Source: Nitrospirota bacterium (GTDB lineage: Bacteria > Nitrospirota > UBA9217). Taken from it: a stretch of 32,162 nucleotides of DNA. The notes beneath the pieces are model-generated. The model was not told where the DNA came from, did not search any database, and was given only the letters and a program-made list of their open reading frames with translations. The position numbers and the translations under genes were made by a program. This document shows, in pieces, positions 1 through 32,162 of this stretch. The stretch lies in assembly GCA_020052615.1 (NCBI GenBank), contig JAGVOT010000098.1, positions 1-32,162 on the forward strand, read 5' to 3'. Position 1 is the first letter of the stretch. Every line of letters starts with the position of its first letter.

Positions 1-23
1 ATTCCCCGCAGCTTGCTGCGGGG
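1..23. repeat. REP-like palindrome, copy 1
   Basis: CCCCGCAGC-TT-GCTGCGGGG is a perfect inverted repeat with a two-base centre, preceded by ATT. The same core recurs at 68-90 and 27573-27602, and partly at 6833-6854. The bases that follow (GCGAGCGATTA) also follow the copy near 27600, so the repeated unit is longer than the palindrome. Its role is unknown. It resembles extragenic REP elements. Confidence 0.8.
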
Positions 24-67
24 TTAGCGAGCGATTAGAATAAATAGTACTACCTTGAGGATCGAAG

Positions 68-90
68 ATTCCCCGCAGCTTGCTGCAGGG
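68..90. repeat. REP-like palindrome, copy 2
   Basis: Near-identical to copy 1 but with GCAGGG instead of GCGGGG in the right arm, so the hairpin is slightly imperfect. It lies 29 bases upstream of the flippase start. The following bases (AGCTTCAATC) resemble those after the partial copy near 6850. Confidence 0.75.
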
Positions 91-119
91 AGCTTCAATC
101 AGAGGATGACAACATCGAC

Positions 120-1688
120 ATGAGCGACTATTTCAACACCGGTCATTTGCTGACGGACCTGAAGCAGCGGGCCGTGAAAGGCGCGGGCTTCACGGTCCTC
201 TCCCAGGCATCGACCTTTGTGATGCACATCATCAGCACGGTGGTGCTTGCGCGGCTCCTGGCGCCTGACGATTTCGGTCTGGTCGCCATGGTCGTGACCT
301 TCAGCCTGCTGCTGCAGAACGTCGGCCTGAACGGCTTTACCGAGGCCATCATGCAGAAGGCGGAGCTGGACCAGCGGCTCGTGAGCACGCTCTTCTGGAT
401 CAACATCGCCATCAGCCTCGGGCTCACCCTTCTGTTCATGGCGGCCGCGCCGGTCCTGTCCTGGCTGTACCACGAGCCGCGGCTGGAGGCGATCGCCCTC
501 GGTTGTGCGCTTTCGATCATCTTCACCGGCCTCTCGAACATTCATGCAGCCCTGCTGAAGCGCAACATGGAGTTCAAGGTCACGTCGGCGATCTTCTTTG
601 CCGCGCGAACGGCGGGATTCCTGCTGGCCATCGGCCTGGCGTGGATGGGATGGGGCTACTGGGCGCTCGTCGTCAACACGGTCGCGCAGCCCTTCGTGTA
701 TGCGGTGTGCGTGTGGCTGTTCTGCAGCTGGCGGCCGGGCCTGCCCGCGCGCAACACCGGCGTGCGGTCCCTGGTCGTCTACGCGTCCCATGTCTACGGG
801 AACTTTTTCCTGAACTACAGCTCCCGCAACGCCGACATCCTGCTCGTCGGGCGCTATTTCGGCGCGCTCTCGCTGGGATTCTACAAGAAGGCCTACGATA
901 TCTTTGCGCTGCCGGTCAACCAGCTGACCGCGCCCCTGACCGATGTCGCCCTTTCCACGCTGAGCAGGCTGACCGGCGAGCCGGAGCGGTACCGGCGATA
1001 CTATCTCGATGCGGTCTCGATCCTCGCCTTCATCGGCATGGCGCTGAGCCTCCTGCTGACGGTCAATGCCCATGACCTGATCCTGCTGATCCTGGGGCCG
1101 CAGTGGACGAGCGCCGCCGACATCTTCATGTACTTCGGGCCGGGCGTCGGCATCCTGCTCATCTACTATACGAACAGCTGGCTGCATTTGTCGCTGGGAC
1201 GGGCCGACCGCCTGTTCCGCTGGGGCTTCGTCGAGCTGGTCGTGACGGTGCTTTCCTTTGTCCTGGGCATGCCCTTCGGCCCCGCCGGGGTCGCGGCCGC
1301 CTGGACCCTGTCGTTCTACCTGCTGACCGGCATCGGCCTGTGGTATGCAGGTCAGCCGATCCAGATCACCTTCGGCGCGGTGCTGGCCTCCATCTGGAGA
1401 TACGCCGTTGCCGCGCTTGCGGCGGGAGCAGCGTCCTACCATCTCTTTCGTTCCGTCGACGCGATCGCGGTTCCCTTTGGGAGCCTCAATATCGCCGTGC
1501 GCCTCCTGCTTTCCGGGGCGACCGGCCTGTCGCTGTACCTGCTCGTTACCCTGGCCCTGTACGGGGGGGCCAGCCCGATCACCCGGCTGCTGTCCCTTGC
1601 CGGGGACCTTGCCCCGGCCTGGATGACGCGGCGGCTGCCGAAGGGCGTGCGTGCCGATGACGCCAAGGGCGTGCAGATCGAGCTGTGA
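120..1688 (+). CDS. Wzx-like polysaccharide flippase (MOP superfamily)
   Basis: This is a 522-aa polytopic inner-membrane protein. The N-terminal cytoplasmic stretch is followed by a segment (VLSQASTFVMHIISTVVLARLL, split here by the first helix) typical of Polysacc_synt/WzxC-type lipid-linked oligosaccharide exporters. About 12-14 hydrophobic segments run to residue 500, with a charged C-terminal tail. The family flips undecaprenyl-linked glycan repeat units from the cytoplasm to the periplasm. Length fits the family (450-520 aa). ATG 120 is preceded by AGAGG at 101-105, a rather long spacing. An alternative ATG at 106 hits a stop after five codons. The secreted beta-helix protein and UDP-sugar dehydrogenase downstream suggest the tail of an exopolysaccharide cluster. 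The glycan cannot be told from sequence. Confidence 0.87.
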   Translation: MSDYFNTGHLLTDLKQRAVKGAGFTVLSQASTFVMHIISTVVLARLLAPDDFGLVAMVVTFSLLLQNVGLNGFTEAIMQKAELDQRLVSTLFWINIAISLGLTLLFMAAAPVLSWLYHEPRLEAIALGCALSIIFTGLSNIHAALLKRNMEFKVTSAIFFAARTAGFLLAIGLAWMGWGYWALVVNTVAQPFVYAVCVWLFCSWRPGLPARNTGVRSLVVYASHVYGNFFLNYSSRNADILLVGRYFGALSLGFYKKAYDIFALPVNQLTAPLTDVALSTLSRLTGEPERYRRYYLDAVSILAFIGMALSLLLTVNAHDLILLILGPQWTSAADIFMYFGPGVGILLIYYTNSWLHLSLGRADRLFRWGFVELVVTVLSFVLGMPFGPAGVAAAWTLSFYLLTGIGLWYAGQPIQITFGAVLASIWRYAVAALAAGAASYHLFRSVDAIAVPFGSLNIAVRLLLSGATGLSLYLLVTLALYGGASPITRLLSLAGDLAPAWMTRRLPKGVRADDAKGVQIEL

Positions 1689-1752
1689 CGCGGCGAAAGC
1701 GGCATGCAATGCGGTACGCGTAGAAGATCGATATTCTCGCAAAAAGGCAACC

Positions 1753-3723
1753 ATGAAAACACAGACACAGACAGGGAGGGGATGTGCGATCACGATCGCC
1801 GCAATGAGCATCGTGCATATTGCCTCCCTCTTCGCTGGGACAGCAGGGGCCGAGATCGTCGGTCCGGACCGCCGGATCACCTGGACGCCCGGCGTCTCCG
1901 GCGGCATTCCCCACCGGACGACCGTATGCGCGACGCTCCGTCCGTCGGGCGGCGATGATGGAGCTGCCATAGCGACGGCCGTCAAGAACTGTCCCGCCGA
2001 AGGCGTGGTCATGCTCAGCGCGGGGACGTTCACGCTTTTCAGCGGATTCAACGTCAACAAGAACGTCACGGTGCGCGGCGCCGGACCGGGCAGTACGATC
2101 CTGAACATCACGGGGTCGGGACACCAGAAGGTCAGCATGGGCGGTTCCGCGGGCATGACCGCCTCGATCGCGGTGACCGGCGGCCATACGCGGGGGTCCA
2201 CGAACATCACCGTTGCGGACGCATCGGCGATCACGGGGGGAGATTTCCTGCTGATCGACCAGAAGAACGACACCACCGAGACGACGGTCAATCATGTCGG
2301 GACGGGCGGCGCCTGCAAATGGTGCAACGACCTCGACGACGGAAGCGGCGACGGCACCCGGGCGCTCGGCCAGCTCATTCGGGTCGCCGGGAAAAGCTTT
2401 TTCGGAAATACCCTTACCCTCGAGAAGGGCCTGTACTGGAACTATGTCGCCGCGGCGGCGCCGGGCGTGCGAAAGCTCGAATCCCTGGTGGACGGTGCGG
2501 GCATCGAGGACCTCCAGGTTACGCAGGGAACCGCCTATCCCGTCAGGAACCTGATCACCATGACCCACTGTTCGAACTGCTGGATAAAGAACGTGGAGCT
2601 CAAGAACGGCAGACAACGGCATCTGGAAGTGACGTACAGCTACCAGTTCGAGGTCCGCGACAGTTATTTTCATCTCGCCGACAGTTACGGCCAGGACCAC
2701 GGCTATTGCGTGTCCCTCTGGGACGGGGCCACCGATGGCCTGGTCGAGAACAACATCATGGCAGAGTGCCTGCTCGCGGTGGCCTTCAACGGCCCCTGCG
2801 CAGGCAACGTCATTGCCTACAATTACAGCACCGACGTTCAGTATACCAACAGCCCCACCTTCCAGGAGGGGGATTTCGCCACCCATGGCGCCCATCCCTA
2901 CTTCAACCTGTTCGAGGGCAACCTGGGCATCATGGCCCAGCACGACAACTACTGGGGATCGTCGTCGCACAACGTCTGGTTCAGGAACCGTTTGTTCGGC
3001 TGGCAGCCGGGCAGGACCGACGATCTCCATGCTGCGCTTCTCGACGCTCAGCAGACCTATTTGACCTTTGTGGGGAATATCCTCGGGACGCCCCATATCA
3101 GGCCGGCCTATGTGCGGTACGAGACCGAGAACCTGACGGCAGACTGCTATGCCAACAGGCCGGACATCTACAAGCTCGGGTATCAGGGAGGCACCGGCGA
3201 CTGCAGCGCGTCAGGCAACGATCCCCAAACCAAGGCCACGCTCATGCGGCACGGCAATTATGATTATTTCAACAGGGCGGTCCTGTGGGAACCTGCCATC
3301 GCCGACCGGAACATCCCGGACTCGCTGTATCTGAGCGGCAAGCCGGGCTGGTGGGGAAATCTGACCTGGCCGCCCGTTAATCCGCTGAAAGATCCATCGA
3401 CCTTCGGCAACATCACCATTCCCGCCAGGGAGCGGTATCTCAGGGCCGCTGTTGCCACGCCTCCGGCCGCCGCGTATACCGTGACGCCCTCGGCGGGACC
3501 GAACGGCAGCTTCAGTCCGAACACCGCGCGAATGGTGAACGACGGAGAAACGGCTCAGTTTACCGTGACCCCCGCCGCCGGCTATGCGGCGGCCGTCGGA
3601 GGGGCCTGCGGCGGCACTCTGACGGGGACGACGTATACGACCAGTGCGATCAAGGCGGATTGTACGGTCGCGGCGACGTTCGCCGCGCTCCCGGGAAGCC
3701 CGGAGCCGCGCAGCTCGCCCTAG
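1753..3723 (+). CDS. Secreted right-handed parallel beta-helix (pectate-lyase-like) protein
   Basis: This is a 656-aa protein with an N-terminal signal peptide (basic start, hydrophobic core about residues 12-30, Ala-rich cleavage near 35). Residues about 60-110 contain a Pectate_lyase_3-like entry (DDGAAIATAVKNCP then VVMLSAGTFTL, VTVRGAGPGSTIL). A long region to about 560 has repeated short strands with N and G turns, as expected for a parallel beta-helix. Residues about 575-650 are a divergent InlB B-repeat-like domain (YTVTPSAGPNGSFSP, then a Cys-containing GGACGGTLTG turn). The frame is open from 1651, but ATG 1753 gives the signal peptide and has AAAGG upstream. The family includes polysaccharide lyases, epimerases and glycan-binding proteins. 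Placement after a flippase suggests trimming or modification of an exported polysaccharide. No catalytic residues are assigned. Confidence 0.75.
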   Translation: MKTQTQTGRGCAITIAAMSIVHIASLFAGTAGAEIVGPDRRITWTPGVSGGIPHRTTVCATLRPSGGDDGAAIATAVKNCPAEGVVMLSAGTFTLFSGFNVNKNVTVRGAGPGSTILNITGSGHQKVSMGGSAGMTASIAVTGGHTRGSTNITVADASAITGGDFLLIDQKNDTTETTVNHVGTGGACKWCNDLDDGSGDGTRALGQLIRVAGKSFFGNTLTLEKGLYWNYVAAAAPGVRKLESLVDGAGIEDLQVTQGTAYPVRNLITMTHCSNCWIKNVELKNGRQRHLEVTYSYQFEVRDSYFHLADSYGQDHGYCVSLWDGATDGLVENNIMAECLLAVAFNGPCAGNVIAYNYSTDVQYTNSPTFQEGDFATHGAHPYFNLFEGNLGIMAQHDNYWGSSSHNVWFRNRLFGWQPGRTDDLHAALLDAQQTYLTFVGNILGTPHIRPAYVRYETENLTADCYANRPDIYKLGYQGGTGDCSASGNDPQTKATLMRHGNYDYFNRAVLWEPAIADRNIPDSLYLSGKPGWWGNLTWPPVNPLKDPSTFGNITIPARERYLRAAVATPPAAAYTVTPSAGPNGSFSPNTARMVNDGETAQFTVTPAAGYAAAVGGACGGTLTGTTYTTSAIKADCTVAATFAALPGSPEPRSSP

Positions 3724-3780
3724 TGCTCCGCATCACCATGCGACCTTACACCGGATCACCGCACATGAGTGCGGCAGTTC

Positions 3781-4650
3781 ATGACGCGCATAGCATTCAT
3801 ACGGGGGAATGACCGGCGGGCGAACGTCAGGCGGGCGCTTGTTCCGCTCGTCGGCGACATTGCGAGGGAGCTTCGCTTCCGGCAGCCCCTCATCAAGCCA
3901 AATCTCGTTTCCTCACGGCTCCCCCTTGCAGCGAGCCATGTGGACCAGGTCCGGGGCATCCTCGACATTATCAGTACGGTGTACGCCGGCAAGATCCTGA
4001 TCGCAGAGGCATCGTGCCACGATACGCTGAGCGCATACAGGAACTTCGGCTATACGGCCCTGATCGATGAGTACAATGTGGAACTGGTGGACCTCGGCGG
4101 GCAGGAGTATCGGCCGGTGCAGGTGAGCGGGCCCGGGGGAACGAGCCGGACGCTGCGGATCTCCCGCCAGCTGGCCGATGAACGGTACTACCGGATCTCT
4201 GCTGCGAAGATCAAGACCCACGATACGGTCGTCGTATCGCTGTCGATCAAGAATATGGCCATGGCGGCCGTGCACAAGGGCGACCGGAAAGCGGTGCACT
4301 GCAGCTATGGAACGGCGAATCGAAATATCGCGGAGATCGCAGAGCACGTCTGGCCGGACCTGGCCGTGATCGACGGGATGGTCGGCATGGAAGGGGACGG
4401 GCCAACCCGCGGCGAACCGGTCTCCCTGGGCGTGGCCCTTGCCGGGACCGACGCATTGGCTGCGGATACGATGGCCTGCGCATTCATCGGAGTGGACGTC
4501 CACGACGTGGGATACCTTCACTATTGCGCGCAACGGGGACTCGGCGCGGCACTCCGGGACCAGATCGAGATCGCCGGGGACCGCTTTGCTCCCCGCGAAA
4601 GGCCGCTGCGGCTGCATCGTACTGTGCGGGCGCAATGCGCCTGGAAATGA
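3781..4650 (+). CDS. DUF362 domain protein
   Basis: This is a 289-aa soluble protein. Recognisable DUF362 signatures are an early PLIKPNLV motif (about residue 37), a central AAKIKTHDTVVVSLSIKNM block and a late DALAADTMACAFIG block. DUF362 proteins are poorly characterised. Some longer members carry ferredoxin domains, but no CxxCxxC cluster is present here. The first ATG in frame is 3781. A GTG at 3769 would add four residues, and neither has a convincing Shine-Dalgarno. It lies between a secreted beta-helix protein and wbpA, so it may be part of the exopolysaccharide cluster, but no activity can be assigned. Confidence 0.75.
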   Translation: MTRIAFIRGNDRRANVRRALVPLVGDIARELRFRQPLIKPNLVSSRLPLAASHVDQVRGILDIISTVYAGKILIAEASCHDTLSAYRNFGYTALIDEYNVELVDLGGQEYRPVQVSGPGGTSRTLRISRQLADERYYRISAAKIKTHDTVVVSLSIKNMAMAAVHKGDRKAVHCSYGTANRNIAEIAEHVWPDLAVIDGMVGMEGDGPTRGEPVSLGVALAGTDALAADTMACAFIGVDVHDVGYLHYCAQRGLGAALRDQIEIAGDRFAPRERPLRLHRTVRAQCAWK

Positions 4651-4775
4651 GGAACGGCCGGGCGGGAGAAGAGCAGCGGATCGGGTGGCCCGCCGCCCCC
4701 TCCCGCATCCATGCGCGGGCATCGAGAGCGTGCCGGGTGAACAGGTGCGGCTCCGTCCCGGGAAAGGAAAACATC

Positions 4776-6083
4776 ATGCATGTGCTTGAGAAGATTGCGG
4801 CAAGAAGCGCGACGGTCGGTGTCATCGGGCTGGGCTATGCAGGCCTCCCGCTCGTCATACAGTTCGTGAAAGCGGGATTCAAGTGCTATGGCTTCGACGT
4901 CGACCGGGAGAAGATCAAGTGCCTGGAAATGGGGACGTCCTATATCAAGCATATTCCCGATGAAGAAATGCAGCTGCTCAAGGCCAATGGCGGCTTTCAC
5001 CCGACGACCGATTTCGCGCACCTGAAACAGACGGATTGCGTCATCATCTGCGTGCCGACGCCGCTCAATCACAACCGGGAACCGGACCTCTCCTATGTCC
5101 TCAAGACGACGAAAGCGATCGCGACGCATCTTCATCGGGGACAGCTGGTGGTGCTCGAGTCCACGACCTATCCGGGAACGACCGATGGGGACATGAGAAA
5201 GGTCCTCGAAGCGACCGGCATGAAGGCGGGCAGGGATTTCTACCTTGCCTATTCCCCGGAACGTGAGGACCCGAACAATCAGCAGTATTCCACCATGACG
5301 ATCCCGAAGATCGTCGGGGGCTACACGCCCGCGTGCCTGAAGGTCGCCAATGCCCTGTACAGCGCCGTGGTGCACAAGACCGTTCCGGTAGCCTCAACGC
5401 GGATAGCGGAGGCGGCAAAGCTCCTCGAGAGCATCTATCGCGCCGTGAACATCGGCCTGGTGAACGAGCTCAAGGTCCTGTTCGACCGGATGAACATCGA
5501 CATCCATGCGGTGATCGAGGCGGCGAAGACCAAGCCGTTCGGATACCAGGCGTTCTATCCCGGGCCGGGCCTCGGCGGCCGCTGCATCCCCACGGACCCC
5601 TTCTACCTCACCTGGAAGGCGCGGGAGTTCGATTTTCATACGAAATTCATCGAGCTGGCGGAGGAGGTCAACACCTCGATGCCGTACTATGTGGTGGAGA
5701 AGATCGTCGACGCCCTGAACAGGAACGATATGGTCATCGCGAACGCGAAAGTGCTCATTCTGGGGCTGACGTACAAAAAGGACATCGATGACACGCGGGG
5801 ATCCCCGTCCCTGAAACTGATCGAGCTCCTGACGCAAAAAGGGGCGGCGGTCGATTACAATGATCCCTATATCCCCCGCGCACAGAAACTGCATATCGAT
5901 GACGTCAAGCGGGAATCGGTGCCCCTTACCCGGGATACGCTCCAGAAGTACGATTGCGTCGTGATCTCGACAGACCACTCATGCTATGACTATGAGCTGA
6001 TCGTCAAGAACGCAGCGCTGGTCGTTGACACGCGCAACGCAGTGAATGGATTTCACAAGATGGGAACCGTTGTCAGGGCATGA
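4776..6083 (+). CDS. wbpA: UDP-N-acetyl-hexosamine dehydrogenase (WbpA/TviB type)
   Basis: This 435-aa protein belongs to the UDP-glucose/GDP-mannose dehydrogenase family, which performs two-step NAD-dependent oxidation of the sugar C6 to a uronic acid. It has an N-terminal Rossmann motif VGVIGLGYAGLP (about residues 14-25), a central helical domain, the catalytic cysteine in GGRCIPTDP (Cys270) and a C-terminal domain with LILGLTYKKDIDDTRGSP. The spacing and the PDLSYV and SPEREDP motifs fit UDP-GlcNAc/UDP-ManNAc dehydrogenases such as WbpA and TviB better than UDP-glucose dehydrogenase. The frame is open from 4524. ATG 4776 is chosen for its GGAAAGGAAA Shine-Dalgarno and for starting at the conserved N-terminus. 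It would supply a UDP-hexuronic acid precursor for a surface polysaccharide. Confidence 0.9.
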   Translation: MHVLEKIAARSATVGVIGLGYAGLPLVIQFVKAGFKCYGFDVDREKIKCLEMGTSYIKHIPDEEMQLLKANGGFHPTTDFAHLKQTDCVIICVPTPLNHNREPDLSYVLKTTKAIATHLHRGQLVVLESTTYPGTTDGDMRKVLEATGMKAGRDFYLAYSPEREDPNNQQYSTMTIPKIVGGYTPACLKVANALYSAVVHKTVPVASTRIAEAAKLLESIYRAVNIGLVNELKVLFDRMNIDIHAVIEAAKTKPFGYQAFYPGPGLGGRCIPTDPFYLTWKAREFDFHTKFIELAEEVNTSMPYYVVEKIVDALNRNDMVIANAKVLILGLTYKKDIDDTRGSPSLKLIELLTQKGAAVDYNDPYIPRAQKLHIDDVKRESVPLTRDTLQKYDCVVISTDHSCYDYELIVKNAALVVDTRNAVNGFHKMGTVVRA

Positions 6084-6135
6084 AGGAGGCAGGAAGGGGG
6101 ATCACGTCATGTGGTCTTGCGCGTCGCCGGGGAAA

Positions 6136-6168
6136 CGCCCCTGCCGCTGTCCGGCAGCAGCAGGGGCG
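6136..6168 (-). terminator. Stem-loop between convergent genes
   Basis: CGCCCCTGC and GCAGGGGCG form a perfect 9-bp stem, extended inside by GCTG/CAGC after one mismatch, with loop TCCGG. It lies between the ends of wbpA (+) and the FN3 lipoprotein (-). On the minus strand the hairpin is followed by only a short GTTTCC run, so it is at best a weak intrinsic terminator. It may serve both directions. Confidence 0.5.
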
Positions 6169-6177
6169 CAGGGAGAA

Positions 6178-6624
6178 CTAGCCGATGATCTTGCTTACGA
6201 CCGTCGAATAATCGCTTTCGTTGCCGTTCGCATCGTAGGCGGTCACGGTAAAATAGTACATCTGCCCCTTGGTGAGCCCGCCCAGCTCGCAGGAGCTCAC
6301 CGGGCCAACGTCTACGGAGGTGTAGACGCCCGGGGCGTTCCCGTAGTAGACCTTGTATCCGCCGAGAGCGGTGAGCGGTGTGCCGTCCACATTGGTCAAC
6401 GGCGCTGCCCAGCTCAGGGTCGCTGATCCCGTTGCTGCCGGCGGCGGCACATTCGTCGCTGTTGCCGGCGGCTGCACACCCGACGAGACGGCCCCGCCGC
6501 ATCCGTACAGTGAAAACGAAACGATAACAAACGCGGCAAAAGAGAGCATGCCGAGGCGAAGCATGTGCCGTTGCTCGCGAGAGGCTCTTTTATAAACAGA
6601 CAGCGCAGTAATAAGTGCAGCCAT
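6178..6624 (-). CDS. Small lipoprotein with one fibronectin type III domain
   Basis: This is a 148-aa protein. ATG 6624 has a near-ideal AAGGAGGT Shine-Dalgarno eight bases upstream. A basic n-region of about 20 residues precedes a hydrophobic stretch (LGMLSFAAFVIVSFSLYGC) ending in a LYGC lipobox, so it should be a membrane-anchored lipoprotein. After a Pro/Ala linker, residues about 65-148 form an FN3 fold (ATLSWAAPL, GYKVYYG, YYFTVTAYDANGNES). Such domains bind surfaces or carbohydrate. The upstream region carries a perfect TGTGA-N6-TCACA palindrome centred 41.5 bases before a plausible start site, as in class II Crp/Fnr activation. An internal ATG 20 codons later is a possible alternative start. 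Confidence 0.75.
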   Translation of the reverse strand: MAALITALSVYKRASREQRHMLRLGMLSFAAFVIVSFSLYGCGGAVSSGVQPPATATNVPPPAATGSATLSWAAPLTNVDGTPLTALGGYKVYYGNAPGVYTSVDVGPVSSCELGGLTKGQMYYFTVTAYDANGNESDYSTVVSKIIG

Positions 6625-6707
6625 TTCTTTGTACCTCCTTAAGATCCGCAGCATGGTGACAGGCGCCTGCTCGAGAAACCTGTCCGTTCCTGTACAAAAC
6701 TGACAGC

Positions 6708-6713
6708 AGAATA
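6708..6713 (-). promoter_or_regulatory. Candidate -10 element of the FN3 lipoprotein gene
   Basis: On the minus strand this reads TATTCT. A start about seven bases downstream (near 6701) would put the TGTGA-N6-TCACA palindrome at -41.5, the class II activator position. There is no good -35 box, as expected for an activator-dependent promoter. The assignment is inferred from spacing only. Confidence 0.4.
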
Positions 6714-6734
6714 CAATTACATCGTCGGAATCTA

Positions 6735-6750
6735 TGTGATTGTGATCACA
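6735..6750. promoter_or_regulatory. Crp/Fnr-family operator TGTGA-N6-TCACA
   Basis: TGTGATTGTGATCACA matches the E. coli CRP consensus at all ten arm positions, and the flanking A and T extend the symmetry by one base each side. It sits between the divergent lipoprotein and Crp/Fnr genes. The neighbouring regulator has the CRP-like recognition-helix residues that read TGTGA, so it is the natural candidate ligand. Binding is inferred. Confidence 0.75.
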
Positions 6751-6832
6751 TGATGGATAAATAAAAAAGCGCTCCAAGAATATGATAGGCAATGGAAAAT
6801 ATGCGACGATCGGGCTTGATGTTGATGATAAT

Positions 6833-6854
6833 ACAGCTTGCTGCAGGAAGTTTC
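6833..6854. repeat. Partial REP-like repeat
   Basis: ACAGCTTGCTGCAGGAAGTTTC shares the AGCTTGCTGCAGG core and the following purine-rich tail with the copy at 68-100, but lacks the CCCC/GGGG outer arms. It is probably a decayed copy. Confidence 0.45.
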
Positions 6855-6926
6855 ATCGGTGAACACAGGTCGTGAATGATGCGTACTAAGACAAGCAAAA
6901 GGACCGTTGCAGACCGGAGGAAGAAA

Positions 6927-7655
6927 ATGTCCCGCTCAGACGCACGATCGGTCGCGGAAGTCCCCAGCCACGCCAAACGCGGAGGGAACGGCATTCTCAA
7001 GGATATCGAGCTCTTTGCTTCAATTGCCGACAAGGACCTGAAGCAGATCAAGGAGCATCTCGTCCTGCGGGATTTCAAAAAGAACCAGACGATCCTTCAT
7101 GAAGAAGAAACGAACGATTTCATGTATATCATCATCCATGGCAAGGTCAAGATCTCCCGTGTCGGTCGTGATGGAAAGGAGGCGATCCTCTCCCTGCACG
7201 GTTCGGGAGAGTTCTTCGGAGAGCTGTCCCTGATCGACGGCAGGACATCGCCGGCCGCTGTTCTGGCGGTCGAGAATTCGAACGTGGCGATCATCTCAAA
7301 AGACCACTTCTACGATTTGCTGTATACACAGCGAAGGGTGATGGAAAATCTTCTCAAGATCCTGTGCTCGCGGCTCCGGGACGCATGGCAAAAGATAGAG
7401 ATGCTGACCTTCAACGACGCGGCACAGCGAATGAAGATGCTGCTGAACATGCTCTCGGAAACGTACGGCGAAAAGACCCCGGAGGGAACGGTATTGCGGG
7501 TGAGGCTGATGCATCAGGATCTGGCGGACATGGCCGGCCTGACGCGCGAGACCGTTACGAGAGTGCTCGATAAATGGAAAAAGAACGGAGAGATAGAAGT
7601 GCTTCGCAGCAAGCAGATTCGCCTCAACGATGAGTTTTATTCGATCGAGATCTAG
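6927..7655 (+). CDS. Crp/Fnr-family transcriptional regulator
   Basis: This is a 242-aa protein. Residues about 22-140 form a cyclic-nucleotide-binding-like beta-roll (GILKDIELFASI, QTILHEEETNDFMYIIIHG, FFGELSLIDG), followed by a dimerisation helix and a C-terminal HTH_Crp domain. The recognition helix contains R207-E208-T-V-T-R212, the residues that in E. coli CRP contact TGTGA. No Fe-S cysteines are present, so it is not an FNR oxygen sensor. The ligand pocket keeps FGE but has SP where CRP has RS, so cAMP may not be the ligand. ATG 6927 is chosen because GGAGG lies six bases upstream. The frame is open to ATG 6876, which lacks a Shine-Dalgarno. The adjacent perfect palindrome suggests autoregulation and control of the divergent lipoprotein. 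Confidence 0.88.
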   Translation: MSRSDARSVAEVPSHAKRGGNGILKDIELFASIADKDLKQIKEHLVLRDFKKNQTILHEEETNDFMYIIIHGKVKISRVGRDGKEAILSLHGSGEFFGELSLIDGRTSPAAVLAVENSNVAIISKDHFYDLLYTQRRVMENLLKILCSRLRDAWQKIEMLTFNDAAQRMKMLLNMLSETYGEKTPEGTVLRVRLMHQDLADMAGLTRETVTRVLDKWKKNGEIEVLRSKQIRLNDEFYSIEI

Positions 7656-7797
7656 GAAGTCTCTGCCGACCATGAAACGGGGCCGCCGGCATGCCGGGGA
7701 GGGGACCATGGCAACATCCGATCTGCTGAATGCGGGCCCTGCCCGTCGCTTCGTGCCGGCTGATCCGAGGGGGGCGGGAGAGAGGCGGACCGCGGTC

Positions 7798-8751
7798 ATG
7801 CCCGATAAGCACATGAAGAAGATGGTCCTAGCCATGCTCGTGATCGCCTCGTTTGCGTGCTGCGCACTGTCCACGGCTTCGCTCGCATTCGCCGCAGCTG
7901 CCGGTGACATTGACCTGGGCCAAATAACCGTGGCGCCGGCCCGGTTGTCACCGGGCCAGCATCCGAACATCGAGGCGCGGGTCGGTCTGTCGCGGCGAGC
8001 GGCGGGCGCCTCCCGTGTGGTCAATGTCATCGCCGTCGTGACGCGGCCTGATAACCGGTCCCGGTCGTGGAACTGGAAAAAGGTCAGGGTCTCAAAAGAC
8101 GCTGCCAGAACGATAACCGTTCCGAAGGAATACGAGACATCGGTCGTCGGCGCCTACCGGGTCGAGATCCTTGTGTACAGCGACGATATGAAGCGCCGTC
8201 TCGCCAGAAGGACGCGCACCTTCGATGTGGCCGACCGGCGGGAAGCACGGGGCAAAAAGGGGGCGGCCGAGGACGGGAAAGGTCCTGCCGTCGATGCAGG
8301 GGGGAAGGGTCGGGAAAGGGCTTACCTGGGGCTGGGGCTCTACGGAAATACCTTGAATCTCGCCGGCGGCGGCATGGTCCTTCTGTGGCCGTCGAAGAAT
8401 ATCGGGATCGAGGGCATCTACACGACCGGTGACTTTACCTCCTATGAAGGGCGTCTTATCGGGAAGATCGGTCTATCTCAGGCATATAGCGTCTATGGCG
8501 GCATCGGATATATCCATGTGACCAAGGACGAAAGCATCATCGGCGTCCCAACACGGTTCTCCGACAGCAGCGTGAGCGGAGTGGTCGGCGTTGAGGCGGC
8601 GCTCGGCAGGCGCATGCTCCTCTATGTGGAAGCAAGCGGGTCGGCCATCGAACTGGAAAAGAACGTTGCCAGCGGAGCGCAGACGGTAAAAGCCACGGTT
8701 GAGTATGCTCCGGTCACCATCGGCATCGGCCTGGTCATGACGATCTTTTAA
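7798..8751 (+). CDS. Secreted protein with C-terminal outer-membrane beta-barrel-like domain
   Basis: This is a 317-aa protein. After a signal peptide (MVLAMLVIASFACCALSTAS region, cleavage near AFA-AAA), residues about 40-145 form a beta-rich domain (ITVAPARLSPGQ, VNVIAVVTRP, YRVEILVYSDD). A charged linker follows, then from about residue 175 alternating amphipathic strands (YLGLGLYGNTLNLAGGG, YSVYGGIGYIHV, MLLYVEASGSAIEL) ending in a terminal Phe, as in OmpA-like or OmpW-like barrels. With only about 140 residues the barrel would be a small 8-stranded one. The frame is open from 7630. ATG 7798 gives a normal signal peptide, and ATG 7813 is an alternative. It follows the Crp/Fnr gene on the same strand by 142 bases. 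Function unknown. Confidence 0.6.
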   Translation: MPDKHMKKMVLAMLVIASFACCALSTASLAFAAAAGDIDLGQITVAPARLSPGQHPNIEARVGLSRRAAGASRVVNVIAVVTRPDNRSRSWNWKKVRVSKDAARTITVPKEYETSVVGAYRVEILVYSDDMKRRLARRTRTFDVADRREARGKKGAAEDGKGPAVDAGGKGRERAYLGLGLYGNTLNLAGGGMVLLWPSKNIGIEGIYTTGDFTSYEGRLIGKIGLSQAYSVYGGIGYIHVTKDESIIGVPTRFSDSSVSGVVGVEAALGRRMLLYVEASGSAIELEKNVASGAQTVKATVEYAPVTIGIGLVMTIF

Positions 8752-8869
8752 TGACCGGCCATTATTCGCGGAACTCCCGGGGCACAAGAGGGCGTTCTTT
8801 ATCGATCTCCAATCTGACGGTGCGGGCGATGGACGACAGCAGATCAATGGCGGGAGAGGCCGTGGGCGT

Positions 8870-10645
8870 CTAGCCCTGCGGCCGGCGCGTCGCGAAGGGA
8901 TAGGTGATCTTCGAGTCAAGGGTCTCGATGAGCTGGAATATTTCGGCTTCGCTGAACTGCTTTGAATATGCATGGCGGAGATGCCCGGAAAAGGAATCGA
9001 TCAACGCCAGGGCACGCTCGAAATCCTGCTGACTAAAGGGCTGGGACGATTTTTTGTTGTTCAGGTTCAGGACGCCGACGACACGGTCGCCGATCTTGAG
9101 GGGAAGGGACATAAGGGCCTTGCTGTTGTACTGGGGGATGCTTTTTTTTGCGAACCGGGCATCGGTCTCGATATCGCTGATGAAGACAGGTTTCCCTTCC
9201 AGGGCCACCCATCCCGCGATCTTGTCGCCTTGCTTGATGCTGGTGGTTTTGACCACCTTGTCATCGAGGCCCCGGGCGCTTGCGACCCTCAACTCCCCGG
9301 TCAGTTCATCACTGAGCATGACCGAGCAGATGTCTATACCCATGGATTCGGAGATGTATTCCACAAAGAGATCGATGCTTTTATTGACATAGGCGTTCAA
9401 GATCTCCTTTCGATTGAGGGGGCAGGTCATAACGATCTGCGAAGTCGCCGCCTCGTTCCTGGCAACGACGGTCCATCGATGGGCGATCGCGGTATTTCTT
9501 GCCAAATATAACCTGACGCGATCGTCGTCCGATCCTGAAGCATTCAACGACGTATCGCTGTTCAGCTGCTGGAGAATGGTGCGCGGCAGCGGTTTTGTCA
9601 GGTTGATGTGGAAGGAGATCGTGTCGTTGGTGCTCGAAAGCGAAAGATCGATCGCATCATCAGGAGTGAGATAGTGGGTAAGGCCGATCAGCAGGTTCGT
9701 GAACAGCTGGGCGATCCTGAGCGCATCGCCAACGATCCACAGGGGGCCGGATAGGGGCGCTATGGACAGCCGGATGCCGCGGGTCGACAAGGCCGATCTC
9801 AGATGACCGGCAGAGGAAAGACCGTTCAGGACCTCGGCGACATTGACGGGAGTCTTGTCGAGCAAAAGCGACTCGTCCTCGATCTCGAGGAAACGGATGA
9901 AGTTGTCTATCGTATTGGCGAGATTGCTGGCCTCCGAGGATATGATGTCCTGGAATTCGCGACGTTCGCCGGGAGATGCTTGATCGTGATTGCCAAGATA
10001 GTATATCGCACCCTTGATCGCATTGAGCGGGGTGCGGAGCTCGTGGGAGATGCTTTTCAAGAACTCCGTTTTGATGATGTCTGAATCGATCAGTCTCCTG
10101 TTCATCTGCTCCAGATCGGCTGCGGCAATTTTCAGCCGTTTCAGCAGATAATGGTTCTCCAGTGCCACGGCAGTATGGTTCGCGATGATCTGCAGAAGGT
10201 CCAGCTCGTCCTGCGTGAACGGAGCCCCGTCCTTCTTGTCGTTGACGTTGATGATGCCGAGCGGCTGGCTTCGGAACATGATGGGACAGGAAATGAAGGA
10301 GCGCGTCTTGTAATGCTGCCTGTCAGGAGAGAGAAATTCAGGGTGCTGTGCAATGTCCTGGACCAGCACAGGCGCCCGTTTCTTGAGAATCGTGCCCGAG
10401 ATCCCGTCGCTGTCCTGTGTGGAGAAGGTGTTAATGTAGGACGCGTCCAGCCCGCGTGAGGAGAGGATGGAAAGCCCCCCTCGTTCGTTCACGATCATGA
10501 GGGACCCGGACTCCGCGTCGACGTATTTAATGGCGACATCCAGGAGATGGTCGCCGATCGAGATGATCGTGTCCGTGATAACGGTGGCATTCGAAATGTT
10601 TTGCAGGGTCAGGTAAAGCTTCTTATACTTTTCTTCATCATTCAT
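8870..10645 (-). CDS. GAF-HisKA-(degenerate HATPase)-GAF sensor protein
   Basis: This is a 591-aa cytoplasmic protein with no membrane segment. The order is GAF (about 20-165), a dimerisation/phospho-acceptor domain with an intact H-box ISHELRTPLNAIKG (His201), a region aligning with the kinase ATPase domain (about 265-410), and a second GAF (about 425-560). The ATPase region looks dead. The N-box reads NLLIGLTHYL with Gly321 where the Mg-binding Asn should be, there is no DxGxG (NLTKPLPRT in its place), and the G2 box reads SGSDDDRVRLYLA. It is the last gene of a minus-strand operon, 33 bases after the NtrC-type regulator. It could be phosphorylated in trans by the neighbouring PAS kinase, or act as a phosphatase or ligand-controlled partner. 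Ligands of the GAF domains are unknown. Confidence 0.83.
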   Translation of the reverse strand: MNDEEKYKKLYLTLQNISNATVITDTIISIGDHLLDVAIKYVDAESGSLMIVNERGGLSILSSRGLDASYINTFSTQDSDGISGTILKKRAPVLVQDIAQHPEFLSPDRQHYKTRSFISCPIMFRSQPLGIINVNDKKDGAPFTQDELDLLQIIANHTAVALENHYLLKRLKIAAADLEQMNRRLIDSDIIKTEFLKSISHELRTPLNAIKGAIYYLGNHDQASPGERREFQDIISSEASNLANTIDNFIRFLEIEDESLLLDKTPVNVAEVLNGLSSAGHLRSALSTRGIRLSIAPLSGPLWIVGDALRIAQLFTNLLIGLTHYLTPDDAIDLSLSSTNDTISFHINLTKPLPRTILQQLNSDTSLNASGSDDDRVRLYLARNTAIAHRWTVVARNEAATSQIVMTCPLNRKEILNAYVNKSIDLFVEYISESMGIDICSVMLSDELTGELRVASARGLDDKVVKTTSIKQGDKIAGWVALEGKPVFISDIETDARFAKKSIPQYNSKALMSLPLKIGDRVVGVLNLNNKKSSQPFSQQDFERALALIDSFSGHLRHAYSKQFSEAEIFQLIETLDSKITYPFATRRPQG

Positions 10646-10678
10646 GGCAGTATCGGCGTCCGCTCAGACGTTCCTCGG

Positions 10679-11992
10679 TCATGATGCCTTCAGCCGGCTG
10701 TACAGGGCCTTCCGGGATATGCCGAGCTTTCGTGCGGCCGATGACTTGTTCCCGTTGCATGCGGCCAGGGCATCGTGAATGGCCTGCAGTTCAAGCGACC
10801 GCAGCGGCATGACGGCGTCATGATGCTTGTTCTCGCCGCAGTAGGTCCTGATCTCGTCAGGCAGATGGTTGATGGTGATCCGCGGGCCCGGCGACATGAC
10901 AACAGCGCGTTCTATGGCATTCTTCAGCTGGCGGACATTGCCCGGCCACGGATAGTGCGTAAGGACATCGATCATTTCGTCTGAGAACCGAAGATGCTTG
11001 GATTCGCGTTTTTCGAACGAGGTCAAAAAGGACGTGGCAAGCATGGGAATGTCTTCCTTCCGGTAGCGCAGCGGGGGAAGTTCGATGCACACGACGTTGA
11101 TCCGATAGAAAAGATCGGCACGGAACCTGCCGGCCTCCATTTCACGGAAGAGGTCCCTGTTGGTCGATGTGATGAGGCGGAAGTCGATGTCGATCTTGCC
11201 GTTGCTTCCGAGGCGCTGCACCTGGCGCTCCTGGAGGACGCGGAGCAGCTTGGCCTGCAGCGCGGGATCCATTTCCGCGATCTCATCGAGAAAGAGGGTT
11301 CCCCCTGCCGCTTCTTCGAACTTTCCGGCACGGCTCTGGCTGGCCCCGGTAAACGCGCCTTTTTCGTATCCGAATAGCTCGGACTCCAGCAGCTCCCGCG
11401 GGATCGCGGCGCAATTGACGGCAATGAACGGTTTGGCGCGCCGCACGCTATGATAATGGAGATAGTTCGCAATGACCTCTTTCCCGGTGCCGGTCTCTCC
11501 CGAGAGCAGAATGCTGGTTTCCGTGTCCTTGATCGCCGCGACGGTCTGATAAATGCGCGTCATGGCGATCGATTTGCTCACCGGCAAGGAATCCTCGTCG
11601 GGCAGACCGTGATCGGAGCTCTGCCTGCTCTGCGAGATGGCGCTGGCGAGGATCTGTTTCAGTTTCTGGTAATCCGGCGGCTTGACGAAATAATAGAACG
11701 CGCCTTTTGACAGGGCGGAGACGGCGGAATCGACTTTCCCGTAGGCGGTCAAGAACATCACCGGAATATGCGGATAATGGGTGTTCACATAGTCGAAAAG
11801 CTCATAGCCGTCCTTGCCCGGCATCTTGACGTCCGTGATGATCGCGTCGACAGGGTTCGCTCTCATCAGGTTGAGCGCAGAATCGACGCACATGGCCTCG
11901 AGGACCGAGTAGGTATCCGCCCTGAGGATCGCGGACAATACCCTTGTGGCGTTCGGATCATCATCGACAACGAGAACAGAAGCATTCTTCAT
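10679..11992 (-). CDS. NtrC-family sigma-54-dependent response regulator
   Basis: This is a 437-aa protein. The receiver domain at residues 1-120 has acidic pocket D10/D11, phospho-acceptor Asp54 in ITDVKMPGKDG and Lys in FVKPPD. The AAA+ domain (about 145-370) has Walker A GETGTGKE, the sigma-54-contacting GAFTGA loop, Walker B GGTLFLDEIAEM and an arginine-rich R-finger region. A Fis-type HTH closes the protein (NKSSAARKLGISRKALYSRLK). It should open sigma-54 promoters when phosphorylated. Its ATG overlaps the TGA of the upstream PAS kinase by four bases (ATGA), so the pair is translationally coupled. I see no clear TGGCAC-N5-TTGC promoter within the window, so target genes may lie elsewhere. 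Confidence 0.93.
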   Translation of the reverse strand: MKNASVLVVDDDPNATRVLSAILRADTYSVLEAMCVDSALNLMRANPVDAIITDVKMPGKDGYELFDYVNTHYPHIPVMFLTAYGKVDSAVSALSKGAFYYFVKPPDYQKLKQILASAISQSRQSSDHGLPDEDSLPVSKSIAMTRIYQTVAAIKDTETSILLSGETGTGKEVIANYLHYHSVRRAKPFIAVNCAAIPRELLESELFGYEKGAFTGASQSRAGKFEEAAGGTLFLDEIAEMDPALQAKLLRVLQERQVQRLGSNGKIDIDFRLITSTNRDLFREMEAGRFRADLFYRINVVCIELPPLRYRKEDIPMLATSFLTSFEKRESKHLRFSDEMIDVLTHYPWPGNVRQLKNAIERAVVMSPGPRITINHLPDEIRTYCGENKHHDAVMPLRSLELQAIHDALAACNGNKSSAARKLGISRKALYSRLKAS

Positions 11993-13002
11993 GGCAGAGT
12001 ACCATCCTTCACCGGCAGCAAGAAAGAGACCGTTGTTCCTTTACCGTGCTCCCCGCGGATCTTCAGGTGTCCGCCGTAGCATTTGATGATCTCGTCGGCG
12101 ATGAACAGGCCGAAGCCGCGACCCTGCTGCGGAGGATGCTGAATGTTGTCGGCGGCGTGTACCGGCAGGTCGATGCCTGTCCCGGTGTCCGAGATCTCGA
12201 GAGCAATGAACGGGGCGGAGGACTCCCGGGTCAGATATGTTTTGATCGTAAGCGTTCCCCCCGATTTCATGGCCTCAATGGCGTTGTTGATGATGTTCAG
12301 GGTCGCCTGCTCGAGATGAAAAGCGCTGATCTGGATCGGGGGGACCGCTTCGAGAACGTAATTGCATTTGATCTCACGCGTATGGGTCTGCAGGGAAATG
12401 AAGACCTTGATCTTGCGGACGACCTCGTTGATATCGACCAGCGAAATGTCGCTGTCGAACGTCGTGGTGCTCAGAAAGCGGGATATGAAATTCTCGAGCC
12501 GCGATATCTCCTCCTCGAGGATCTCGGTGAACTCAACAAGGGGCTTTTCGTGCGCATAGCGGTCGCGCAGGTACACAACCGCCCCTTTGATCGCATTCAG
12601 CGGATTTCTGACGCCATGGGCGAGCGTTGCTGCGATCTTTCCGATCGCTATGAGCTTTTGCGCATCGACCAACTGGCGTCCGACCGTGCATGGCTCAGAA
12701 GGATGCAAAGCGATCTGTACCTGCTGTATCGCATCGTTCCCGGTCCGGAGCGGAGTGATCTTGATATCGGCCATCCGATGGTGGGAGAGGCATCGGAATG
12801 CATGCCGCTTCATCGAGACCGTTCGTTCCCGTTGAAAGGCCTCCGCAACTGCGTCCTTCTCATGGAGCAGGAACTGAGGAAAGAGGTGGAAGTATTTCTT
12901 CCCTATGGCAAAAGACGCATCCATGCCGGTGAACGATTCAAGGTCGTCGTTCCATGATCGAATTCGCAGGTTTTTGTCGATGGTAAAGGTAAGTGCTTTC
13001 AT
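11989..13002 (-). CDS. PAS-domain sensor histidine kinase (NtrB-like)
   Basis: This is a 337-aa cytoplasmic protein. An N-terminal PAS-like domain (about 1-100) is followed by a HisKA domain with ATLAHGVRNPLNAIKG (His129) and a complete HATPase domain: N-box NIINNAIEAM, G1 DTGTGI, G2 GRGFGL and final GKGTTVSFLLP. All ATP-binding boxes are intact, unlike the third gene of the operon. It is the first gene of the operon and overlaps the regulator by ATGA. It should phosphorylate Asp54 of that regulator, and possibly His201 of the GAF protein. The sequence after the phospho-His (PLNAIKGA..YL) is shared with the GAF protein, suggesting they are paralogues or can heterodimerise. Confidence 0.92.
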   Translation of the reverse strand: MKALTFTIDKNLRIRSWNDDLESFTGMDASFAIGKKYFHLFPQFLLHEKDAVAEAFQRERTVSMKRHAFRCLSHHRMADIKITPLRTGNDAIQQVQIALHPSEPCTVGRQLVDAQKLIAIGKIAATLAHGVRNPLNAIKGAVVYLRDRYAHEKPLVEFTEILEEEISRLENFISRFLSTTTFDSDISLVDINEVVRKIKVFISLQTHTREIKCNYVLEAVPPIQISAFHLEQATLNIINNAIEAMKSGGTLTIKTYLTRESSAPFIALEISDTGTGIDLPVHAADNIQHPPQQGRGFGLFIADEIIKCYGGHLKIRGEHGKGTTVSFLLPVKDGTLP

Positions 13003-13671
13003 TGATGGTATGCGAAAACCTCATTGTCGATCCGTCTGAAGTCTGAAAGAGCGGCGATCGTGATCTCGATCTAGATAAGTATAGCAAAGTATATCAAAAT
13101 ATGTATGAATGACGATACCCGGCGAGGGGTATTCTTAGGGTAGCAGTCAAACGTGGTCAAAATGATGCAATATATAACAAATGATATCGGAAATTCATGC
13201 TTCATGATTTGTCGATCCGGGCGTTCTCTTTCGTTGCTTGCTCCGTCAGGAAAATGCCGAGGCAGGGAGCAGAATGTTGCGGAATACTACAGCAATATCG
13301 AGTCGATGCAACAATAATATATCGTTTTTGCTTACATACTGCTTGAGAGCAGTTTCAGCTCTACCCCGATGCTTTGAACAGACAGCGTGCGGTTGTCACA
13401 TTGAGATTTACCGCACGGCTGCGCGACCTGCGCATCCAGCTGACCTTTCTTGAGTTCAGGCATCGTGCTGCCGAGTTCGGCCTCTACGTGCTTCCGCTCC
13501 AAAGAGTGCACGAGCGGCCGGATAATCCTACGACGGCATTCCCTTATGCAGGGTGCGCGGAGTTCGCGGCATGGGGAACCCGCATCCTGTGCATTTCTCA
13601 TCATAGCCATCATCAGATCCGTTCAATCATACGAGCATCGCGGAGTTTACTACCGAGGTCTGGAGGCGGCC
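13003..13671. other. Long divergent intergenic region
   Basis: This is a 669-base gap. The kinase-proximal 200 bases are AT-rich and hold a minus-strand extended -10 candidate (TGCTATACT, 13078-13086) and an imperfect inverted repeat ATACCC/GGGTAT (13115-13132). The GGDEF-proximal part is GC-rich. It has open frames on both strands (13332-13613 minus and 13374-13712 plus) with no ribosome site or recognisable product. No gene is assigned. It could hold an RNA or a decayed gene. Confidence 0.55.
13078..13086 (-). promoter_or_regulatory. Candidate extended -10 promoter of the kinase-regulator operon
   Basis: On the minus strand this reads TGCTATACT, an extended -10 element (TG-N-TATACT), about 75 bases before the PAS kinase start. 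There is no good -35 box. The inverted repeat ATACCC-N6-GGGTAT at 13115-13132 is at about -40 to -60 and could be an activator site. Confidence 0.35.
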
Positions 13672-15135
13672 ATGAACTTATGGAGCATGCTGACAAACAT
13701 GGACAAGGATAGCGTTCTCGAAAAGCTCATGGAGAACCTGGCCGTCGCTGTTCCTGACCATACGATCTCGGTCCTTTCCCGCGACCAGCAGACAGGGTGC
13801 TATCACGCATCGGTTGGCGAGGAGCGATGGAACATTCCGGGAAGGTTCATGATGGACGGCAAAGATCCGGTGATCAGTCAGTTGTATGCCGGCGCGGAGT
13901 GGGTAAGCTGGGGAAATACGTATGGCTCCCTCGTCGGCGACGAAGAGCGGGGGGGCTCGGCTGTTGCGGTTTTCCCCGTCGCCGTTCATGGACAGATCGA
14001 CCATGTGCTCGTGATATCCGGCGGTCGTTTGTCCGACAGCGATATCCGCTTGATCGGAGGATACTGCAGGCAGACGGCGCTCGCCCTCGAAACCGTTGAT
14101 ATGCAGGCGAGCCTCAGGAGCAAGATCGAGCGTCTTGCCTCGCTGCTGAACATCGTTGACGACAGTACCACCGAAGAGAGCTACCGCAACCTTCTCCAAA
14201 GGGTCCTGGACCGGTCGGCGGAGCTCCTGCTGGCGGGGCAGGGTTCGATCATGCTGATCGAGAAGGAGACCGATGAACTCCTGCTCGAGGCGTCAAGAGG
14301 CATCATGAGCGAGCCGGTTCACCGCGTCAGGGTCCCCAAGGGAGTCGGGATCGCGGGGAAGGTCGCCGAAATGGGAGAACCGATACTGGTCGAGGATGTC
14401 GAGCATGATCCCCGCATTGGAAAGAAGAACCTGCCGAAATACAAGACGTCCTCGTTCGTCAGCGTGCCGCTCAAGATAGGCAGCCGCGTGGTCGGGGTCA
14501 TGAACTTCGCCGATAAGACGACAGGGGAGCTTTTCGATGATGTGGACCTGCGGTTCGCGCAGACCTGTGCGTCCCATGCCGCCGCCGTGCTTGATCATAA
14601 GGAAATGTCCGAAGAAGCGGAGAGGTTGAAGCAGCAGGCGATCACCGACCATCTGACCGGTCTTTTGAACAGGGGATGCATCATGAGCAGGCTTCGGGAG
14701 GAGCTGTCCCGGTCCGATCGGTACGCTAAGACGATGAGCCTGGTCATGCTGGACCTCGATGGCTTCAAGGACATTAACGATCAGTTCGGACACGCGGCGG
14801 GAGACAGGGTGCTGAAGAGAATGTCGGAAGTGATGACGCATGCCGTGCGGTCCATCGATATCATCGGACGTTACGGAGGCGACGAGTTCGTTATCATCCT
14901 GCCGGAGACAGACACGTATTTTGCCGCGCGCATGGCCGAGCGCGTCCGGGCGGACATCGCCAAAACAGATCTATCGCGCGAGATATCGGACCGCGTCGTG
15001 AACAAGATAACCGCAAGCATAGGCGTTGCAACGTTTCCCCTCCACGGAAAAAGCACGGAAGTGCTCGTCGATCACGCCGATGAGGCGCTGTACCGGGCAA
15101 AGGCCGGCGGAAGAAATCAGGTCGTCGTATATTGA
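13672..15135 (+). CDS. GAF-domain diguanylate cyclase (GGDEF)
   Basis: This is a 487-aa soluble protein. Residues about 15-145 form a divergent GAF-like region, residues about 165-310 a clear GAF domain (GSIMLIEKETDELLLEASRG, VPLKIGSRVVGVMNFADK), and residues about 322-487 a GGDEF domain. The active site is intact (RYGGDEFVIILPE, GGDEF 402-406). An RSID motif five residues upstream (393-396) is the RxxD inhibitory site, so product feedback by c-di-GMP is expected. The start is ATG 13672, with GGAGG five bases upstream. The frame is open from 13450, but the extra 74 residues are Arg/Ser-rich and unlike a domain. The second GAF closely resembles the C-terminal GAF of the kinase-like protein at 8870-10645. 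The next gene encodes a PilZ protein, a likely c-di-GMP receptor. Confidence 0.92.
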   Translation: MNLWSMLTNMDKDSVLEKLMENLAVAVPDHTISVLSRDQQTGCYHASVGEERWNIPGRFMMDGKDPVISQLYAGAEWVSWGNTYGSLVGDEERGGSAVAVFPVAVHGQIDHVLVISGGRLSDSDIRLIGGYCRQTALALETVDMQASLRSKIERLASLLNIVDDSTTEESYRNLLQRVLDRSAELLLAGQGSIMLIEKETDELLLEASRGIMSEPVHRVRVPKGVGIAGKVAEMGEPILVEDVEHDPRIGKKNLPKYKTSSFVSVPLKIGSRVVGVMNFADKTTGELFDDVDLRFAQTCASHAAAVLDHKEMSEEAERLKQQAITDHLTGLLNRGCIMSRLREELSRSDRYAKTMSLVMLDLDGFKDINDQFGHAAGDRVLKRMSEVMTHAVRSIDIIGRYGGDEFVIILPETDTYFAARMAERVRADIAKTDLSREISDRVVNKITASIGVATFPLHGKSTEVLVDHADEALYRAKAGGRNQVVVY

Positions 15136-15236
15136 TGCATTCCGGCCCTTCGTTCCGACCAGCGTGCGAAGGCTTCCCCTTTCATCCATCGCTGCCACAC
15201 AGAGCCTGTAAGATCTCCAGGCCTTTTCTCACCTAG

Positions 15237-15265
15237 AGCCACGGCATCTGCCGGGGCTTTTTTTT
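15237..15265 (+). terminator. Rho-independent terminator after the GGDEF gene
   Basis: AGCC-A-CGGC-ATCT-GCCG-G-GGCT forms a hairpin with one A/G mismatch and a four-base loop, followed directly by eight T. It lies about 100 bases after the cyclase stop and separates it from the next promoter at 15340. Confidence 0.85.
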
Positions 15266-15339
15266 GTTTGATCGGCCCTGGTATCGCCTGTCGACCGGTA
15301 GGTACCCTGAAAATACCCCGCCAGGGAACCTCCTCGTTC

Positions 15340-15368
15340 TTGATTAACCCCCGCATTAATGCTATCCT
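15340..15368 (+). promoter_or_regulatory. Sigma-70-type promoter of the receiver-PilZ gene
   Basis: TTGATT, 17 bases, TATCCT. The predicted start is near 15375, about 24 bases before GTG 15399. It lies just after the terminator of the preceding gene, so the receiver-PilZ gene is probably its own unit. Confidence 0.5.
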
Positions 15369-15398
15369 AAAGCGTATTGCTGGTGTTCCTCGTCAGAG

Positions 15399-16148
15399 GT
15401 GGACCACGAAAGGACCGTCACGGTATTGGCACGGGAAATACGCACGCTTCTTCTCGTCGACAACAGCGCGACCACGCTGTTCTACTGGGGCATGCTGCTC
15501 AAGCGGCTCGAGTACAAGGTCGTGAGCAGGCGGAATGCGGCGGAGGCGCTCAAGGTCCTCGAGACCGACCCGCCGGCGGCCGTGATGACGGAGATCACGC
15601 TATCCGGCACGGACGGCGTCGCCCTGCTGAAGGAGATCAAGGGCGATCCGCGGTTGAAGGACATCCCGGTGGTCATGCTCACGTCGGTCACGGACCCCGC
15701 CGTGAAGGCCGACTGCGAACGCCTGGGATGCGCCGCCTGGTTCAACAAGGATGTCGAGCCGGACACGCTGTACCAGAAGCTTCAGGCGCTCATCGAATCC
15801 ACGCCGCGGCAGCATATCCGGCTGAGCACTTCGGTGAAGGTGATCGTGGGCGACGGCACGGCGATGGGCGGGTCAGCGCGGACCGAGTATGCCTCGGCCA
15901 TCTCCGAGGGCGGCCTCTACGTGCGGACGCAATATCCCCAGCCCCAAAACGCCGTCACGCCGGTCCGGATCATGCTGGACGGCGGCGAGGTGCAGGCGAA
16001 GGCCGTTGTCCTCTACAGCTACGCAAAGAACGAGGGGCCGTACAAGGAACCGGGCATGGGCCTTAAGTTCGTGGAGGTCTCGGACCAGCACCGGCGCCTC
16101 ATCCGGCAGTTCATCAAGGAATTGCTCACCCGGGGCATCGCTCACTGA
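15399..16148 (+). CDS. Receiver-PilZ protein with Glu at the phospho-acceptor position
   Basis: This is a 249-aa protein. Residues about 14-135 form a CheY-like receiver with the acidic pocket (LLLVDNS, Asp21), Thr95 and Lys117 in place. The phospho-acceptor motif reads MTEITLSGTDG, so Glu65 replaces Asp. That substitution often mimics the phosphorylated state. Residues about 135-245 form a PilZ domain with RQHIR (RxxxR, 137-141) and ISEGGLYV. The usual (D/N)xSxxG is AxSxxG here, so c-di-GMP binding is likely but not certain. The start is the GTG at 15399, which has only a weak upstream purine stretch. A TTG at 15426 with AAGGA upstream is a possible alternative. The neighbouring gene encodes a diguanylate cyclase, so source and receptor of c-di-GMP may be linked. 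Confidence 0.83.
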   Translation: MDHERTVTVLAREIRTLLLVDNSATTLFYWGMLLKRLEYKVVSRRNAAEALKVLETDPPAAVMTEITLSGTDGVALLKEIKGDPRLKDIPVVMLTSVTDPAVKADCERLGCAAWFNKDVEPDTLYQKLQALIESTPRQHIRLSTSVKVIVGDGTAMGGSARTEYASAISEGGLYVRTQYPQPQNAVTPVRIMLDGGEVQAKAVVLYSYAKNEGPYKEPGMGLKFVEVSDQHRRLIRQFIKELLTRGIAH

Positions 16149-16176
16149 CCTGACAGCCCCACGGTCATTCGCCGTC

Positions 16177-16205
16177 TTGCTATTTCTTCCCGCTCCCTCT
16201 ATAAT
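16177..16205 (+). promoter_or_regulatory. Strong sigma-70-type promoter of the YihY-cNMP gene
   Basis: TTGCTA, 17 bases, TATAAT: a consensus -10 with correct spacing. It starts 28 bases after the stop of the receiver-PilZ gene. Transcription should begin near 16212, about 29 bases before ATG 16241. Confidence 0.75.
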
Positions 16206-16240
16206 AAATTTTACTCTCCGGGAGCGTCAATGGTGTCCGC

Positions 16241-17437
16241 ATGTTCCTTCCCGATATCGCAAAAAAGAGCTGGATGATCGCCGCCGAGACCTTTTCCTCC
16301 TTTCGGAGGAACAACGATCTCTCCGCCGCCTCGTCCATGGCCTTCTCCGCCATGCTTGCGCTCATCCCGGCACTCTTCCTTCTCACCGCTCTGCTCGGTA
16401 TGACGATCGGGTCGTCTCAGGAGGCCTTCAGCAAGGTGCAGGAGCTGGCAACACAGGTGATCCCGAACTACAGCCGGGAGATCATGAACGAAGTGAGCTT
16501 CATCGCAACCCACAAGCGGACCTTCGGAGCGCTGAACCTCATCATATTCCTCTTTGCTGTCACACCGCTCGTTTCGGACATGCGCAGCGCCCTGGGCGCG
16601 ATCTTCCGGACCGGGGCGGGAAGGCCGTTCCTGCTCGAAAAGCTCATAGACCTGGCCATTACCGTCGTTTTCCTGCTGGGGATCACCGCTATTGCCGCGG
16701 CCGGCGTCGCCCTGACGATCGCCGATCAATGGTTCAGCCTGCCGGAAGCGCCGCGTTACCTCGGCGGCTTTGTGCAGTACCTGTTCATCGCGGCGGCTTT
16801 TTTTCTGCTCTACCTGGCCTTTTCCCGGAAGTTCCGCCCCGCGAACCTCGCGGCCGGCGCCATGATAAGCGCGGCGCTCTGGTATCTCATGGGCCCCCTG
16901 TTCCACAGGTTCCTCACCTTCAACCCCGGGTATGGTCTTGCCTTCGGTTCCTTTAAGTCGCTTTTCGTGGTCATCATCTGGATATACTACTCCCTTGTGG
17001 TCTTCCTGCTGGGAGCGGAGATCGCCGCAAGTCTCGAACGGCGTGAGGCGGCCTTCCTGAAGCGCCTTATGGCCGGGAAGCGGGGCCTGCCGGCAGCGAT
17101 CGAGGAGAGGTTCATCGTGCGATATGGGCCGGGTGAAACGATATTCACCGACGGGGCTGCCGGAGACGAGATGTTTTCCGTACTCAAGGGGACGGTGAAC
17201 ATCGGGAAGGGGGGGAGGGTCATCGCGACAGTGACCGCCGGCCAGTATTTCGGCGTCGTGTCCTTCCTGCTCGGCACGCCGAGGATCGCCGACGCGGTGG
17301 CGCAGGACGACGTGGAACTGGTCCTGATCAGCCGTCAGAACATCTCACATCTTATGAATGAATCTCCGGACTTCATTCTTGCCATGCTGAAGGAGACCGC
17401 CATGCGGCTCCGGGAGACGAACAAACTGTTCGAATAG
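16241..17437 (+). CDS. YihY/BrkB-family membrane protein fused to a cNMP-binding-type domain
   Basis: This is a 398-aa protein. Residues 1-270 are a YihY/virulence factor BrkB domain with about six membrane helices (near 33-57, 97-113, 136-162, 175-195, 203-222 and 240-265) and family signatures such as AFSAMLALIPALFLL and the late FGSFKSLFVVIIWIYYSLVVFLLGAE. Residues about 285-398 form a cyclic-nucleotide-binding fold (FIVRYGPGETIFTDGAAGDEMFSVLKG). The phosphate-binding cassette reads YFGVVSFLLGTPRIADAVA: the Arg is kept but the usual Glu after FG is Val, so ligand binding may be altered. YihY proteins usually end after the membrane domain (about 280-300 aa). The fusion suggests an inner-membrane protein gated by a nucleotide or another intracellular signal. 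Function of the membrane domain is unknown. A second ATG lies at 16211. Confidence 0.85.
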   Translation: MFLPDIAKKSWMIAAETFSSFRRNNDLSAASSMAFSAMLALIPALFLLTALLGMTIGSSQEAFSKVQELATQVIPNYSREIMNEVSFIATHKRTFGALNLIIFLFAVTPLVSDMRSALGAIFRTGAGRPFLLEKLIDLAITVVFLLGITAIAAAGVALTIADQWFSLPEAPRYLGGFVQYLFIAAAFFLLYLAFSRKFRPANLAAGAMISAALWYLMGPLFHRFLTFNPGYGLAFGSFKSLFVVIIWIYYSLVVFLLGAEIAASLERREAAFLKRLMAGKRGLPAAIEERFIVRYGPGETIFTDGAAGDEMFSVLKGTVNIGKGGRVIATVTAGQYFGVVSFLLGTPRIADAVAQDDVELVLISRQNISHLMNESPDFILAMLKETAMRLRETNKLFE

Positions 17438-17566
17438 ATCGGCAGGGTCTAGGGGGCAAGAAGAACCGACACGGGGACCGGGGGACGGTATACAGGAAAG
17501 GCCGACGGGTCGACGCGGTGACGCGGGGTCAGAGAAGAACCGGCAGGGGGCTTCGCTATGGTCCGA

Positions 17567-17824
17567 TCAGACCGCTTGAGGGCTTGCGATCCGGTCTTGC
17601 CTGTCCTTTTCGTACATTGCCAGGAGGGGTTTCAGGTCGAGATGGAGCAGGTCGGCGTAGATCTTCAGGTAGCCTTTCCCATACACGCGGGGGATGCTTT
17701 GGAACCGGCCCTCCTCCATGGCGCAGAGGTAGCGGGAGCTTATGCAGGTCTTCTTGGCTATATCGCCGATCTCAAGGCCGATAGCCACCCGCTGTTCCCG
17801 CAAGATCCTGCCGATGTCCTTCAT
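17567..17824 (-). CDS. Small RodZ-like helix-turn-helix protein
   Basis: This 85-aa protein consists almost only of an HTH_25/Xre-type domain: IGRILREQRVAIGLEIGDIAKKTCISSRYLCAMEEG then a FQSIPRVYGKGYLKIYADLL segment that matches the N-terminal HTH of RodZ and similar membrane-anchored cytoskeletal proteins. It lacks the transmembrane and periplasmic parts of RodZ, so it is a stand-alone domain or a truncated remnant. ATG 17824 is chosen for the GGAGGG Shine-Dalgarno upstream. The frame extends to 17911 without other support. The FxxIPxxxYxKGYLxxYA motif normally interacts with partner proteins rather than DNA. Confidence 0.75.
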   Translation of the reverse strand: MKDIGRILREQRVAIGLEIGDIAKKTCISSRYLCAMEEGRFQSIPRVYGKGYLKIYADLLHLDLKPLLAMYEKDRQDRIASPQAV

Positions 17825-18145
17825 GATCGCCCTCCGTTGACTCTTCCAGGGAATGCCTGGCAGTACATGGATCGGGGCTTTCTTTTCGCTGATGTAATGA
17901 AGCTGTATCATGAATATGATGGGAAATCAATGTAAAATTATAATTTGATGCATAATAGCATCGCGCCGATTTCACAGCTACAACCGGTGGGGGTGTCTCC
18001 GTATGCTATCCAATATCTTGATTGCCGATGCAGGCTAATATAGAGGAGGATCGACCACGAGGACGATGAAAACAGGCCCGGCAGTGAACAAAAGGACCAC
18101 AACGCCGGATCACCTTTGCCTTGGTGGTATAACGATACCGCATAA
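17825..18145. other. Intergenic region between HTH gene and transporter
   Basis: This 321-base gap between divergent genes is AT-rich near 17920-17962. It includes a perfect GATGC-N6-GCATC inverted repeat (17947-17962) overlapping a minus-strand extended -10-like TGCTATTAT. No gene is evident in it. Confidence 0.5.
17947..17962. promoter_or_regulatory. Inverted repeat GATGC-N6-GCATC, possible operator
   Basis: Five-base perfect arms with an AT-only spacer lie about 123 bases before the HTH gene and overlap a TGCTATTAT element on that strand. Autoregulation by the HTH protein is possible but is only a positional inference. Confidence 0.3.
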
Positions 18146-18835
18146 ATGCAAACACTCATTCCAGTACACATCAAAGAACGATCAAGGCTCTACCAGTGGG
18201 CCAATGTCCTGGCGCTGATCACCATCTTCTACAATATCGGCGAGGGGCTGGTGTCGGTCCTCTTCGGGCTCGAGGACGAGAGCTTCGCGCTCTTCGGGTT
18301 CGGGTTGGATTCCTTCGTGGAGGTCGCTTCCGGCATCGGCATCTGGCACATGATACGGCGGATCAGAAAGAACGAGGGCGAAACGGCCGATCATTTTGAG
18401 CGGACCGCGTTAAAAATAACCGGCAGTGGCTTTGCCATCCTGACGGTCGGACTCACGATAACGGCGGCCATTAACCTCTATCAGGGGCACAAGCCCGAAA
18501 CGACCTTCTGGGGCATCGTGATCTCGCTCCTCTCCATTGCCACGATGTGGCTGTTGATCCACTACAAGGTGAAGGTCGGGAAGGCGCTGAACTCGCAGGC
18601 CATTCTGTCCGATGCCGCCTGCACCCGCGCCTGCCTCCAGCTTTCCGTTGTCCTGCTCGTCGCGAGCCTGGGATATAAATTTACCGGGATCGGGGGCTTC
18701 GATTCGATCGGAACGCTCGTGATCGCCGGGCTTTGCTGGCGCGAGGGGAAAGAGGCCTTTGAAAAGGCGAAGGCGGGCAGCTTCGCCTGCGCCTGCGGGG
18801 GGGCATGCAAGCCCGTCACGGGGACAAAACAGTGA
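18146..18835 (+). CDS. Cation-efflux (CDF-like) membrane protein with Cys-rich tail
   Basis: This 229-aa protein resembles the membrane domain of cation diffusion facilitators: about six hydrophobic segments, with FGFGLDSFVEVASG in helix 2 where CDF proteins have their metal-site Asp/His residues, and ILSDAACTRAC in the helix-5 position (Asp in SDA). It lacks the usual C-terminal cytoplasmic metal-binding domain. Instead it ends in SFACACGGACKPV, four cysteines within about ten residues, which could bind soft metals. The start is ATG 18146, with no evident Shine-Dalgarno. Substrate cannot be inferred, and the shifted Asp/Glu spacing (DxxxE) and cysteines make a classical Zn transporter uncertain. 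Confidence 0.7.
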   Translation: MQTLIPVHIKERSRLYQWANVLALITIFYNIGEGLVSVLFGLEDESFALFGFGLDSFVEVASGIGIWHMIRRIRKNEGETADHFERTALKITGSGFAILTVGLTITAAINLYQGHKPETTFWGIVISLLSIATMWLLIHYKVKVGKALNSQAILSDAACTRACLQLSVVLLVASLGYKFTGIGGFDSIGTLVIAGLCWREGKEAFEKAKAGSFACACGGACKPVTGTKQ

Positions 18836-18944
18836 ATCAACAACAAACAACAGGCATGGCTTGCATCGGATGAACGAGAGCTAAAATCCTGCTTCCTATT
18901 TTCTTACCCTCTTGCTTTCGTCGTCTCCGCGTGTTTTCCCCGCC

Positions 18945-19334
18945 TTAAAAAGGCAGTTGGTTCTTCCTGATGACATGCAGGTGTATCTTCTCGTCGCCGC
19001 CTCGCAATTCCTCGAACTGCCTTTCCGCGGCCGCCCTCGCTGCTTCCGGTTCATCCGCGGCCAGCACCAGCCTGAACCGGTTCAATCCTTTCGCCTCCCG
19101 CTCCTTCCTTCCCGCCGAAAAGAGCACCGGCAGATGCTCTTCAATGCATCCCGCCGAGCCCGCATCCGCTATAGAGACGAGCAAGCGGTTGCCGATGATG
19201 ATGGCGGCTTCCAGTACGATGAAGTTGTTCAGACGTAACTTCAGTCGCACGTCAATCGACCGGAAGAGATCCTCCGGACAACCGCAACCGAGAGCGTTCC
19301 GGATGAAACGCTTGATGAACTCAGGGGAGAGCAT
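18945..19334 (-). CDS. Small conserved-looking protein with LGCGCPED motif
   Basis: This is a 129-aa soluble protein that I do not recognise as a named family. It begins FIKRFIRNALGCGCPEDLFRSID, with two close cysteines followed by Pro-Glu, then a beta-rich middle (NNFIVLEAAIIIGNRLLVSI) and an Ala/Glu-rich helix near the end. It lies 16 bases downstream of the PiT transporter stop on the same strand and is probably the third gene of that operon by coupling. It has no good Shine-Dalgarno. The CxC pair could bind metal or take part in redox chemistry. No phosphate-related function is implied by sequence. Confidence 0.6.
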   Translation of the reverse strand: MLSPEFIKRFIRNALGCGCPEDLFRSIDVRLKLRLNNFIVLEAAIIIGNRLLVSIADAGSAGCIEEHLPVLFSAGRKEREAKGLNRFRLVLAADEPEAARAAAERQFEELRGGDEKIHLHVIRKNQLPF

Positions 19335-19350
19335 GGGAGAGGGGAAGGTG

Positions 19351-20325
19351 TTACTCGAGGAGCCTGACGATGATCCATGCCAGGACGATACAGACCGGGA
19401 GGGTCAGGACCCAGGCCATGATGATCTTTCCGGCGACGCCCCATCGGACCGCAGAGAGGCGCTGGGTTGCTCCCACGCCCATGATCGCCGTGGAGATGAC
19501 ATGGGTGGTGCTGACGGGAAGGCCGAAATGGCTTGCGCCGATGATGATCATCGTGGCCGAGGTCTCGGCGGCGAATCCGTGGATGGGCTGGAGTTTCAGC
19601 ATTTTCATGCCGATGGTCTTGATTACCTTCCACCCGCCCATAAAGGTCCCAATACCCATGGCAAGCGCGGCTGTAAAGATAACCCACACCGGGACTTCCA
19701 GAGTGCTGATCGTGCCCCGGCTGAGCAGGGCCATGGTGATAATGCCCATGACCTTCTGGGCGTCGTTCGAGCCGTGGCCGAATGCCATGAAGGCCGAAGA
19801 CATGATCTGGAGCTTGCCAAAATGCTTGTTGATCGTTCCCGGCGCCATCCCCCCGAAGATCTTAAGGATCAGTTTCATGAAGCCGAATCCGATCAATATC
19901 CCGAGAAAGGGAGATACGATGAGGGCTGTGAATATCTTCGTGATGCCTTCGGAGTTCAGGATGCCGAATCCGCCGTAAGCCGCGGCCGCACCGATGATGC
20001 CGCCCACGAGGGCATGGGACGCGCTGACCGGCAGTCCGAAGAGCGTCATGATGGTATTCCAGAGAAAGGCGCTCGCCAGGGCCGCCATGATCACCAGGTC
20101 GGTGACCGCCGTGGGGTCCACGATGCCCTTGCCGATGGTCTTGGCAACGGCTGTCGTGAGGAATGCTCCGATTATGTTCATGACCGCGGCCATCGTAACG
20201 GCGGCCAGCGGCGTAAGCACCTTGGTCGAGACGACCGTGGCGATGGCGTTGGCCGAATCGTTCCAGCCGTTGCTGATATCGAACAAGATCGCGAGGAAGA
20301 TGATGATCAGCAGGATATCAAGCAT
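19351..20325 (-). CDS. pit: PiT-family inorganic phosphate transporter
   Basis: This 324-aa integral membrane protein contains the two PHO4/PiT signature repeats, NGWNDSANAIATVVSTK near residue 19 and FGHGSNDAQKVMG near 180, each in an inverted half of the protein. The GLPVSASHALVGG and GLPVSTTHVIS motifs mark the same half-repeat. It should import phosphate (as metal-phosphate) with protons or Na+. Length and helix number (about 10) fit prokaryotic PiT. The ATG overlaps the TGA of the upstream DUF47 gene by eight bases, so the two are translationally coupled. DUF47-PiT pairs are common and normally act together. Confidence 0.93.
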   Translation of the reverse strand: MLDILLIIIFLAILFDISNGWNDSANAIATVVSTKVLTPLAAVTMAAVMNIIGAFLTTAVAKTIGKGIVDPTAVTDLVIMAALASAFLWNTIMTLFGLPVSASHALVGGIIGAAAAYGGFGILNSEGITKIFTALIVSPFLGILIGFGFMKLILKIFGGMAPGTINKHFGKLQIMSSAFMAFGHGSNDAQKVMGIITMALLSRGTISTLEVPVWVIFTAALAMGIGTFMGGWKVIKTIGMKMLKLQPIHGFAAETSATMIIIGASHFGLPVSTTHVISTAIMGVGATQRLSAVRWGVAGKIIMAWVLTLPVCIVLAWIIVRLLE

Positions 20326-20935
20326 GTTTCAGGACGATCCCTTCGAGAACGTTCGCGATGTCTTCGGCGCGGTCGGAGGCGTCTTCGAAGAGCGTATAGA
20401 TGTCCTTCCATTTGATGATATAGATGGGATCGTTGTTGCCGTTCACGAGATTGCCCAATGCGTCGCGGTACTTGCGGTCGATGCGGTTCTCGAGACGGTT
20501 GATCTCGATGCAGTGCTCCTGGACATGAGCATATTGCTTGGCCCGGAGCTCCCGGAGCGCCTTCTTGAGGATGTCCGCCGTCATCTGGAGGTCTTCGGCG
20601 ATGGAGATGACCTCCCGTGTCGGCTTCTCGATCTTGTAAACCGCCATGCGGTCCACTGCCGCCCAGATGAGGTCGAGTACGTCGTCGATGCGGGCAGCCA
20701 GTTCGTGGATGTCCTCGCGGTCGATGGGGGTAAGGAACGTCTGGTTCAGTTCCTTCATGATGTCGTGGGTCAGCATGTCGCCGTCCTGCTCGAACTCGTA
20801 GATCGCCTTGGCCTTCTTTTCGAAGGTCTCAAAGTTGTTCAGCATGTCCACGAGGACGTTGGTGGCTTTGGAGAGGTTGTCGAGGGCGCGGTCGAAGATC
20901 TCGAAGAAGTCGATCTTTTTCGGGAAGAGGGCCAT
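20318..20935 (-). CDS. DUF47 (PhoU-like) protein, partner of PiT
   Basis: This is a 205-aa all-helical protein of the DUF47/PhoU_div family. It begins ALFPKKIDFFEIFD and carries EFEQDGDMLTHDIMKELNQTFLTPIDREDIHELAARIDDVLD, the family's metal-binding E/DxxxD pattern, here split in several pieces. Such proteins are encoded next to PiT transporters and are thought to regulate them. ATG 20935 gives the usual family N-terminus. ATG 20974 would add 13 residues and also follows the promoter. AAGGAG at 20951-20956 is 15 bases before 20935, so the start is uncertain. It is the first gene of the operon. Confidence 0.88.
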   Translation of the reverse strand: MALFPKKIDFFEIFDRALDNLSKATNVLVDMLNNFETFEKKAKAIYEFEQDGDMLTHDIMKELNQTFLTPIDREDIHELAARIDDVLDLIWAAVDRMAVYKIEKPTREVISIAEDLQMTADILKKALRELRAKQYAHVQEHCIEINRLENRIDRKYRDALGNLVNGNNDPIYIIKWKDIYTLFEDASDRAEDIANVLEGIVLKHA

Positions 20936-20995
20936 GGGGATGTACCAAATCTCCTTCGCGGTGAATTTACGCATTGTCGCAACGGAACGACATAA

Positions 20996-21024
20996 AAAGT
21001 AGCATAACAGGCGGGGAATTGCAA
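20996..21024 (-). promoter_or_regulatory. Promoter of the DUF47-PiT operon
   Basis: On the minus strand: TTGCAA, 17 bases, TACTTT. The predicted start is near 20989, 15 or 54 bases before the two possible start codons of the DUF47 gene. I see no PhoB-type direct repeats close by. Confidence 0.5.
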
Positions 21025-21051
21025 ACGATAATTGCCCCGGGCAGGGGAGAC

Positions 21052-21083
21052 AAAAAAAGGCGATGAACAGTATGTTCATCGCC
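21052..21083 (-). terminator. Rho-independent terminator of the 57-aa zinc-ribbon gene
   Basis: GGCGATGAACA-GTA-TGTTCATCGCC is a perfect 11-bp hairpin with a three-base loop. On the minus strand it is followed by seven T. It sits 21 bases after the small gene's stop codon and upstream of the DUF47 promoter. Confidence 0.92.
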
Positions 21084-21104
21084 CGGGTAACGCAGAGAAA
21101 ACGT

Positions 21105-21278
21105 CTACTCGATCTTCGATTCCTTCCAGCACTTGTCGCAGAGCCACATCATGCCGCGAACTTTGCCCGACGTGGTCATCATCTTTGCCGCCTGCATGGG
21201 TTTGCCGCAGCACTGGGGGTTGTTGCTCACAACGGCCCGCTTGGTGGCCGCTTTTGCTGTTTTGCTTAATTCCGCCAT
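21105..21278 (-). CDS. 57-aa zinc-ribbon-like protein
   Basis: This small gene encodes 57 residues starting MAELSKTAKAATKR. It has two cysteine pairs: QCCGKPM at residues 22-28 and WLCDKCW at 45-51. This CC...CxxC arrangement, separated by about 22 residues, is typical of a treble-clef or zinc-ribbon knuckle. ATG 21278 has a GGAGG Shine-Dalgarno nine bases upstream. A TTGACT-N16-TAAAAT promoter precedes it and a perfect intrinsic terminator follows, so it is a complete single-gene transcription unit. The basic N-terminus would suit nucleic-acid binding, but function is unknown. Confidence 0.8.
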   Translation of the reverse strand: MAELSKTAKAATKRAVVSNNPQCCGKPMQAAKMMTTSGKVRGMMWLCDKCWKESKIE

Positions 21279-21338
21279 CTCCCTGTTCCTCCAACGATCC
21301 TGTGGTTAAAAAAATAATCGGTTTCCCGAAGACCCTGC

Positions 21339-21366
21339 ATTTTAACCATATAAGGGGAAAAGTCAA
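21339..21366 (-). promoter_or_regulatory. Promoter of the 57-aa zinc-ribbon gene
   Basis: On the minus strand: TTGACT, 16 bases, TAAAAT. The predicted start is near 21332, about 54 bases before the ATG at 21278. Confidence 0.65.
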
Positions 21367-21396
21367 GAGGATTTTAGGATAATCAGGAAGGGCTTT

Positions 21397-21610
21397 ACCA
21401 CGGAGTCACGGAGTCACGGAGAACGACAAAGCCATGGAATGAAGCACCGAGCAGGCCGTCGAAAAACTATTCTAGCCGTCTTTGCGAGCAGAGCGAAGCA
21501 ATCTCGCCTTTTTACAAATCAATGAGATACAGATTGCTTCGTTGCAGAAAACGCTCCTCGCAATGACCCGTCGCGATTTTCAGTGATCTTTCTCCGTGCC
21601 TCCGTGGTGG
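21397..21610. repeat. Outer inverted repeat (ACCACGGAG type) enclosing a second repeat
   Basis: The left arm is ACCACGGAG followed by two further TCACGGAG units (21397-21423). The right arm is TTTCTCCGTG-CCTCCGTGGTGG (21589-21610), roughly its reverse complement. The interior holds a different palindromic repeat at 21476-21570. The structure looks like one mobile repeat inserted in another. Confidence 0.65.
21476..21570. repeat. Dispersed MITE-like repeat, copy A
   Basis: The left arm TCTTTGCGAGC-GAAGCAATCTCG (with a small insertion) and the right arm AGATTGCTTCG...CTCCTCGCAATGAC form a long imperfect hairpin. The same arms recur at 24854-24983 and 28027-28114. There is no coding capacity. 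Repeats of this kind are common in Desulfobacterota and Nitrospirota genomes (recalled, not checked). Confidence 0.7.
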
Positions 21611-21652
21611 ATTCTTATTACTCTAACATATTGAAAAACAGCCTGATTCCCC

Positions 21653-21682
21653 TTGACTTTGTCGTGGGCGGGGTGATATTAT
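21653..21682 (+). promoter_or_regulatory. aspS promoter
   Basis: TTGACT, 18 bases, TATTAT. The start is predicted near 21689, giving a short leader of about 33 bases before GTG 21722. An 8-codon ATG frame (21699-21725) lies inside that leader. Confidence 0.65.
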
Positions 21683-21721
21683 CCCACCTGTTTTTATTAT
21701 GGACGACGGGAGCGGTGAAAC

Positions 21722-23494
<1,773 letters not shown>

Positions 23495-23502
23495 AGGCGT
23501 TC

Positions 23503-23653
23503 TTTACCGCAGCGTGCGCAGCCAAAAGCAGGCGCTTCTAAGCGAGAGCGCAGAGAAACGTCTGATGGGAACGGATCAAATAGCGTGACGGAAATCTTGA
23601 GTCATTCATCGTATTGTTTTTTCTCCGCGACCCCTGCGTTCTCTGCGGTGAAA
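23503..23653. repeat. Dispersed inverted repeat (ACCGCAG type) after aspS
   Basis: TTTACCGCAG-CGTGCGCAG at the left and CTGCG-TTCTCTGCGGTGAAA at the right are approximate reverse complements, with an intermediate AGCGCAGAGAAACG. It resembles the outer repeat upstream of aspS in design but differs in sequence. It ends about 10 bases before the ribosome site of the next small gene. Confidence 0.5.
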
Positions 23654-23673
23654 TCAGCAGTTTGAGGTCTATT

Positions 23674-23841
23674 ATGAAGTGCAAGGACTGCAGTAAGGAA
23701 GTGGTGCTCAAGATCGGCTGAAGGAAAGTCACCATGCGCTGCACGTCGTGCGGCAAGGAATTTCCGATCAAGGAGTACCTGGACGAGCTTGATGAAGCAA
23801 CGTGGGAGAAGATAGCCCTCCGTCCCAGCAACCGCGCATGA
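23674..23841 (+). CDS. Probable dual-CXXC small selenoprotein (in-frame UGA)
   Basis: ATG 23674 (TTGAGGT upstream) opens a 55-codon frame with one internal TGA at codon 16 (23719-23721) and a TGA stop at 23839. The protein reads MKCKDCSKEVVLKIG, then the UGA residue, then RKVTMRCTSCGKEFPIKEYLDEL and a WEKIALRPSNRA end (split here). CxxC pairs are at 3/6 and 23/26. From memory this matches the family named dual CXXC motif small (seleno)protein, where Cys-form members have Cys in place of the UGA residue followed by R-[RK]-V-x-x-R-C. A hairpin GCTGCAC-GTC-GTGCGGC (23738-23754), with a G-first loop 23 bases after the UGA, fits a bacterial SECIS. Both halves being conserved in frame argues against a pseudogene. 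Re-initiation at ATG 23734 is the alternative. No Sec machinery genes are in the window. Confidence 0.72.
23738..23754 (+). promoter_or_regulatory. Candidate bacterial SECIS hairpin
   Basis: GCUGCAC and GUGCGGC pair over seven positions (one G-U) around loop GUC. The loop starts 23 bases after the in-frame UGA, inside the 16-37 base window expected for SelB-recognised elements, and its first base is G. It overlaps codons of the second CxxC, so base choice may also reflect coding. Confidence 0.55.
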
Positions 23842-23927
23842 CGGCTATGCGTGCCTCCAGGCCCTGTCTTTCCTTCTGCCCGGAAAAGCAGCCAACCAAA
23901 TATCGAGAGAACGAGAACGTCGCCATC

Positions 23928-24758
23928 ATGATATGCCGTGCTACAACAACAGGATCGCAAAAGCCCGTCGGGGTACTGCTCGCCGTCCTCGCCATCGTGG
24001 TCCTCCTCGCCGCGGCCGGATGCACCGCTTCCGATACGCCGGGAAGGCGCTTCACCGAGATACTGCACCGCTATCCCCAGTCCCCGGAGCCGCTGGCGAT
24101 CGCCCGGCTGACCGCGTCCTCTGCCGACGCCGTACCGCTCTCCCCCCGGGGCAAGGCGGTCACGATCATGGTGCATCCTGCATATTCGCTCTTCTTTCGC
24201 GAGGAGCGAAGGAGCACCTACAGTGAGGCCAAGTACGACCTGCTGAAGTTCCAGCTCGACAATGAGGCCCGCTTCATCGGCGAGATAGCGAAGTCCGACA
24301 ACCTGCTGATCCTCGTTCTGCCGGGCAACTATCAGACGGACAGTCTTGCCCCCCTGTCCTATACGTTCTACCTGAACTCCACCACCCAGTCCAGCCCCCT
24401 GGTCTACTATATCAGTTCGGAAACGTCGAGCAACGGGTCCCTGGACATGGATGCGATGGTGGTGCTCTACCGGTTCCTGCAGCGGGTCAAGGCGGACAAG
24501 GTGCTGGTCGGCGGAGGATACATCGGACGGTGCCAGCGGGAGTTCTACAATCAGCTGACGAGCTATATGGACAAGCCCCCGGCATTCATCGTGCCCGAGA
24601 TATCGTCTATTTCTCCTGACGATGTCGAAGATGACGAGGCCCAGGAGATCGTGAACAGCATCCAAAAGCACGATTATACCCCCGTCAAGAAGTTCATCGA
24701 GAAGAAGGGACAGGGAAAGGCCGATGTTCTGCATATGCCTTCCGCTCCGGTCCTGTAA
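23928..24758 (+). CDS. Lipoprotein of unknown function
   Basis: This is a 276-aa protein with a signal peptide ending in a lipobox (LAAAGC, Cys near residue 32). The mature part has no repeats or named motifs that I recognise. It contains TIMVHPAYSLFFREERRSTY, KSDNLLILVLPGNYQTDS and KADKVLVGGGYIGRCQREF, which read as alternating strands and helices of a compact alpha/beta domain. The frame is open from 23802. ATG 23928 gives the normal signal peptide. ATG 23838 overlaps the stop of the UGA gene as ATGA, which would couple them but leaves an unusually long n-region. No function is proposed. Confidence 0.65.
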   Translation: MICRATTTGSQKPVGVLLAVLAIVVLLAAAGCTASDTPGRRFTEILHRYPQSPEPLAIARLTASSADAVPLSPRGKAVTIMVHPAYSLFFREERRSTYSEAKYDLLKFQLDNEARFIGEIAKSDNLLILVLPGNYQTDSLAPLSYTFYLNSTTQSSPLVYYISSETSSNGSLDMDAMVVLYRFLQRVKADKVLVGGGYIGRCQREFYNQLTSYMDKPPAFIVPEISSISPDDVEDDEAQEIVNSIQKHDYTPVKKFIEKKGQGKADVLHMPSAPVL

Positions 24759-24853
24759 AAAAGCTGAAATAACCCCGCCTTTCCCGGATCGCCCGGTCAT
24801 TCCTGCCTGACAGCCCTTTTCCCTGTTTTCTGCAGCATCCAACCATGATGTAT

Positions 24854-24983
24854 TCGTAAAAAGTCGTAAAAGCCGTCTTTGCGAGCGCAGCGAAGCAATC
24901 TCGTAGTTCGTCTCCGGCTGATAAATCTAGATTGCTGCGTCGCCCCCGCTCCTCGCAATGACAGCACGGGGGACTTTTTACGA
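24854..24983. repeat. Dispersed MITE-like repeat, copy B, with terminal inverted repeats
   Basis: This is the most complete copy. TCGTAAAAAGTC (24854-24865) and GACTTTTTACGA (24972-24983) are perfect 12-base terminal inverted repeats. Inside are the arms TCTTTGCGAGCGCAGCGAAGC and CTCCTCGCAATGAC shared with copies A and C. At 130 bases with no coding capacity, it fits a non-autonomous MITE moved by a transposase not present here. Confidence 0.8.
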
Positions 24984-25030
24984 GACCATCAACCATACAT
25001 TCTGCAACTGTCCCGGGCCATAATTTCCTA

Positions 25031-25059
25031 TTGACGATTTGCATCCCAGCCACTATAAT
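25031..25059 (+). promoter_or_regulatory. Strong sigma-70-type promoter of the 802-aa lipoprotein gene
   Basis: TTGACG, 17 bases, TATAAT: close to consensus. It starts 47 bases after the terminal inverted repeat of MITE copy B. Transcription should begin near 25066, about 35 bases before ATG 25101. Confidence 0.8.
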
Positions 25060-25100
25060 AAATGGTGATGACAATATAAATAGTGTTTCAAGGAGGGTTT

Positions 25101-27509
25101 ATGTGGGGGAAGACCTTTTCCATCATGACAGCATGGATGTCCCTGATCTGTGCCGTGATCCAGTTTGCCGGTTGCGGCGGCGGAGGCGGCGGCACACCGC
25201 CGGCATCTCCGCCGGTAGAGACCATGACTCTGCAGGTCAAGGTGCCTTCGAATACTCCCGTTGGAGACACGATCTACCTCCGGACCGGCATGCTGTTCGG
25301 CGTCGACGAGCAGGAAGTTGCCATGACCAAGGTTTCAAACGCACCTGCTGTTTGGCAGGCATCGGTGACCGCGGCCGAGGGAACCATCCTCCGCTATCGT
25401 TACACCCGGGGCACAACGCTGAGCGCTGACTGGGACAAAGAGGAGACATATGTTCTCCGCGCTCATACGGAGGGAGTTCATTTCCGCGAAGCTGTGGTCA
25501 GAAAGGGCGGCATGGTAAGTGAGGCGATAGCGAAGTGGGAGGATACTTCGCTCGTGAGCGGATCGACCGGCACGCTTTCCGGCACCGTAACCGATGGCGC
25601 GGGCAATCCGCTCATGGGTATCCGCGTCTCCGCGGGGCCCCATCAGACCATGACGCGGTGGGACGGGACCTACCGGGTGTACGGCGTACCCGCCGGGCCG
25701 TGCGAGATCACGTTCCGGGCGGACAACGGCGAATATGCTCCCGCACGGACAACGGCAACGGTCCTGTCTGCGAGCACGACCACAGCGAACGTGACCATGG
25801 CGGCCGCGACGATGGTCAATGTCGCGTTCAACGTCGCCGTGCCCGCCGGCACGCCGGCAGGCGCGGTCCCCCGTTTGTATGGCGACACCTATCGCCTGGG
25901 CATGTTCCCGGTGAATGAAGGCTCGGCCGTGGAAACCGCCCGCATGATCGACATGACATCGGCAGGGGGGAACATCTGGACCTACACTGCCAACCTCGGA
26001 ACCGGTTCATGCTACAACTATACGTACACGCTGGGCCACAACCACGTGAACAACGAGCGCGATGGGAGCGGGAACGCCGTGGTCCGGTCTGTCTGCGCTA
26101 CCGGTGCCATGACCGTGAACGACACGGTCGTGGCCTGGAAGGCGCCCTGGCACGTTCCGGTCACACTCACGGCTACCTCGCCGACGGGCACTGCAGACAA
26201 CCTCTATGTCACGACCGACGAGTGGGGCGGGTATGGGCCCATGAAGATGTGGTCTGCGGGCACTTCAACAGCTTCCTTCGTCATCTATACCGATCCATCC
26301 ACTACCGTGAACTACCGCTATGTGAGGAACGGCGACCCGGCCATCGGTCTCGAGACCGTGGGGACCGACACGAACCCCCCGGCGTACCGGACCATCAACA
26401 GCGGCGCCGGGGGAGCGTCCTCGAACGACGCGATCTCCGCGTGGCGTCACCAGACGCGCGAGACAGCCCTTTCCACCGTTTCAACGAGCATGACAGGGAC
26501 GATCGTGTCCCGGCTGACCGGCTCGTTCCAGACAGGCGTGGAATTTATCGACTACTGGCGGTCAGCGTGGCGGCCGCTGATGACGTCGTCGATCGCGCGG
26601 GTAAAAAGTAAAAATGCCCAGTGGGTCCAGGTCGCATCGGTCTGGGGCATCATGAACATGGACAACCCCATCGCTGAACCGGGGTGGAACTCCTTCACAC
26701 CTGAGGAACAGCTGGACCACATCAGGGCAATTAAAGCTGAAGGCCTTAGGGTGGCGCTCCGCGGATTCCCCTATCCAGCCGGTGCCACGGAAGAAGCCGG
26801 CTTCGCGGTGTCGCGTAGCGAGGCATGGTACGACCAGTTCTTCGACGAGGTGAAAGCGGTCCTGATGTACCACGCCAGGATCGCCCAGCAGGAGGGCGTG
26901 GAACTGCTGATCTTGCCGAACTTCAACTGGGCCGATGATACGGACAGCGCGAAGACAACGTATATCAACGGGAAATGGACGAGCATCATCGCGGCGGTCA
27001 AAACAGTATATACCGGGAAGCTCACGACGGATTATCATGTGGAGCGGCCTGAATACGACTGGTATGGGAATCTTGACTATCTGGGCGACAAGTGGTGGTT
27101 GCAGCTGGCCGGAACGGACAGCGATCCGGTCGCGATAATGTATACTGCCGCTATGGATAAGTTGACCACCTATTACCAGCCGATATCGGTTCGCTTTGCA
27201 AATAAACCCTTCCTCTTTGCCGAGGTTGCGTACTATTCCGCCAACACATCTGCGATACAGCAATACGCGGTCACTTCATCGGAGATCGGGGATTTCGTGC
27301 CTGCTGTCGCTGTACCGGCGAGCGACTACGACGAACAGGCACGGGCGTACCAGGCCACGCTCTTGGCCTTTGCCGAGACTGAGTGGGTGCAGGGATGCTA
27401 CTCCTTCGGCTATGCCTATTTCGATTTCGACTCGAAGGGATACAGCGTGCGGGGAAAGACGGCCGAAGAGATCATGAGCCAGATCTATCAGCAGCTGAAC
27501 GGGCTGTAG
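25101..27509 (+). CDS. Multi-domain lipoprotein: beta-sandwich modules plus TIM-barrel glycosidase-like domain
   Basis: This is an 802-aa protein. The signal peptide ends with FAGC (Cys25) followed by a Gly run, so it is a lipoprotein. Residues about 40-135, 240-340 and 350-440 look like three related CBM20-like (starch-binding) modules (TIYLRTGMLFG, PRLYGDTYRLGMFPV, NLYVTTDEWGGYGPMKMW). Between the first two lies a carboxypeptidase-regulatory-like domain (GTLSGTVTDGAGNPLMGIRV). Residues about 460-802 resemble GH113-type TIM-barrel hydrolases: QVASVWGIMNM, EGLRVALRGFPYP, VELLILPNFNW and the late PFLFAEVAYYS with the expected acidic residue. The start is ATG 25101 with AAGGAGG four bases upstream. 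It should act on a polysaccharide at the cell surface. Substrate unknown, and the catalytic residues are inferred only. Confidence 0.75.
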   Translation: MWGKTFSIMTAWMSLICAVIQFAGCGGGGGGTPPASPPVETMTLQVKVPSNTPVGDTIYLRTGMLFGVDEQEVAMTKVSNAPAVWQASVTAAEGTILRYRYTRGTTLSADWDKEETYVLRAHTEGVHFREAVVRKGGMVSEAIAKWEDTSLVSGSTGTLSGTVTDGAGNPLMGIRVSAGPHQTMTRWDGTYRVYGVPAGPCEITFRADNGEYAPARTTATVLSASTTTANVTMAAATMVNVAFNVAVPAGTPAGAVPRLYGDTYRLGMFPVNEGSAVETARMIDMTSAGGNIWTYTANLGTGSCYNYTYTLGHNHVNNERDGSGNAVVRSVCATGAMTVNDTVVAWKAPWHVPVTLTATSPTGTADNLYVTTDEWGGYGPMKMWSAGTSTASFVIYTDPSTTVNYRYVRNGDPAIGLETVGTDTNPPAYRTINSGAGGASSNDAISAWRHQTRETALSTVSTSMTGTIVSRLTGSFQTGVEFIDYWRSAWRPLMTSSIARVKSKNAQWVQVASVWGIMNMDNPIAEPGWNSFTPEEQLDHIRAIKAEGLRVALRGFPYPAGATEEAGFAVSRSEAWYDQFFDEVKAVLMYHARIAQQEGVELLILPNFNWADDTDSAKTTYINGKWTSIIAAVKTVYTGKLTTDYHVERPEYDWYGNLDYLGDKWWLQLAGTDSDPVAIMYTAAMDKLTTYYQPISVRFANKPFLFAEVAYYSANTSAIQQYAVTSSEIGDFVPAVAVPASDYDEQARAYQATLLAFAETEWVQGCYSFGYAYFDFDSKGYSVRGKTAEEIMSQIYQQLNGL

Positions 27510-27572
27510 ATCTGCTCTGCCGAGGGCGTTTACCGAAGAGCACGGGGACGTGTAGTGAATCGAGGGGCGAGC

Positions 27573-27602
27573 GCATTCCCCGCAGCTTGCTGCGGGGAAT
27601 GC
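27573..27602. repeat. REP-like palindrome, copy 4 (longest)
   Basis: GCATTCCCCGCAGC-TT-GCTGCGGGGAATGC is a perfect palindrome with 14-base arms. It lies between the convergent ends of the 802-aa lipoprotein gene and the small secreted protein. The shared tail GCGAGCGATTA provides the TAA stop of the latter on the minus strand. It may also work as a bidirectional transcription terminator, although there is no T-run. Confidence 0.85.
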
Positions 27603-27608
27603 GAGCGA

Positions 27609-27980
27609 TTAAAATTTTGCATAGGTCCGATACGCGGGATGCTTCATAGGCATATCCTTGAATTGTACGTCCGCATATTGCTTTCGATAGCCCTCCATAT
27701 CGTATTTCAGGTCTTCCGCTGTGTTTTCTTCCGTTTGTTTCGATACCAGGACCCTGATCAGCGTTTTGGCGTTCTGAATATTTTCATTGGTCCGATAAAA
27801 GACGAGGTTCACGCGGGAAAAAACGGCGTTTGTGCTGTCTCCTTTCCAGCCCTGCGGCTCCCTCGCGGAGATCGTGAAGTTGTCCCCCCGGATGGTCAGG
27901 CTGCCGGGCTTGTCCGCTGCATGTGCAATAGCGCCGCTCAGTACGAGAGACAGGATAAAGAACAGCATTTTGCTTTTCAT
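27609..27980 (-). CDS. Small secreted protein of unknown function
   Basis: This is a 123-aa protein with a clear signal peptide (MKSKMLFFILSLVLSGAIAHA, cut near residue 21) and a mature part of about 100 residues: LTIRGDNFTISAREPQGWKG, VNLVFYRTNENIQNAKTLIRVLV and a Lys/Tyr-rich end. The pattern is that of a small periplasmic alpha/beta domain. No named family is recognised. ATG 27980 has GGAGGT upstream at a good distance. Its stop codon lies in the GCGAGCGATTA tail that follows the adjacent REP-like repeat, so the repeat may have altered the native C-terminus. Confidence 0.68.
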   Translation of the reverse strand: MKSKMLFFILSLVLSGAIAHAADKPGSLTIRGDNFTISAREPQGWKGDSTNAVFSRVNLVFYRTNENIQNAKTLIRVLVSKQTEENTAEDLKYDMEGYRKQYADVQFKDMPMKHPAYRTYAKF

Positions 27981-28026
27981 CGTTCACCTCCGGGATCCGG
28001 CTGGTTGTTTAAAAACGTTCTTCGGT

Positions 28027-28114
28027 GTCTTTGCGGGCGAAGCGAAGCAATCTCGGGGTTCGTATGGTCAAGCACCTCGAGATCGCTTCGTCGCTTACGC
28101 TCCTTGCAATGACG
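28027..28114. repeat. Dispersed MITE-like repeat, copy C
   Basis: The left arm TCTTTGCGGGCGAAGCGAAGC and the right arm TCGCTTACGCTCCTTGCAAT match the arms of copies A and B. The terminal TCGTAAAAAGTC repeats seen in copy B are not recognisable. It lies just upstream of the start of the small secreted protein gene. Confidence 0.65.
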
Positions 28115-28210
28115 GCAAAAATAGGTCCTGTCAGCAGATGATACAATCACATCATATCCGCCTGTCATGGGGAACATCCGGTTCCGATCAGGCCTTTTTC
28201 TGATGACCGA

Positions 28211-28480
28211 TCACCTGGGAAATCGCTTTGCAGCGCGTGCCCGCGCTTTGGCAGCCTCTTCTTCCCGGGTCCGCGGCGTCGAGTTCGTTACCAGCGAACC
28301 CAGGAGCTTGCCGGATGCCGCAGCGATCTCGTCAACGGCTGCAAGGAACGCGGCTTCGTTGATTTTCGATGGTTTGGTGAAGCCGCTCACTTTTCTCACG
28401 AATTGCAGCGAGGCCAAGCGGATCTCTTCGTCCGTCACCGGCGGCTCGAAGTTGAAGAGGGGTCTGATGTTTCTGCACAT
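28211..28480 (-). CDS. DUF2277 family protein
   Basis: This 89-aa protein opens MCRNIRPLFNFEPPVTDEEI, then LQFVRKVSGFTKPSKINEAAF and an Ala/Arg-rich helical end, which matches DUF2277. The function of the family is unknown. ATG 28480 has GAGGT eight bases upstream and gives the conserved N-terminus. The frame is open further upstream, but that part overlaps the fusion gene and has no support. It starts 35 bases after the stop of the ACAD-Etf fusion gene on the same strand and is probably co-transcribed. Confidence 0.88.
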   Translation of the reverse strand: MCRNIRPLFNFEPPVTDEEIRLASLQFVRKVSGFTKPSKINEAAFLAAVDEIAAASGKLLGSLVTNSTPRTREEEAAKARARAAKRFPR

Positions 28481-28515
28481 AAGCGTTACCTCAACGGTAA
28501 GATCTCCTCTCTCTA

Positions 28516-31500
28516 TTACTGCAGCTTCCCGATAAGCTCCCGCACCGTCACGAACAGGTCTCCTTCGATCGGGTGGACGCGCGGGGAGGGGTGCGCCTGG
28601 TTCAGCTTCATGAGCGGGGCTTCCGGATCTTTGTTGAAGCACAGGACCTCGGCGCGCGTGCCGAGATAGTCGATATGCTGAGGCGCGCCTGAGATGCCGA
28701 GACAGATGATGATCTTCGGGTTCACCCGTACCCCGGTCTGGCCGATCTGGGCTTCCAGCGGCAAAAGCTTGAGGTCCTGCGTGACCTTGCGCGTGGCGCC
28801 GAACATTGGCGCCAGTCCCATTCCTTCAAGCTTTTTCTTGAGCTCCTTTGCCAATTCCATTCCCGATCCGTCCCTGACGCCGTAACCGATGTCGATGATC
28901 ACGTCGGCAGCGGACAGCGTCGGTTCCGCGGGCGGCGGGAGCGGGGCGGTCCAGTCCGGCTTCATTTCAATGTGCACAGCCGCTGCGGTGAAGCTCTCAC
29001 GCCCTGATTGAGCGGGAAGTTCTGCGTCGCTGCTCATGATCAGGAACGAGCTCCCGTCAGCTACCTGTTCCTGTCTCACCAGTTTGCCCGCGTAGGCAGG
29101 AATGGAGGCCACGAGATATCCGTCGGCATGCCGCTGGAGCCGGGTGATGCCCGATGCGAACCGGACCGGGTTCTTGAAGGCCGGTTCGCCTGCTGCCGCT
29201 CCGAAGGCGTCGTTCCATGCCGCCCCCGCGACGATCACGGGAGAGCCGGCTCCTTCCCTGATGAGCCCGAGGACCTCGATCCTGCCCCGGGAGGAGAGAG
29301 CGCCGTCTTTCGTGTCGAGGCAGAAGGCCTTGTCCAGTCCGTTCGCCTTTGCGAGGCCGAGCAGGGACGGCCAGCGGTCCCTGGGCGCCGCGACGAGGAC
29401 GCAGGCGCTCTTCCCGAAGAGGTCGGCGGCGATGCGGCAGGCCCTGAGTGCCGCAAGGTCATCCTTTCCCGCCGCGTGTACCAGGATCGACCAGACAACA
29501 GGTCCGGCAGCCAGTTGTCCTTTGCCGATGGCCCCGGCATAATCGTCCGTCTTCGCCGCGCTTGCCGTCGCAGCATAGTCCCTGAGGAAGCCCGCGGCCT
29601 CATTGACCGTGGTGATGACCTTCATCGTCGTCGACGCGGCAGCAGGACGTGAGAAACGCGGGGGCCTGGCAGGTGCGCCCGCCGAGGGTTTCATTATCAT
29701 GACACTTCGTGAGAGCGCGGCCGCCAGTTCGTTGATGCTGCGCTCTCCGGCTGGCGACCCTTGAGTGACCCCGATGACCGACGGCATAACAGCGCCATCG
29801 ATTCCTGAACCATCCGCCTTTGGCGCAATGCGCGGAACTGCAAGATAGGGTCTCGTCAGAGCCCCTGAGAGAAAAGCCGCAATAGGGTGATCGCCGTCAA
29901 GGGAACCTGCCCCCGCGATAACAAGATCGTATCTCCCGCTCAGCTCCAGTTCCCTTACGGCCTCGGCCAGACCCGTCGCGCCAAGATCAGACCTGTCCAG
30001 CCTGATCAGGCGATCGGCAGTGGGGGCGGCCGATCTCAGCAGCTGCTCACGCTCGACCCCTCCGGGCATGAGCACGTCAACGGTCACGTTCTGACCGCTT
30101 GCCGCCTTGATGCCGAGGACCTGATCCAGTGCTGACCGGTCGAGGGGATCGACCTCCCAGACGAGCTCGCTGAGGACCCCTTCGGTCAGCCGGGGCAGGG
30201 GAGAGATATCGGCTGCCGGCCTGATGATCGAAAGGATGCGGAGTGGAGACGCCACGGGGCCGATGCGGTCTCGATGAACGGCGGCCCTTTCCGTCGCCCG
30301 GTCCAGGGCCGCATCTGCCGCGCGCACTTCGGGGACGTCGAGGTCCCGGGATATCCAGTCCCATGCTTTGGCGAACGAGCGGTCGAGATGCTCAAGCTGT
30401 GCCGTCGCGCGCTCCGACGCGCGCTGTCCGGCGGCAAGAAGGGGATCAACGTAGCCCGATCCGAGAACCTCACGGCGTCCCTTCAGCCATTCGACGCGGT
30501 AGAGAACGCATTCGAACCGCAGAATTTCGCCCGCCATCTCGGCAAGGGGAAAGAGGCCGGGCTGGAGCATGGCGTCGGACCACGCTGCGTCGCCAAGCCT
30601 ATCCCGGGCAGCGAGGGCGTGCGACCGGAGCCTGTTCTTCAATCTGCCGAGCGTCATCGCGGCATCATCATCCGGCCGCTCGTGCAGGCGCTCCGGCAGG
30701 AGGGGCCAGTCGGCCGCCTGAGCGATCAGGTCCTTCAATATGAGGAACCGCTGCACCTCATTGGTCCCTTCGTAGATATTCAGGATGCGGGCGTCGCGCC
30801 GCGCCTTTTCCAGAAGGAATTGCTCGGTCTGCCCCGCAGGTCCGTAGGCCCGTTCGATGAGCGAGATGATCTCATGGACGTCCTCGGAGCAGAGGTACTT
30901 GGCGATGGCCGACTCCATGCGCACCGACTCATGGGGGCGGTCGAAGAGGCCGACGAGGTAGTAGGCCAGAGACTCGCTGCCGAACTGGACGGCGGCGGCC
31001 TCGCCGAGCAGGCGGTCCCGCTCTGCCGACCGCGGGATGCTTGATAACGCCTCTGCCAGGAGCTTCCGGGCGAGAGCGCCGGCGACGACCGCAAGGCCGC
31101 AGCGGCCGACGTTCAGGGTCTCCAGGGCGTTCACCTGACCGTGGCCTTCGTAGCCGATCACGGCCTCAAGCGGCACGCGCACGCTGTCGAGGGATATCTC
31201 GTTCGTCGGCGAACCCCGCTGGCCGGTCTTGCGCTCGTCGGCGCCGACCTTCAGCCCTTCGGCGTGGCGGTCCACCATGAATCCCGTGACGCCTTCCGGC
31301 GTTTGGGCGTAGAGGCAGAACTGCGAGGCCAGGCTCCCGTTGGTGATCCACATCTTCGCGCCGGTGAGGCTGTAGTACTCGTACATCGGTCCGGTGGAGG
31401 AAGCCCGGACCTGGCCGATATCGTGGAACTCGCAGACCGTACCCCGGTATTCGTAGGACCGCACCCCTTCATCGGCACCGTAGTCGTAGCGGTCGTACCG

Positions 31501-32162
31501 GATGGGCGCAAGCGTTTCGTCGGGCGTCCGGTAGTCCATGCCGTCCTGTGAGAACGCAATTCTGTCGGCATCGATCAGGTAGCGCTTGCACTTGTCGAGC
31601 TCGCCCGTCGGCGAGAAGACGTAGCGGCCGTCGGGCAGGGCGGCAAGCATGGCGGTCCTGCGCACGGCCATGGTCTTGACGCCGCCCGAGTCTGATCCGG
31701 CTGTCGGCTCGGTCAGGGCGAAGGCGCTGACGCCGCCGTGACCGAGGTTTCGCAGGAACAGCCTGTGCGCCCGTTCCCGCCGGGGAAGTTCGTCCAGAGC
31801 GGCGCGCACCTCGGGCATTATGCGCTCGAAGAGGTCCGCGGCCCGGCTGAGGCCGGACATGAACTGCCTGAAGTCCCCGCGCTGTCCCGCGATGCCTGCG
31901 CCGTAGAAGGCGCGCAGGAAGTTTGCCGAGAGATACTTGACGACGCGCGTGCGGCGGATCCGGCCGTCCACGAGCTTCATGACGGCCGTATATTCCTTCC
32001 GGATCCATCCGGGGTTCGGGTTCCTGAACGAGGCTATGAGGCGCTTCAAGCGGCGACCGATCTCGCCGAGCCGCTTCGGATCCAGGGCGAGCGGGCTGAG
32101 CTCTTCCCGCACGCGGGGGAGCTCATCTTCCAGCCCCAGCAGCACCGGCGTGGTGCCGATGC
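28516..32162 (-). CDS. Acyl-CoA dehydrogenase-EtfB-EtfA fusion protein (5' end outside window)
   Basis: The frame is open from the right edge for at least 1214 codons. It begins inside the ACAD domain (IGTTPVLLGLEDEL), so the start lies beyond 32162. Residue numbers count from the GTG at 32145. Residues 1-470 carry the ACAD motifs FALTEPTAGSDSGGV, GAKMWITNGS, ERKTGQRGSPTNE and IYEGTNEVQR with the catalytic Glu (near 459). Residues about 470-630 are a helical linker. About 633-790 resemble EtfB (ILSIIRPAADISPL, TVDVLMPGGVEREQLLRSA, YDLVIAGAGSLDGDHP). About 855-1209 are EtfA (SILVHAAGKDDL, VTQDLKLLPLEAQIGQTG, PKIIICLGISGAPQH, NKDPEAPLMKL). This fuses a dehydrogenase to its own electron acceptor. 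Substrate unknown. DUF2277 follows. Confidence 0.88.
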   Translation of the reverse strand, partial: IGTTPVLLGLEDELPRVREELSPLALDPKRLGEIGRRLKRLIASFRNPNPGWIRKEYTAVMKLVDGRIRRTRVVKYLSANFLRAFYGAGIAGQRGDFRQFMSGLSRAADLFERIMPEVRAALDELPRRERAHRLFLRNLGHGGVSAFALTEPTAGSDSGGVKTMAVRRTAMLAALPDGRYVFSPTGELDKCKRYLIDADRIAFSQDGMDYRTPDETLAPIRYDRYDYGADEGVRSYEYRGTVCEFHDIGQVRASSTGPMYEYYSLTGAKMWITNGSLASQFCLYAQTPEGVTGFMVDRHAEGLKVGADERKTGQRGSPTNEISLDSVRVPLEAVIGYEGHGQVNALETLNVGRCGLAVVAGALARKLLAEALSSIPRSAERDRLLGEAAAVQFGSESLAYYLVGLFDRPHESVRMESAIAKYLCSEDVHEIISLIERAYGPAGQTEQFLLEKARRDARILNIYEGTNEVQRFLILKDLIAQAADWPLLPERLHERPDDDAAMTLGRLKNRLRSHALAARDRLGDAAWSDAMLQPGLFPLAEMAGEILRFECVLYRVEWLKGRREVLGSGYVDPLLAAGQRASERATAQLEHLDRSFAKAWDWISRDLDVPEVRAADAALDRATERAAVHRDRIGPVASPLRILSIIRPAADISPLPRLTEGVLSELVWEVDPLDRSALDQVLGIKAASGQNVTVDVLMPGGVEREQLLRSAAPTADRLIRLDRSDLGATGLAEAVRELELSGRYDLVIAGAGSLDGDHPIAAFLSGALTRPYLAVPRIAPKADGSGIDGAVMPSVIGVTQGSPAGERSINELAAALSRSVMIMKPSAGAPARPPRFSRPAAASTTMKVITTVNEAAGFLRDYAATASAAKTDDYAGAIGKGQLAAGPVVWSILVHAAGKDDLAALRACRIAADLFGKSACVLVAAPRDRWPSLLGLAKANGLDKAFCLDTKDGALSSRGRIEVLGLIREGAGSPVIVAGAAWNDAFGAAAGEPAFKNPVRFASGITRLQRHADGYLVASIPAYAGKLVRQEQVADGSSFLIMSSDAELPAQSGRESFTAAAVHIEMKPDWTAPLPPPAEPTLSAADVIIDIGYGVRDGSGMELAKELKKKLEGMGLAPMFGATRKVTQDLKLLPLEAQIGQTGVRVNPKIIICLGISGAPQHIDYLGTRAEVLCFNKDPEAPLMKLNQAHPSPRVHPIEGDLFVTVRELIGKLQ

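Follow-up and report, generated by a model that had tools for sequence, protein, structure and literature searches.

The window analysed here, a stretch of 32,162 nucleotides from the genome of a Nitrospirota bacterium, contains a small reading frame that is interrupted at its sixteenth codon by a TGA, and the question is whether this codon terminates translation or is read as selenocysteine (Sec). The gene (23674..23841, forward strand) starts with the ATG at 23674 and ends with an ordinary TGA at 23839-23841. With the UGA of codon 16 (23719..23721, forward strand) written as U, translation gives the 55-residue product MKCKDCSKEVVLKIGURKVTMRCTSCGKEFPIKEYLDELDEATWEKIALRPSNRA, in which U16 lies between two CxxC motifs, at residues 3-6 (C3 and C6, 23680..23691) and 23-26 (C23 and C26, 23740..23751). 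A GAGG Shine-Dalgarno motif is placed at 23664..23667 of the same strand, 6 nt 5' of the ATG, and similar motifs are found 5' of the genes of several relatives from the same family. A 55-codon gene with a TGA at codon 16 between two CxxC motifs and with a ribosome site of its own had been proposed in a sequence-only reading of this DNA, and both proposals are borne out by the sequence and its translation.

When the UGA is read as Cys, the protein matches NCBIfam model NF041197.2 with 67 bits (cut-off 40, E = 1e-18) over positions 1-52 of 53, and it carries the motif of this family, C3xxC6, U16 and C23xxC26, with Sec or Cys between the CxxC motifs. The family named in the sequence-only reading, the dual CXXC motif small (seleno)protein, was thus the correct one. 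In Pfam no family scored above its own cut-off for the 55-residue protein. Members of NF041197 have been described under the hypothetical protein name OS_HP3 and, in a separate deep-Sep prediction, as hypothetical protein DW (PMC13188914, PMC12013277, PMC9312934); a 2026 review assigns both names to NF041197 (PMC13188914). No function is given for the OS_HP3/DW family in the excerpts of these three papers. The window protein has in common with this family its length, both CxxC motifs, the position of Sec and the existence of Sec and Cys forms. The published examples named in the excerpt of PMC12013277 are from Desulfosarcina whereas the window member is from Nitrospirota, and no defining difference was found between them. 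The window gene is the Sec form of an already described, functionally uncharacterised family, and the member itself is new.

Relatives were collected in two sets, a first one of 99 relatives and a phylum set of 396 Nitrospirota genomes. For the search of genome contigs the first query alignment was too diverse and a tighter set was used instead; row 5 of this tighter alignment (A3) is a hand-typed consensus-like sequence which only seeded the pattern search. The named relatives are Nitrospirota/Nitrospirae MAGs, Thermodesulfovibrionales among them. In the first set a full-length copy was found in 27 genomes, all 27 with the UGA at the same place. The gene is present in 149 of the 396 Nitrospirota genomes, 143 with the UGA form (the count of the 'stops inside' listing; 50 distinct UGA genes were read letter by letter) and six without a UGA. 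All six UGA-free relatives (L063, L065, L071, L074, L087 and L088) have a Cys aligned exactly with the UGA, and the five positions C3, C6, U/C16, C23 and C26 are invariant in an alignment of 35 sequences.

These alignments bear directly on the two other ways in which codon 16 could be understood. It could be a true stop, as UGA is in translation table 11 and at 23839-23841, where the gene ends, leaving a 15-residue peptide or a pseudogene with the downstream match as a remnant. We consider this very improbable, given that the downstream protein is conserved in many families and that full-length members either fix the UGA or exchange it only for Cys; in a pseudogene other disruptions would moreover be expected. 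The case named beforehand as refuting, in which the two sides of the UGA are independent short proteins, was not found in any of the relatives. Alternatively, the UGA might be decoded as another amino acid, such as Trp by a changed code, or be passed by general readthrough, and a UGA that is open in many relatives would suit a code change as well. Yet the terminal UGA of the gene is a stop, at which the family model also ends, and since UGA is found both internally and as the stop of the same gene a simple change of the genetic code is no explanation. The UGA-free relatives, moreover, carry Cys in all six cases and not Trp. We consider this reading extremely improbable.

The machinery for Sec insertion, which the sequence-only reading had proposed to look for, is complete in the genome of the window (3.99 Mb, 98% complete). 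We identified selA (613 bits), selB (384 bits), selD (362 bits) and, on contig C50, the tRNA-Sec gene selC with a UCA anticodon (64 bits). Across the phylum set selB was found in 135 of the 143 genomes with the UGA form as against 38 of the 247 genomes without the gene (Fisher p 3e-58; the sequences in this and the other comparative tests are related, so that p-values overstate independence while the direction is clear). This association of the UGA form with selB counts both against a true stop and against another amino acid at codon 16. Absence of selB was noted in three of the six Cys-form genomes; it was also not found in eight UGA-form genomes, some of which are incomplete or fragmented.

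Some further observations were made on these genes. The selD of the window's own genome (L010, contig C59) has an in-frame TGA, placing U27 in a CGU motif, so that by its sequence SelD is likely to be itself a selenoprotein. The same genome contains a second, divergent tRNA with a UCA anticodon that was called as tRNA-Sec (L015 1500-1594, C130:47997-48087, 53 bits); inspection by eye recognised no sel gene among the ORFs around it on C130. Several genomes of one family, f23 (G165, G179, G283, G285 and G357), have more than one full-length selB per genome.

A bacterial SECIS-like hairpin is located at 23738..23754 (forward strand), downstream of the UGA and overlapping the second CxxC motif. 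Its sequence, GCUGCAC-GUC-GUGCGGC, forms a 7-bp stem, 23738-23744 pairing with 23748-23754, and a GUC loop (23745-23747) of which the apical G is the first base; the spacer from the UGA is 23 nt. Folding in this way upheld the earlier proposal of a hairpin with a G-first loop 23 bases after the UGA, and the spacing and the G-first loop fall within the limits for bacterial SECIS elements stated in the excerpt of PMC13188914. Since Rfam at the gathering threshold gave no match in the window, the element was examined by direct tests. Conserved pairing was seen with RNAalifold and in pair counts, with almost no covariation and few compensatory base changes, as invariant Cys codons form part of the stem. 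As the pair counts were uninformative for this reason, and as whole-region folding gave weak z-scores for some members when compared with dinucleotide shuffles, a synonymous-recoding test was preferred. In this test the region was more stable than its synonymous recodings in all 50 UGA genes tested (mean z -2.6, p 9e-16), the window gene having a z of -2.79.

The codons themselves point in the same direction. All 20 relatives with an Arg at residue 22, which lies inside the hairpin, use CGC for it; among the other Arg codons of the same genes the share of CGC is 17%. In the Cys forms the hairpin is weaker than in the UGA forms (p 3e-4) and mostly lost, the loss being incomplete as L065 and L087 still fold better than their recoded versions. 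At codon 22, five of the six Cys forms have AGT or AAC and the remaining one has TGC; since these forms have no Arg at this position, Arg22 appears to be maintained to suit the RNA rather than the protein. Taken from sequence comparison, these results support the hairpin as having the properties of a SECIS element in a selenoprotein gene and as being selected at synonymous sites, and such selection argues further against a true stop at codon 16. For the AT-rich family f16 a shifted hairpin register and a larger loop are predicted. Among the f16 members L039-L047, except L041, residue 22 is Cys (TGC) in place of Arg (CGC), a single base change that accompanies the shifted register.

The reading frame, the interchange of Sec and Cys, the selection on the hairpin and the presence of the Sec machinery are all covered by this comparative evidence, according to which Sec is almost certainly inserted at codon 16 of a member of NF041197. 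Ribosomes would start at 23674, the hairpin directly downstream of the UGA would hold SelB with its Sec-tRNA-Sec so that Sec is put in at codon 16 without termination, and translation would end at the ordinary UGA at 23839.

What the protein does is less evident. An AlphaFold model (pLDDT 81) predicts a small beta unit followed by a C-terminal helix, and a fold search of the PDB gave no significant match (best E 0.34). Sequence and fold searches together returned only weak zinc-ribbon matches, including HypA and the zinc ribbons of RNA polymerase. With HypA and other zinc-ribbon proteins the window protein shares a pair of CxxC motifs within a small unit like a zinc ribbon, and its profile similarity to them is weak; unlike HypA, it is too short for the other part of that protein and has an invariant Sec between the CxxC motifs. 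Its identity as a HypA nickel metallochaperone was rejected because the scores are far below the family cut-offs (17 bits against 125 for the HypA profile and 13.9 against 28.9 for PF01155).

From the model and the conserved residues, we see about an even chance that this is a small metal-binding protein with a redox, metal-sensing or metal-handling role and with Sec near the metal site. The four Cys would form a zinc- or iron-binding site resembling a zinc ribbon, and the invariant Sec beside it could be a redox-active or metal-liganding selenolate. More specifically, and only tentatively, it may be a mini zinc ribbon in which the invariant Sec lies beside or ligates the four-Cys site and tunes it, as a selenolate, into a metal or redox sensor, while the SECIS element fixes Arg22 (CGC), which is freed upon the change from Sec to Cys. 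The small zinc-ribbon-like model and the weak resemblance to HypA and to the zinc ribbons of RNA polymerase would also suit a protein in which Sec is inserted without a catalytic or metal-ligand role and which serves mainly as a structural zinc-ribbon adaptor. This we regard as unlikely, since position 16 (Sec or Cys) varies no more than the four Cys do, and since 143 genomes retain the costly Sec as opposed to six with the Cys form, which suggests a chemical role.

The surroundings of the gene were also considered. The aspartyl-tRNA synthetase gene aspS, recognised by its domains, occupies 21722-23494 on the same strand, ending 179 nt 5' of the selenoprotein gene, and is found upstream in several relatives of the same family as well. 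Neighbours in other families include NYN_YacP, a CxxCxxCC-like gene and apparently S20 and purH, these last two identified by eye. The neighbourhood was rejected as a clue to function because the neighbouring genes differ between families. A scan of viral contigs and a tblastn search of plasmids gave no relatives of the window gene.

A relative from Desulfobotulus alkaliphilus (L062), whose genome has selB, resembles the window gene in its Sec-encoding UGA between the CxxC motifs and in its SECIS-like GCTGCACGGTGTGCGGC, and differs in having only 36% identity to the query used and a divergent C-terminal half.

For the described family, this analysis adds that it is widely distributed in Nitrospirota, that Sec forms far outnumber Cys forms in this phylum, and that there is codon-level evidence for the SECIS element. 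A tiny gene that gene callers easily miss occurs in more than one third of the Nitrospirota genomes sampled, with Sec in nearly all cases, and the Sec/Cys pairs, with most Cys forms devoid of the hairpin, offer natural comparisons for the role of Sec and for the effect of the SECIS element on the protein. One genome with a normal copy has in addition a divergent second UGA match (L051 1501-1617, CKYCGGKAIITGTUAKGKVRCLTCG), which possibly represents a paralogue family.
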